A DNA stretch of 64,000 nt from Mesostigma viride (Eukaryota; Streptophyta; Mesostigmatophyceae; Mesostigmatales; Mesostigmataceae): the NCBI GenBank assembly GCA_009746045.1, contig RPFO01000061.1, positions 188,001 to 252,000 on the forward strand. Direction: 5' to 3'. The notes below the pieces were generated by a model. That model ran no database searches and was not told the origin of the DNA. It was given only the letters and a program-made list of their open reading frames with translations. The position numbers and the translations under genes are program-made. Position 1 is the first letter of the stretch, and every line of letters begins with the position of its first letter. Of this stretch, positions 1 through 64,000 are shown one piece after another.

Positions 1-141
1 GGTGGGGGCTAGTACCCCCCCAAGTGGCTGGAATTTTTTTTTTAATTCATATTTATGGTCCCCAATCATCTTTGGATTTTTAGCACATGCATAGGTATGG
101 TTTCCAGAAAAGTGCCCTGTAGGGGTGTCCCCTCCCCTTAA
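1..141. repeat. Left arm of a long inverted repeat
   Basis: This segment is a close reverse complement of 21275-21418, with a few substitutions and 1-3 base indels. Shared landmarks are GGTGGGGGCTAGTAC at the outer end and CCTCCCCTTAA at the inner end. The window starts exactly at the outer edge, so whether the repeat continues to the left is unknown. The two arms enclose about 21 kb. They could be termini of one very large element or two independent opposite insertions of a short dispersed repeat. Confidence 0.75.
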
Positions 142-411
142 TTTGAATAATTCGGAAATTATTCGGGAAATATTCGGAAAATATTCGGTACCCTCATTTC
201 CATGCCATTTTCAAGTGGTTAGTGATTATAAACAGTCATATGGGATGTTGGAATGATAATGTATGCGATTGCCTACACAATGGGAACGATTCATGCAATA
301 TTGACCTTGCACAGGGCGTAGCAGGTCACCCCTCGTAAAGTCATCCACATTCCTAATTCCATGGCTAATCTATGCACATGCAATCTCAAAGTAAAGTTAA
401 ACAGAAAGTGC
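142..411. other. AT-rich sequence without a recognised gene
   Basis: It begins with a short degenerate tandem run of ATTCGGAAA-like units (about 150-190) and otherwise shows no ORF or motif I can support. A 60-codon ORF starting at 361 runs across an L1-B insertion border and is spurious. Confidence 0.5.
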
Positions 412-421
412 ATATTCCTGC

Positions 422-562
422 CTAGAGCAAGTGTTGTTTACATTCCCACCCTTGCAGGAAGTAGCTTAGAATGTATTATAGGCTCATATGCCCCTTCTCA
501 GGGCTATGTGCTACATATACTCCCAACGGAGTTATGTTCCTAATTAATTAATTAATTAATTA
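422..562 (+). mobile_element. L1-B element, severely 5'-truncated 3' end
   Basis: The sequence matches the last ~140 bp of the L1-B copy at 47290-49302, including CCCTTGCAGGAAGTAGCTTA-like sequence and the terminal hairpin ACTCC-CAAC-GGAGT. It ends in a (TTAA)n tail. A 10-bp duplication ATATTCCTGC flanks it (412-421 and 563-572), which is the signature of target-primed reverse transcription. It carries no coding sequence. Confidence 0.85.
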
Positions 563-572
563 ATATTCCTGC

Positions 573-855
573 AATGCATGGCGATGCAAAGATAACGAAA
601 AGAGCCGATGCCCTAACATGAAGACATCAAGGATTGTCATATATAGCCACAGCCACGACCATGGAAACTGCCACTTCCTTTGATGCCAGCTCCTTCTCAT
701 CATCATGAGCTGCTCGTGTTTTTCTGCTGCTACTTCTTGACAATCGATGCCTGCATGGCCAGCTTTGTAATGGGCTGCGCTGGAATGCATTCGTGTCGGA
801 TGTCAAGCCGCGATCCAGCTGCAGCCAGCCATATATATGCATGTAAGTAAGTAAG
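573..855. other. Unannotated spacer with a (GTAA)n microsatellite
   Basis: No gene is recognised. A short (GTAA)n run at 842-860 ends in the target site used by the downstream L1-A insertion. The small ORFs on the minus strand show no domain. Confidence 0.4.
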
Positions 856-867
856 TAAGTACTTGCC

Positions 868-1142
868 ATTAGACTCGTCTTTTGAAGACGAACACGCTGA
901 TATAATTTTCTCTAGCTATCGCTCAATATTTCCGAAGATACCGGCACCGCCCTGCCCAGCAAATATCGCTGTTGCAATATACGAGAATGCTCATAACTTT
1001 TGACTCCGGCCATGAAACTTCATCGGGTTGGTTGCATTAGACTCGTCTTTTGAAGACGAACACGCTGATATAATTTTCTCCAGCTATCGCTCAATATTTC
1101 CGAAGATACCGGCACCGCCCTGCCCAGCAAATATCGCTGTTT
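868..1142 (+). promoter_or_regulatory. Tandem 5' UTR monomers of L1-A
   Basis: Two direct repeats with a 168-bp period start at 868 and 1036, both with ATTAGACTCG. Each carries the hairpin TCGTCTT-TTG-AAGACGA followed by CACGCTGATATAATTTTC. The copies differ at very few bases. Tandem 5' monomers act as internal promoters in mouse L1 elements, and a promoter role here is inferred by analogy. The hairpin plus GCTGATATAATTTTC core also occurs at the 5' ends of L1-B copies. Confidence 0.75.
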
Positions 1143-1154
1143 TTTCAGCTCGAT

Positions 1155-2561
1155 ATGGCGGAATACGACTCATCCCAGCAATCACAAGCGTCCGCGGCCC
1201 TGCACCAACTCGCTGACGAAGCCATGGCGTCATTGGAAACACCCTTGCACGCTATGCCGGACGCCACTGTCAGCATCCAGCCGCTCCACTCCACCGCTCC
1301 GCCGAACAGCGACCTTGCCATGGATACCCGCGAGGAGGCCTTTTCTGCCGAGGAAGCTGCCGCATTTTTACCTGGCAAATGGCCAGGCCTTAACGCCATC
1401 ATGCGCCTGTCCCGAGCTGCCGCCCTCACCATCCTGCACCTGGCTGCCGAGAAAAAGTGCGAGATCCGGGACTGCAACCAACAGGTTACCCACCTGTCGG
1501 ACTTTCTCCACGACGACCCCGACGACACTGACCTCTGCCTCGCAGTCTGGTGGACGTGCTCCCGTCTTTCCGACAGCGCCCTTGAGCGCTTTGTCATGGC
1601 CTCTCTGGACCTGGGAGCCGACCCCACTGTTGCGGCCGCCATCAACATCACCGCCAAGCAAGTCGCCAATACGTGCTTCGATCGCCTCCCTCCCCTCCTC
1701 AACGCTGCCCTCAACCCTGTCCACAACCACCTCGCCACCCACCACGCCCATTCCTCACACGCCGACACCTCCATCCACTCCGCCATCACCCACATTGCAG
1801 CAGGGCTGCAGCAGCAGCAGCAGCTCCTCCACCAGCTCCAGCAACAACTTGCCGCCTCCATAACTCCTGCCAAGACCACCTATGCCGCCACGCTTCAGAA
1901 CCCTACGGAGCTCATCAACGAAATCAAAACAGCCGTCAAGGCCAGCACAAGGGATGCTATGCACGAACCCATTCGCTCATGCAGTATTGTGGTACGTGGC
2001 GTCCCCTCGAACGTCAACGATGCACGCCTGGGCACCTACCTCCGGGGCGACCCCTTCCTGGGGAAGCTCGGCGTGGCCCAAAGCGTCGTCATCAAAACGG
2101 CACGACGGCTCGGCGGCCCCACCGCCCCTGTCTTGGTGGAATTCCACCGCAAGGAGGACAAACTGCAGGTGCAGAAGGCCCGCCGGAACCTCCACGATAC
2201 CCAACTGAGCATCGACGATTACTATACCCCGGAGCAGCTTGAGGCCCGGGCTGCCGCTTTGAACCGGCCGGAGGTCCACGAGGCTCGGGCAGCCAAGCAG
2301 GCCAACCCGCAACTACGGTGCAGCATCTATGCCCGCCTCTTTAATGGCGTCTTCATCGTCCGCATTAACGGCCAGGACCTTCCTCCAATGACGGCGACCC
2401 CCATGGATACCGCCGTGCCAGCGCCCCAGCCCCCCTGCTCGGCCCCCGCCGTCACCGCCATCGCCACCGGCATCGACGGTCACCTGCTCCCCAGCACGTG
2501 TGGGGATCCGCCGGGGCAACTTCAGCTCAGGTATGGCTGCCAGGCTTGGCCGTCCCCCTAA
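1155..2561 (+). CDS. L1-A ORF1 protein (nucleic-acid-binding, L1 ORF1p type)
   Basis: This 468-residue protein is the predicted RNA-binding partner of the reverse transcriptase in the retrotransposition particle. The N-terminal half is Ala/His/Gln-rich with a poly-Gln run near residues 218-223 and probable helical segments. From about residue 277 it has SIVVRGVPSN, then PVLVEFHRKEDKLQVQKARR and a stretch ending near YARLF. That order is the RRM-like plus C-terminal domain of L1 ORF1p. No CCHC knuckle is seen. The ATG at 1155 lies directly after the second monomer. ORF2 starts 60 bp after the TAA stop, so ORF2 is probably translated by reinitiation or a similar mechanism. Confidence 0.85.
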   Translation: MAEYDSSQQSQASAALHQLADEAMASLETPLHAMPDATVSIQPLHSTAPPNSDLAMDTREEAFSAEEAAAFLPGKWPGLNAIMRLSRAAALTILHLAAEKKCEIRDCNQQVTHLSDFLHDDPDDTDLCLAVWWTCSRLSDSALERFVMASLDLGADPTVAAAINITAKQVANTCFDRLPPLLNAALNPVHNHLATHHAHSSHADTSIHSAITHIAAGLQQQQQLLHQLQQQLAASITPAKTTYAATLQNPTELINEIKTAVKASTRDAMHEPIRSCSIVVRGVPSNVNDARLGTYLRGDPFLGKLGVAQSVVIKTARRLGGPTAPVLVEFHRKEDKLQVQKARRNLHDTQLSIDDYYTPEQLEARAAALNRPEVHEARAAKQANPQLRCSIYARLFNGVFIVRINGQDLPPMTATPMDTAVPAPQPPCSAPAVTAIATGIDGHLLPSTCGDPPGQLQLRYGCQAWPSP

Positions 2562-2621
2562 TAAATTCGTTCGCTTTGCACCTGAGCCGGAGCCCGCGCT
2601 GCGAACCCTTCTCTCCTATCA

Positions 2622-5600
2622 ATGACGACGCTCGCGGCCCCGCGGCTCCGCGGCTCTAGCAGTGGGATCTGCCTAACTCCCCTTCCCGCCCCTTTGCCTT
2701 CGCAGCCCTCGGGCTGTCGGAGAGAGAGCAACGGGTCGGCAGTGAGCCAGGTTAGCCCCGCCTCGCGCGGCCGCCTCCGAAACCTCCTCAGACTGCACGC
2801 ATTTCTTATGCGTGCAGACGCAAACTCATTCTACCTGGCCACCCGAGCCAACCGTCGGCGTCGCCTCGACGCGTTGGCAGGAAGAATCGAAATGGTGATT
2901 GAAAGCATAAGTCCCCAACCCGCCCCCCCTACCCCACCACCTCCACCCCCACCCCCATCACCACCCTGCTCCATCTCCGCCCCCACCCCCGCCTGCACCC
3001 CCCTTTTCGGTCAACGCGCGCCCTTGGTCATCGCCACCTTCAACGCCCGCACGCTCCAGCCCGACGCTGACCGCTGTCACTGCCTGCGCAGTGACGACTG
3101 TCAGTGCCATCGAGTCTCCAATCTTATTGGTTTCTGCATCGACAATAATATCGCCATCCTGGGAATCCAAGAACACAGGCGCACTGCATCGGCCCGCGGA
3201 TCAACTGCCCTTGTTGCTGACGACATCGACGGCTGGCGGTTCTACTACGGAGGCGGCGACGGCACCGGGAACGGGGGCGTCGGTCTCCTCTGCTCCCCGC
3301 TCGCCGTACGCCACATGGGCGAACCCCAGCTGGTCAACGCTCGGCTCCTCGTGGCCACTTTTCATTCGATGGAGGGCCACTCGACCTACGCCCTGACGGT
3401 GGGCGTTGGTTACGCACCCCACTCCGGCCACCCAGAACAAGACCGCAAGGACTTCTTTGCAGCGCTGGAGAACCTGGCGAACGGCATCCCTGGTCGCAAC
3501 TACCTCGCTCTGCTGCTGGACGCCAACGCCACGCTACCACCGGGTACTGGCGGATGTCAGCACGCCCCCAACGGTACGGTCTCCAATGCCAACACCGAAC
3601 TTTTTGCTGATTTGCTTACGACATGCGATTTGGTCACTGCCAACACCCGCTTTCCACATAGTCCAGATGCTTTGGTCACACACACCTCGCCAACTGGCAC
3701 TGAACGCTGCATTGACTATGTTGTAATGCGCAAGCGTCATCAAGGATCTGTACTAGCTGCTCGCTCGCATGTGATCCCCCTGGTGCGCTCCGATCATCGC
3801 ATCGTCACCGCCCGCATCCGCCTGCGATTCCCCTCGCCCTTTCGTAAGCACGTGGCACCACCTGATTTGCGCACACTTCAGTTGCTCGAGAAATCTGACG
3901 ACGCTCTGGAGGACTTCCCTGAAAAACGCGCCCACAAGCGCGCCGCAGAGGCGTTCGTCGACGCGCTGGACATCCCGGCCAGCCACGCCCAGCTGTTCGC
4001 TGCCGGCCCGGCATCGGCCCTTCGGCACCTCGCTGACAAGCTGCCCGCGGCCGGGGCCCTACTGCCCCCCCGCCGCCCGCCCCGCTTCACCAGCCTGCAC
4101 CGGCTCCCCGCCGTCATCCAGGCCCGGCAAGCCCTGCGCGACAACCGCGACCCCGCCCGCTACGCCCGCCTCAAAGCCGATTACCACTCGGCCATCCGGC
4201 AGGCGACCAAGGAGCAGGAGGACCTTCATGTCCGCGAGTACTTCGCCCACCTCAAGGACCAGCACGGCAAGTACGCCTGGACCCGCCTGCGTCACGCCCA
4301 ACGGCCCGCCGGCGGCGCGCAGCCGGCGCCGCGGACGCTCTCTGGCTCACCGCAGCAGCAGCTCAACCAGTGGTATTCCTCCCAGTCCCGGCTGCTCGGC
4401 GCCCCCCCGCCGCCTCCGCCGCTTGGCCCTCTGGCGGCCGCACGCCTGGCAGTAGCACCGGCGGACGTCCCTGCGCCGCCCACGCCGCCCGCCGCTGAGC
4501 AGGACTACACGTACCCAGCCCTGACGGAACCCCTGGCCCACCCCAACGAGCTCCCGCCGTTCACCGAGCTCGAGCTGAGCACCGCCGCCAAGCAACTCCG
4601 CTTCTATGCTGCCGTTGGACCTGACCAGCTCCCAGCCCCGGTGATTAAGCTGACGGCGCTCACGGGGTTCCTGCTTGACGTCTGCAACCGGATCCTGCTT
4701 GCCGACGCGCCGCCGATTCCTGAGTGGCAGCACAGCTACCGTATTATGCTGTACAAAAACAAAGGTTCCCCTGACGACCCCGCCAACTACAGAGGAGTCT
4801 GCATCCAGAGCGCCGCACTTAAGTTGTTCATGCGCATGATCCTCAACCGCCTTCGTTCTGCTCTCGACTGTCACCTTGGGGAAAGTCAAATGGGCTTCCG
4901 TCCTGGGCGCAACACCGTCATGGCCATCTTCGTCGCGCGTCGCCTCTTCGAGGAAATCGCTCTCCTGCAACCTGGTGAGTTTCCCGCCATCCTGATCTTC
5001 GTCGACTTCATCAAGGCTTTTGATTCTGTCCTCTGGGACGCTCTATGGGCTGTACTTGCTCGCGCTCGCGTCCCCACTCCCCTGATTACCGTCATCCGCA
5101 CGCTGTATGAGGGGTCCACCACTTCGGTGCGCACTCAGCACGGCATAACCCCGCCCTGCCCACTGCAGACCGGCGTCTGGCAGGGTTGCGTCCTGTCGCC
5201 GTACCTGTTTATTATTGTAGTGGATTATGTTATGCGCCAGGCACGTGCTCGCTTTGCTAGCATTGCAGGCCGTGCCCCTGGCCTAGCGATCACGAACGAG
5301 CTTGGGGAAGGGGGGCCGACTAACAAGCAGAATTTACTAGCTGACCTCATTTATGCCGACGACATCACGCTCATCGAGAAGCCGGAGTCTGCCCAACTTT
5401 GGCTGGACTGCCTGGCGCTCGAGGCTCGGGCGGTTGGTCTAGAAATCAGCCCCAAAACGGAGGCCCTGGCCCTCGGCATGGCAGGGCCCCCACCCACACT
5501 CCGCCTCTTAGACGATGCCGAGGTCAACTACCCTACTTCAGGCCGCTTCAAGCTGCTCGGCAGTTGGCTTCCTGACTGCGAGGACGACATGACGACACGG

Positions 5601-6254
5601 ATCGGCATGGCGTGGGCGCACCTCCATGACCACCGCCGCTGGTGGAGCAACCCCGCCCTACCCCGGATCGTCAAGCGTGACCTCTTCAAGGTCGTCATTC
5701 TGACGATCCTGACCTACGGCGCCGAGACGTGGACACTGATGCAGGAGCTGGAGCAACGACTCGACGGCGCCGTCACCAAGATGCTGCGCAAGGCCCTTAA
5801 CATCCCCTTTGGTTTGCACATTAGTAATGAGGATTTGTACGCTGATTTGCCCTATGTTTCCCACATTATTAGGCACAGGCGCCTGGGCCTAGCCGGGCAC
5901 CTGGCCCGCACAGATCAGGTAGATACATCAGATAGACTAGCTGGCACCAAGCCCGCCCAGCCTGGGCGATATGTCCTCACCTGGCGTGCCCCCGGCCGCG
6001 CGCGGCAGGGCCGCCACCCGTGGACTTTTCGTGATAGACTCGGCATGGACATGTGCTACACTAGACGTGACGGGCTCACCCCCGGGCAGCCTCCTGGTTT
6101 GTCTGTAATATGGAGGCAGATGGTGCGCAAGGATAGATGGCAAGTAGTGATGAAGGAGACCACCCCCAAGCCTGTGGGGGCTCCGCGTGTGACCAAGTAT
6201 GGCATTCATAGCGATTCGGGCCGCGGTGCCCACACCCCTGTAACTAGGACCTAG
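2622..6254 (+). CDS. L1-A ORF2 protein: APE endonuclease and reverse transcriptase
   Basis: This intact 1210-residue polyprotein nicks the target and copies the element RNA. After a Pro-rich N-terminus, residues about 135-395 form an AP-endonuclease-like domain: ATFNARTLQ, GIQEHRR, LLLDANATLP, the GTERCIDYV region and SDHRIVTARI. Residues about 650-960 form the reverse transcriptase: YKNKGSPDDPANYRG, MGFRPGRNT, FVDFIKAFDS, GVWQGCVLSP and the catalytic YADD near residue 910. The C-terminus has the RRLGLAGHLAR motif usual in L1/jockey-type ORF2 ends. It stops at TAG. No frame break is seen. It could supply the enzyme for the ORF1-only L1-B family. Confidence 0.95.
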   Translation: MTTLAAPRLRGSSSGICLTPLPAPLPSQPSGCRRESNGSAVSQVSPASRGRLRNLLRLHAFLMRADANSFYLATRANRRRRLDALAGRIEMVIESISPQPAPPTPPPPPPPPSPPCSISAPTPACTPLFGQRAPLVIATFNARTLQPDADRCHCLRSDDCQCHRVSNLIGFCIDNNIAILGIQEHRRTASARGSTALVADDIDGWRFYYGGGDGTGNGGVGLLCSPLAVRHMGEPQLVNARLLVATFHSMEGHSTYALTVGVGYAPHSGHPEQDRKDFFAALENLANGIPGRNYLALLLDANATLPPGTGGCQHAPNGTVSNANTELFADLLTTCDLVTANTRFPHSPDALVTHTSPTGTERCIDYVVMRKRHQGSVLAARSHVIPLVRSDHRIVTARIRLRFPSPFRKHVAPPDLRTLQLLEKSDDALEDFPEKRAHKRAAEAFVDALDIPASHAQLFAAGPASALRHLADKLPAAGALLPPRRPPRFTSLHRLPAVIQARQALRDNRDPARYARLKADYHSAIRQATKEQEDLHVREYFAHLKDQHGKYAWTRLRHAQRPAGGAQPAPRTLSGSPQQQLNQWYSSQSRLLGAPPPPPPLGPLAAARLAVAPADVPAPPTPPAAEQDYTYPALTEPLAHPNELPPFTELELSTAAKQLRFYAAVGPDQLPAPVIKLTALTGFLLDVCNRILLADAPPIPEWQHSYRIMLYKNKGSPDDPANYRGVCIQSAALKLFMRMILNRLRSALDCHLGESQMGFRPGRNTVMAIFVARRLFEEIALLQPGEFPAILIFVDFIKAFDSVLWDALWAVLARARVPTPLITVIRTLYEGSTTSVRTQHGITPPCPLQTGVWQGCVLSPYLFIIVVDYVMRQARARFASIAGRAPGLAITNELGEGGPTNKQNLLADLIYADDITLIEKPESAQLWLDCLALEARAVGLEISPKTEALALGMAGPPPTLRLLDDAEVNYPTSGRFKLLGSWLPDCEDDMTTRIGMAWAHLHDHRRWWSNPALPRIVKRDLFKVVILTILTYGAETWTLMQELEQRLDGAVTKMLRKALNIPFGLHISNEDLYADLPYVSHIIRHRRLGLAGHLARTDQVDTSDRLAGTKPAQPGRYVLTWRAPGRARQGRHPWTFRDRLGMDMCYTRRDGLTPGQPPGLSVIWRQMVRKDRWQVVMKETTPKPVGAPRVTKYGIHSDSGRGAHTPVTRT

Positions 6255-6309
6255 ATAGCTTATACCATCCATTCCATCCCATGTTCCCCTCCCACTGAGG
6301 ACTTATGCT

Positions 6310-6328
6310 CACGTGACGCAGTCACGTG
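6310..6328 (+). promoter_or_regulatory. 3' terminal RNA hairpin of L1-A
   Basis: An 8-bp perfect stem CACGTGAC-GCA-GTCACGTG sits just before the (TTAA)n tail. The copy ending at 34152 keeps a decayed version (CACGTGACGCACACACGTG). A terminal hairpin is a plausible recognition site for the element's reverse transcriptase, as in other stringent-type LINEs. That role is inference. Confidence 0.7.
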
Positions 6329-6357
6329 TCTATTAATTAATTAATTAAGTACTTGCC

Positions 6358-7200
6358 TGTCATGCGCAAAGGCATGCCACGGAGTACTATGCTAATCTCA
6401 TTATATGCATGTGGCCCCTCGCCCTCGAGGCTGCGCTCAGCTAGCTTCCCATGAACGTGGCCTGCATGGCAGTCCTAACTGCAAATCACGCTAATTAAAA
6501 TTTTCTCGTTTTCCCAGCTTAACGAAGCTTTCCCTGCACTCTGGGCTCCAACTTGGGTGAAAAAGGGGTGAAAAGGGGGTGAAATATTAGCCCCTTTTCA
6601 CCCCCGCTAAAAAGGGGGTAAAGTTCTATTCACCCCTTTTTCACCCCTTTTTAGCGGCTAATTTTGAGGCTAATCACCGGCTAATTTTTGGGGGTGAATT
6701 TTTCACCCCTTTTTCACCCCCTATTCTCCCCTATAAAAAGGGGCTAATTTGGGGGTGAATATTTTTCACCCCTATAAAAAGGGGGTGAATCTATATTCAC
6801 CCCCTGTTCACAGATTTTATATATGAATTGATTAATTGTATATATCAATTATTAATTACAATCATGTTGATGATCATCATGATCATCATGAACTTGTTCA
6901 TGCAATTAATGCCAATTTCATTAAAAGTGACCGTAAGGATCAACGAATACGATGCAAGAATCACACACTTGCTAGCTACTAAGACTTAAAAATGCATTGC
7001 AGATAGTGAAGGAAATCAAGCTCATCATGGTATTACCGATGCGCGGTGGGCGTCATCATGATGTAGAATAGGTAACTAACTCTATCTAGGTAGAATGGTC
7101 TCCAAGCTTTTTCTATGTGTCCCGCCCGATGCTTGATGGCTCATAAGCTTCTTGCAAAAGATCACTTCTTCAGTGCATCTGCAACCGCCATTCAACGGAT
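6358..7200. other. Spacer between L1-A and LTR-1, no gene seen
   Basis: No coding sequence is supported. It contains the fold-back repeat listed separately (6555-6806) and small palindromic runs such as GATGATCATCATGATCATC near 6870-6890. LTR-1 inserted at its right end, duplicating GACAC. Confidence 0.5.
6555..6806. repeat. Alternating GGGGTGAA / TTCACCCC fold-back array
   Basis: Over 250 bp, units such as AAAAAGGGGTGAAAA alternate with their complements TTTTCACCCCCTTTTT, mixed with GGCTAATTTT and CCCCTATAAAAAGGGG. The spacing is irregular, so many alternative stem-loops can form. No coding capacity is present. Confidence 0.75.
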
Positions 7201-7205
7201 GACAC

Positions 7206-7779
7206 TGTTACGTCGCGTAACTTTTGTTGTTGTTACGGACGTAAATTAGGTCCCTTGTTGCCTCAGCCATTCCGGAGCACTTCGCTGACTTTCCTAGGCT
7301 TACGTGTAGTAAGGACCTTTTGGCCGGTCGGTACCGGGCCTTGTGACGTGGCACTTGTACAGTATGGTGGTTCGGTGCAGTCGCGCCGCGCTGCGTACTT
7401 TAGTAGTGGTCCTTTTATCCTGCGTGTGAACCTTGTGGACGTGCGTTGGTCCTGTGTGCGAGGGTCGATGTCGGCCCGAGCATACACGCCTGTCGGCGAT
7501 CATTTATGCAGCAGTTGTCCTTCGTGAATGGCACTCGGCGTGTGTTAAATGAATTAACACATATAGGCTTGGGTCACGGCAGTGTAGTATTGTTTCCTTC
7601 GTAGTACCCTGGTTTTATTCGGTATATGGCGTATTATAAGGGAATGCATTGAGAAGCAGCGTCGTCGCGTCCTAGGTCTTATAGCCAATATAGCTCCTCA
7701 CTCCTCGGTAGGTGCCTCATCACTAGTTTAGGTAAGGTTAGGCGAGATGTTTGGGATAGAGTCGAGCCAGGACGTAACA
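7206..7779 (+). repeat. LTR-1 5' LTR
   Basis: It begins TGTTACGTCGCG and ends GACGTAACA. A 30-bp block at 7373-7402 and a second block at 7459-7481 recur in the LTR of LTR-2, so the two families share LTR ancestry. Small ORFs inside the LTR on both strands are spurious because they repeat exactly in the other LTR. Confidence 0.95.
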
Positions 7780-7780
7780 A

Positions 7781-7792
7781 TGGTAGCGGAGG
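7781..7792 (+). promoter_or_regulatory. LTR-1 primer binding site (tRNA-iMet type)
   Basis: TGGTAGCGGAGG lies one base after the 5' LTR. It differs at one position from TGGTAGCAGAGG, the complement of the 3' end of animal initiator-Met tRNA. The copia fragment in this window has TGGTATCGGAGG at the same place. Confidence 0.8.
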
Positions 7793-8917
7793 TTTAGGTA
7801 GACGCGACGAAGTTCCCTTGCAACCCTATACGCCAGAGGCCTTCCGCGGCCAGGGCACAGAAGAAGACAACCTCTTGACAGGTAATGGGCGGGTCGCCGT
7901 CAAGCTAGGGGGGTAGTGCTGCCCGATTCGGGACACGCCCTGCCTAGAAGTTAGACCTGCTCAAAGCGGATGAACTCCTCACGTAGCTAGTTCCTTTTCC
8001 TTTTCCTTTTCCATCTGTGTGTGCATTTCCTTGCTGGGTGCTGTTTGACGTTAGCTAGTGGGTTTGACGGTTCAATAGTGATGGATAGTGGGACGATTAG
8101 CGTCCCTTTAGACTACACCTCTTTTCCGTGCACGCTGCTGCGTTTTCTTATATGCTCGTTAGCTCTAGGCGAGCATCATAGATGCTTTGTGGGGGGGGGA
8201 GGAGAGGTAGGACCTCCTCCACCTCAAGTGCCTCCTATCCGTTCATTAGGAATCGGCTAGAATAGGAAAGTGCCTAGGAATAGATTCGGCTAGTCGCCGA
8301 TGCTAGAACGTTGTTCATCGCCTTCCACTCTCTTTTACGCTTGGATGTATATGCCTATGTTTAGACCCTTGTGGTTGGTGTTGTACCCCACAGCAGGAGT
8401 TCCTCGGCTACGGCGTTGGTCATCGACGACCATTTGGGCGCCATCTTTCAACGACTCCCATATCAGTGTCTACTATTGCCTATGAAACCTGATCGGTCTT
8501 CCCCTACCCCTGCCTTCAAGGTACAAGGTAACCCTACTGATACCCCTAAGGTTAGGGCTGCCCAGCAACGGGCCAGTGAGCCAATACGTCCTCCCCCTGT
8601 CACTATACTTCTACCCTTCCTGCAGCCCCTACCTCTGGTGCTGTACCCCCAAGACGTTCTTTTCCTGCTCCTCTTGCTCGCCCTTCGGTAGATAGCCTTG
8701 TTTTGGTTTCACTACCTCCATCTCCCCCTCGTCCTACGGTGTCATCCTCCTCTAGTGTAGATACTCCTCTCACCTTAGAGTTTGGCTCCCTATCCATTAC
8801 TGTTATTAAAAAGGATTGATTTTACTTGTTTTCCTCTCTTGGGACATTAAAAGTTTTTCCTTTTTGCTTTCCTTGCTTTAAATTAGGGCGTTGTCCTCCT
8901 CCTTATTGCAACCTTAA
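7793..8917 (+). other. LTR-1 untranslated leader
   Basis: This 1.1-kb segment lies between the primer binding site and the first Gag codons. Stop codons occur in all frames and no domain is recognised. It includes a CT-rich stretch around 8590-8720. It may hold the packaging signal, but nothing in the sequence shows it directly. Confidence 0.5.
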
Positions 8918-10639
8918 TTGTTTTTCCTCAAACTGAACATGGATCTAGTGGGTGGAGAGATGTCACCTATACCTACCACTAATAATTCTAATAATGCCAA
9001 CAACAATAATAATAATAATAATAATAACAATCGTCGTCCCTCTGTCACCCCTCCTACCTATGAACAACGTATGCAAGTCAGATTTAGTGATGACCCTTCC
9101 CTTACCTTGAACCAGGCCCCTGCCCCTCTTGCAACCTTGGCTCAACCCCCCAGCAGGTCCTCACTAACTAACAATGTTTCTAGGCCTCCTTCCCACTCTG
9201 TGCCTTCCATGCCTGCTTTTAACACGGGTCGTACCTCTGCCCCTGTCGGCCCCTCTGGGCGCCCTAGTGCAGTTCCATTTTACCCACCTGCTTCCTGGTC
9301 CTACCCTGAGACGGCCTATGAGGCAGCCCAGGTCCCTACCCGTGTGGCTGATTTAGAAGTAATAGTGATTTCAGCACCATGCCCCTAGATGATAGAAATT
9401 ATGATCATTTTGCCTACTCCTCTCTTCGTGAGCAATATACTGTTCCTTTCTCCTATGGGCACCAGTCTGAAACGGTGGCCCCTTCTCGACCCCTACCCAA
9501 AACCTTTCCTCTTCCTTCCTTCTATCCCGCTTATGTAGCAGTGGAAGATAGTGGCCCTATGGGAAAAACTGACTCTTCGAATCCCCCTAAGCCTCCTGCT
9601 CTTCCCCTCTTTGCTAACCTTCCCAATTAGCTGGATGTCAAGTCTACCCCTCAACAGTTTTTCACTTTTATTATGTTGCTTACCCAGAACACAGAGTCGT
9701 GGCAGAATCATAATAGATGGCGTCTCTCTGATGCTGTTTTAGTCCCTCACTATCTTACTACCTGTATTACCCCTGAGCTTGCCAACCTCATCCAGTGTGA
9801 ATCCTTGGCCTCTCATGCCTACCCTAACTCAGTAGCAGGATTGTTTTAGCGGTTAGAGAGCCATTTAGTTCCTCCTGATGCAGATTGGCAGGATAGATTA
9901 GCCTTTGGTACTTTGCAGCAAGGTACTAAACCGTTTAAGGAATATATGAAAGAACTTGATGCACAGATGGTACGAATTAGGGATTTGTCGGGCGCAGAAG
10001 TACGTGCTCGTTTCCTTCAAGGCCTCAGTAGACCCTTATTACGTGAGGTAAAACGCCAGTTCTCTGCCTACCGTTTCACTGATCTGCCCCTCAAGCATGT
10101 GCGACAACGTCTATTAAAGAGTAGCAGATTTCTTTACCACTCCTCTTCCTACCCATCTCCTCCGTGTTGCTGATTGCATGTATGCTCATGCTCCTTTGTG
10201 TACTAGGGTTCATAACCTTGTCCTCACTCCTGAAGAAGAATAGGCATATGTAGAAGAATTCGATATTTGCGTTACAGATATATCTGCATTGGATGTGTCT
10301 CACATCTCGTGTTATCATTGTCATGAGGTGGGCCATCTTAAGGCGGAGTGCCCCAAGTTCCTTTCTGGTGCTCCCCCTCATCCCGATGCTCGCCCTCCTC
10401 GTACCCCTCAGCGTGCTCCTATTCGTCCCACTCCAGGACGCATTCCCTCAGCTACCCCTAGTAGGCTGAATGTTGTGCAGACAGGACCCTCAGGGTTCCC
10501 CTATGATAATCAGGCTCCTGCACCCTCTTCGCTCCCTCGCGACCCTCCAGCAGTGGCTTTTTCGCCAGGGACTTCTTCGGGGTTAGTCCCAATGGATGTG
10601 GGGGGGAGGGGGAACAGTAGGCCTGTCAGCCGGGGGTAA
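8918..10639 (+). pseudogene. LTR-1 gag, broken reading frame
   Basis: The N-terminus is Asn/Pro-rich with a poly-Asn run. The central capsid region (about 9630-10120) aligns by eye with Gag of LTR-2: QDRLAFGTLQQGTKPFKEY here against HERIAFGKLRQGTTPYREF there. The CCHC knuckle CYHCHEVGHLKAEC lies at about 10310-10351. The frame is broken by a shift near 9370, three in-frame TAG codons (9628, 9847, 10241), a shift between about 10120 and 10160 and another at the G run near 10600. No TAA or TGA interrupts the inferred frame. Gag would form the particle and bind RNA. Confidence 0.8.
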
Positions 10640-13543
10640 CCTGGACAGGTCCTTAGATAGTACCCCAGATAATAATTTTTGCCTGCCTGTTTTCATAACT
10701 TCTGTAGGAGCTGAATCATCCCTACCCTTACGTGTTCGTCCTCTTATGTTTTGGAATGGTGGCTTAACCGTTCCCCACACTGTTGTAGACCCCTTCTTGC
10801 ATGCTGATGAACTTTTGAATGTCTGTGTGTTAGTGGATAGCGGTGCGGCTAGCTCCTTTGTGAGCGAGGCCCTAGTTAGGCGTTTAGAACTAGTCCCTAT
10901 CCCTCACACCAAGCCTGTCACTGTTCATTATGCTGACGGTCGCACCAGTCATTCCCCGGGTACGGTGTCCCTTCCCCTGGTCATACAAGGACGTACTGTC
11001 AACCTGACGGCCACTATAGGCCCTATCACTACCGCTGATGTATTACTAGGATTAGATTGGCACCAGGATAATAAGATTACCATTAATTATGTTACCATGG
11101 TCATTTGGTTTCCAGATAGCTCTTACTGGGTACCAGAACGTCATTATAAAGTAGAAAATTTATCCTTGGTAGATATTACTCCTCCTACACCTGTTGATCC
11201 TCCTGTAAGACCTATACCTGAAGTATTAATGTCCAATGATGAGTTGCGATCTGAATTAAAGGAATATGGATATTTATTATGTATGTTCCTTCAGTTAGAA
11301 GTACAGGAGATACCTATCACTAATAATAGTGTGGATATAGATGTAAACACAGTGGATACAATAGGAGTGGGATATACTGAAAACGAAATAGTAAGATACA
11401 TGGCTGTGATAGATTCCTCCAAAGTTTTTGAAGAAAAGAGTCCTTCTTATCCTCCTCCTCGTTCTGTTTTACACCGTGTAGTTATTAAGGACGGTGCAGT
11501 TCCTACGCACTCTCCGATGTATAGAATGGGCCCTACCGAGTTAAAGGAACTAAAACAGATTTTAGTGTCACTATTAGAAGCAGGATTGATAGAGCCTAGT
11601 AACTCCCCCTACTCAGCTGGTGTCCTGTTAGTTCCTAAGCCAAATGGCAAGTTTCGCCTAGTTACTGATTATAGGAAGTTAAATGACATTACTGTGAAGT
11701 CTAAATACCCTCTACCTCGTATTGATGATATATTTAATAAGGTTAAAGGTTCCACTTGTTTCACGGTACTGGATTGTGCGGATGGTTTTTGGCAACTGCG
11801 TATAGCCCCTGAGGATTGCCATAAAACCGCCTTTGCTACCCCTTTTTGGTCATTATCAGTTTAGAGTAGCGGCCATGAGACTCTGTAACTCTCCTGCCTC
11901 TTTTCAAATGTTAATGAATGAAGTGCTTAGACCTGTTATGGGTAATTCTCACCTTCCTCAAGTGTCATCTGATTTAAAGGATCCGTCCTTCTCCTCTGTT
12001 TCTTTATCTGAGCATGACCGTTCTTGTGCTCAAGCTTACTTAGATGATATCCTTATTTACTCTCCTGATTTTGAAACGCACCTACGTGCTTTAAAGAAAG
12101 TATTAGAGATAATGGCTGAAAATTCCTTGTGGGCTCGCCGTGCTAAAGTTGTTCTGGTAGGAGTGTACCATTTTTAGGACATGTTTTGTCAGATGCCGGG
12201 GTCGCTACCGACCCGGATAAAACTAAGTCAATTCAGGAATGGCCTACCCCTACCGACGTTAAAGGTGTACGTAGTTTTCTAGGGATTGCCTCTTACTATA
12301 GGCGTTTTATCCCGCGTTTCGCAACTATAGCAGCCCCTATTAATCATTTATTAAAGAAGGATATCCCCTTTGTCTGGAGTAGTGAATGTCAGTCGGCTTT
12401 TCAGTGTCTAAAATCCCTACTCCTCTCTCCTCCCGTACTCATCCTACCGGATACTACTAAACCCTTTGTGGTAGCTACAGACGCTAGTAAGGTAGCTATC
12501 GGGGGCGTCCTTCTCCAGGATCAGGGTCAGGGCTTACAGCCAATTGAGTATATCTCTAGGACAATGCTCCCTGCGGAGCGTAACTATCCCGTACACCAGC
12601 AGGAACTCTTAGCGGTGGTGTATTGTTGCCACGCGTGGCAGCACTTTCTTAAAGGTGCTCAATTTGATGTCTGCCTGAATGAACCCTGTGAGATAGATCC
12701 TTATAGATTAGTTATTCAAACGGATCACCGTCCCCTTTCCCATCTTCTCTCCCAACCCAACCTTACCCCTCGTCAAGCGCGCTGGATGGAGTTTTTAGCA
12801 CAGTTTTCCCCTTTTAAACTTCAGTATGTTCATGGTGTAGATAACATAGTACCAGATGCACTCTCCCGTCGCGCAGATTACTCCTTTTTCGAGGACCTGG
12901 ATGCTCTCAATACTACTCTAGTTCCTACTACTATGGGTGTAACCCCTTATGGTGAACTACCTGATGATGAATCCTCTGCCTATCTCTTTCATACTGCTGT
13001 TCGCATGCCTGATCTCCTTTCTCACGTAGGACTCTCTCTCCCGTGTGAGGCCCTTCCTGTGGTCTCGGTGGGGGGGAGGGGAAAAATAAAATTTCCATAC
13101 CGCTTAGCCATATAGCGACTAGGTCAGGAAAGTCTTATGATAACATAGTCCCTCTAGGACCTCCCCTTCTCTTTGGCAAGGCGGTAGGAGACCTCTTTAA
13201 ACCTGTTCTGGATACCTCTGTAGCGATGCCTACCTCTGATCTTGAACGCCTTATTAGTAGATTTACGGCCACTGAGCCGGAAGCTTTAGCTGCCATTGCA
13301 GCCCTTCCCCAACAATTAGGCAAGCACCCTTGTAAATTTGTAGGTGGGTTTTTATATGTGCAAATAGCCGATTCTCCCCCTCAATGGCGCCTGTATGTCC
13401 CTCCTATCTGTCGCTCCTCCTTGCTCTTTGAGTTGCATGACTTAGCTGCTCATCAGGGTGGTAAACGGGTACGGGACCTAGTAGCCCGCTCTTACTACTG
13501 GAGGTGTTCCCCTGGCTTCCGGGCGAGGGCGAGGCAGATATAG
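10596..13543 (+). pseudogene. LTR-1 pol: protease, reverse transcriptase, RNase H, truncated integrase
   Basis: Domain order is Ty3/gypsy. The aspartic protease has VLVDSGAASSF and VLLGLDW. The reverse transcriptase has FRLVTDYRKLND, VLDCADGFWQLR and YLDDILIYSP. RNase H has VVATDASKVAIG and HQQELLAVV. An integrase N-terminal HxxxxH (HDLAAH) and ARSYYW follow. Then homology stops at about 13503, before the CxxC and the whole DDE core. Frameshifts occur at the T5 run near 11845, near 12150-12175 and at the G7 run near 13065. Most of pol is otherwise well conserved. Confidence 0.88.
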
Positions 13544-15461
13544 ATGACAACCCCTGTGACCTCCTACGGGCGGTCGAGTTCATGGAGATCGCGGACCAGA
13601 CAGCGGGAGTAGCATTTGGCGACCCTTCCCCTACGGACGCACCAGTCGAGGCACAGTACACGCCAGAGTATTCGGCCTCCCCTGCAGCGTCCTCCTCCTC
13701 AGTGTCGGCTCCTTCCCCTGTCCCGTCTTCACCACGGTCGACCCGGCGCGCGTCGGTGGAGCCTACCCGTTTGGGCTCGGATCGTGAGCCTGATCCTCTC
13801 TCGGCGACTGTTTCTGCGATGCAGGCACAGATCCAGTCCCTGACCGCGGCTTTCGGGGCCTTCATGGCGGCCCAGGCGCATGCTCCAGCCACGCCAGGTG
13901 GGGTGTCTTTTGTATCTGTGCCCCCTTCCCCTTCGGTTGCCTCGGCGCCTACGGTTTCGCCCGCGCTGTGCGAGCCCTCGGTAGCTGCGGTTTCTTCTGT
14001 TGCTGCGGCTCCTACGCCTCCGGCTGTCTCTGCGCCTGCTACCGACGTACCTGCGCCTCTGCGCGAGTCTTCCGCCCCAGCGGCCGCGCCCGCCGTCGTC
14101 GCTTCCGGGCCCCCCACAGCGCCAGCGCCGCCATCGCGGGGTTTCTTTAGCGACCCGGGCGGTCTTCCCAGGCTTTGGGAGGGTGGTCCTCCGCAGAGGA
14201 TTCCGGTGCCCGACTGGAGCTTGGATGGTAACCAGTCGTATGCCGGATTGCCTGTCCCTACGGGCCCTGTTTTCAACATGTGGCCTGGGGGTGCGCCGCC
14301 ACCGGAGACCGGAGCGCCAGCTGCGGTGGCGGGTCCGTCGCGACCCCCTCCGGCAGCAGGTCCGACGCGACCTCCTGTTGTACCGGCGCCGTCTGCGTCT
14401 GTGCCGGTTCCTATACCCCTGCTTCGGCCCCTGTCCCTTCGGCCCCGCGGTCTTTGGCTGCGGTTGTTCGGGCCAGCGGCCCTGATCCTCGCGCCACCCG
14501 CGCTGCTGATTCCCTCCGGGAGTTGTCCGAGGGCGATCAGGATCGGGTCCCTTCTGTGGTGCATGCGACGCCGGAGTCGCGCGACACGCCTGTCCTTGGG
14601 TACGGTATGTCTGCGCACGCCTGCCGACAGTGTGACCTGCCGCGCGCCTCCGCCGAGCTTGCCATTTCGCCCATGTCCCTCGGGTTCTCCCAGGTGTGTC
14701 GGGCGCCGCGGGACCGTGGCCTACCCATTGAGACTGATCGGCCTCCTTTCGATATGGTTATTGTAGCTGATCCTGTGTTCCAGGGCGAGATCCTGGTTCG
14801 GCGCGTTCTGTATCGCTGGGCTAGGCGTCACAATGACTTGGACACCTACGGTGGGTTCCAGTGGGCTTACCCTCCGCCTCTGGGCATTATGGCCTCAGAT
14901 GCCCTTACGGTAGAGTTTCCTGTGGTGCCGGGTGCTACGTACAGCACGGTTCTCCAGCCCATCCTAGAGTGGGATGCCCGTCGTCCAGCGCCCATCCCGG
15001 GCCAGGGTCTGGACTCCCGTGGCCATCCTCCTCCTCGGGCTAGCGACTACCTCGAGACGTTCGGGTCGCGACAGTGTGCCCGTCGGTGGCGCTTCCGTGA
15101 GGTTCGGCACATCCGGATGTGGCCGTCTGACGTGGAGCCCCTGGTAGATCTGTTCTTCCCGACGGGTTTGCGCTCTCGGATCCGGTATCATCGCCTACTC
15201 CTGCGGGCTCTCTGCTTGATCGCGGTAGAGCCTTTCCTACGCCTCTTTGCCTGTGGTTTCCTGGACTGGGCCCGTGGCCAGGTCGTTCTTACGCAGCATA
15301 GGTATTACTGGGCCTTCCTGGGTCTTTTTCCTGATGGCGTGTGGGCCGATGTTTTCCTCACTGTAGATAGGCATGACAATGCCGATGATGTGGCCCACTA
15401 CCATGCGTATCTGGATGTTCTGCTGGCCTCGCGTGGCACTTATCAGACTGATGGCAACTAG
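13504..15461 (+). CDS. GC-rich ORF of unknown function replacing integrase in LTR-1
   Basis: I do not recognise this protein. It runs from the integrase breakpoint to 370 bp before the 3' LTR. The first ~300 codons are Pro/Ala/Ser-rich with a short helical stretch (AMQAQIQSLTAAFGAFMAAQ). The C-terminal ~260 residues look globular and rich in Trp, Arg and Asp (for example RRVLYRWARRHNDLDTYGGF and HIRMWPSDVEPLVDLFF). One shift near 14400-14430 moves it between frames: 13504-14766 carries the first part and 14280-15461 the second. Base composition jumps from AT-rich pol to strongly GC-rich at the border, as expected for captured sequence. It could also be an accessory or Gag-like ORF from another retroelement. 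Confidence 0.55.
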
Positions 15462-15819
15462 ATAGAGGGCCTTAGGCCCGACCTGAGGGTGTTGTCCCTC
15501 CGGTATATAGAGTCGCCCTCACGTTCTGGCCAGTTGACTGGTCGTTCTTGGTCCTTGGTACTGATTTGTTTACTCTGTGTGTCCTGCCCAGTGCCGTCCC
15601 CCCCGGCAAGGACTCTGTTCCAGGCAGTTAGGGGAACCTACCACCAGGCTTGGTGCTGGTTAACCCTACACCTCCCGGCGTGGTGGTGGAGACCGAGTTA
15701 ATACGTTGGTGCTTTGTATCTTGGATGGCCTGCCGATTGTGTTGGTGTGTGCTGGGTGCATTAGGTTTCCTATCCCTTGGTTTCCTCCCTGTGCGTAGGG
15801 AGAGGGCTCCCTACCTTTG
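15462..15819 (+). other. LTR-1 3' untranslated region
   Basis: It lies between the foreign ORF and the polypurine tract. Short open stretches exist, but nothing recognisable. Confidence 0.4.
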
Positions 15820-15830
15820 TGGGGGGGAGG
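15820..15830 (+). promoter_or_regulatory. LTR-1 polypurine tract
   Basis: TGGGGGGGAGG directly abuts the 3' LTR. This is where plus-strand DNA synthesis would be primed. Confidence 0.85.
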
Positions 15831-16404
15831 TGTTACGTCGCGTAACTTTTGTTGTTGTTACGGACGTAAATTAGGTCCCTTGTTGCCTCAGCCATTCCGG
15901 AGCAGTTCGCTGACTTTCCTAGGCTTACGTGTAGTAAGGACCTTTTGGCCGGTCGGTACCGGGCCTTGTGACGTGGCACTTGTACAGTATGGTGGTTCGG
16001 TGCAGTCGCGCCGCGCTGCGTACTTTAGTAGTGGTCCTTTTATCCTGCGTGTGAACCTTGTGGACGTGCGTTGGTCCTGTGTGCGAGGGTCGATGTCGGC
16101 CCGAGCATACACGCCTGTCGGCGATCATTTATGCAGCAGTTGTCCTTCGTGAATGGCACTCGGCGTGTGTTAAATGAATTAACACATATAGGCTTGGGTC
16201 ACGGCAGTGTAGTATTGTTTCCTTCGTAGTACCCTGGTTTTATTCGGTATATGGCGTATTATAAGGGAATGCATTGAGAAGCAGCGTCGTCGCGTCCTAG
16301 GTCTTATAGCCAATATAGCTCCTCACTCCTCGGTAGGTGCCTCATCACTAGTTTAGGTAAGGTTAGGCGAGATGTTTGGGATAGAGTCGAGCCAGGACGT
16401 AACA
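15831..16404 (+). repeat. LTR-1 3' LTR
   Basis: It is identical to the 5' LTR except for one base. It is followed by the GACAC target duplicate. Confidence 0.95.
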
Positions 16405-16409
16405 GACAC

Positions 16410-17271
16410 ATCCACATCGCAACAAGCAAGCTTCAAATTAGTACACCATTTAAGTGACACAACAGGTAAGGGAACCCATGGATTAATTAAGCGAGCAAGT
16501 CAATCACGGCTGATTAAATTCACGAAGCAAGCATGCAAGGAAGCAAGGCCGGACTAACCGAGGAAGCAAGGGACAAATGGAATGCAGCAAGCAACCACGC
16601 GAGGCAGCAAGGACTAATCAACAAGTTAGTTGTCTCACTTAACAGGGGTCTGTTTCAATTCATGAAGTTCTCTAGCATGCAGGGAAGCAACGGCCTAACC
16701 AAGTAGGCAAGGTCGTATCAAAGGAAGCAAGGGACTAATTAATAAAATTCAGCAAGCAAGCGTACATGCGCGGAAAGGAAGAGAGTGGCTAACAAAGGAA
16801 GCAAGGGCCTAACAAAGGTCAAGCAAGGGCCTAACAAAGGACGTGAGGGACTAATTAAATTCAGCAGGGGTACATGCGCGCGCAAGGAAGTGAGTGGCCA
16901 ACAAAGGAAGCAAGGGCCTAAAAAAGGAAGCAAGGGACTAATTAGATTCAGCAAGCAAGCAATTGCAAGCATGCAAGGAAGAGTGGCTATAACAAAGGAA
17001 GCAAGGGCCTAACAAAGGAAGCAAGGGCCTTACAAAGGAAGCAAGGGAATAGATTAAATTCAGCAAGCAAGTAATGGCAAGCATTCAAGGAAGAGAGTGG
17101 CTAACAAAGGAAGCAAGGGCCTTAGTAACCAAGGAAGTAAGGGACTAACTAGATTCAGCAAGCAAGCAATTGCAAGCATGCAAGGGGGAGTGGCTAACAA
17201 AGGAAACAAGTGCCTAACAAAGGAAGCAAGTGCCTAACAAAGGAAGCAAGTGCCTAACAAAGGAAGCAAGT
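16410..17271. repeat. Purine-rich satellite, left block
   Basis: Irregular repeats of a ~20-bp core, AAAGGAAGCAAGGGCCTAAC, alternate with a longer spacer containing AAATTCAGCAAGCAAGC and GCAAGCATGCAAGGAAGAG. The unit continues at 18573 after the copia fragment. There is no gene. Confidence 0.85.
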
Positions 17272-18104
17272 TGTTAGGGATATAATATCCACCTGGCCAC
17301 AATGTATCCCAGCCTGATTTATTTCTTGTTGGATTTATTCCATATGGACTGGGAATTCGATAGCGTTGATAAGCTAGATGGATTGGGCTCAATGAGCTGA
17401 TCAATATTCATGTGCCATAGTCCTATACTTGGACATGGATGACTTGTAACCTGAGTCAGCCTAGTAGCATCACGTATTTGATTGACAAGTGGTGCTATGG
17501 CCTATTGGACAAGTGTTTGGTCCATGAGCTGACAAGTGTTGAAAGCTCATGATGACACATGTTATGACTTACATGATGACAAGTGGGTAGACTCATTGCA
17601 TGACACTTGTCACTCCAAGGAGAAGAGATGTGTCACTTTATTAATCATGTTATGTGGCACATTATTATGTAGACACTTGGCATCTAGCTATTATGCCAGC
17701 TCTTTGGATCATGTCTAGAATGTTCTAGGAATGTTCTAAGAATATGCCAGGAATATTCCTGGAATATACTGAGAATATGCTGGGAATATGCTAGGAATAT
17801 GCTAGGATGTTTCTACAAGCTTCTGTGATGATGTCATTGCTGATGTCATCCTTCCTAGCCTAAAAGGTATAAAAGGAAACTGCCCCCTAAGGGCAGGTAC
17901 CTCCATTTAACCTCTATTGAACCTCCATTGAACCTCCATTCAACCTCTTTTCCTAACCTCTAAATCTACGAAATAAAACTCTTTTTCTGGTCTCTCTTCC
18001 ATTGTCTTCAAGCTCAGTCTTTCATCACCTGCAAGGTGAAAGGGTAGCAAGGCCAAGCACAAGGCATTGTGTAAAACCCATTAGTTTCCTCTACTTTTCC
18101 AACA
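17272..18104 (+). repeat. Copia-type LTR
   Basis: It starts TGTTAGGGA and ends TTCCAACA. It contains a TATA box (TATAAAAG, about 17868-17875), an upstream pair of TGATGTCAT motifs (about 17829-17849), a run of GAATATGC-like short repeats (17735-17810) and an AATAAA signal near 17970. Confidence 0.82.
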
Positions 18105-18117
18105 TGGTATCGGAGGA

Positions 18118-18570
18118 TTGTTCATGAGCTCCAAGAAGACCACCAAGAAACCCAGCCCAGTTACAAGCTCCATGGCAAGCGAGGTGGACTACACTCCTAT
18201 GCTGAATGTGTGCTCCAAGATGGTGCTGAAATTTGACGGCACAAGTTTACGTGGCTGGGAGGAGACCAAGACATCCCTTGAGGGCTTCTGTCGCTTCTAC
18301 GGGGTTAAGGATGTTCTGCTTGGCACCAAGGAGGACCCAAAGGCTGACATGGCTGTCGGCCTTGTTATCTCAGCTGCACTTGTTGGAGAAGCGAGGCGCA
18401 TCCTATCGCTCGTGCCAGACCAATCTGGAAGCAAGCTCTACAAGACGCTGAGGGAGATCTACGAGCAGCAAAAGCTCACCAAGAGCCACCGGATGGACCT
18501 CAGGGTCCAGCTGCACAGGCTGCAAATGAAGCCAGGGGAGACCACATTGGGGCAGTATATCCTAAGGGGA
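18118..18570 (+). pseudogene. Copia gag, 3'-truncated
   Basis: The reading frame keeps the Ty1/copia Gag pattern: LKFDGTSLRGWEETKTSLEG, then LREIYEQQKLTKSHRMDLRV and LHRLQMKPGETTLGQYI. It ends abruptly at the satellite border, and the downstream codons of the open frame are satellite. No CCHC motif, protease, integrase or reverse transcriptase remains. Confidence 0.85.
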
Positions 18571-18572
18571 CA

Positions 18573-20275
18573 CAAGTGCCTAACAAAGGAAGCAAGGGAC
18601 TGAATTAAATTCAACAAGCAAGTATAATTGCAAGCATTCAAGGAAGAGAGAGGCTAACAAAGGAAGCAAGGGCCTAGCAAAGGAAGCAAGGACCTAGCAA
18701 AGGAAGCAAGGGCCTAACAAGGGAAGCAAGCGCCTAAGAAAGGAAGCAAGGGACTGAATTAAATTCAGCAAGCAAGTAATGGCAAGCATTCAAGGAAGAG
18801 AGTGGCTAACAAAGGAAGCAAGGGCCTACTAGTTAAATTCAGCAACCAAGCATGCATGGGAGAGAGGGTCTGAATAACTTACCCTTTTGGAACTAAGCAA
18901 CTACGTTTTCCTCAAGAGCTTTCTCGCCCACGTCAAGCATGCAAGGAAGAGTGGCTAACAAACAAAAAAAGGGACTGAATTAAATTCAGCAAGCAAGTAA
19001 TTGCAAGCATTCAAGAGAGTGGCTAACAAAGGAAGCAAGGGACTAACAAAGGAAGCAAGGCACGAATTAAATTCAGCAAGCACGCGTACATGCGCGCAAG
19101 GAAGAGAGTGGCTAACAAAGGAAGCAAGGGCCTAGCAAAGGAAGCAAGGGCCTAACCAAGGAAGCAAGAGGCAGCGAGGACTAATCAACAAGTTAGTTGT
19201 CTCACTTAACAGAGGCCTGTTTCAATTCATGAAGTTCTCTAGCATGCAGGGAAGCAACGGCCTAACCAAGTAGGCAAGGTCGTATCAAAGGAAGCAAGGG
19301 ACTAATTAATAAAATTCAGCAAGCAAGCAACTGGAAGCATGCAAGGAAGAGTGGCTAACAAAGGAAGCAAGGGACTAACAAAGGTCAAGCAAGGGTCTAA
19401 CAAAGGAAGCAAGGCACTAATTAAATTCAGCAAGCAAGCAATTGCAAGCATGCAAGGAAGAGTGGGTGACAAAGGAAGCAAGGGACTGACAAAGGAAGCA
19501 AGGGACTAACAAAGGTCAAGCAAGGGTCTAACAAAGGAAGCAAGGCACTAATTAAATTCAGCAAGCAAGCAATTGCAAGCATGCCAGGAAGAGTGGGTGA
19601 CAAAGGAAGCAAGGGACTAACAAAGGTCAAGCAAGGGTCTAACAAAGGAAGCAAGGCACTAATTAAATTCAGCAAGCAAGCAATTGCAAGCATGCAAGGA
19701 AGAGTGGCTAATAAAGGAAGCAAGGGACTAACAAAGGTCAAGCAAGGGTCTAACAAAGGAAGCAAGGCACTAATTAAATTCAGCAAGCAAGCAATTGCAA
19801 GCATGCCAGGAAGAGTGGCTAACAAAGGTAGCAATGGCCTAACAAAGGAAGCGGGACGAATTAAATTCAGCAAGCAAGCGTATATGTGCGCAAGGAAGAG
19901 AGTGGCTAACAAAGGAAGCAAGGGCCCAACAAAGGAAGCAAGGCAGTAATTACATTCAGCAAGCATGCAAGGAAGAGTGGCTTACAAAGGAAGCATTGGA
20001 CTAACCAAGGAAGCAAGGGACAAATTACACTCAGGAAGCACGCATGCAATGAAGCAAGGGAATAAAGCAAGGAACTAATCAAATTCAGCAAGCGACTATA
20101 CAACGAAGCAAGGGCCTATTAAATCAAGGAAGAAAGCAACCACGCAAAGAAGCAAGCAAGCAGGCAAAGACGGAAACAAGCATGCAAGGAAGCAAGGGGT
20201 TCATCAAACTCAGCAAGCAAGCAAGCATGCAAGGAAGCAAGGAGCAAGTGAGGGACCAAGGGACTAATCAACTTT
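18573..20275. repeat. Purine-rich satellite, right block with 111-bp higher-order unit
   Basis: It is the same satellite as the left block. Between about 19440 and 19810 the core is organised in a higher-order unit, with ATTGCAAGCATGC at about 19441, 19572, 19683 and 19794, so the last two periods are 111 bp. Because 111 is 37 codons, long open frames run through it on both strands (19581-19949 plus, 19427-19966 minus). They encode only repeats and I treat them as spurious. Order decays toward 20275. Confidence 0.85.
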
Positions 20276-21274
20276 ATGACACTTACCACGCAGAAGGGAC
20301 AACCTCATGGCCGCGGAGAAGATAACACTCCGTCCCTCCTGTTGCGATTGAAAAGGGGAGAAAGAATAGTGGTGATGTGAGGAATGAAGTCCAGTGCAAA
20401 ATTAAGGAAATAACTTCAATAACAAAGCTAGTAAGTAGGTAAGGTAATTAAAAAGTAGGTAGCAAACTGATGACAACACGCACATACTCACGCATGGACC
20501 AACCAAGTTAGTATCTAATCAACTATGTGGCTTATGAGCAAGCACCATGAAACATTTGACCTTACTGGCTTCATCAGAAAACGTCTAGATGCTTTTCCTT
20601 TGCAAAGATAGCCGCAATTGACGCTTGGGGCCTGCATGGGATTCAGGTCTGCATGGACGTGCTTTGACAACAAACGGGCACGTACGCACGAAAATGCCCA
20701 AGGACGGTACTTCATGATGGTCATCTTCATGACATTGACCACGCATGTAAGAGGAAAAGAAATCAAGAATTCAGAGTTCATGCTATACTAAGAAACCAGC
20801 TTTTGCTCAGAATGCCGCTTTTGCGGTCTATGGGCCTTCCAATGCAACCTGCCAAGCCATTCTCATAAGTATCCCATTGCTCAGCTACGCCGTTGCTCAT
20901 TTTTCCAGCTCCATTCCTCTTCGATCACAGCCTGTCCATGACGGCCTTGTAGGTTTTGGATAGCTCCAGAATCACAGCTGAGTGCAGCAGCGACAGTTGC
21001 CGTGGCTCTGGAGCAGGCAGGACCCGTGGACAAAGCTGCACGGCCGATAAACAAATAAACTCCGGCCACCTGCTTTGCTAAAACAGTTTGCTTCTTCTAA
21101 AAGTATCGACATTGCATGGAAGATCAGAGGAATTTATACGCCAAGACCTTTTGTTGAATAAATAAAACAATCTGACCAGCAAGCGGATCAGCTGCACGGA
21201 GACATTGCAGCTGAAAAATCTGGACGTGATATAGGATGCGCTTACCAACCGCGTCATATTGCCGATTCGTAACT
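20276..21274. other. Unique-looking sequence, no gene supported
   Basis: Only short ORFs occur, none with a recognisable domain. No repeat structure or RNA gene is seen. Confidence 0.4.
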
Positions 21275-21418
21275 TTAAGGGGAGGGGACATGCCTAAAGG
21301 GCACTTTTCTGGAAACCATACCTACTATGCATGTGCTAAAAATCCAAAGATGATTGGGGACCATAAATATGATTAAAAAATATTTTCCAGCCACTTGGGG
21401 GGAGTACTAGCCCCCACC
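21275..21418. repeat. Right arm of the 21-kb inverted repeat
   Basis: Reverse complement of the window's first 141 bases (see that entry). Sequence to the right of 21418 is unrelated to anything else noticed. Confidence 0.75.
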
Positions 21419-24032
21419 ATACACCGGTAACGCGCTAAAAATAGAAAAAGACGCTATTTTAGTCACATTTTTCCTAGGGCAGTGGGCAAACATATTGGGA
21501 CCAAATCACATATTCCCATATAGTTCCCTGACTTTTGAGAAAGTCTGCCTAATTTTGAGCACAGAATAATCATGTTTAGACACATTGATGGATTTTCCCA
21601 CAAAACAGGTACTTTTTTAATTAAAAAAAAAAAATCAAATCATCAACACATGGAATAGTGCCAAATCATATATTCCCAAACACTAGACTACTAGAGGTTG
21701 GAAGACATGCAGCCCCAAATTTTCAGGTCATTCTGACAAGCGCAGCCCTATTTGATGGATATTCCTAGATCACCACCTGTGATGACGCTGACGGAGGTTT
21801 TAGCTAGTATTTAACCACACTAACACCCCTTTATACATCTAAGCCACGTGAAAACTGGCCAAACCACATACTACCATCCTCTGCACATATGGTACCTCCT
21901 ATGTTCAAGGTTTGACGACCTTCTGACAAGAACTGCCCAAGTTACAACCATTCCAAGACGGCCACCCATGTAGACACTGCAAGGAAATTATAGTAACCAT
22001 TCAGCCACACTAGCACCTCCTTCTTCATCAAAGACACCTGCAAACTGACCAAAGCACACATAATTAACTCTTGCATGCTGATGGCAACGCATGCTCAACG
22101 TGGGGGGTCATTGTGAGAAGAACTACTCAAGTTGATGGGTTTCCTATATGACCACCTGACAAGGCGCTAAGGACCACTCAGTAAGTTAGTAACCCCACAG
22201 TGCCACTTCATATGCCATCCAACATGCACCAAAACCATGCTAGTATGTTAACAAAGTACAAAGGGGTGGCCACGCACCTCATACGTCTTCATCATCCCTC
22301 CAGGCAGCATGGCCAGCCTTGTAAATATGTGCATAGCCTTGACGATGGTAGCCCTAACATGCCTAAGCAGCATTTCCTATGTTTCTCCCAGGTTAGAGTG
22401 TAAGGTTGATGCCAACCAAGCTAATCAACACAACAACACCTCCCAAACTGTCCTCCCCGGCATGGATGACGAACTGGGACTATGGAGGGCGAGGAACCAA
22501 GTAGGAACATGGTATATATAGCTTGCATGCAGTCATGCGTGTCAACCATGGTTGGCTCAGCACATTGTAGTCTTGTCACATCATCATAATAACAAAGGAA
22601 AGCTCAAACAACCATTGGTGCCAGCTATCTAGTACATGCAGTCACACAAATGCAATATCTCCAACATCATCATCACTAAAACACTTCCATCCCTGCACGA
22701 TAAAATGCAAAGAAACCATTGGCGGCCCTTCAGCGCATGAGCGCTGTGATGCCGCTGCGGCCTGCGAAGAGAGGGTGCGTCACTCTCAAACAACAAGAAG
22801 CGTCCATACGCACAACATCCTTGCCAGAACACGTTTTATGAAATGCCTTATACCTTCCCGAAGAGCTATAGGCTGCGACTGAAGCGGCCCTGATCACGAC
22901 ATCAACGAAAACAATCTAAAGCTGTCAGGTATAATTTCGACAACACATTAACGGCAAGCGACGGCGAGCTAGCTGGCGGAATCGAAGCTGCCCAAAAAGA
23001 ACGCAAAAAAAATCGAACGATCGATGAGCTCAGAGAAGAAAGCGCTGATAGCAGATAACATTCGCGACAAATCTGTAACCCGCCCTCGTAAATCCCTCGC
23101 CCAGGCGCGCAACAACAGCGGTTATTCCATGGACAGGTCAGACACGCACTGCGCAGGTCTGAACAATAATTACTTACCGATAATGGCCGAAAATCTGGCA
23201 AAAAGCACCAGCTCGGTTTAGAATTCGATGCAAGCGATATTAACACCTGCTTCACGGTCAGAACAACCCCCAAAACCGCGATTTTACGGCCGCTATCATG
23301 AATTCTATTTCATTCCGCGCGACCAAAAAATTCAGATTACCCCGGCGCGCCCCCATGCCCGCGATGGCATAAAAAAACAACAGCGATATTGTAAACCAGC
23401 TGATTTCCGCCACAAACTAACATCATAAACTCATCGTCTTTTAGATTCGAGTAAAATTTTTGCATTTCGCCTGCCCTAGTGTGGTAGTTTCGCCTGAACG
23501 CAGTCGCCATGGCCACTTCCGCGAGGGGTGCGCGCACCGTGCACGTGAAATTTATGACCTTCGGTACCGGCGCGAATTTTTTGGCGCCAAAAAATTCGGG
23601 CATGTCCCGTCCCCTTAAATCCATTTCCGATTGCCTTATGAATATGTAGATATCCATATCCAAGCTGGCTACTTCCTGCGCTTGCAAATAACGCAATCAC
23701 TAGCTAGCGTGATTTTACATGCCGTCGCCATGGATGGCAGGCAAAATTGGGTATGCACTACAGTATGCGCTGCTCGGTCACTGCATACCGCCACGTGGCA
23801 CGCCACGTGGCAATCATCTGAGCGTGCAGCGCCCTGAGCGTGCAGCGCCCTGAGATTGCGTGTAATAAGCCGGCGGGGCGCGACTGGCGGACCGAATCTC
23901 CGACCTCGGAAAAGATTTCGGCCGAAGTCCCTCCACGAGATGAAGAAGCACCATCGCCACCTCCTCCTCCTGCAACAACGGAACTCCGAATCTTCCGAAT
24001 TATTCACCGAATCTTACCGAATCTTTTTACAC
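21419..24032. other. Low-coding spacer with weak repeats
   Basis: I could not support any gene here. From about 21800 to 22270 a degenerate ~188-bp repeat is visible (CCACACTAACACC near 21813, CCACACTAGCACC near 22000, CCACAGTGCCAC near 22190). Near 23785-23850 there are short tandem duplications (GCCACGTGGCAC; GAGCGTGCAGCGCCCT). Several 60-120 codon ORFs around 22900-23700 lack recognisable domains. Unrecognised exons cannot be excluded. Confidence 0.35.
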
Positions 24033-24056
24033 TGCTCCCAACGGAGTTATGTTCTT
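24033..24056 (+). mobile_element. Tiny L1-B 3' terminus
   Basis: CTCCCAACGGAGTTATGTTC, the hairpin end of L1-B, is present with a few flanking bases, followed by TTAGTTAATTTT instead of a clean (TTAA)n tail. This is the shortest L1-B copy seen. Confidence 0.65.
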
Positions 24057-24098
24057 AGTTAATTTTAATGAAATAATACTTTTAATAATTAATATTTT

Positions 24099-24128
24099 AT
24101 CAAGGAGACAACCAGCGCAGGCCAGAAA
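24099..24128. repeat. 30-bp direct repeat, left copy
   Basis: An exact 30-bp match to 25100-25129, beginning ATCAAGGAGACAACC. The pair brackets a ~970-bp segment holding a 45-bp tandem repeat, a TTAA run and a decayed L1-A fragment, so it looks like an unusually long target duplication. Confidence 0.8.
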
Positions 24129-24161
24129 TCGGGAGAATCCGGACCATGGTAGCTCGAGCCT

Positions 24162-24340
24162 GCCGTATCGTATTCTATTCTGATTTTGATTTTCTATATA
24201 CGATATGCCGTATCGAATTCTATTCTGATCTTCATTTTCTATATACGATATGCCGTATCGAATTCTATATGCCGTGTCGTATTTTGTAAATAAATAGTTA
24301 ATTAATTAAAATTAATTAATTAATTAATTAAAATTAATTA
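24162..24340. repeat. 45-bp tandem repeat followed by a (TTAA)-rich run
   Basis: GCCGTATCG starts at 24162, 24207 and 24252 (period 45) with a partial unit at 24271. The unit includes TTTCTATATACGATAT. It is followed by TTAATTAA-rich sequence (about 24296-24340) of the kind that forms L1-A and L1-B tails. Confidence 0.8.
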
Positions 24341-25090
24341 ATGCCTAGCCTATCGCGGATAGCCCCTGGCCGACCCCAACGAGCTACCGCCGTTCACCGA
24401 GCTCGAGCTGAGCACCGCCGCCAAGCAACTCTGCTTCCACAGTTCTATGCCGCCGGCGTTGGACCTGACCAGCTCCCCGCCACGGTGATCAAGCTGACGG
24501 CGCTCACGGGGTTCCGGGATCCGCCTGCTCATTGACGTATGCAAGGCGGATCCTGCTTGCCGACGTGCCGCCGATTCCTGAGTGGCAGCACAGCTACCGT
24601 ATCATGCTGTACTTAAAAACAAAGGTTCCCCTGACGACCCCGCGCCAACTACCGCGGAGTCTGCATCGAGAGCGCCGCACTCAACTTTGTTCATGCGCAT
24701 GATCCTCAACCGCCTTCGTTCTGCTCTCGACCGCGGTCACCTTCAGTTGGAAAGAGTCAAAACTCAAATTGATGGGCTTTCGTCCTGGGCGCCATACCGT
24801 CATGGCAATCTTCGTCGCTCGCCGCCTCGTCGAGGAAATCGCTCTCCTGCAACCTGGTGACGGAGTTTTCCGCCATCCTGATGTTCGTCAACTTCATAAA
24901 GGCTTTTGATTCTGTCCTCTGGGCCGCTCTAATATGGGCTGTCCTTGCTCGCGCTCACGTCCCCACTCCCCTGATTACCGTCATCCGCACGCTGTATGAG
25001 GCCGGGGCGACCGACCAATTCGGTGCGCACTCAACACGGTTTTACCCCGCCATGTCCACTGCAGACCGGCGTCTTGTATAGGGTTGGCGT
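24341..25090 (+). pseudogene. Decayed L1-A ORF2 fragment (reverse transcriptase region)
   Basis: It is collinear with L1-A 4530-5190. Recognisable pieces are NKGSPDDPA, RMILNRLRSAL, FIKAFDSVLWAAL and VPTPLITVIRTLYE in shifting frames. Many 1-10 base insertions, for example GCGCC for GCC and ACTTAAAAAC for ACAAAAAC, break the frame every 30-80 bp, while deletions are rare. Both element ends are missing. Confidence 0.9.
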
Positions 25091-25099
25091 CCTGTTACC

Positions 25100-25129
25100 A
25101 TCAAGGAGACAACCAGCGCAGGCCAGAAA
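25100..25129. repeat. 30-bp direct repeat, right copy
   Basis: Identical to 24099-24128. It follows the decayed L1-A fragment and precedes CATATATATC. Confidence 0.8.
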
Positions 25130-25199
25130 CCATATATATCTTCTGATTTGGCACGCCGCAAAGGTGAAAACCATTTGCGTTCAGCGCCGGTCCGCGGAA

Positions 25200-25360
25200 A
25201 ACGCGATCTGCAAATGAATCCAGGCCGGAATCGAACTGGGGACCTCTCGCACCAATTTTTGCTGACTATAGGACGGACGTCTCCTGATCCTAAGGCATCG
25301 CCAACTGACACGTACCTACAGTCATCCGCAAAAGTTCTCCTTTCCGGGGAGTGATGCAAG
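25200..25360 (-). repeat. Possible tRNA-derived SINE (internal B box)
   Basis: On the minus strand AGTTCGATTCC (25228-25238) matches the RNA polymerase III B-box consensus GGTTCGANTCC at 10 of 11 positions. AGTTGGCGATGCC about 70 bases upstream resembles an A box or D arm. The bases around the B box do not form a good T stem, so a working tRNA is unlikely. Only one copy is present, so the SINE status is unproven. Confidence 0.35.
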
Positions 25361-25584
25361 CCTTTCGGATTTGGTACTAGATAAATCATGCGAGATCTGT
25401 GTGTGTAGGAGTACTACACACGTGTCCACTCGAGACTTGTTCAGTATATATTAAAAATATAATTACTTACAGCAGAGTGAAATCACTCAAACCAAAGCAA
25501 ACGCCCAGCTATAAACCTATATACAGAGCCATGTCAAAGCTCTATACTACGATAAGACCAATGGAAACGCCTAACGGGAGGAAC

Positions 25585-28500
25585 CTAATAGCCCTGCTGC
25601 ACCGCAAAATCAGCCCGCGTACGGCGGAGCATGATGTCCGCCATGGCCCGAGTCAGCGCCACCGACAAGCGCTGACGCCAATATGACGTCCAGGTCCGCG
25701 CCGACCATGGGGCCCGCTGGCCCTCCAGGTCCAGCCGGTCCTCCCGGAGCCGGCAACACTCCTTGAAGAAGGCGGAGGTCAGGGGCCCCATGGCCCCAAA
25801 CTCCTCCAGGACAAAGGGCACCACACGATGGTGCCCGACGTCGCCGTAGGCCAGGAGCTTGGCCCGCTCCGCCCGGTCCGCCGTGTAACCTGCCGTGAGG
25901 GAGGCCCCAGCCACGTGGCTAAGAGCCAAGGGCCGCGCCACCGAAACGTCAATAAGCAGATGCCGGCCACCCCCCTCAAAGTCCAGCACCACGATGTCAG
26001 GCCGGTGGTTGGGGGAATAGAAGGCAGCGCCATCCGCATCCTCGGACCGGATGTTCGCGTGGGGGAAAACCGACCGAATCATGGCGAGCACCACCGTCAG
26101 GAGGACAGTGTGCAAATACAAATACCAATTCTGATTCTGTTGGCCCCCCATGCAGGCAAGGTAGTGAGTCCCCGTGGGATCCAGCGGCTGCCCACAGCTA
26201 CCACAAGGCCGCCCGGCCGGAACAAGAGGCTGCGGGGCAAATAGCTGGTGCCGGAGCGCCACCGAGTAGTGGCTGGGAGCCAAGGCGAATGGGGGGGCCA
26301 TGGGAAGAGCACGAAGGTACGCCGAGCCCACACTCCGCAAGGAAAGCGAGAACAGCCACGCACGTCCCTGGGCGTTGAGGTCCGCGAAAAGAGCAATCCA
26401 ATCAGCCGTGTGCAGAATACCCGCGTAGGTTTTCTGGTGTTTATCGATGACGCGAGCAGGGAATGCGGCGGGAGATTGAACGGAGGCGACCGAGGGAGTG
26501 CCGCGAGGGAGGTGGCGCTGTACCGCCTGAGCGGCACGGACGGGAGAACAGGCCTGCTGGATCTCAGCATAGGCCTCCTGGATGGCGGTGACGAAGGGCA
26601 AAGGGCTGCTGGGGTCCAGGAGGTCAGGCGCTGCCGTTGCCAAAAGGGGCAGGAGCCGGCAGCTTTCCGCCCACGACTGAGCGACGGAGCCCAAAAAGGC
26701 TGCTGGGGCCAGCCGGGCGGCACGAGTCAGACCGCAGCCACCCATCCGTGCAGGCAGGGAGGCAATGCGAATAGCATGTGGCGGGAGGTCGGGGCCCGGG
26801 ACCAGCTGCGCCAAGGCCGACTGGATGCGTTCGTCGTGGCCCTCGGCGGCCAGCCGGACCTGAGACGGAAGAGCGCCCCGGAGCCAGTGAACGACGCGAG
26901 GGTGAGCGCAAAACCACAGAAGCAGACCCTTGGTCTGCGAATCATGAAGGCGCGCAATCAAGGGCAGTACCTCAGTGCGTGCCTCGAGGGCGGCCCGCAG
27001 AGCATCGATGACAAACGCGGGGTCGCCAACCGGAACGCCGAGGACATCCAACCCATGGAGGCGCTCGTCCCGGCCCAAGAGCTGGGGCGGAAAGCCGGAG
27101 CAATCACCTTGGGGCGAGTACACCGCGCACTTGGCAAGGGTCAACTGGAGGTTGATGTCGGCCACCGCGGTCTGCAGTGCCAGCAGAGCCGCGGTGGTGT
27201 CCGGCACAGGGCCCAGAAGGTAGATATCATCCAAGTAGGCCTGAATAGCGACCGCCGGGTGGGCAGCATGGACCGCTTGGAGGCAACCCTGGAGGGGGGC
27301 GGCAAAGTACAGGGGTCCCAGGGGGTCCCCTTGCTGGGTGCCCGACCGCGACAGCAGGCCGCCGCGAGTGCCGTCCTCCATGATGTGAACCAGTTGGCCG
27401 GGCTGGCCGTAGCACACGGCTGTCCAAGCGTACAAGTCCTCGAAGGACTCCATGACGGCCGCAAACATGCTGGCGCGGGACAGACTGTTGAACGCGTTGT
27501 GGCAGTCGACCTTGACGACAGCGTGGGTGGGGTGGGCCTCGAGGTAGGCCTGCACCGAATGGATGAGGATATCCGCCCCGCCTGGAGTCGTCACCCCCAG
27601 CTGGGCCGCCACCGAGGTCTCACCCGCTGCGAGGGGCGGGCAGAAAAAGGCACGGAGCTCGGGCGCCTTTTGGCGGCAGATCACTTTGCCCACGAGCTTG
27701 CGGAGCACCTCACCGCAGGCGATCGGGCGCACCTTGCCCTCGGGGGGGGCAAGACACCCTTGAGCAGAGCGAGGAGGCGAGCGCCCGCTAACCACTCGCG
27801 CGCAGCGGGAGGAACGCGACCAGCCGCCAGGTCAATGAGGGTGTCAAAGAGAATGTCCTCGCCCCCATGCCCCACCAGGACCTCCAAGTGCTCGTAGCGC
27901 CAGCCCGACGGCCCGGTAGAGGAAGCCCGCGGGACCTCACGCATCACCTCCAGGAAGCAGTCGCGGTCCAGCCGGAGGGGGGCCGGCAGGGGGTCCGGCA
28001 CGGGCAGCTGGAATCCGGGCTCCGCAGGGTGAAGAGCCTCCAAGGCCGCCAGGGTAGCCGCATTGGCGGGGGCGAGCTTGGCCATTTCCAAGCGGGTCAT
28101 GGCCCGGCTGAGCTGCCCCTCGCGGACGAGGCGGATGACGTCGGCGGCCACCCGCTCGAAGTTGACCTCCCCCGACAGCCGGGCCGTGCGCGGGGGCGGC
28201 ACGCCAAACAGCCCCTCCCAGTCCCCCTGCAGAAAGCGTCGGCAACGGGCAATAACCGCACCCTGGAGGCCGCGCACACCACGCCCGAGAGGGGTGAGGA
28301 GCAGGCGGGGGGTCACCATGTGCAGTTTAAAGCCCAGCGGGTCGTCCGGAGCGGCGTGCATGCGCCGGAGAGAAACGATTGCACATTGCGCGAAAAGGCT
28401 ACGCGCGCGGTGGGGGAGGTCGGTCAGGGTAGACGTCGGGTTGATGGCGCATGCATCCCAGGGAACCGTGTCAAGCCAACGCCAACTGGCCGAGTAGTCG

Positions 28501-28589
28501 GGCGGCGGGGGCTGGGAGCCGGGGGAGCCGAGGCGGGAGGGGGGAGGGGGCCGGGACTGCTGGCCGGTTGAGGGGCCGTTGAGCAACAC
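25585..28589 (-). pseudogene. RLE-1 reverse transcriptase and restriction-like endonuclease
   Basis: The first part (28589-27681) covers the fingers side of the reverse transcriptase, with STGPSGWRYEHLEVL. A shift near the G8 run at about 27740 leads into a 736-codon frame (27795-25585). There lie VVKVDCHNAFNSLSR (catalytic Asp 97), SGTQQGDPLGPLY and AYLDDIYLLG (YLDD at residues 187-190). A CCHC knuckle, CGSCGQPLDPTGTHYLAC, comes next, then the endonuclease core HRPDIVVLDFEGG with LLIDVSVARP and a later Lys/Tyr segment (AKLLAYG). Order and motifs fit R2-type enzymes that nick a specific site and prime on it. It ends at a TAG stop at 25585. Confidence 0.9.
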
Positions 28590-29921
28590 AGGCGCGCGCG
28601 TGCTGAGCGCGCCCGTGAATGGAGTACACCCGCTGGCAGTGAGCTTCCGGGCACCGGTAACAGCTCATGGCCTGCAGATCCGCCGCGCCGAGATCGGGGT
28701 GCACAGCGCGAAGGTGCTGGCAGAGGAGGTTACGGTTGTGGAACACACCCGCACACGGGGACCCCGTGGGAAGCAGCACGGCACACCGGTGAAGGCCGTC
28801 GGCGGGCGCTGAGTGGCGGGGAGCGGCGCCAGCAAAGGCAGGACGTGGGGCCTGCGGCGTCTCCCCAGCCGGGCCGGCAGGCGCGCGCACCACGACCCGA
28901 CCAGCGCCCGGCAGGCCCGCCGGGGCCACGGAGGAGGCAGTGCCCACCGGGGAGACCCCCAGCGGAGGGGGATCGAGAACGCCGGCGCCCCTCCCAGGGG
29001 GACTCGCCAGCGCGCCCGCGACCACCCCAGGCCCCGGCAACGAGGCCGGGGGCGGAGGCCGAGGGGTCGGGGAGGCAGCTGGCCCCGGGGCCCGGTGGGG
29101 ACCCGGCAGGGGACCCAGCGAGACCGGGGGCGGGCCGAGAGGAAGCGCAGTCCCAGGGGGCGGCACAACAGCCCGGCACAACGGGCAGCGCGGCACGGAG
29201 TGGAGCAAGCTGCGCGCGATGCACGCTTGATGGAATGTGTGGCCGCACGCGGGCAGGCGACACAAGCCATCCCCCGGCCGGAAGGGCTCAAGGCAGATGG
29301 CACAGGAGCCCGACTCGGGGTCGTCCCCCTCCAGAAGGGACCGGACATGAGGGGGGGCGGGTCCCAGCCGGCCTCCCAGCAACCCGGGAGAGCGGCAATC
29401 TGGGCGCGCGAGAGGATGCCGACCGGTTGGTCAGCCGCGGGGTGCCATTCGTGCGGGATGCCTGCCAACTCCAGGATGTCGTGGAGGAAGGCAGAAACAG
29501 GCGTCCCCGCGGTTAGGGGCTGGGCGCGCCCGGCCGAGTCCACCAAGATGGCCTGGCCGCCCTGAACCGCGATGGGGGCCCCGAACTCCACACGCAGCAT
29601 GGCGGCCTGCGCCAGGCTGAGGGAGGTGATGAGAAAGCCCCCACTGGCAACCGGGCCGGGAGGCGGGGCCTGGGCGTCCAAGAAGAGGCGAAGCTGCCGC
29701 GGGGACATGAGGCCCAGGTCGGCGCCGCCCGCGAGGTAGGCCGCCCGCACCGAGACCTGTGCGTCTCGAGCCACCGCCGTGACGAACTCGACCACCTCCT
29801 GACCCACCCGCTCGTCCAGGGAAAGCAGCTCTTCCTGCCGGGCGGCCGGGAGATGCCACGGCAGCCGGCAGCCGGCGTGATATCCTTCCAAGACATACCC
29901 CCAAAGAGTCGAGGCCGTCAC
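28471..29921 (-). pseudogene. RLE-1 middle region with RING-H2 and C2H2-like zinc fingers
   Basis: Frame 29921 carries a ~190-residue unrecognised domain (for example AAYLAGGADLGLMSPRQLRL). A shift near the G7 run at about 29350 leads to frame 29382. There CAICLEPF to CPLC gives ligands C27, C30, C46, H48, H51, C54, C66 and C69, a canonical RING-H2 (about 29176-29304). Downstream (about 28590-28810) lie SPCAGVFHNRNLLCQHLRAVH and CYRCPEAHCQRVYSIHGRAQ, C2H2-like fingers like those R2 elements use to bind target DNA. RING-H2 domains usually recruit E2 enzymes for ubiquitin transfer. That activity is inferred from the ligand pattern only. Confidence 0.85.
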
Positions 29922-30750
29922 CGGGGGGCGGCGGAAAGAAATGTCGCCCGCACCTGCGCAACTAGGGCCAGGAAGGCCGGGGGCCTAGGGAGCGAGGGGA
30001 AGGCGGCCTGGAGCCCGACCGCGTCCAGCAACAAAGGGCAGTACGCCCAAGAAAAGGTGGCGCGGCCCACCACGCCGACAATGTGCGAGGGCGGCCACGA
30101 GGTGAACGCGTGGGCCCGGGGGCCGCCGTCCCACGCGGCAAGGACGGGGGTGGCGGCTGGGTGGCCAACCGCGGCCGGGGGAAGGGAGGCCAGAGCGTCG
30201 GGGAGCGAGGGGCCGGGGGCGGGCGCCGGGGTCGCCAGGCCCGCCGGGGGTCGGCCGGGCTCAGCCCAGGCGACAGCGCCGCGCCCCCGTCGGCGGGGCC
30301 AGGCGACGGGTGGGGCCCCGGGGCCGAGGGCGCCAGGGCCCGAGCAACGGCGGCCCCATCGGGCAGGCCACGGCCCGCCCCGAGGGCCTCGGCAGGGGGG
30401 CACACGGGGCAGGGGGCCGGAGCACCCAGCGGGGAGGGCAGCCCGGGGGCCCGCCGGGGGGGACAGCGCGGGCACGTCCAGGAGCCCGGCGGGACCCGGT
30501 AGAGCCGGGGAGTAAGACACTGCAAGTGCCACCCGGAATTGCAAGCATCACAAACTAACATGTGGTGCCCGCGGTGCCCGCTCCGGCAGACCTCGCAGAC
30601 CAAGGAGGGGGAGACCGGGGCGCCCGAGCCCCCCGCAGCCGGGTCGCCCACCTCCGCAAGAAGGGCCGCAAGCCGAGAGGACCGCCGAGGCGCCAACCGG
30701 GGAGCGGGGGAGCCGTTGGGCGAAGGGGGTCGTGGGTCGTCCATGAACAA
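29918..30750 (-). pseudogene. RLE-1 N-terminal region with PHD finger
   Basis: The first in-frame Met codons are at 30750. A basic stretch (PRLAPRRSSRLAALL) precedes a C4HC3 PHD finger: C52, C55, C67, C70, H75, C78, C93 and C96, with the usual Trp two residues before the last pair (about 30463-30597). PHD fingers read histone tails in many chromatin proteins. A Pro/Ala-rich linker follows, in which the frame changes somewhere between 30420 and 30180. The second frame gives a conserved-looking segment (VGRATFSWAYCPLLLDAVGL) up to 29918, before a further shift at a G6 run. Confidence 0.85.
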
Positions 30751-30857
30751 TCAGGGCAGGCGTGGCAGCCACCGAGGGGGGGGCGGGGGGTGTGGGGGGC
30801 GGAGCCCCCCACGCGGGGGGTTTGGGGGGCGGCAGCCCCCCAACGCGCTGCGGTCGC

Positions 30858-32375
30858 GGTACCGCCTGCCGTCCGGCACTTTGAAGCCCGCCGGTGCTAT
30901 AATTCCTATCGTCCACGCATGTTTTCCCCTGCCTCAAACCGCACGTTGCATTTAAATCTGGAGCCCAAAATTCACTGAAAACGTGTGCCAGCCGGTAGCA
31001 AACTGGGCCAAGCTGCCACGGAATGGTGGTACCGCCTGCCGTCCGGCACTTTGAAGCCCGCCGGTGCTATAATTCCTATCGTCCACGCATGTTTTCCCCT
31101 GCCTCAAACCGCACGTTGCATTTAAATCTGGAGCCCAAAATTCACTGAAAACGTGTGCCAGCCGGTAGCAAACTGGGCCAAGCTGCCACGGAATGGTGGT
31201 ACCGCCTGCCGTCCGGCACTTTGAAGCCCGCCGGTGCTATAATTCCTATCGTCCACGCATGTTTTCCCCTGCCTCAAACCGCACGTTGCATTTAAATCTG
31301 GAGCCCAAAATTCACTGAAAACGTGTGCCAGCCGGTAGCAAACTGGGCCAAGCTGCCACGGAATGGTGGTACCGCCTGCCGTCCGGCACTTTGAAGCCCG
31401 CCGGTGCTATAATTCCTATCGTCCACGCATGTTTTCCCCTGCCTCAAACCGCACGTTGCATTTAAATCTGGAGCCCAAAATTCACTGAAAACGTGTGCCA
31501 GCCGGTAGCAAACTGGGCCAAGCTGCCACGGAATGGTGGTACCGCCTGCCGTCCGGCACTTTGAAGCCCGCCGGTGCTATAATTCCTATCGTCCACGCAT
31601 GTTTTCCCCTGCCTCAAACCGCACGTTGCATTTAAATCTGGAGCCCAAAATTCACTGAAAACGTGTGCCAGCCGGTAGCAAACTGGGCCAAGCTGCCACG
31701 GAATGGTGGTACCGCCTGCCGTCCGGCACTTTGAAGCCCGCCGGTGCTATAATTCCTATCGTCCACGCATGTTTTCCCCTGCCTCAAACCGCACGTTGCA
31801 TTTAAATCTGGAGCCCAAAATTCACTGAAAACGTGTGCCAGCCGGTAGCAAACTGGGCCAAGCTGCCACGGAATGGTGGTACCGCCTGCCGTCCGGCACT
31901 TTGAAGCCCGCCGGTGCTATAATTCCTATCGTCCACGCATGTTTTCCCCTGCCTCAAACCGCACGTTGCATTTAAATCTGGAGCCCAAAATTCACTGAAA
32001 ACGTGTGCCAGCCGGTAGCAAACTGGGCCAAGCTGCCACGGAATGGTGGTACCGCCTGCCGTCCGGCACTTTGAAGCCCGCCGGTGCTATAATTCCTATC
32101 GTCCACGCATGTTTTCCCCTGCCTCAAACCGCACGTTGCATTTAAATCTGGAGCCCAAAATTCACTGAAAACGTGTGCCAGCCGGTAGCAAACTGGGCCA
32201 AGCTGCCACGGAATGGTGGTACCGCCTGCCGTCCGGCACTTTGAAGCCCGCCGGTGCTATAATTCCTATCGTCCACGCATGTTTTCCCCTGCCTCAAACC
32301 GCACGTTGCATTTAAATCTGGAGCCCAAAATTCACTGAAAACGTGTGCCAGCCGGTAGCAAACGGGGCCAAGCTG
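30858..32375 (-). promoter_or_regulatory. Nine-unit 170-bp tandem array, 5' UTR of RLE-1
   Basis: GGTACCGCCTGCC recurs at 30858, 31028, 31198, 31368, 31538, 31708, 31878, 32048 and 32218, always 170 bp apart. The units look identical by eye, and only the last (outermost) changes at its end (AAACGGGGCC). On the minus strand each unit has GGAATTATAGC and GATTTAAATGC, possible TATA-like elements. Position directly 5' of the ORF suggests repeated promoter monomers. Confidence 0.88.
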
Positions 32376-32750
32376 ACACAGACATCCAAGGATCACGCCA
32401 GGGGCACAAGGTACAACTAACTATACATCACAAAACTACACGCAGCAACAGCGCTGCCGGCCCACCATGCAGGCCTGGAAGGGATCTAGACCGCATGGGT
32501 CGCGACAAAGTCGACCCGGGTGCGGCGGAATAACACATCAGCCACGGTGCGAGTGAGGGCGAGTGACAGGCGCTGCCGCCAATACGAGGACCACGTGCGG
32601 GCCGACCACGGGGCGGTCTGACCCTCGAGGTCGAGGCGGTCTTCACGGCGCTGGCAGCACTCGTGGAAAAACTCCGCTGTCTTGGGGCCTATGGCCCCGA
32701 ACTCCTCAAGGACAATTAAGGGGATGACCCGGTGGGGCCCCACACGAATG
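32376..32750 (-). pseudogene. Second RLE-1-family copy, 3' end only
   Basis: The minus-strand frame (32776-32486) ends with PLIVLEEFGAIGPKTAEFF, RREDRLDLEGQTAPWSARTW and RTRVDFVATHAV. It aligns with the RLE-1 C-terminus (PFVLEEFGAMGPLTSAFF and RREDRLDLEGQRAPWSARTW-like sequence) with clear divergence, so it is a separate subfamily or older copy. About 110 bp of 3' UTR runs into the first 170-bp unit. Its 5' side is cut at an AT-rich junction near 32750. Confidence 0.88.
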
Positions 32751-32782
32751 AGTATATATAATATATTGTTCAGCATATAATA

Positions 32783-34152
32783 TATCTGTTTATTATTGTA
32801 GTGGATTATGTTATGCGCCAGGCACGTGCTCGCTTTGCTAGCATTGCATGCAGGCCGTGCCCCTAGCTGGCCTAGTGATCACGAACGAGCTTGGGGAACG
32901 GGGGGCCGACCAGGCAGATCGAACTTACTACAGCTGACCTCATTTATGCCGACGACATCACGCTCTTCGAAAAGCTGGAGTCTGCCCAACTTTGGCTGGA
33001 CTGCATTGGCGCTCGAGGCTCAGGTGCAGTTGGTCTAGAAATCAGCCCCAATTAAAACGGAGGCCCTGCCGGCTCTCGGCATGGCCGGGGCCCCGCCCAC
33101 ACTCCGCCTCTTAGACGACACCGAGGTCACCTACCCTACTTCAGGCGGCTTCAAGCTGCTCGGCAGCTAGTTCGCTTGATCCCGAAGTCTGCGAGGACGA
33201 CCTGACGACACGTCGGTTGACATGACGATCCGGATCAGCATGGCGTGGGCGCAACTCCATGTCAAGTCCACCGCCGCTCAGTGGTGGAGCAACCTCGCCC
33301 TACCCCGGCCGGATCGTCAAGCGTGACCTCTTCACTACTCTAGCTAGGTCGTCATTCTGACGATCCTGACCTACGGCGCCGAGACCTGGACACTGACGCA
33401 CGAGCGGGAGCATTACGTGCCTCGACGGCACCGTCACCAAGATGCTGCGCAAGGCCCTTAACCCTCATCCCCTTTGGTTTGCACATTAGTTAGTAATGAG
33501 GATTTGTACGCTGATTGCCCTATGTTTCCCACATTATTAGGCACAGGCGCCTGGGCCTAGCCGGGCACCTGGCCCGCACAGATCAGGTAGACACATCAGA
33601 TAGACTAGCTGGCACCAAGCCCACACAGCCTGGGCGTTATGTCCTCACCTGGCGTGCACCAGGTCGCGCGCGCGGCAGGGCCACCACCCGTGGACTTTCC
33701 GTGATACACTCGGCAGCTATAGGACCTGCGCAAAATATGCGCCGTAATTCTGACGCGAGATGGGGCAACGTACATCCGGATCTGACGAATCGCGCCGTAC
33801 TTGCCGAAGATATCGTACATCTCGTCTGCGGTGATGTTGAATGGCTGACATGTGCTATACCCTAGACGTAACGGGCTCACATGCACCCGAGCAGCCTGCT
33901 GGTTTGTCTGTAATGTGGAGGCAACCGATGGTACGCAAGGATAGATGGCAAGCAGTGATGAAGGATCTACCACCCCCAAGTGGGGGCTCCGCGTGTGACC
34001 GCGTATGGCATTCATATGTAGCGATTTGGGCCGTGGTGCCCACAACCCTGTAACTTTTAGGAACTAGATAGCTAGCATCATCCATTCCACCCCATGTTCC
34101 CCTCTCACTGAGGACTTACGCTCACGTGACGCACACACGTGTACATTAGTTA
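32783..34152 (+). pseudogene. Decayed L1-A copy, 3' third, with many micro-insertions
   Basis: It is collinear with L1-A from 5205 to the 3' end, including IYADDITL, the LGLAGHLARTDQ region, the 3' UTR and a decayed terminal hairpin. It ends GTGTACATTAGTTAATTA. Roughly twenty insertions of 1-18 bp break it, several being exact 4-bp tandem duplications (TGCA near 32848, CCGG near 33310, TTAG near 33488), against two or three short deletions. It also carries a ~127-bp foreign insert (33716-33842). Confidence 0.92.
33716..33842 (-). pseudogene. Inserted exon fragment resembling splicing factor SF3B6 (p14)
   Basis: This segment interrupts the L1-A copy between CTCGGCA and TGGCTGACATG. Read on the minus strand, 33841-33776 encodes FNITADEMYDIFGKYG followed by AIRQIR. 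That is the conserved start of the RRM of SF3B6, the U2 snRNP branch-site protein. Right after it comes AT|GTACGT, a good 5' splice donor, so the fragment looks like genomic DNA (exon end plus intron start) rather than a cDNA copy. It is far too short to function. The functional SF3B6 gene is not in this window. Confidence 0.75.
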
Positions 34153-34155
34153 ATT

Positions 34156-35283
34156 ATGGGACTACATTGTTGAGCTCGGCCTCCTCGCGGAGGTCGAGCG
34201 TCTGCTGCTTGAGCTGGGCTGCGACAGCGGAGGTGGTGGAGATGGTGACAGTGTTGCTTGATGAGCATGTCCGCCCAGGTCTGGGTGGGAGGAGCATCGC
34301 CAGCCGGGCCAGCGGGGGCTGGCTTGGCGGCAATGTCCTTCACTGCCTGGGCGGTGAGGCCTGCGGTGTTTGGCGGCACTCGTTGGCGATGGCATTGTCC
34401 TTAAGGTGCTGGTCGATGTCGCAGAGCCTGGGCGGTGATGGTGTCGGTGGTGGGGGTGGTGGCGGTGGAGGAGGCGAGGAGGGTGGAGGTGGCGGTGGAG
34501 ATGGAGAGGGAGCTCGGCAGCCAGCGTTTGAGCGTGCTGCCCATTGCTGCCACATCTGCAGGGAGGGGGGCCACGTGCTGCGCGAGGGCCTCACGAGTTA
34601 AGGAGTGAGCGGATGGAGGATTCGGTCAACTGGTGGTGGTGAGGGGCTTGGGGGGCCAGAGCTCCACGATGGAGCGTCCAAGGAGGGAGAAGAGGGCGTA
34701 TATCTGCAGCTTGGGGCGGGAGGCGGTGAGGATGTATTCATATACTGGTATGGTAGGAATCGACGAGGCGACCCTAGTGGAAGAGCTGCTTGCACATTTC
34801 AGTAAGCGGGACGTGCGATCCAAAGAACATGTAGTAGCTCATGCGATGCGGTCGTGGGCCGGGTGATCTTGTCAAAAAGGCCGGGCTGGCTCCTGTCAAA
34901 GTCGGACTCGTTCCAGTTCGGCTCGGCAGGGCGACTGCGCTTGGGCTCAGGCAACGCTGCGGGCGAGGCGAGCCCAGGGGGCTGGACGACAACTAGGGCT
35001 TGGCAGCCTTGGCTAGTGCCTAGTGGCGCCGCTGCCTTCTGGGCCGGAGGGCGAAGCTGCAGCCGGAGCTGCAGACGTATTTTCAGGGCTTAGCGCGGCC
35101 GCCAGGCTGCGTTGCACGGAGGAGCGTGTGCTCGCCATAATATTGCGTGATAGCTTCGGGAAAATAGATCAGCGTGTGCGTCTTAGAAAGACGAAGCGAT
35201 TGTGATATTCACGGCCGAATTTGGTGCCCAAACGTGAAAGTTATGAGCTCCGCCGTCAGCCATGGCTACCTCGTGGCTTGTGA
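34156..35283 (-). pseudogene. L1-B copy A, 5' portion of ORF1
   Basis: It matches copy C (47290-49302) from the 5' UTR, including the CGTCTTTCTAAGACG hairpin, to about codon 320 of ORF1, with frame breaks throughout. Unusually for a LINE, the 3' part is what is missing. It ends at 34156, next to the tail of the decayed L1-A copy, so a later rearrangement is likely. Confidence 0.85.
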
Positions 35284-35298
35284 CTCGAGGGGAGCCAT

Positions 35299-37298
35299 TA
35301 ATTAATTAATTAATTAATTAGGAACATAACTCCGTTGGGAGTATCCGGTAGCACATAGCCCTTGAGAAGGGGCATATGGCCTATAATACATTCTTAGCTA
35401 CTTCCTGCAAGGGTGGGAATTCATGTAAACAACGTACACTTGCTCTAGGTGCCCTACGGCACCTGCACCACCCAGAGTCTCGGGCAACTCCCAGCTAAGG
35501 GGAGCCCATCATAGGTGGGGAAGATCATCATGGCTATACAAGAGCTAGGGCATGGCTTCTCAGCAGAGAGTGACTCCCTGCGTGCCGTGGGCACTGCATT
35601 ATGAAATAAAGCTAGGCATCATCTGGGGTGTGGCTCATCATAGGCACACTTGTACATGACTAAAAATGCTAGGCCTCAGCTGGTATAGTGCCTGTATTAG
35701 GCGGGCATGTACAAGGCCACGGTCTAACTGTCCTACACTACTGCTGCTGTATTCCCCTAGGCTGGGGCGTCTGGAGTCGCTGGGGCCGCGGTGGTCGAGC
35801 GAGGGGGTCGCATGCCAGGGGTTGTGGCCGACGTAGATGGCCGCCGGCCCTTCCAGTACACCGGCTGGCCCGCCTTGGTCTGCCGGATCTGGAGGTAGGT
35901 GGGCCATAGCTCCCGTCGCCGTTGTTGCTGCGCCAGGGTCAAGTCGTCGTCCACGGTGAAGGGATTATTCTCGAGCCGCTTGCGGCGTCTGAGAAACGAA
36001 ATCTTGTCCGATGGGCTCTCAAAGATGAGAAGAAGCAGAGGCGCCCCTGCCTTACCCCGCGCGCGGGGGAGGCGGTGGGCGGTCAGCTTAATCTCACCCA
36101 GAAGGCCCATGCGTGCAAGGATTTTGCTCTCAAACGCACGTGCAAGCTTCTCGGAATTCTCACCTTCTTCCATGTCAAAGCTCATGAGTATGGCGTTGAG
36201 GCTGCGCTTGGCGAGCTCGGCCTCCTCGCGGAGGTCAAGCGTCTGCCGCTGGAGGCAGGGCTGCGACGGCGGAGGTGGTGGAGGTGGTGTGTTGCTTAAG
36301 CATGTCCGCCCAGGTTGTGATGGGAGGAGCATCGCCGGCCAGGCCAGCAGGGGCTGGCTTGGCGGCAATGTCCTTCACTGCCTGGGCGCGGTGAGGCCAG
36401 CGGTGTTCTGCAGGACCTCGATAGTGATGGCATTGTCCTTAAGACGCTGGTCGATGTCGCGGAGCTGGGCGGTGATGGAGTCGGTGGAGGCAGAGGGGTG
36501 TGTGTGTGTGTGGAGGCGAGGAGGGTGATGGTGGCGGTGGGGATGGTGGAGAGCTCAGCAGCCAGCGTGCCTCTCATTGCCGCCACATCTGTGGCAAGGG
36601 GGGTCACGTGCTGCTCGAAAGCTTCCTTAAGGAGGGTGCGGATGATGGCTTCGGTGGGGAAGGTGGGGGGGGGGCGGTGGGGAAGCCCAGATCTCGGCTT
36701 CAGAGCGTCCGAGGAGGGAGCAGAGGGCGAAGCGTTGGAGCTTGGGGCGATTCATGCGGAGAAGTATCAGGAGAGCCTCGGCGGGGTCGGCAGGCTGGCC
36801 ACCGGGCCAGCGGCCGCGGTTGTGGGAAGTGAGGTGCGAGCACAGGGCTACAAGCGAGGCATGCGTGCCGAAAAACACTTCTTCCATGAAGGCTGATGGG
36901 CGGCGAGTCCAGTAGCCAGGTGCGTTGATGTCAAAGGCGATCTCGTCCCAGTGCGGCTCGGCAGAGCGACTGCGCTTAGGTCCAGGCAATGCAGATGGCG
37001 AGGCAAGCCCGGGGGGCTGGGCGAGCAGCAGTGCGCGACTAGTGTCACCGCAGCCTGCCTTCCGGACCTGATGGCGAAGCTGCAGCCGGAGCTGCAGACG
37101 TATTTTCATTGCTTAACGCAGCCGCCAGGTTGCGTTGCTTCGAGGAGCGTTTGCTCGTCATATATTGCGTAATAGCTTCGGAAAGTTATATCAGCATGTG
37201 CGTCGTAGAAAGACGCGTCGATTGTGATATTCACGGCTGAATTCGGTGCTCAAACGTGAACGTTATGAGCTCCGCCGTCAGCCATGGCTACCTCGTGG
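35299..37298 (-). mobile_element. L1-B copy B, full-length ORF1-only element (decayed)
   Basis: It carries the 5' UTR hairpin region, a frame-broken ORF1, about 400 bp of 3' UTR, the terminal hairpin and a (TTAA)n tail (35298-35320). A 15-bp duplication CTCGAGGGGAGCCAT flanks it (35284-35298 and 37299-37313). ORF1 remnants include AELAKRSLNAILMSF, RLPRARGKAGAPLLL and DKISFLRRRKRLENN. No ORF2 sequence lies between ORF1 and the tail. Confidence 0.88.
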
Positions 37299-37313
37299 CT
37301 CGAGGGGAGCCAT

Positions 37314-37638
37314 GGGGCATTCACACCTCGAGATATACGGAAATGCCTACGGTTCTAACGGAGTAACGGTGCTAACGGGTACTCGTCTAGGGGACAGGAT
37401 GCACACGATGCGGATCGACCATCCACCCCCCCCTCAAGTCACTAGGAGATTTGTACTCACGTGACACAGTAGAGATTGGTCAACAACTTCATATTATGTC
37501 AATGAGACAACATGCCTCATAGTAGCACCCTTCAATTTCACATTCAAACAGGTAGGCGGTCCGCAACATGCTTGATGCATGTCCGCACGGACTTTTACTA
37601 TACGTACAAATAAGCACACACATAATGAGGCAACTGAG
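37314..37638. other. Spacer left of LTR-2, no gene seen
   Basis: It contains ACTCACGTGACACAGTAGAG near 37457, resembling half of the L1-A 3' hairpin. Nothing else is recognisable. CTGAG at its right end is the LTR-2 target duplicate. Confidence 0.4.
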
Positions 37639-38308
37639 TGTTACGTCCCAGCCCAGACACCTCTAGCCTGAGCTACGTAGCGAAAGATCTACCATGCCGG
37701 AATTAGGAAGATTCAAGGTGGCCTAATGCAGATTGCGCTTCACGACTGGGGTCGTGAGATATCTGGCACCGCGACTTGATGCCAAGCTAATTAATATACA
37801 CACTTATAATGGCTTGCAATACCGATTACAAATGGATAGTTGCCCCAGGTTTAATGTGTAGGCGTATTCGCACTTATCATTCATCAAACCAAGAGGACGA
37901 GACTCTCGTCCTCGGACCAATTTCACCTAGGTCTGCCACTACGCTGGCAAGGGGCGCCGACATGGCGCCGACCTTCCAAAGCATGCAGTCCACACAGGAT
38001 CCTCGGGTCGACATCGACCCTCGCCTACAGAATCCACGCATGAGTACAATATCTCAACTAGCTATAAAGTACGCAGCGCGGCGCGACTGCACCGGCCCCT
38101 AGAAGATACACGCATATAACAACCTAGGCCCAAAATAACTGGTCCGAATCACACAAACTGTCATAGTTCCATACAAAAGTCCTGACCAAGGGACAATTCC
38201 CAAATTAAGTCCCGAAAAGAGTCCCAAAGTCCTACGGACTATGACAACAAGTCAAACTACATAATTTATTCCATTGTTACGTCCGTCCAAAAGGGCCGGG
38301 ACGTAACA
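37639..38308 (-). repeat. LTR-2 3' LTR
   Basis: Plus-strand ends are TGTTACGTCCCAG and GGGACGTAACA. The blocks 38065-38094 and 38002-38025 match, in reverse complement, two blocks of the LTR-1 LTR. A 97-codon ORF inside it occurs in both LTRs and is not a gene. Confidence 0.93.
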
Positions 38309-38320
38309 CTCCTCCCCCCC
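38309..38320 (-). promoter_or_regulatory. LTR-2 polypurine tract
   Basis: CTCCTCCCCCCC on the plus strand, a G/A tract on the element's sense strand, directly abuts the 3' LTR. Confidence 0.8.
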
Positions 38321-39134
38321 AAGGGGGTCGGTAGTCCCTACCGTACAAGAGATAGAAAGGAAACAAGTAAGCTACGCTACTATAAGAGTACTATGTCCCA
38401 ACCCCGGTTCACCCGCGGGTTAGTAATACCAATTCCTCTAGAGGTTGATACACAGGACCAACCCTGACGTAGTAGCATGAAACAGGATGACAGGATAATT
38501 CCACCATCCGTCATAAAACTCTCACAACCATCTCAGCGACCGCCGTTGTTGACGCGTTGATCCACTGGAGCCACCTTAGGGGGCGCCACCGCGTGCCCTA
38601 TCCCATCCACATAATAATGCACAGTCCATGTAATCCCGCGCAACCAGTCCTGAGGTCCTGAGCAGCCTCAAACTTGATGAAATGTTGACCATAGGGGTAC
38701 TATGTCCCAGCCCTTGTGCACCAACGGGCCAGTGAAACCAGGTCCCCCCAGACTTGCCACGCAAGGGCAACTCTTTATATAGCCAATTAATCGGGACTGT
38801 CAGCAGGAGGGAATATTTTTCATGCATACAACTTGATGATCCGGCCGACGAGGTGGCCAGTCATGTATCCCGTCCAGCCGAAACCCAGCCTTACAGCGCG
38901 ACTGATGCGCGTAATCACATGACGATTAAGAAGTACTACTAGCGTCGACGACGGTGAGGCACAGCATGCAGTGCAGGCTCAGAAGCGAGGGCGTGCACCA
39001 GAAGAATCTGATCCATCGCCTCACTACCGACAGCTGTACGCGTCCTCTCAAATACAGGCGCGCCGTGAGCCAACCGACCATGCAACGTGGCCGTCCCTGG
39101 CCGCCGCTGGAGTGGCTGTATAGCGGGGGAAGCC

Positions 39135-39341
39135 CTAGCGTGGCCGCTAGAGTGCGCCTCCCCTGCACCTGCGAACGCATGCAGGTGCCCGCAAGGCCCT
39201 AGTGTGTCCACTAGAGTGCGCCCCGCCGTCTCTATCCAGCGCAGGAAACAGGCAAAGTCGATCAACACCGGAAACTTGGATAATATGGCACGTTAAGTGC
39301 CCAAAACTAGCAGGGCCCCAGCGTGTCCACTGGAGTGCGCC
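39135..39341. repeat. Three short hairpins with covarying stems
   Basis: CTAGCG-TGGC-CGCTAG (39135-39150), CTAGTG-TGTC-CACTAG (39198-39213) and CCAGCG-TGTC-CACTGG (39318-39333) are each followed by AGTGCGCC. Stem positions change in a paired way between the first two copies. The third keeps five of six pairs. Confidence 0.7.
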
Positions 39342-41380
39342 CTGCCAACTCCTCCACGAAGCTGCAGTAGTTTAGGCACAACACCACTCCGGCCGACGTG
39401 CATAGACCGGAGCAGTCGCCGGTCCCCGCATTCCTTACTGCCAATGTGCCTGAACTCCACCGCAAGCGGGGGAAAACTCCTCAGCTCGCAGTCACACCCT
39501 CCGTGACACTTGCACAGCAAGAGCACGGTTGATGTTTGCGTAGGCCCATAAGCATGTGATGCTCGAGGCCGCCGACGTGGACTGCATAGCGCCCGCAATG
39601 CCCGCACTTATATAATGCAATGGGCAGGTCGGGGAGTGACACGCCTTGCAGGAACTGCCGTATCAGTAACGTTGCCCCTGCGAGACACCGTGCTGCTCAT
39701 GGAGTAGGGCCGAAGCAACCCCGCAGTCCCAAACAAGAGCTCCTCGGGCTCGATCGCGCCCAGCCCACAGGTGCTCAAGCACATACAGCGATCGTGGACC
39801 GGGGTCAATGCCGCACACGACCGATCACCGCCTGTCCACCCCGCTTGACTGTCTTGCCCAGGATCCCCATTCCCGCAACAGAAACACGCCCCTATGTATG
39901 CAGTCCCCACCGCGCATCGCCACATCCCCCACTCGAAGCTTGAAGGCCTCTCACCACCCCTGTACCAGTGCATGGCCATGGGGTAGAGTACGTTTTGAAG
40001 CCCACACAGCCCGCCCGCCATGCACATGGAACGCCCTGCTCTGAGTCCCTCATCCATGCAACCTCGTAGGCGCGCGGACACGAGCCACTTGCAAATCACG
40101 CTCGATCGGCCTCCACCAGTGGTGCAAGGAACAACTCCCTACCGGGCTCAGCCCACAGGAGGGACGCGAACACTGCGCGATGGTAGCCATGCACAGGGTC
40201 GCGGGCAGTGACTAGGTGCTCAGACTCCAGCAGCTCGATCCTGCCTGCCTCTCAGTCTCGGGTCGCCGTTACTACAGTCCCCGTGACTCGCCCTCGACGG
40301 CCAGATCCCGCACGTCCCATGTACCTCAGTGCTCTGCCATGGCTCAGCGCGCGTCAGCGCCGGGTCCGCTCAGAGCGGATGTACCGGCCCTATGCAGTGA
40401 TACCGGGTGTTACTCGGACACCGGCAGTCTGCGGGGCGACAGCGCCACATCATGTGGCATCGGCACCATGCACGCGCACTGTTGAGGCGGTGAGACAATG
40501 ACCGGACACCGCCACCTGCTTCTGATGCAACCACGACCGGCACCAGCGCAACCAGTGCAACCACGACCGGCTGGGTCATCCACCACTACTGCCGGCAGTA
40601 CGTGCTGTCGCCATGCAACTGCACCGTGCCCGCATATGCTTGCAGCCCCGGGGGCCCTTACTCCCGACGGTCGCGGCGGACGCGGGCGCGCCCCGCATGC
40701 ACGGTTACTCGAGCCCAGGAGTGCCCTGACCCAGCTAGGCGTCGACTCAATGCCGGGGTAGCCAATTGGTTGGCTACCGACAATTCAACAAGGTGCTGTA
40801 CATCTGTTTGCCGGCCGACCACGATTCAGTACAGGCTCCGCCCTGCCTGATCGCCCAGTCGCATCGGGGTTGCAACAGCCTCCACGCACCGTGCCGTCTC
40901 CATGCACCGTGTCGCAATGGTGAAATTAATCACGTACGGGTGCACGAGAAGCGAGGCGCGTCCCTCATGCGCCAGGAAGTCAGGGAGCCGTGACTCATAG
41001 CCGCCAGCCGGAAGACTCCCTATAATAATACTTGGCCGCGTGCCATGGGACTCCGCGTCCGTTGGTCACGCGGGACGCGACGTGCAGTCAGGCCGTAGTC
41101 TGGGGTCACTGGCACTCGCTGCCGAATCCGGCATCCCACGCGGAGATGCCTCGGTACGGACGCCTTAGTAGTAGAATCATCAAGCATCCGGTGAGCCCAT
41201 GTCCAAAAAGGCCAGGACCATGTGCACATGCGGTGCTGAGTGCCTGACGTGGTCCTCTTCGGGACGACCCGTTCAAGCCCACCGCCAACTGCAGATTATC
41301 CCATAGAGAATATATCATGGAGAAAATATATTATATAGAAAATAGAGAATATCGAAAATATATAATATCCGCACGCTGGC

Positions 41381-41486
41381 GCATCGATCCCTGGCATGGC
41401 AGTAGAAGGGTCGTCGGATCCACGCGCGGCTGCGCATCGATCCCTGGCATGGCAGTAGAAGGGTCGTCGGATCCACGCGCGGCTGC
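41381..41486. repeat. 53-bp tandem duplication
   Basis: GCATCGATCCCTGGCATGGC starts at 41381 and 41434, and the two units are essentially identical. They sit just right of an AT-rich linker in the LTR-2 interior. Confidence 0.85.
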
Positions 41487-41749
41487 GGTGGATTCCTACA
41501 TAGATGGCCGGCTCGATCCAAAGCCGAACCGTGCCGATCATACAGGAGCTAGATATAATTAAGAAGAGTATGGTATCATAAAGAAGTGTAGTGGACCAGT
41601 ACAAGTACTTAGTATATAAAAGGTAGGTATAGTAAAGAAGTATATGGTATTATTAGTAGCCATCTGGTTTCATACGCTCTGCGACCCCTCCCCTTCCCCC
41701 GGGGACGACGCGTCCACGCGATCGTCCAATTACTGCCAAGGAGTCAAGG

Positions 41750-42140
41750 ATGCTGGACCGCCGGGCGCTCGTGTGTAATGCTATGTGCCCTATACTCGCT
41801 GTCAGGGCACCAAAAGGAACCATCGGGAAACCAAACCACTCGCCGGCGCACGCGAATGTCCACATCCTGCGCGTCCAAAGTCGAGCCCAATGATGATGTC
41901 CGCTGCGCCCAGCGGTGCGATGGTCGCAGCCAGGTCGAACGGGGTGCCTTGCAGCACACCTTTGATATCTGCCAGACCGGGCGATTGGTGTTGGCGACCA
42001 TCCGAGTGGGTCAGATGCACGGCCGTCCGGTGTGGGGGCTGGGCGTCAGGCCCAGCCGGCGCACCAGTGCCGCGTTGATGAAGGACGTGGAAGCGCCTGT
42101 GTCGACCAAAAACTTGACATCCATGACGGTTGGTTGGCCG
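41750..42140 (-). pseudogene. LTR-2 aspartic protease
   Basis: The minus strand reads KFLVDTGASTSFINAALVRR (catalytic DTGA at about 42091-42107), then after one shift DIIIGLDFGRAGC and RRVVWFPDGSFWCP. Order and spacing match the LTR-1 protease (VLVDSGAASSFVSEALVRR, VLLGLDW, VIWFPDSSYWVP). Homology ends near 41750, and the reverse transcriptase that follows in LTR-1 is missing. The enzyme would cleave Gag. Confidence 0.8.
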
Positions 42141-42144
42141 TGTC

Positions 42145-42590
42145 TGAATATATTATTACAATCTCATATATAAAATATCCCATTACCGCCAACGGTACCC
42201 TATATAAAACCACTAGTGCTAGACGCCTAATAGTAATTTCCCATTACCGCCAACGGCGTCTATGCATGGGGTCAGTGTATGATTCCAAACACCCCCCTTA
42301 CTGCTGATAGCATGATAACAGGGTGACCTGCTACTGGCAGGACCAATGCACCCTTCGTACTACTGACATCATGATAACAGGGTGACCTGCTACTGTGCAG
42401 GACCAATGCACCCTTGGTATTTGGTACAGATGTGGGGCAAAACAGACACCCCCCCTTGCCCTACACAGGTGGGCATTCTCAGAATGGCTAAGGTGGCCAG
42501 CCACTAGGACTGGAAAAGCGCACCGGACTGAACATATTATAAAAATATAATTATTAGTTAAATATACTTATATAATATATATTGTAGTAT
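42145..42590. repeat. AT-bordered insertion between Gag knuckle and protease, with 59-bp repeats
   Basis: Both edges are AT-rich (AATATATTATTAC; TATAATATATATTG). Inside, CCCATTACCGCCAACGG occurs twice, and a 59-bp unit starting CATGATAACAGGGTGACCTG occurs at about 42311 and 42370. Each unit can form a nested hairpin, GGGTG-a-CCTGC-tactg-GCAGG ... CACCC. No coding sequence is seen. Confidence 0.65.
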
Positions 42591-42592
42591 AC

Positions 42593-44929
<2,337 letters not shown>

Positions 44930-45971
44930 CTCCCCAGAAAGAAAGAGAGAGAGGGAGAGAGGGCAACCACGTGCTATAGATCTTATATATGTAGGACCTA
45001 GTACTATTCCCTAGTAATAATCTCCTCTACTGTCTGCTAGGGCCAATGGTCAACTGAGAGAAGGTAACTGTAACTGCTGTCCCCTCCCCCTGACTGCTGA
45101 TCGTGGGTGGCTTGGAGCATTCACGAGTGGTGTGCATCCCCTCAGGCAATGGCATGTGTTCCCTAACAAACCTATCTGCATCTGTAATGTTATAAAACCC
45201 CTTCCACCTGGCAATAGAGCCCTTATCCTTAATGTATTCCTCACATGCCCTGTAGGGGCGTAATGCATTATAGGCTAGCAGAAGCTTGCAAGAAGGAAAA
45301 GGGGAATCCCAGGAATACCTCTAAGTGCAGTGCAGTTACCACATAACGCAATGAGGAAGAAGACGGAATCTAACACAGCACACGCCCCAGCCTTCCGCGG
45401 CAAAGGGCCATACAATAAGCACACGGAGGTAGACACCGTCAACACAGTCGGCAACAGCCAGACGGTATCCACCCCCACGACAGGTCAAACAACGAATGGT
45501 CGTCATCCGCGACTTCCATTGGCACCAACGACATTCACAACGAACCTAAAGAAGCACAACGTATAACAAGAACCCCCTACGCGTGCGGTCCCGGAGAGAA
45601 GGCAAGCGTCTAGAAGGATAAATCTAAACTAGGGGACGTACCATCTTCGATGACGTTGATCCCTCCTGAGCTGGCCGCCACCCGGTGTCGTTGAAGGCAA
45701 GCCATGGCCGCCACTTGGTGTCGTTGAAAACAGGAGAGCTGAACGCTTTCGTTGACAGCACCTCACCACAGGACTATTGCTAGCCCCGCCGAGTATCCCG
45801 GACTGGCCGCTTGCTGCCTAGGTCGTCGTTGAATCCCTTTACGGGCTGGCCGCCGACCTGTCAGCAATCGTTGAATTCCGGAACCTCTATCTACGCCAAG
45901 CACCGCCCTGGTTTCCTAACTGGCTACACTAGCTCTCTCCGCGAGAGTTAGCTAACCTTGCCGGCACATTT
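44930..45971 (-). other. LTR-2 untranslated leader
   Basis: It lies between the primer site and gag. No domain is seen. From about 45670 to 45880 the phrase CTGGCCGCC...CGTTGAA recurs four times at irregular spacing. Confidence 0.5.
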
Positions 45972-45984
45972 CCTCCGATAACCA
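45972..45984 (-). promoter_or_regulatory. LTR-2 primer binding site
   Basis: The minus strand reads TGGTTATCGGAGG one base inside the 5' LTR. It differs from the copia site TGGTATCGGAGG in this window by one inserted T, so initiator-Met tRNA is the likely primer. Confidence 0.65.
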
Positions 45985-45985
45985 G

Positions 45986-46141
45986 TGTTACGTCCCAGCC
46001 CAGACACCTCTAGCCTGAGCTACGTAGCGAAAGATCTACCATGCCGGAATTAGGAAGATTCAAGGTGGCCTAATGCAGATTGCGCTTCACGACTGGGGTC
46101 GTGAGATATCTGGCACCGCGACTTGATGCCAAGCTAATTAA
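45986..46141 (-). repeat. LTR-2 5' LTR, inner part
   Basis: It matches the first ~155 bp of the other LTR and is interrupted at TTAA by the piggyBac-like element. Confidence 0.92.
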
Positions 46142-46179
46142 CCCGTGTTATTTTAATTAGAACGCGATATATCGCGTTG

Positions 46180-47281
46180 TAAGCTTTTTTTAGAACGCGT
46201 ATAGCACCTAAGGAAAATTTTTTTTCATGGTCATGTATATACTTTCCTGAAAGCCCATAAATCAAAGGATTTTTTGAGCTACTCAGACCTACAAAATGCT
46301 TATTCATTAGAGAGATACACTGGTTTGAATACAGGGGGGTCTGACCATGACCGCGATTTCTTGACCCTAGGTCACAAGTCATGTGCTTATTCACAAATGG
46401 TTCATGAAAAAAATCTGGCTTCTTGCACGAGCTATGGGCAACATATGCAGGCTCTGTGAAACAAAACTCAGGCCCATTGGGCCACTGGAGCTATTTTTCA
46501 TTAGCATCGCAATTACAACGCAGTACAACGCAGTGGGAAAAATGAGAGCCCTTCACAACATGACGCAACGACATGAGCCCCATAAACGGGGCCATAGTGA
46601 GCTTGGAGGGTCAAAACGTTGAAAATAGGAGTTGTATAAGTTATACAGCATCAAACATGCATCAAACATCATGACTGGATGACCTAATATGACTGAATCA
46701 GGCAGCCATAGCCAAAGCATCATCCACTCTCACAACGTGTTGAGCACATGCCTCGTGGGAACGGAGGTGCTGGGTTTTCATTCCATAACGCGTGCAATAC
46801 TGAAAGAAAGAGGCACGTGTAATGCAAGGCTTGGATAGGTTGAGTGATCCATGAGCTTACATGCAGGCAAAGATGACGCTGGAATGCATGCTAGCAAATG
46901 GTGGCAAGATGCTAACAACACATGATTATACACCATGATTATGGGCACCTAGCTGGTCTTCTTGCACAATCAACGCAGTATAAATCATCAACATCCAATC
47001 CTCACGATATATGCACGGCTTGACGACGTATACAGCACCTAAATACTGCACAACTGCAACCTGCTATGGCTGACATGCAAGCAACGTCGAGTAGGATGGC
47101 GGTCTTAGAGAGGCTGGGCAGAGGTCGGTAGAAATAAGTGGAAAACTGGCAGAAACTAGGTAGAAACACGATATACTTACGCCTGCAAGCACTATTGAGC
47201 CGGTGGCAGAGGCCATTTCCAGGAAAATACAGCATACCGTAGCAATAGCCACGGTCACGCCTTACGCTATTTGCAGGCACC
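46180..47281. other. Interior of the piggyBac-like element, non-coding
   Basis: No ORF over 120 codons and no transposase motif (DDD) is recognised on either strand. CAATTACAACGCAGTACAACG near 46510 echoes the terminal motif. The right-hand interior, 49311-49830, is likewise non-coding. Confidence 0.5.
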
Positions 47282-47289
47282 ATCATGCC

Positions 47290-49302
47290 TCCGTGGGGCA
47301 AAGGCATACCGCAGCCACGAGCCACGAGGTAGCCATGGCTGTCGGAGCTCATAACTTTCACGTTTGAGCACCGAATTCAGCTGTGAATATCACAATCGCT
47401 TCGTCTTTCTTAGACGCACATGCTGATATAATTTTCCGAAGCTGTAACGCACTATACGATGAGCAAACGCCTCTCGACGCAACGCAGCCTGGCGGCTGCG
47501 CTCAGCAATGAAAATACGTCTGCAGCCCCGGCTGCAGCTTCGCCAACCGGCCCAGAAGGCAGCGGCGCCACTAGCCAAGCTCTAGTGGTCGCCCAGCCGC
47601 CTGCTGAGCCCGCCTCGCCCGCAGCGTCGCCTGAACCCAAGCGCAGTCGCTCTGCCGAGCCGAGTTGGACAGAGCTCGACTTTGTCGCCGAAGCCAGCCA
47701 GCCCGGCTTCCTTGACACGCTTAACCCGGAACGCATCCTGGTCTGCGTGTTTTATGGAACGCACGCCTCGCTTCTTGCACTATGCAAGCAGCTCTTCAAC
47801 CAAGGTCGCCTCTTTGACCCTCGCTGGGTTCGTCTCGCCTCTTTCGACATCATTCCCAGCCTCCACCGCCCCTTCCTCCAGCAATTCGCTCTCTTTTCCC
47901 TCCTTGGACGCTCCATCGGGGAGCTTTGGCCCCCCAAGCCTCTCACCACCACCTTAACCGAATCCTCCCTCCGCTCACTCCTTAAGGAGGTCCTCGAGGA
48001 GCACGTGGACCCCATTGCTGCAGATGTGGCGGCCATCGGCGGCACGCTGACTGCCGAGCTTCCCCTCCTTTCCACCGCCACCTCCACCATCTCCACCGCC
48101 ACCTCCACCCTCCTCGCCTCCTCCACCGCCACCACCTCCACCTCCGACGCCATCACCGCCCAGCTCCGTGACATCGACCAGCGTCTTAAGGACAACGCCA
48201 TCGCTATCGAGGTTCTGCAGAACACGGCAGGCCTCACCGCCCAGGCGGTGAAGGACATTGCCGCCAAGCCAGCCCCGGCTGGCCTGGCCGGCGATGCTCC
48301 TCCCATCACCACCTGGGCGGACATGCTTAAGCAACATACCACCTCCACCACCTCCGCCGTCGCAGCCCAGCTCCAACGGCAGACGCTTGACCTCCGCGAG
48401 GAGGCCGAGCTCGCCCAGCGCAGCCTCAACGTCATTGTCAAGAACTTCACCATGGAGGAAGGTGAGACTTCCGAGAAGCTTTTGCGTGCGTTTGAGCGAG
48501 AAATCCTTGGTCGCATGGGCCTTATCGGTGAGATCGCGCTGGCCGCCCACCGCCTTCCCCGCGCGCGGGGTAAGGCAGGGCCGCCCCCGCTCCTTCTCAC
48601 CTTTAAGACCCCGGCGGACAAGATTTCTTTTCTCAGACGCCGCAAGCGGCTCGAGAAGACTCTCTTCACCCTTGATGACGACCTGACCCTGGCGCAGCAA
48701 CAACGGCGACGGGAGCTATGGCCGATCTACCTCCAGCTCCGGCAGACCAAGGCGGGCCAGCCGGTGTACTGGAAGGGGGCGGCCATCTACGTCGGCCACA
48801 AGCCCTGGCAGGCGACCCCCCCCCCCCGCGGCCCCAGCGACTCCAGACGCCCCAGCTTAGGGGAATACAGCAGTAGTAGTGCAGAATAGATAGACCGTGG
48901 CCATGTACATGTACGCCTCCTAGAGGCACTATCCTAGCTAAGCCACGCGCTTTCCTTAATCATGTACATGTGTGCCTATGATGAGCCACACCCCAGATGA
49001 TGCCTAGCTTTATTTAGTTATGTTGTGCCCATGCAGGGAGTAACTCTCTGCTGAGACGCCATGCCCTAGCTTCTTTGTATAGCTATGCTGCTCTTCCCCC
49101 CCATGACAGGCTCCCCCTTCGCTGGGCATAGCTTGAAGATCATGGGATGCAAGTGCCCTGGTGCACCTAGAGCAAGGGTCCTTTACATCCCCACCCTTGC
49201 AGGAAGTAGCTTAGGATGTATGATAGGCCATATGCCCCCCTCTCAAGGGCTGTGTGCTACATATACTCCCAACGGAGTTATGTTACAATTCAATTCAATT
49301 CA
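47290..49302 (+). mobile_element. L1-B copy C: complete ORF1-only L1-like element
   Basis: An 8-bp duplication ATCATGCC (47282-47289 and 49303-49310) flanks it. It has a ~170-bp 5' UTR with the CGTCT-TTCTT-AGACG hairpin and TGCTGATATAATTTTC, an intact ORF1, a ~390-bp 3' UTR, the hairpin ACTCC-CAAC-GGAGT and an (AATTC)n tail. The same ORF1-to-tail structure is seen in copy B, so lack of ORF2 is a family property rather than a local deletion. Confidence 0.88.
47459..48889 (+). CDS. L1-B ORF1 protein (L1 ORF1p type)
   Basis: This intact 476-residue protein starts MSKRLSTQRSLAAALSNENT. It has a Pro/Ala-rich basic stretch (EPKRSRSAEPSW), a globular N-terminal segment, and a Ser/Thr-rich helical region (residues about 170-300) that may form a coiled coil. 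From about residue 320 come RRM-like and C-terminal domains: RSLNVIVKNFTMEEGE, RLPRARGKAGPPPLLLTFKT, DKISFLRRRKRLEKTLF and DDDLTLAQQQRRREL, ending AAIYVGHKPWQ. These are the hallmark L1 ORF1p segments. It should bind element RNA. No enzyme domain follows. The copy sits inside a transposon inside an LTR, so it is the youngest of the three. Confidence 0.88.
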   Translation: MSKRLSTQRSLAAALSNENTSAAPAAASPTGPEGSGATSQALVVAQPPAEPASPAASPEPKRSRSAEPSWTELDFVAEASQPGFLDTLNPERILVCVFYGTHASLLALCKQLFNQGRLFDPRWVRLASFDIIPSLHRPFLQQFALFSLLGRSIGELWPPKPLTTTLTESSLRSLLKEVLEEHVDPIAADVAAIGGTLTAELPLLSTATSTISTATSTLLASSTATTSTSDAITAQLRDIDQRLKDNAIAIEVLQNTAGLTAQAVKDIAAKPAPAGLAGDAPPITTWADMLKQHTTSTTSAVAAQLQRQTLDLREEAELAQRSLNVIVKNFTMEEGETSEKLLRAFEREILGRMGLIGEIALAAHRLPRARGKAGPPPLLLTFKTPADKISFLRRRKRLEKTLFTLDDDLTLAQQQRRRELWPIYLQLRQTKAGQPVYWKGAAIYVGHKPWQATPPPRGPSDSRRPSLGEYSSSSAE

Positions 49303-49903
49303 ATCATGCCCGGCGCTACCCAATAAAAGTATGCACAATTCTCGGTTTAGCCGAGAGTCCGGACGTTCGGAATGAATAAACATGTGTTAAGAAGTCGAAA
49401 CACCATGGAAATACCAAGCATGGTGCCGCAGCAGACCCGAGTCTTGACGTAATAATATGTATGCCGGTTTCCAGGGTTTCCGCATGGAAGTTGGGTGAGA
49501 AACTGGAAAAAACTAGGTTTCCTTTGCCCCAGTACCTCAACAAACTCGTAGAAACCTAATTATCAACCTTTGAACGCATCATCATGGTCGTGCCACCCAA
49601 CAGCCACTGAAATTCGCGCGAAAACTGGCGAGATCTACCTGCCGCCATCGCCGTCGTCTTCACCTTCGTCCCGCGAAAATGCCTGATTTCAGTGGTACAT
49701 ATTTGTTTGCAGCTGTCACAAAAAAAATACCAAAAATACCAGGATTTTTTCTTGAATTCTATGAGATGTTTCTGACCTATCTTGAAAGTTTCAGACCAAA
49801 AATCGCATGTTTAATAGGTTTGCCACGTGTCAGATTACAACGCGATACATCGCGTTCTAACCCTACAACGCGATGTATCGCGTTGTAAAAAAACACGGGT
49901 TAA

Positions 49904-50415
49904 TACACACTTATAATGGCTAGCAATACCGATTACAAATGGATAGTTGCCCCAGGTTTAATGTGTAGGCGTATTCGCACTTATCATTCATCAAACCAAG
50001 AGGACGAGACTCTCGTCCTCGGACCAATTTCACCTAGGTCTGCCACTACGCTGGCAAGGGGCGCCGACATGGCGCCGACCTTCCAAAGCATGCAGTCCAC
50101 ACAGGATCCTCGGGTCGACATCGACCCTCGCCTACAGAATCCACGCATGAGTACAATATCTCAACCAGCTATAAAGTACGCAGCGCGGCGCGACTGCACC
50201 GGCCCCTAGAAGATACACGCATATAACAACCTAGGCCCAAAATAACTGGTCCGAATCACACAAACTGTCATAGTTCCATACAAAAGTCCTGACCAAGGGA
50301 CAATTCCCAAATTAAGTCCCGAAAAGAGTCCCAAAGTCCTACGGACTATGACAACAAGTCAAACTACATAATTTATTCCATTGTTACGTCCGTCCAAAAG
50401 GGCCGGGACGTAACA
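49904..50415 (-). repeat. LTR-2 5' LTR, outer part
   Basis: It resumes the LTR after the piggyBac-like insertion and ends GGGACGTAACA, followed by the CTGAG target duplicate. Confidence 0.92.
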
Positions 50416-50420
50416 CTGAG

Positions 50421-50867
50421 GCTGTTTTCATGCGCTTTTCTGCTAGTTTCATTGACACCGTTAAACACACAGGGTGCGGCATGCGAAAACAGAAAAAAAG
50501 ATAAACACACAGACAGCTATTGCCGACATTACAAGGGCCTGTGGCAAAGAAAGGATCAACTTGACCTGACAAGAACCGGCCATGACAGCTAGTCCTGGAC
50601 CTTGCATTGTCTGCGTTCCTACACAAGTAATAAACACTCATAAATGTGGATCTCAGCGTCCTGCTGCTCCCTTCACCCGGGCCTGGGGGTCACCCTCGAG
50701 GAGCGTTGGCCTGATCTGTAATTTCTTTTGTTATACACACGACCATGCAAGGCAACTGTCAAAACAGCCGAAAACCGTGGTCTGCATTCCGGCTACGGCT
50801 TTGCAAGTAAGACAGGCCCTGCAAAGGACTTTTTTGTCCTAAACTCCGATTTTGTGGGACTCGGGAC
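50421..50867 (-). other. Region downstream of the Root_cap-like gene
   Basis: This probably holds the 3' UTR of the minus-strand gene that ends at 50868. TTTATTACTTGTG near 50620 (AATAAA on the minus strand) could be a polyadenylation signal. LTR-2 inserted about 450 bp downstream of the stop codon. No other gene is seen. Confidence 0.4.
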
Positions 50868-51200
50868 TTAGTTGCCGCCATAGCGATTAACGCGGCAATC
50901 CGCCGCAAACACCCCTGACGTCACGTAGTCCTCGGCAACCCCCTCGAAAGGCTCCGTGGCCGCCTCTGTGAAGGACTGGCCCAGGATGCCGTGCACGTTC
51001 TGGGTGACGTGGGTCTCCTTGAAGCTCAGGTTGATGAAGTTGGCGCCTGGGCCCTTGCCGACGTCCCAGAAGGCGGCACGGACGACCTCGATGTTGATGA
51101 CGGTGATGCCGGGGACGGACACGGTCACGCGCGTCTTGGAACGGGAGACAGAGACGCCCGAGGGCAGCTTTGCGTGCGCAAACTTGCCCAGCAGCTCCTT
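50868..51200 (-). CDS. Exon 9: C-terminus of the Root_cap-like domain
   Basis: 333 nt, phase 0, ending TAA. It encodes [20 protein letters not shown], then [25 protein letters not shown] and [17 protein letters not shown]. The NVHGILGQ and final xxFAADC pattern match the end of the Root_cap family. Acceptor CCGACCTGCAG is preceded by a good pyrimidine stretch. Confidence 0.83.
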   Translation of the reverse strand, partial: KELLGKFAHAKLPSGVSVSRSKTRVTVSVPGITVINIEVVRAAFWDVGKGPGANFINLSFKETHVTQNVHGILGQSFTEAATEPFEGVAEDYVTSGVFAADCRVNRYGGN

Positions 51201-54200
51201 CTGCAGGTCGGACCGACAACAACGGGTGCCGAACACAGGTGACGAATGCGAGTCGTCACACTGTCAGTTTAATCATGTCGAGTCAAAACCATAACCAAGG
51301 ATCATGACCACATCGACCAGATAGGTAGTGGACAAGCCACGTGCTCTTAAAAGTCCGCAAAGCAGAGCACGAGGGGCCAGGCAGACACAAGCAGTTCCCG
51401 CATGTGGCATGCACGGTAACATTTTATGGAAGTAGGAAATCCCACGTGGTGACATTGGTCTCCTCTGCATGTCCACCATCAGGCATGCGCCGCATGCGAC
51501 TTTAAGGGCTGCAACTCCTCAAGGCAACAACGCAATGAATTGCCAGAGTGCGACTACATATTGGTGGGTTATTTGATGATGGGTTACTTGGTGATGGCTT
51601 ACTTGGATGACGGGTTATTTGATGACGGGTTACTTGATGAAGGACTACTAATTTGATGGGCCAATCAACCACAACAGTTATCAGGCACGCACCCCATTGA
51701 TGTAGATGCGGCCACCAGCGTCCGTGTACGCCGTCCCTGGCGGCGAGGCCGCCTCCACCAGTACGCGGTCGCCGGCGTGCAGGATCCCTACCGCGTCCAT
51801 CCACGTGCGGCGGTCCACCAACTGGCGGTGACGCGGCGGCGAGACTTCAGAGCCCGCGACTGCTGCGGCGGCCGACAATGTCGCCCGCGCTGCAGCCGAT
51901 GCTTCCTGGGTTGAAACCGATGACAAAGATGCCCTGCTGGAAGAAGATGAATCTGCAGACGACGACGACTTAGTGAAGGACGAGGATGATGCCGCGGCGT
52001 CCGTCGTCGCAGCGAACGCCCCCATCAGGCGCGCGTTCACATGCAGCCGCTCCTGGGTGAACACACAGTAGCTAGCGCCCGCGGCGCCGTAGAAGTCAAA
52101 CTTATCGCCGCGCGCGTTCACAAAGTGGGGGTCCGACGACCCCGACACGAGCAGCGAGATGACGGGTTCCTGGACCGCCAGGTGCTCGAGGATGGTGTCC
52201 AGAGGGATGCCCAGTGTGGCCGCGAGGAAGACGGCAAACATTGGGTCGAACAAGCGGTCGCTGATGCGCGTGCCCGCGTCCATGTCAGGCGCGTACACGC
52301 TCAGTTGGAACAGTATATCGGTGAGAGTGGGCAACGCGAGAAGCCGGCGGCTAGGCTCCCGCTTATCAGTGGACACCTGATTCTCCAGCTGGCAGGAGGG
52401 GACGCCGAAGAAGATGCCCGCGAGCTTGGCGCTGAAATCGGCCTCGTCGATGGTGACGGGATCGCAGCTGCCATTGAGCGTGATGTTGAAGGTGGCCGAG
52501 ACGAGGTAGGGCAGGGGGCACGCGGGGGTGGGCGCCGCGTCGACCACGGTGATGTCGCAGGAAGGGGCTGCGGATGCAGACCGATGATTGCGTGGATTGA
52601 AACAAGGAAACAAGAAACAGAGCGAAAAAGGGGAGCCGATGCAAGGGGAGAGGGGAGATGGATGAATATACGAACAAATACGTAAAAAGGGGAGGTTGAG
52701 GGTGGCTGGAAAGGCAGGGGACTTGAGACTGTCATTGAAGCATAGACAAACATAGAAACAAGTGAGTAAAAAAGCGATGGCGTGGCATGTCATAGTAAGT
52801 AAAAATATCAACCGCCAAACTACACTGATACAATGCTCCCCATATGCGCACATGCACACACACATTTGTGCGCTCGGACACCCATAAAGTACAAACACAA
52901 GCCGCACATCCCTGCAATCGCTGCTTCTAACTATATGAGTACTAATAAATAACATAATATTGATAACAAATAAAAGCTGCTTCGCTAAAGGCCACTTCCA
53001 CCGGGCATTGATGTGGGGGCCATGCGGCGACTGTACTACCGTCTACAGAGATACCACGGTTCAGGCAGCACCAAAATGCCAGGAACCTAAAGCCGAGAGA
53101 ACAGGCGCCAGGCGCTAGGGGTAGAGACGCGCCTTTCGAGCTGACGCGCCTTGACCTGAGGCACACTGGAACCGACACACATGCGTGACTGCAGCACTTG
53201 AGCACCATCGTGCAGGTCTGCACGTTGTTTTGATCCACGTTGGCAGGGCATACCCCTGTCCAGGGGATGTTGCTACCGCCATCGCTAGGGGAGGTCTGGA
53301 CTCCACACATGGCTGTAAAGATTTCAAACAGGCGTGCACATTTAAGATGTGTGAACAACTAGGCACGGACGGCCCTGTAAAGCACCTTGTGAAGCCTCTT
53401 CTGGACCCTGAAGAACTTGTTAACAAGTCCCAGCGCTCCACGTGGCCCACTTCCATGTTGGCATGGGCTGTTCCCATCATGCGAGGTGGTGGTGCTGGCA
53501 GGAGCACTGTAAATAGGGAGAACCCAGACGCCTCTGAAGCACTTAAACAGGCACGCACCTGTGAGGCACATAAACAGGCACGCACCTGTGGAGCACTTGA
53601 AGATGTCCGTATCGCAAATGGGACCGTTGGGGTTGCCCACGCAGTCAGCGTCGATGAAGCACTCGGCTGCACGAGGGAAGACCGTTACAATGGAATACGC
53701 GCACCCAGAACGTAATGGCACCAAAAGAATGTCGCGGGGGTAAGCTCACTGGTGGCGCGGCGAGGCAATCCAATCACGGCTGCGCGGCGGTAGAAGATGA
53801 TAAGTGTGCAGATATCCGTACGCAAGTGTGCAGATATTTGCTGCGATTCTTGTCAGTAGCCTTTACCAACAGCAATCAACAGGTATCGACGGCAAGTACC
53901 AGTCAGTCAGTAACGGCACATTTCTTTTCACGTAGTAGTAGTAGTAGTAGTAGTAGTAGTTGTTGTTGTGTCCCACGCTTGTCACGTACACAGCACATGT
54001 CCAGTCTGGCGACCTGCAGTTGCACTGCCACCGTCCTCCAGATGTCCAGCTTAGCACTGTCTTAGGGGCCATTCCATTCTCCATACATAAATAGAGAAGG
54101 AAACAAGCAACATTGACATACTGGTACGTGCTCATGTCAAGTTGACCTCGCTAGAGCAGTGTAACACAGCATCATGCTTAAACTAGTACTAAAACAGTGC

Positions 54201-55221
54201 TACTAGTACTAAAATAGTGCTGCTAGTACTAAAACAGTGCTACTGGTACTAAAATAGTAGCACGATTTTATCGCTATTACTAGAGTAAAAATACGAGGGC
54301 AACACACACCGTGATGGCGCTGGAACTACTTTAAGGCAAGTTGACCTCGTGCCCACGGGGACTTATCATCAGTCTCAACATCCACAACACACTGGAACAT
54401 GCCCACACCACCAGACGACCTTTACAAGCACTACCATGACATAGCACTCCTGAAGGCGGTAGGCGCGAGGGAACCAACTCGCACCGTCGATGCACTGGCA
54501 AGTGTCCACATCAAGGTGAGCTTGCTGGCACCATCGCAATAGAGCACCATCATCGCAACCGCGCCATCATCGCAACAGCACTGTGGCAAGCGATGTGATC
54601 AAAACGCACCATCAATGCACTGGGATGTCTCCACGTTGCACTTGTCCCCATCCGGGTTGCCCACGCAGTTCGTGTTGTTCAGGCACTCAACTGCGCGCCG
54701 ATGAGAAGCATAAACCAAACAAATGTTGATGTGGGGGCAAGGGTGCGATGTGGCGATAAGGGGGCGAGGGTGCGACGTGGCGATACGGATCATAAAGCCA
54801 GCATCCAACGGCCATCACAAAGGCCAGCCACCACATCCAACGGTTCGTGCGCCTATTTATTGTCGTGTTGCGTTCTTCTCGTTCTGGCCCTCATGGGAGT
54901 GATGCATGGTGATACCGCAGCGGCAATGCACCAGCAGAACCATGGACCGCTTGAGACATCTCCGAACATAATTCTGACGTCTCCCCTGCAGACGCAGCAT
55001 GCTCCCTGCCGTCACTGCCCTCGTTGATTACACTACAACCCCTGCAGCGCTAGCTGACATCCTCATGGGCGAAGCACTGGCTTCCCGTCGACGCTGCCAG
55101 CTTGTGATGGCCCCCTTGCTCTCAGTGGACTAGGGGACTGAGGACACACACCGCCGAACATTTCCGCACGATTGTTAACCTTTGTGAAACACACACACAC
55201 ACTCTCTCTCTCTCTGTGTGT

Positions 55222-55294
<73 letters not shown>

Positions 55295-58200
55295 GGAATG
55301 ATAATCCTTATAGGATAATGCGTTAGTTGATCTATCCTGGCACTTCGCCTCTGTCAAGTGAACTGCATCGCATCATAGCACACGTTTTTCAAGTACACCC
55401 CACATATCGCAGCGCTGCAAATCCGATAAGTGAAACGCACCACACTAGCACTGCACGTTTGCTAACTGGTGAGTTCCACCATCCTATATATATAGCACAG
55501 CCTTGTCTATACTATATATAGCACAGCATATATATAGCACAGCAAATATATAGCACAGCATATACACAGCACAGCCTTGTCTAAACGAATACCCACCCTC
55601 GTAGCACTGCAGGTTCGTTAAATTGCACTTGGCCGGCGTGGGTTCGCCGAGGCAGTCCGCGTCATCCCAGCACTCGGCTGCGTGCACACGAAAGTTTGTG
55701 CAATGGTGAGGGAAATGCTGAGGTAAAGGAACCAAGCACATAATGGCATCAGGGAAATGCTGAGGTAAAGGAACCAAGCACATAATGGCATCAGGGAAAT
55801 GCTGAGGTAAAGGAACCAAGCACATAATGGCATCAGGGAAATGCTGAGGTAAAGGAACCCAGCACATAATGGCATCAGGGAAATGCTGAGGTAAAGGAAC
55901 CAAGCACATAATGGCATCAGGGAAATGCTGAGGTAAAGGAACCCAGCACATAATGGCATCAGGGAAATGCTGAGGTAAAGGAACCAAGCACATAATGGCA
56001 TCAGGGAAATGCTGAGGTAAAGGAACCAAGCACATAATGGCATCAGGGAAATGCTGAGGTAAAGGAACCAAGCACATAATGGCATCAGGGAAATGCTGAG
56101 GTAAAGGAACCCAGCACATAATGGCATCAGGGAAATGCTGAGGTAAAGGAACCCAGCACATAATGGCATCAGGGAAATGCTGAGGTAAAGGAACCCAGCA
56201 CATAATGGCATCAGGGAAATGCTGAGGTAAAGGAACCCAGCACATAATGGCATCAGGGAAATGCTGAGGTAAAGGAACCAAGCACATAATGGCATCAGGG
56301 AAATGCTGAGGTAAAGGAACCAAGGACATAATGGCATCAGGGAAATGCTGAGGTAAAGGAACCCAGCACATAATGGCATCAGGGAAATGCTGAGGTAAAG
56401 GAACCAAGCACATAATGGCATCAGGGAAATGCTGAGGTAAAGGAACCAAGCACATAATGGCATCAGGGAAATGCTGAGGTAAAGGAACCAAGCACATAAT
56501 GGCATCAGGGAAATGCTGAGGTAAAGGAACCAAGCACATAATGGCATCAGGGAAATGCTGAGGTAAAGGAACCCAGCACATAATGGCATCAGGGAAATGC
56601 TGAGGTAAAGGAACCAAGCACATAATGGCATCAGGGAAATGCTGAGGTAAAGGAACCCAGCACATAATGGCATCAGGGAAATGCTGAGGTAAAGGAACCC
56701 AGCACATAATGGCATCAGGGAAATGCTGAGGTAAAGGAACCAAGCACATAATGGCATCAGGGAAATGCTGAGGTAAAGGAACCCAGCACATAATGGCATC
56801 AGGGAAATGCTGAGGTAAAGGAACCAAGGACATAATGGCATCAGGGAAATGCTGAGGTAAAGGAACCAAGCACATAATGGCATCAGGGAAATGCTGAGGT
56901 AAAGGAACCAAGCACATAATGGCATCAGGGAAATGCTGAGGTAAAGGAACCCAGCACATAATGGCATCAGGGAAATGCTGAGGTAAAGGAACCAAGCACA
57001 TAATGGCATCAGGGAAATGCTGAGGTAAAGGAACCAAGGACATAATGGCATCAGGGAAATGCTGAGGTAAAGGAACCAAGCACATAATGGCATCAGGGAA
57101 ATGCTGAGGTAAAGGAACCAAGCACATAATGGCATCAGGGAAATGCTGAGGTAAAGGAACCAAGCACATAATGGCATCAGGGAAATGCTGAGGTAAAGGA
57201 ACCCAGCACATAATGGCATCAGGGAAATGCTGAGGTAAAGGAACCCAGCACATAATGGCATCAGGGAAATGCTGAGGTAAAGGAACCAAGCACATAATGG
57301 CATCAGGGAAATGCTGAGGTAAAGGAACCCAGCACATAATGGCATCAGGGAAATGCTGAGGTAAAGGAACCAAGCACATAATGGCATCAGGGAAATGCTG
57401 AGGTAAAGGAACCAAGCACATAATGGCATCAGGGAAATGCTGAGGTAAAGGAACCCAGCACATAATGGCATCAGGGAAATGCTGAGGTAAAGGAACCAAG
57501 CACATAATGGCATCAGGGAAATGCTGAGGTAAAGGAACCCAGCACATAATGGCATCAGGGAAATGCTGAGGTAAAGGAACCCAGCACATAATGGCATCAG
57601 GGAAATGCTGAGGTAAAGGAACCAAGGACATAATGGCATCAGGGAAATGCTGAGGTAAAGGAACCAAGGACATAATGGCATCAGGGAAATGCTGAGGTAA
57701 AGGAACCAAGGACATAATGGCATCAGGGAAATGCTGAGGTAAAGGAACCAAGCACATAATGGCATCAGGGAAATGCTGAGGTAAAGGAACCAAGCACATA
57801 ATGGCATCAGGGAAATGCTGAGGTAAAGGAACCAAGCACATAATGGCATCAGGGAAATGCTGAGGTAAAGGAACCAAGCACATAATGGCATCAGGGAAAT
57901 GCTGAGGTAAAGGAACCCAGCACATAATGGCATCAGGGAAATGCTGAGGTAAAGGAACCAAGCACATAATGGCATCAGGGAAATGCTGAGGTAAAGGAAC
58001 CCAGCACATAATGGCATCAGGGAAATGCTGAGGTAAAGGAACCCAGCACATAATGGCATCAGGGAAATGCTGAGGTAAAGGAACCCAGCACATAATGGCA
58101 TCAGGGAAATGCTGAGGTAAAGGAACCCAGCACATAATGGCATCAGGGAAATGCTGAGGTAAAGGAACCCAGCACATAATGGCATCAGGGAAATGCTGAG

Positions 58201-61200
58201 GTAAAGGAACCAAGCACATAATGGCATCAGGGAAATGCTGAGGTAAAGGAACCCAGCACATAATGGCATCAGGGAAATGCTGAGGTAAAGGAACCCAGCA
58301 CATAATGGCATCAGGGAAATGCTGAGGTAAAGGAACCAAGCACATAATGGCATCAGGGAAATGCTGAGGTAAAGGAACCCAGCACATAATGGCATCAGGG
58401 AAATGCTGAGGTAAAGGAACCCAGCACATAATGGCATCAGGGAAATGCTGAGGTAAAGGAACCAAGCACATAATGGCATCAGGGAAATGCTGAGGTAAAG
58501 GAACCCAGCACATAATGGCATCAGGGAAATGCTGAGGTAAAGGAACCCAGCACATAATGGCATCAGGGAAATGCTGAGGTAAAGGAACCAAGGACATAAT
58601 GGCATCAGGGAAATGCTGAGGTAAAGGAACCAAGCACATAATGGCATCAGGGAAATGCTGAGGTAAAGGAACCAAGCACATAATGGCATCAGGGAAATGC
58701 TGAGGTAAAGGAACCAAGCACATAATGGCATCAGGGAAATGCTGAGGTAAAGGAACCCAGCACATAATGGCATCAGGGAAATGCTGAGGTAAAGGAACCA
58801 AGCACATAATGGCATCAGGGAAATGCTGAGGTAAAGGAACCCAGCACATAATGGCATCAGGGAAATGCTGAGGTAAAGGAACCCAGCACATAATGGCATC
58901 AGGGAAATGCTGAGGTAAAGGAACCAAGCACATAATGGCATCAGGGAAATGCTGAGGTAAAGGAACCAAGGACATAATGGCATCAGGGAAATGCTGAGGT
59001 AAAGGAACCAAGGACATAATGGCATCAGGGAAATGCTGAGGTAAAGGAACCAAGCACATAATGGCATCAGGGAAATGCTGAGGTAAAGGAACCAAGCACA
59101 TAATGGCATCAGGGAAATGCTGAGGTAAAGGAACCAAGCACATAATGGCATCAGGGAAATGCTGAGGTAAAGGAACCCAGCACATAATGGCATCAGGGAA
59201 ATGCTGAGGTAAAGGAACCAAGCACATAATGGCATCAGGGAAATGCTGAGGTAAAGGAACCCAGCACATAATGGCATCAGGGAAATGCTGAGGTAAAGGA
59301 ACCCAGCACATAATGGCATCAGGGAAATGCTGAGGTAAAGGAACCCAGCACATAATGGCATCAGGGAAATGCTGAGGTAAAGGAACCCAGCACATAATGG
59401 CATCAGGGAAATGCTGAGGTAAAGGAACCAAGCACATAATGGCATCAGGGAAATGCTGAGGTAAAGGAACCCAGCACATAATGGCATCAGGGAAATGCTG
59501 AGGTAAAGGAACCAAGGACATAATGGCATCAGGGAAATGCTGAGGTAAAGGAACCCAGCACATAATGGCATCAGGGAAATGCTGAGGTAAAGGAACCAAG
59601 CACATAATGGCATCAGGGAAATGCTGAGGTAAAGGAACCAAGCACATAATGGCATCAGGGAAATGCTGAGGTAAAGGAACCAAGCACATAATGGCATCAG
59701 GGAAATGCTGAGGTAAAGGAACCAAGCACATAATGGCATCAGGGAAATGCTGAGGTAAAGGAACCAAGCACATAATGGCATCAGGGAAATGCTGAGGTAA
59801 AGGAACCAAGCACATAATGGCATCAGGGAAATGCTGAGGTAAAGGAACCAAGCACATAATGGCATCAGGGAAATGCTGAGGTAAAGGAACCAAGCACATA
59901 ATGGCATCAGGGAAATGCTGAGGTAAAGGAACCCAGCACATAATGGCATCAGGGAAATGCTGAGGTAAGCTCATGGAAGGTAAGGGCAACGGAGCAGCAT
60001 GCACAATCCCAGCACTAGGCTGCGCGGATGTACGTCTGTTCAATGGTACGGGCACCAAGGATGTAAGGGCAATGAGGCAGTGTGGAGGGAAGGTCATGAA
60101 AGCCCAAAGGCAAGGGCAACGAGGCATTCCGCCTCATTCCAGCCCTCGATAGCGATGTGGTCAGGCAAGATTGCTACAGTGGTAAGGGCAACCAGGCAAT
60201 GTGGCGATCAGCCAACATATGGGCAACAGGGGCACTTGCTGCGCTGCAGTTTGTACGACATCCCCTGGCCCTTGGCGGCGTGGCATAAAGGTAGTGCTAT
60301 TGGCAATGGCACGCGATACAAGAATAATGCCCCACTAGGACTGTTGGCGATGGCAAGCGATAGAAGAATAATGCCCCACTAGGACTGTTGGCGATGGCAA
60401 GCGATAGAAGAATAATGCCCCGTTAGGACTGTTGGCGATGGCAAGCGATAGAAGAATAATACCCCGTTAGGACTGTTGGCGATGGCAAGCGACAGAAGAA
60501 TAATGCCCCACTAGGACTGTTGGCGATGGCAAGCGACAGAAGAATAATGCCCCACAGAGGTTGAGGAGACGATCAACACACACAAAAACAATTAACTGCG
60601 CGCACGAACACACACGGAGGCACGCGCACGCGCATGGCCACGGCCACGGCCATGGCCAGACCCACACACAGATGCACACAATATACAAATGCACACGACA
60701 CAAACACACAAAGACACACACAGCACACAAACGCACACACGCACGCACACACACACACAAACACACCCATGCACACATTGCTCGCGTGTCACTGCACCGC
60801 TTGCTCATGTATCACCACAGCTCAGGGCTGCACACTCGCCAGTTGCAAAGCCATAATGCCTGCGAACCTCAGCTTGCAAACCCACCCTGTGGGGCGCATC
60901 AGCCCTTAAAATTATGCGAGGATGAAAATTTTTTTCACATCCACGCCTGCGCATGATGCAAAGCAAGGCGTGAACGTACGAATCCACGCGCAGGTTAGGC
61001 AAGATTGTTACAATGGTGTGCGCTATACACTTGTTTGAGGACATACAGAGCAGAAGGGATGCAAGGCAAGGCGCGGACTTACGAATCCACACGCATTTGT
61101 TGTCGACCAGGTTGCAGGTGTCCCCGTTTGGGTGTCCCACGCAGTGCGTGTTGTTGACGCACTCCTCTGCACAGGGCGAGCGAGGGATGTATGAGAAGGG

Positions 61201-63323
61201 AGGGGTGCAAGCATTGAGGGAAGCATACATGCCAGCAAACACACAAGAATGAACAGCAAAAAGCAGCAAAGAGAGAAGAGGCTCAAGCATCTCATCAATC
61301 AATACCAAAGGAGAGGGAAATGCACGTATAAGCAAAGACGGGTGAAGGCAGCATGGACGATGCGAGATGTCCGGCAGGCGGTAAGCGACTCATCACACTG
61401 CATGTAGCCTAGATAGGGCTTAACACCGGCCTATTGCTACAGTATACTCTATGGTCATGCCATGCATCAGCAAAGCACCAGAATATTTCTAATGACTGCT
61501 TACATGCCGACAAATTCACTCTACCTGACCCTTGTGCCCTATCCGACCCACATGCCTTACCCAAACTCCCGCCCTGACTTTACGTCCGTGTTGCACTAAG
61601 TTTCGACCTAGACAGATGCCCACCCACCCACTCATTTGCCAATCTTTTTTGCACGAGCTTGGGTAGTTAGGAACACACACACGCACACTTGCGCGCACAC
61701 ACGCACACACACACGCACACACACACACAAACACACACACACACGCACATGCACACGCACACGCACACACACACACACACGCACACACACGCACACGCAC
61801 ACACACACACGCACACGCACACACACACACACACACAATACTATAGTGACCACACACGCACACATACATGAAGGCGGGCGCACACACACAAAAGCGATCT
61901 ACGGGGCAGGGAAGGGCAGGCATCCCACACCCAACCAGCAGCAAGTGTCGAGCCAGGCACCAGTGGCCAGAGCGAGGAAAAGCTGCACCAAATGGGCCGC
62001 CCGCACTTACGGCAGATCGAGTCCCCGTCGCAGATAGGGCGAGAAGCGGAGCAATCTGTGTCCAGGATGCACCCTGCGAACCATCCAGGCAGACACAGCC
62101 CCATCCGATACCAACATATTTATGATGAGTCACATGCCTATCAGGCTGTGCACCTAGCTCCAGTGAAACATGTTACACCCTGTTACCCCCCTCAAATACC
62201 AGTCTTAATTGAAACAACTTAGTTGGGTGCTCCGCCCAGTTCGATTGTAATGCATGCGTGAAGCTCTAGTCAGACTGCATCGCAGCCCCAGGGCTGGGTA
62301 CACAAAGCCGCGCGAGCCAAACCTGTGATGCTTAGAAAAAGAACAACGATGGGACAAAAACGCCACCAAGGATGCACGCAGCCAACGGCACCATACGACG
62401 TGGGATTCAAACTGCGGCTGAAGGAACACACAGCAACACCTCATCCACCAACAAGGGAAAAGGATCAACAGCGACGCGCCTCCCACCAACCAGGGACAAG
62501 GCACAACAGCGACGCGCAACCTACCAACCAGGGACAAGGCACAACAGCTTATAACATTACCATGCGAAAGATCCCATGCAACTACATGCCCATGTCATGC
62601 CATCTTCCTGTCCTTCGGAAAGAAAACCGTCGACCGCCTCCGTTGCGCGGCCAGACATTGCCATCAAGCAACAACTTGTGAGCCCTGTACACTTAAAGCA
62701 GGTAGCAAAACATCCGTGACCTCGGAAATCCCCAAAGAAGTGAATTCGGGCATTTTCCCCAGCCCCCTGTTCAGTGGCAACCCCTCACTCAATTGGACTA
62801 GTCAAGAAGGGATCGAGCCAAGATGAGATAGGGCACAAGGGCACCTACCCTATCTATCCGTCCCTATCGTACCCCACACTGGGCTTTTACGCACACTTGC
62901 CCTGCGTTCCAAACCTGTTTTACTCTGACAGCCTGTCACTGCCATCAAAATAGTATCTTTCCTTATCATTTAATCAAATAAGGGATAGCTCTAGCCAAGA
63001 TGGTATAGGACACGAATAGGGCACCCACCGCAGTTACCATTCAACCACACGTGTCCCATGTACTGAAACAAATTTCTGTGGCAGCCCCTCATTCCATTGC
63101 CGAGATGGGGTCCACCCACGGTGGGATAGGGCGCGATTAGGGCACCGACTATCTGCGGCTCACGCGCCCGCCTACAAAATCTGTTTCCCCAGGCAGCCCG
63201 GCCTCACTCAGACGGACCCAAACAAAGCACGCACAGATGGAATGGGGCACGTACCGCACACGCCGTTCACGCACTCATGGCCCTTGGCGTTGGTCGTGCA
63301 ATCCGCGGTGAGCTCGCATTGCA
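50868..63323 (-). CDS. Multi-exon gene: cysteine-rich modules plus Root_cap-like domain
   Basis: Nine exons are supported by GT-AG borders and consistent phase: 63255-63323, 62011-62073, 61083-61166, 55597-55677, 54610-54690, 53586-53666, 53181-53255, 51693-52567 and 50868-51200. The first seven are all phase 1-1 and lengths fit exactly. Most encode one C-x5-C-x(6-8)-C-x(4-6)-C module. The last two encode a domain with [27 protein letters not shown] and a C-terminal [13 protein letters not shown], resembling the plant Root_cap (PF06830) family. The protein is probably secreted. The true first exon is uncertain and may lie beyond 64000. Introns are swollen with repeats, one reaching 5.4 kb. 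Confidence 0.82.
51540..51655. repeat. Short degenerate repeats in intron 8
   Basis: GATGACGGGTTAYTTG-like units of 16-19 bp recur five to six times. Confidence 0.6.
51693..52567 (-). CDS. Exon 8: main part of the Root_cap-like domain
   Basis: 875 nt, phase 1 to 0, about 292 residues. It starts with [20 protein letters not shown] and contains [20 protein letters not shown] and [17 protein letters not shown]. The DPHF motif region ([37 protein letters not shown]) is followed by a long Ser/Ala-rich insertion and [20 protein letters not shown]. Acceptor CATCCGCAG, donor GGG|GTGCGT. The Ser-rich loop is not part of the plant domain as I know it. Confidence 0.82.
53181..53255 (-). CDS. Exon 7: divergent Cys-rich segment
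   Basis: 75 nt: [20 protein letters not shown] then CCSHA. Acceptor CTGGACAG. The donor T|GTGTGT at 53180 keeps phase 1, which suits exon 8, but it is weaker than the others. Its Cys spacing differs from the modules. It may be the linker to the Root_cap-like domain. Confidence 0.65.
53532..53586 (-). promoter_or_regulatory. 27-bp tandem 5' splice donors after exon 6
   Basis: CACAG|GTGCGTGCCTGTTT occurs at 53586 and again 27 bases downstream at 53559. A third decayed unit ends in AGAG|GCGTCT. Use of the second donor would add nine in-frame residues (GACLFMCLT) without changing phase. Confidence 0.7.
53586..53666 (-). CDS. Exon 6: four-Cys module
   Basis: Phase 1-1, 81 nt: [20 protein letters not shown] then IFKCST. 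Acceptor CTCGTGCAG, donor G|GTGCGT. The donor lies in a 27-bp tandem repeat, so a second in-frame donor exists at 53559. Confidence 0.87.
53933..53969. repeat. (TAG)n/(TTG)n microsatellite
   Basis: About nine TAG units followed by three TTG units, within the intron between exons 5 and 6. Confidence 0.9.
54182..54262. repeat. 20-bp tandem repeat
   Basis: ACTAGTACTAAAACAGTGCT-like units occur four times with small variations, within the same intron. Confidence 0.85.
54610..54690 (-). CDS. Exon 5: four-Cys module
   Basis: Phase 1-1, 81 nt: [20 protein letters not shown] then TSQCID. Acceptor GGCGCGCAG, donor G|GTGCGT. It is closest in sequence to exon 3. Confidence 0.88.
55190..55294. repeat. 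(CA)n, (GT)n and (CT)n microsatellite
   Basis: A compound dinucleotide tract dominated by CT, in the intron between exons 4 and 5. Confidence 0.95.
55597..55677 (-). CDS. Exon 4: four-Cys module
   Basis: Phase 1-1, 81 nt: [20 protein letters not shown] then NLQCYEG. Acceptor CACGCAG, donor G|GTGGGT. The 45-bp minisatellite starts about 35 bp upstream in the preceding intron. Confidence 0.87.
55712..59968. repeat. 45-bp minisatellite, about 95 units, in intron 3
   Basis: Consecutive units differ almost only in three variants of one site: ACCAAGCAC, ACCCAGCAC and ACCAAGGAC. The first unit lies about 35 bp from exon 4. The period of 15 codons keeps very long minus-strand frames open (up to about 1547 codons), but the tract is intronic and those frames are not genes. 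On the gene's sense strand every unit contains TTCCTTTACCTCAG, a good match to a 3' splice site. Confidence 0.95.
60005..60152 (-). pseudogene. Two relic copies of the exon 4 module
   Basis: Minus-strand CGCGCAGCCTAGTGCTGGGA (about 60015-60035) repeats the acceptor and first codons of exon 4 with GAG changed to TAG. GAGGGCTGGAATGAGGCGGA (about 60128-60150) resembles GAGTGCTGGGATGACGCGGA of exon 4, with the first Cys lost. Neither is a complete exon. Confidence 0.65.
60299..60556. repeat. 44-bp tandem repeat, about six units
   Basis: AAGAATAATGCCCCACTAGG begins every 44 bp from about 60319 to 60540. It is located in intron 3, to the right of the minisatellite. Confidence 0.9.
60570..60785. 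repeat. CA-rich microsatellite
   Basis: Interrupted (CA)n with CG steps. Long frames of alternating His/Thr or Cys/Val residues through it are spurious. Confidence 0.9.
60940..60995 (-). pseudogene. Relic of the exon 3 edge
   Basis: Plus-strand GCAAGGCGTGAACGTACGAATCCACGC resembles GCAAGGCGCGGACTTACGAATCCACAC at the exon 3 donor (61066-61092), about 100 bp away. It is a decayed tandem duplication with the donor GT still followed by ACGT. Confidence 0.6.
61083..61166 (-). CDS. Exon 3: four-Cys module
   Basis: Phase 1-1, 84 nt: [20 protein letters not shown] then DNKCVWI. Acceptor CCTGTGCAG, donor C|GTAAGT. A decayed duplicate of its 3' edge lies near 60970-60990. Confidence 0.88.
61672..61848. 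repeat. (CA)n microsatellite in intron 2
   Basis: About 175 bp of ACACAC with scattered G substitutions. Confidence 0.95.
62011..62073 (-). CDS. Exon 2: four-Cys module
   Basis: Phase 1-1, 63 nt: [21 protein letters not shown]. Acceptor TTCGCAG and donor C|GTAAGT are strong. Confidence 0.85.
62074..63254. other. Intron 1 of the Root_cap-like gene
   Basis: No further module exon is recognised. Short repeats occur (CCAACCAGGGACAAGGCACAACAG twice near 62490-62545, shown here as positions only for the full unit), and GGGCAC-type phrases recur at 62840, 63020 and 63140. Confidence 0.45.
63255..63323 (-). CDS. Exon 1 (as seen) of the Root_cap-like gene
   Basis: It encodes [22 protein letters not shown], a four-Cys module, with donor G|GTACGT. 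GGCGGCAG just before it can serve as acceptor in phase 1. The frame is also open upstream to a Met at 63492, and LPWHAALCCAAVALPCAAA before the module could be a signal peptide, so this might instead be the initial exon. Confidence 0.75.
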
Positions 63324-64000
63324 CTGCCGCCGCGCAGGGCAGGGCAACCGCCGCGCAGCACAACGCAGCATGCCAGGGCAGAGGTAGTGGTGTCAGGTCG
63401 AGCGTGATGGTGGCGGGCCAGACGAGGTGATGATGGCGGGCCAGAGCGACCGCCCCGCAGGCAGCGCAACCCATGCCAGGCGGCGCAGCCACCAGGCAGC
63501 ACGACCATGTGAGCCCATCGGGAAGTTAGTCAATCCATCCAGTGGTGTAGAGGTTCGGGGACTAGCATCGGATGCCAAGAGCAGCCACAACTTGAGCATT
63601 AGACTCGAGCAATGCGCGACTGGACAATTGTTATACCACCAATACTAGGGGTGTAACAAAACGAAGAAAATGTTGTTTCTACACACACCTACGTGCACGG
63701 CCCGGGCGCCCAGCGGTAGAACCCACGGCCCACGACCGTCACCACAATTCCTTAGGCAAGATGCCACTACCGACCCCAGAATTAATTTTTTTCCCCTATT
63801 AACCCTGGAACTCCAGGGTAATCAGACTCTTTCTTAAAACAATGAGTGGAGAACATACAAAAGGCAGGCCACATCCCGGCCGCCGATGCTCATGGGCACA
63901 CTTATTGCTTGTCGAAGGCTAGCCTTACCCCACCAAACCGCAGGGAGTGTGGGCGGGAAAATAAAAGAGGCCGACCTTAGCTAGGTGGGTTTGCTTTTGT
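63324..64000. other. Right end of window, no gene supported
   Basis: The first part may be upstream coding or signal-peptide sequence of the Root_cap-like gene (open to 63492). Beyond that no exon, RNA gene or repeat is clear. Confidence 0.4.

Follow-up and report, generated by a model that had tools for sequence, protein, structure and literature searches.

A LINE retrotransposon of the alga Mesostigma viride encodes a PHD finger and a RING-H2 finger along with a reverse transcriptase (RT) and a restriction-like endonuclease (RLE). It lies on the minus strand of the 64,000-nucleotide stretch of contig RPFO01000061.1 analyzed here (the window), and the order of its coding region is PHD, a new domain called MID, RING-H2, a C2H2 pair, a pre-RT region, RT, CCHC and RLE (Table 1). 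Comparison of sequences supports an RLE LINE with PHD and RING-H2 joined in a single protein, an arrangement that two diverged families have retained. It is new to the literature searched, where we found no RLE LINE described with either finger; the first-pass annotation likewise knew of no such pair in an endonuclease-type LINE. Our best explanation of the whole, to which we assign a probability of roughly 0.45, is an autonomous RLE-type LINE with recent activity, in which the PHD finger would tether the ribonucleoprotein to nucleosomes, while the RING finger would recruit a host E2 and ubiquitinate a protein at the target site. The PHD-MID-RING module bears on the open question of how target chromatin is located and prepared by LINEs, and its conservation in a young LINE and across two diverged families makes the reading and marking of chromatin at the target directly testable. 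If the ligase reading is true, this is a mobile element bringing its own candidate ubiquitin ligase.

Table 1 Features of the element and of the neighbouring fragment in the window.
Feature	Position	Strand	Basis
Complete element (copy of family 1) with tandem monomers at the 5' end, a single coding region and a short 3' UTR	25445..32379	-	Ends of matches in other copies; array start
RT-linker-RLE frame, 748 residues	25585..27831	-	Open frame
Restriction-like endonuclease core RPDIVVLD...LIDVSV	25939..26004	-	Nearly invariant P611 D612
CCHC knuckle C543-C546-H556-C560	26152..26205	-	Invariant columns
Reverse transcriptase core	27091..27738	-	Pfam PF00078, 42.7 bits; YLDD at 27226-27237
Pre-RT region	27744..28493	-	Similarity to P0001 and L031
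C2H2-like finger pair before RT	28588..28785	-	Comparison with family 2
RING-H2 finger (CAIC..CGHTFHQAC..CPLCR)	29173..29307	-	Pfam PF13639, 44.6 bits (cut-off 27.3)
MID, about 250 residues between PHD and RING	29424..30160	-	Two frames in window copy, 30160-29921 and 29927-29424
C4HC3 PHD finger	30463..30597	-	Pfam PF00628, 40.8 bits (cut-off 24)
5' array, 170-bp monomers x 9 in window copy	30858..32379	-	Upstream tandem array
3' end fragment of family 2 copy, directly upstream of family 1 copy	32486..32878	-	Identity to family 1 RLE tail and L031

Copies, reading frames and the sister family

The genome holds at least 25 near-full copies of the window family (family 1), the window copy included, and the 19 other copies that were compared are 99.74-99.95% identical to the window copy; the family is young. 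Of 8193 candidate genome matches 60 were scored for the RT-linker-RLE frame, and each of these is open and 100% identical. Since the matches of 18 of the 19 other copies stop at 25445 (L015 stops one base short) and the 5' array reaches 32379, we place the element at approximately 25445-32379. The first-pass annotation was thus right to assign all the domains to a single minus-strand retroelement, found full length at no fewer than 25 places, but the extent it gave, 25585..30750, was too short. It had also suggested collecting homologous copies, and the PHD and RING landmarks are both present in all 20 family 1 copies compared. These counts, together with the single frame of the sister family described below, rule out a capture from host genes, and also an accidental neighbourhood of two host genes or of different elements. 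The only point in favour of such an accident is that the frames of the window copy are broken, and we consider its probability negligible.

In the window copy the PHD, MID, RING and RT are found in different frames, separated by five frame changes, and all 20 family 1 copies compared are broken, none of them reading straight through. Because of these breaks the one-frame question has to be settled by other natural copies, above all those of a diverged sister family (family 2), in which PHD and RING score above the Pfam cut-offs as they do in family 1. The family 2 copy L029 carries PHD-MID-RING in one unbroken frame of 847 residues and breaks between RING and C2H2. A second copy (L030, the C2102 copy) is broken in MID and PHD, and holds the end of MID, RING, C2H2 and pre-RT in one frame of 393 residues, which joins, on the same contig and in the same frame, the 917-residue preRT-RT-RLE frame of L031. 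The coding order is therefore covered by overlapping unbroken frames of two natural family 2 copies (PHD to RING and RING to RLE), and a single ORF with N-terminal zinc fingers is seen in these two frames taken together, neither in one copy end to end nor in family 1. The union of PHD and RING in one frame, which the first-pass annotation wished to see checked, accordingly fails in the window copy and holds in L029.

The frame changes of family 1 could also be real, in which case separate or frameshifted proteins are made or most copies are dead. The joints C2H2/pre-RT and pre-RT/RT are broken in 20 of 20 copies and the other joints in 16 to 19, and four of the five changes go in the same direction. 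Furthermore, the coding region has seven indel sites, of which three lie away from C-runs, and two of these three are common to 6 and 10 copies, so that not all copy differences look like read errors. Against this, the changes were found by reading to lie near C-rich runs, where four of the seven indel sites are situated, and the genome matches a PacBio RSII assembly. Three of the five joints are crossed by single family 1 copies (2, 1 and 4 of 20, as judged from the frame lengths of 20 copies and translations of one copy each), and family 2 copies cross all five. The EukProt protein P0033 also holds MID-RING in one frame, though it leaves the element's frame after residue 332. Programmed frameshifting in family 1 is unlikely, given that natural copies elsewhere read across these joints, and we regard the alternative of real frame changes as a whole as highly improbable. 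P0033 carries the label 'Prorocentrum lima', which we take as a contamination or mislabel since the protein is identical over 332 residues; horizontal transfer may be the alternative.

Comparison of the two families gives low dN/dS values for RING (0.16 at 71% identity), MID (0.17 at 59%) and the C2H2 pair (0.22 at 55%), against 0.55 for a linker, and values are low also on RT and RLE. For the PHD no dN/dS value is given because the synonymous sites are saturated; its identity of 59% is above all 500 nulls. The purifying selection asked about in the first-pass annotation is thus supported for RING, MID and C2H2, and for the PHD there is conserved identity. Since the diverged sister family has kept both fingers, these look like working parts and not an accident.

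Domains of the coding region

The PHD finger occupies residues 52-96 of frame 30750-29962, exactly as first annotated (C52-C96), and has the C4HC3 zinc ligands, 8/8 of them identical between the families, and the Trp before the last pair. Its best solved relatives are CHD4, WSTF, ATXR5 and KDM5B, with the PHDs of UHRF1/2 also among them. At the cage position, two residues before the ligand His, both families have Gly, where solved PHDs have Gly (ATXR5), Ser (KDM5B) or Ala (WSTF). A finger devoid of the cage Trp would not be an H3K4me3 reader, and presumably resembles readers of unmodified H3K4.

The RING-H2 finger spans residues 42-86 of the stop-to-stop frame 29430-28471; it is the finger that had been reported as C27-C69, numbered from another start. 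It has C3H2C3 ligands, again 8/8 identical between the families, and its solved relatives are RNF165, Arkadia and RNF13. Both families keep the linchpin Arg that follows the last Cys and an Ile lying between the first and second Cys, while both have Ser in place of the usual E2-contact Trp. The Ile, an E2 contact, and the linchpin Arg are tied to E2-ubiquitin activation. Two of the features of an active E3 are accordingly present and a third is missing, and because of the missing Trp the activity of this putative ligase could be weak or absent.

This leaves some room for the RING as a zinc-binding scaffold and not a ligase, in which case the ribonucleoprotein would be assembled by PHD, RING and C2H2 through contacts with RNA, with DNA or among themselves. 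The retention of Ile and Arg in both families despite high synonymous divergence argues against such a role, as does the placement of the finger with RING_2 by Pfam and with named E3 ligases among solved structures. We consider a scaffold rather unlikely, while noting that it would fit the lost Trp and the N-terminal zinc fingers that, in the parts of the sources consulted, are described as usual in RLE LINEs (PMC5678591, PMC4640811).

MID has a conserved Cys (..FSW.YCPLLLDAVGL..) and a conserved His (..GIPH.WHPA..), which fit a papain-like protease but prove nothing. No Pfam match was obtained even at E 10 and no sequence match in the PDB, nor was an Ulp1-like protease, the NeSL trait, found in these searches. 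Against the N-termini of seven relatives the best local scores were within the shuffle range (z at most 2.6), and a two-sequence MID profile searched against 33 proteins gave P0033 as the sole significant match. A protease assignment was therefore dropped and kept only as a lead.

Downstream, Cys/His pairs like those of the C2H2 pair are recognized by eye in P0021 and P0023-P0025, and the pre-RT region is 48% identical to P0001 and 61% to family 2 copy L031. The RT with YLDD, the CCHC and the restriction-like endonuclease of the first-pass annotation were all recovered: D201 D202 of the RT are invariant, R2 proteins are the best match of the RT profile among solved structures (PDB), and among 10 aligned sequences the CCHC is invariant and P611-D612 nearly so. 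The RLE core aligns weakly (10.0 bits) with the R2 endonuclease region of a solved structure. The LINE-type RT with YxDD, followed by a CCHC and a PD...D endonuclease, is that of an RLE-type LINE.

Relatives and a proposed role

The element resembles the RLE LINEs R2, R4, NeSL/Utopia, CRE and HERO in its N-terminal zinc fingers, YxDD RT, CCHC, RLE and short target, and differs in adding an N-terminal PHD, MID and RING. By Pfam, none of seven long relatives scanned has a PHD or RING, and the module is thus not a general requirement for LINEs of this kind; one of them has an OTU protease. P0025 (OTU, 41.4 bits) and P0027 (20.3 bits, below the cut-off) belong to the same wider RT group in a 25-row tree built without R2, NeSL, CRE or HERO references, and their long N-terminal extensions include a ubiquitin-system enzyme. 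Unlike a RING ligase, OTU proteases remove ubiquitin, and both proteins are without PHD or RING by Pfam. In the part of the source consulted, nematode NeSL and one Utopia are described with an N-terminal Ulp1-like protease (PMC4640811), which was not detected in our element. Ten pattern matches in IMG/VR contigs included no relative. A PHD close to the N-terminus is also found in ORF1 of LINEs of the CR1 and L2 types, which as APE LINEs belong to another superfamily, according to the portion of PMC4120745 consulted, where the authors were not aware of any functional work on the PHD of a LINE; the whole word 'RING' has a count of 0 in its main text.

The first-pass annotation suggested an element that would read chromatin at its target and might ubiquitinate histones or host restriction factors. 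We propose that the element mRNA would be driven by the 5' monomers (see below) and that the PHD would hold the ribonucleoprotein on nucleosomes through an H3 tail whose K4 is probably unmodified. A TA-rich site would be chosen and nicked by the C2H2 pair together with the RLE, and reverse transcription would be primed there. The RING may recruit a host E2 for ubiquitination of a protein where the element inserts, for instance a histone tail or a host factor of silencing or repair, and the mark could help integration or expression of the new copy. Alternatively, the substrate of the RING could be the protein of the element itself rather than a host protein, so that its dose is limited or the RT complex is cleared from the target once synthesis is over. 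RING, RT and RLE do share one polypeptide in a natural family 2 frame, but the PHD would not be needed for this, and we hold such self-directed action to be improbable.

A more specific form of the proposed action on the target takes its layout from UHRF1 and plant VIM (ORTHRUS), in which a PHD for the unmodified H3 tail and a RING are combined in one protein. Here the PHD would dock on unmodified H3 and the RING would attach ubiquitin to H3 or to a factor of silencing or repair, and in this way the element would edit its target chromatin. MID may contribute a third activity, of papain-like type, and recruitment of ubiquitin enzymes may have recurred in the wider group, with RING in this element and OTU in P0025. 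This extended version we find doubtful. The resemblance is one of layout only: Pfam scans found no SRA (at E up to 0.1) or other UHRF domain in the element, which has RT and RLE instead.

5' monomers, insertion sites and the neighbouring fragment

The other family 1 copies have from 5.4 to >17 of the 170-bp monomers. The array of L029, from family 2, consists of another monomer, 231 bp long. In mouse L1 the tandem 5' units are of about 200 bp, variable in number and different between families. By this analogy the monomers may be promoter-like, here with putative activity and in an RLE LINE of an alga.

Family 1 copies sit mostly at short ATATAT-like sites matching the element's own 3' end (AATATATA). 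Of 12 resolved 5' junctions, 7 have a strict ATATAT/TATATA no more than 20 bases away, compared with 0.93% of random 20-mers, although not near the 5' junction of the window copy. A preference for a short target is shared with RLE LINEs, and insertion would be target-primed. The target differs from the 28S rDNA or U2 genes of known RLE LINEs; the junctions are at varied TA-rich sites rather than in the 28S rRNA gene, the insertion trait of the R2 clade, and no Rfam family was found in the window.

The fragment next to the array shows 74% amino-acid identity (dN/dS 0.10) to the family 1 RLE tail and 97% DNA identity over 127 bases to L031. A tail in L010 that had been considered as a third family turned out, on comparison with L031, to be family 2.

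Extent and anatomy of the element

The first-pass annotation had placed a LINE with a restriction-like endonuclease (RLE), a PHD finger and a RING-H2 finger at 25585..30750. The location holds, while the extent was too short, as the true element is longer and includes a 5' tandem array. When seven frames from the window were scanned with Pfam, PHD (40.8 bits, cut-off 24), RING_2 (44.6 bits, cut-off 27.3) and RVT_1 (42.7 bits, cut-off 29.6) all exceeded their cut-offs. The PHD and RING ligand patterns had been read correctly. The order is PHD, MID (a domain of about 250 residues), RING-H2, a C2H2 pair, pre-RT, RT, CCHC and RLE. We assign the tandem array to the element because all 20 copies compared carry it 5' of their coding region, with a variable number of units. 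At the other end the match stops at 25445 in 18 of the 19 other copies (one base shorter in L015), and the element ends in AATATATA. Over 83 bases, the GC-rich stretch ahead of the coding region shares 90% identity between this family (family 1) and a diverged sister family (family 2), while coding synonymous sites are near saturation.

Positions of the element and of neighbouring features (window coordinates unless stated)
Feature	Position	Strand	Description
Family 1 copy	25445-32379	-	whole element
5' tandem array	30858-32379		170-bp unit; part of family 1 element
GC-rich stretch	30783-30865; L029 2438-2519		short inverted repeats (GGGGGGCTGCCGCCCCCC), immediately 5' of coding region
Family 2 fragment	32486-32878
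Short frame	24773-25081	+	RT-like motif FIKAFDSVLW (by eye), different LINE kind, immediately downstream of element
Tandem array	55709-59968		42-bp unit repeated about 101 times, units 98% alike

Copies and reading frames of the two families

A DNA search of the genome (439.9 Mb, 2243 contigs) gave 32 matches, 25 of them, window copy included, spanning the full 5166 bases. Twenty of these, again with the window copy, were compared, and over a 5.46-kb body each of the other 19 shares 99.74-99.95% identity with it. When the 748-residue RT-RLE frame was used in a protein search, at least 60 matches were open and 100% identical (all of the 60 scored out of 8193 candidates). Family 1 is young.

By third-position GC the window copy has five frame changes, separating PHD, the first and second parts of MID, RING-C2H2, pre-RT and RT, and by reading these lie near C-rich runs. 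Crossing of the joints was judged by frame length, with one copy per kind translated. The PHD-MID joint is open in two of the 20 copies (L020, L021), the joint within MID in one (L026) and that from MID to RING-C2H2 in four (L011, L018, L019, L024); the C2H2 to pre-RT and pre-RT to RT joints are open in none of the 20. The published Mesostigma viride assembly (441.8 Mb) is described as built from PacBio RSII reads with Illumina polishing (PMC6947507). Read errors are a fair but not full account of the frame changes, because only four of the seven coding-region indel sites among copies fall at C-runs, and two of the other three are common to 6 and 10 copies. From a separate data set, protein P0033 carries MID-RING in one frame, identical to the element over 332 residues and then out of frame. 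This EukProt entry is labelled as the dinoflagellate Prorocentrum lima; contamination or a wrong label is the preferred explanation, and transfer is less likely.

Family 2 (42 DNA matches, 33 over the full 1560 bases) does join the two fingers: locus L029 has PHD-MID-RING in a single 847-residue frame (PHD 29.2 bits, RING 37.9 bits, both above cut-off), broken ahead of C2H2 and preceded by tandem 231-bp monomers. On contig 2102 a further copy stays open in a single frame that extends from the end of MID across RING, C2H2, pre-RT and RT and enters RLE. L030 supplies 393 residues of this frame and L031 supplies 917, with an in-frame overlap of 51 bases; the copy is broken in MID and inside PHD. 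As these two natural copies overlap, together they cover PHD to RLE, and no examined copy is whole. A 5'-truncated piece next to the family 1 copy in L025 (RT 68% identical to family 1) has two open frames, one of 278 residues that links the second C2H2 finger with pre-RT and one of 297 residues that links pre-RT with RT, with one break between. It belongs with L031 and the window fragment to one family, since L031 is 99.4% identical to it and 97% identical to the fragment over 127 bases.

Insertion sites

Of the 20 family 1 copies, 12 have a readable 5' junction. Seven of these 12 carry ATATAT or TATATA no more than 20 bases from the junction, against 0.93% of random window 20-mers; a looser reading without control finds ATAT within 30 bases in 11. 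The window copy lacks the motif, and its 5' side adjoins the family 2 fragment. Both flanks share strings of 10 to 14 bases in four of the 12 (L013, L014, L015, L017), and proven duplications are only a few bases long because these strings include the element's own ATATATA end. This end makes target-primed insertion with microhomology likely. Five copies (L016, L017, L018, L021, L024) directly adjoin the 3' part of another copy, head to tail or inverted, which suggests that existing copies serve as insertion targets.

Conservation, possible role and relatives of the fingers

Segments of the two families were compared by the Nei-Gojobori method, and the dN/dS values are rough because dS is 1.4 to 2.0.

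Conservation between family 1 and family 2
Segment	Identity	dN/dS
PHD	59%	no ratio (dS saturated)
MID	59%	0.17
RING	71%	0.16
C2H2	55%	0.22
N-arm	55%	0.28
Linker	35%	0.55

Separate pieces gave 0.25 for C2H2-pre-RT, 0.15 for RT, and 0.11 and 0.10 for RLE. In all six segments the amino-acid identity exceeds the maximum of 500 shuffled-substitution nulls, with the smallest excess in the linker. Selection on RING, MID and C2H2 is supported by their ratios.

The solved relatives of the PHD finger are CHD4, WSTF, ATXR5 and KDM5B, with UHRF2 and UHRF1 lower in the list. Its cage position holds Gly, as in ATXR5, which would fit a reader of unmodified H3K4. Those of the RING are RNF165, Arkadia and RNF13. 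Ile and Trp are E2-contact positions in RING fingers, and the linchpin Arg likewise has a known role; both families keep Ile and Arg and have Ser for Trp. The anatomy, conservation, youth and target preference of the element are established by our analysis. We tentatively propose, with a probability of about 0.45, that the RING is a ligase acting on chromatin or a host factor close to the insertion. The 5' monomers would act as promoters, and PHD would tether the element protein to H3. A non-catalytic RING is rather unlikely, and a RING that ubiquitinates its own protein is less probable still.

Three protein searches, each scoring the best 8000 candidates by shared words, gave P0033 and at least 32 proteins matching the RT-RLE part. 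Pfam scans covered 17 of the 32 and found PHD or RING in none of these; the precomputed domains of the remaining 15 include neither. Many are shortened at the N-terminus; the informative ones are seven with long N-termini (P0023-P0027, P0030, P0031), none of which has PHD or RING in Pfam. Among the open-licence PMC papers listed there was no RLE LINE with PHD or RING, and the combination of restriction-like endonuclease, PHD finger and retrotransposon matched no paper in that collection.

The closest of the protein matches listed, P0001, is 51% identical and lacks the N-terminus. A 25-row tree groups the window family with P0001, P0003, P0004, P0006, P0007 and P0021 (seven members; support 88/88, drawn open), and places P0025 and P0027, the latter on a long branch, in a wider starred group of 15. 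An OTU protease is above the Pfam cut-off in P0025 and below it in P0027. The best solved RT relatives are R2 proteins (52.8 bits versus 26.4 for L1 ORF2p). Within residues 1-450 of P0026, an N-terminus with many Cys pairs, RING-like to the eye, is followed by a possible cysteine protease region containing GQGHNCLCN and GHWMVLHP; neither domain is recognised by Pfam. The 32 include the element itself as P0002, a JGI Mesvir1 gene model of Mesostigma viride that shares its RLE tail (86% identity across 57% of the query, with long identical runs by reading). In this model an Enkurin domain is fused to the tail, perhaps as an annotation chimera or through an intronic insertion.
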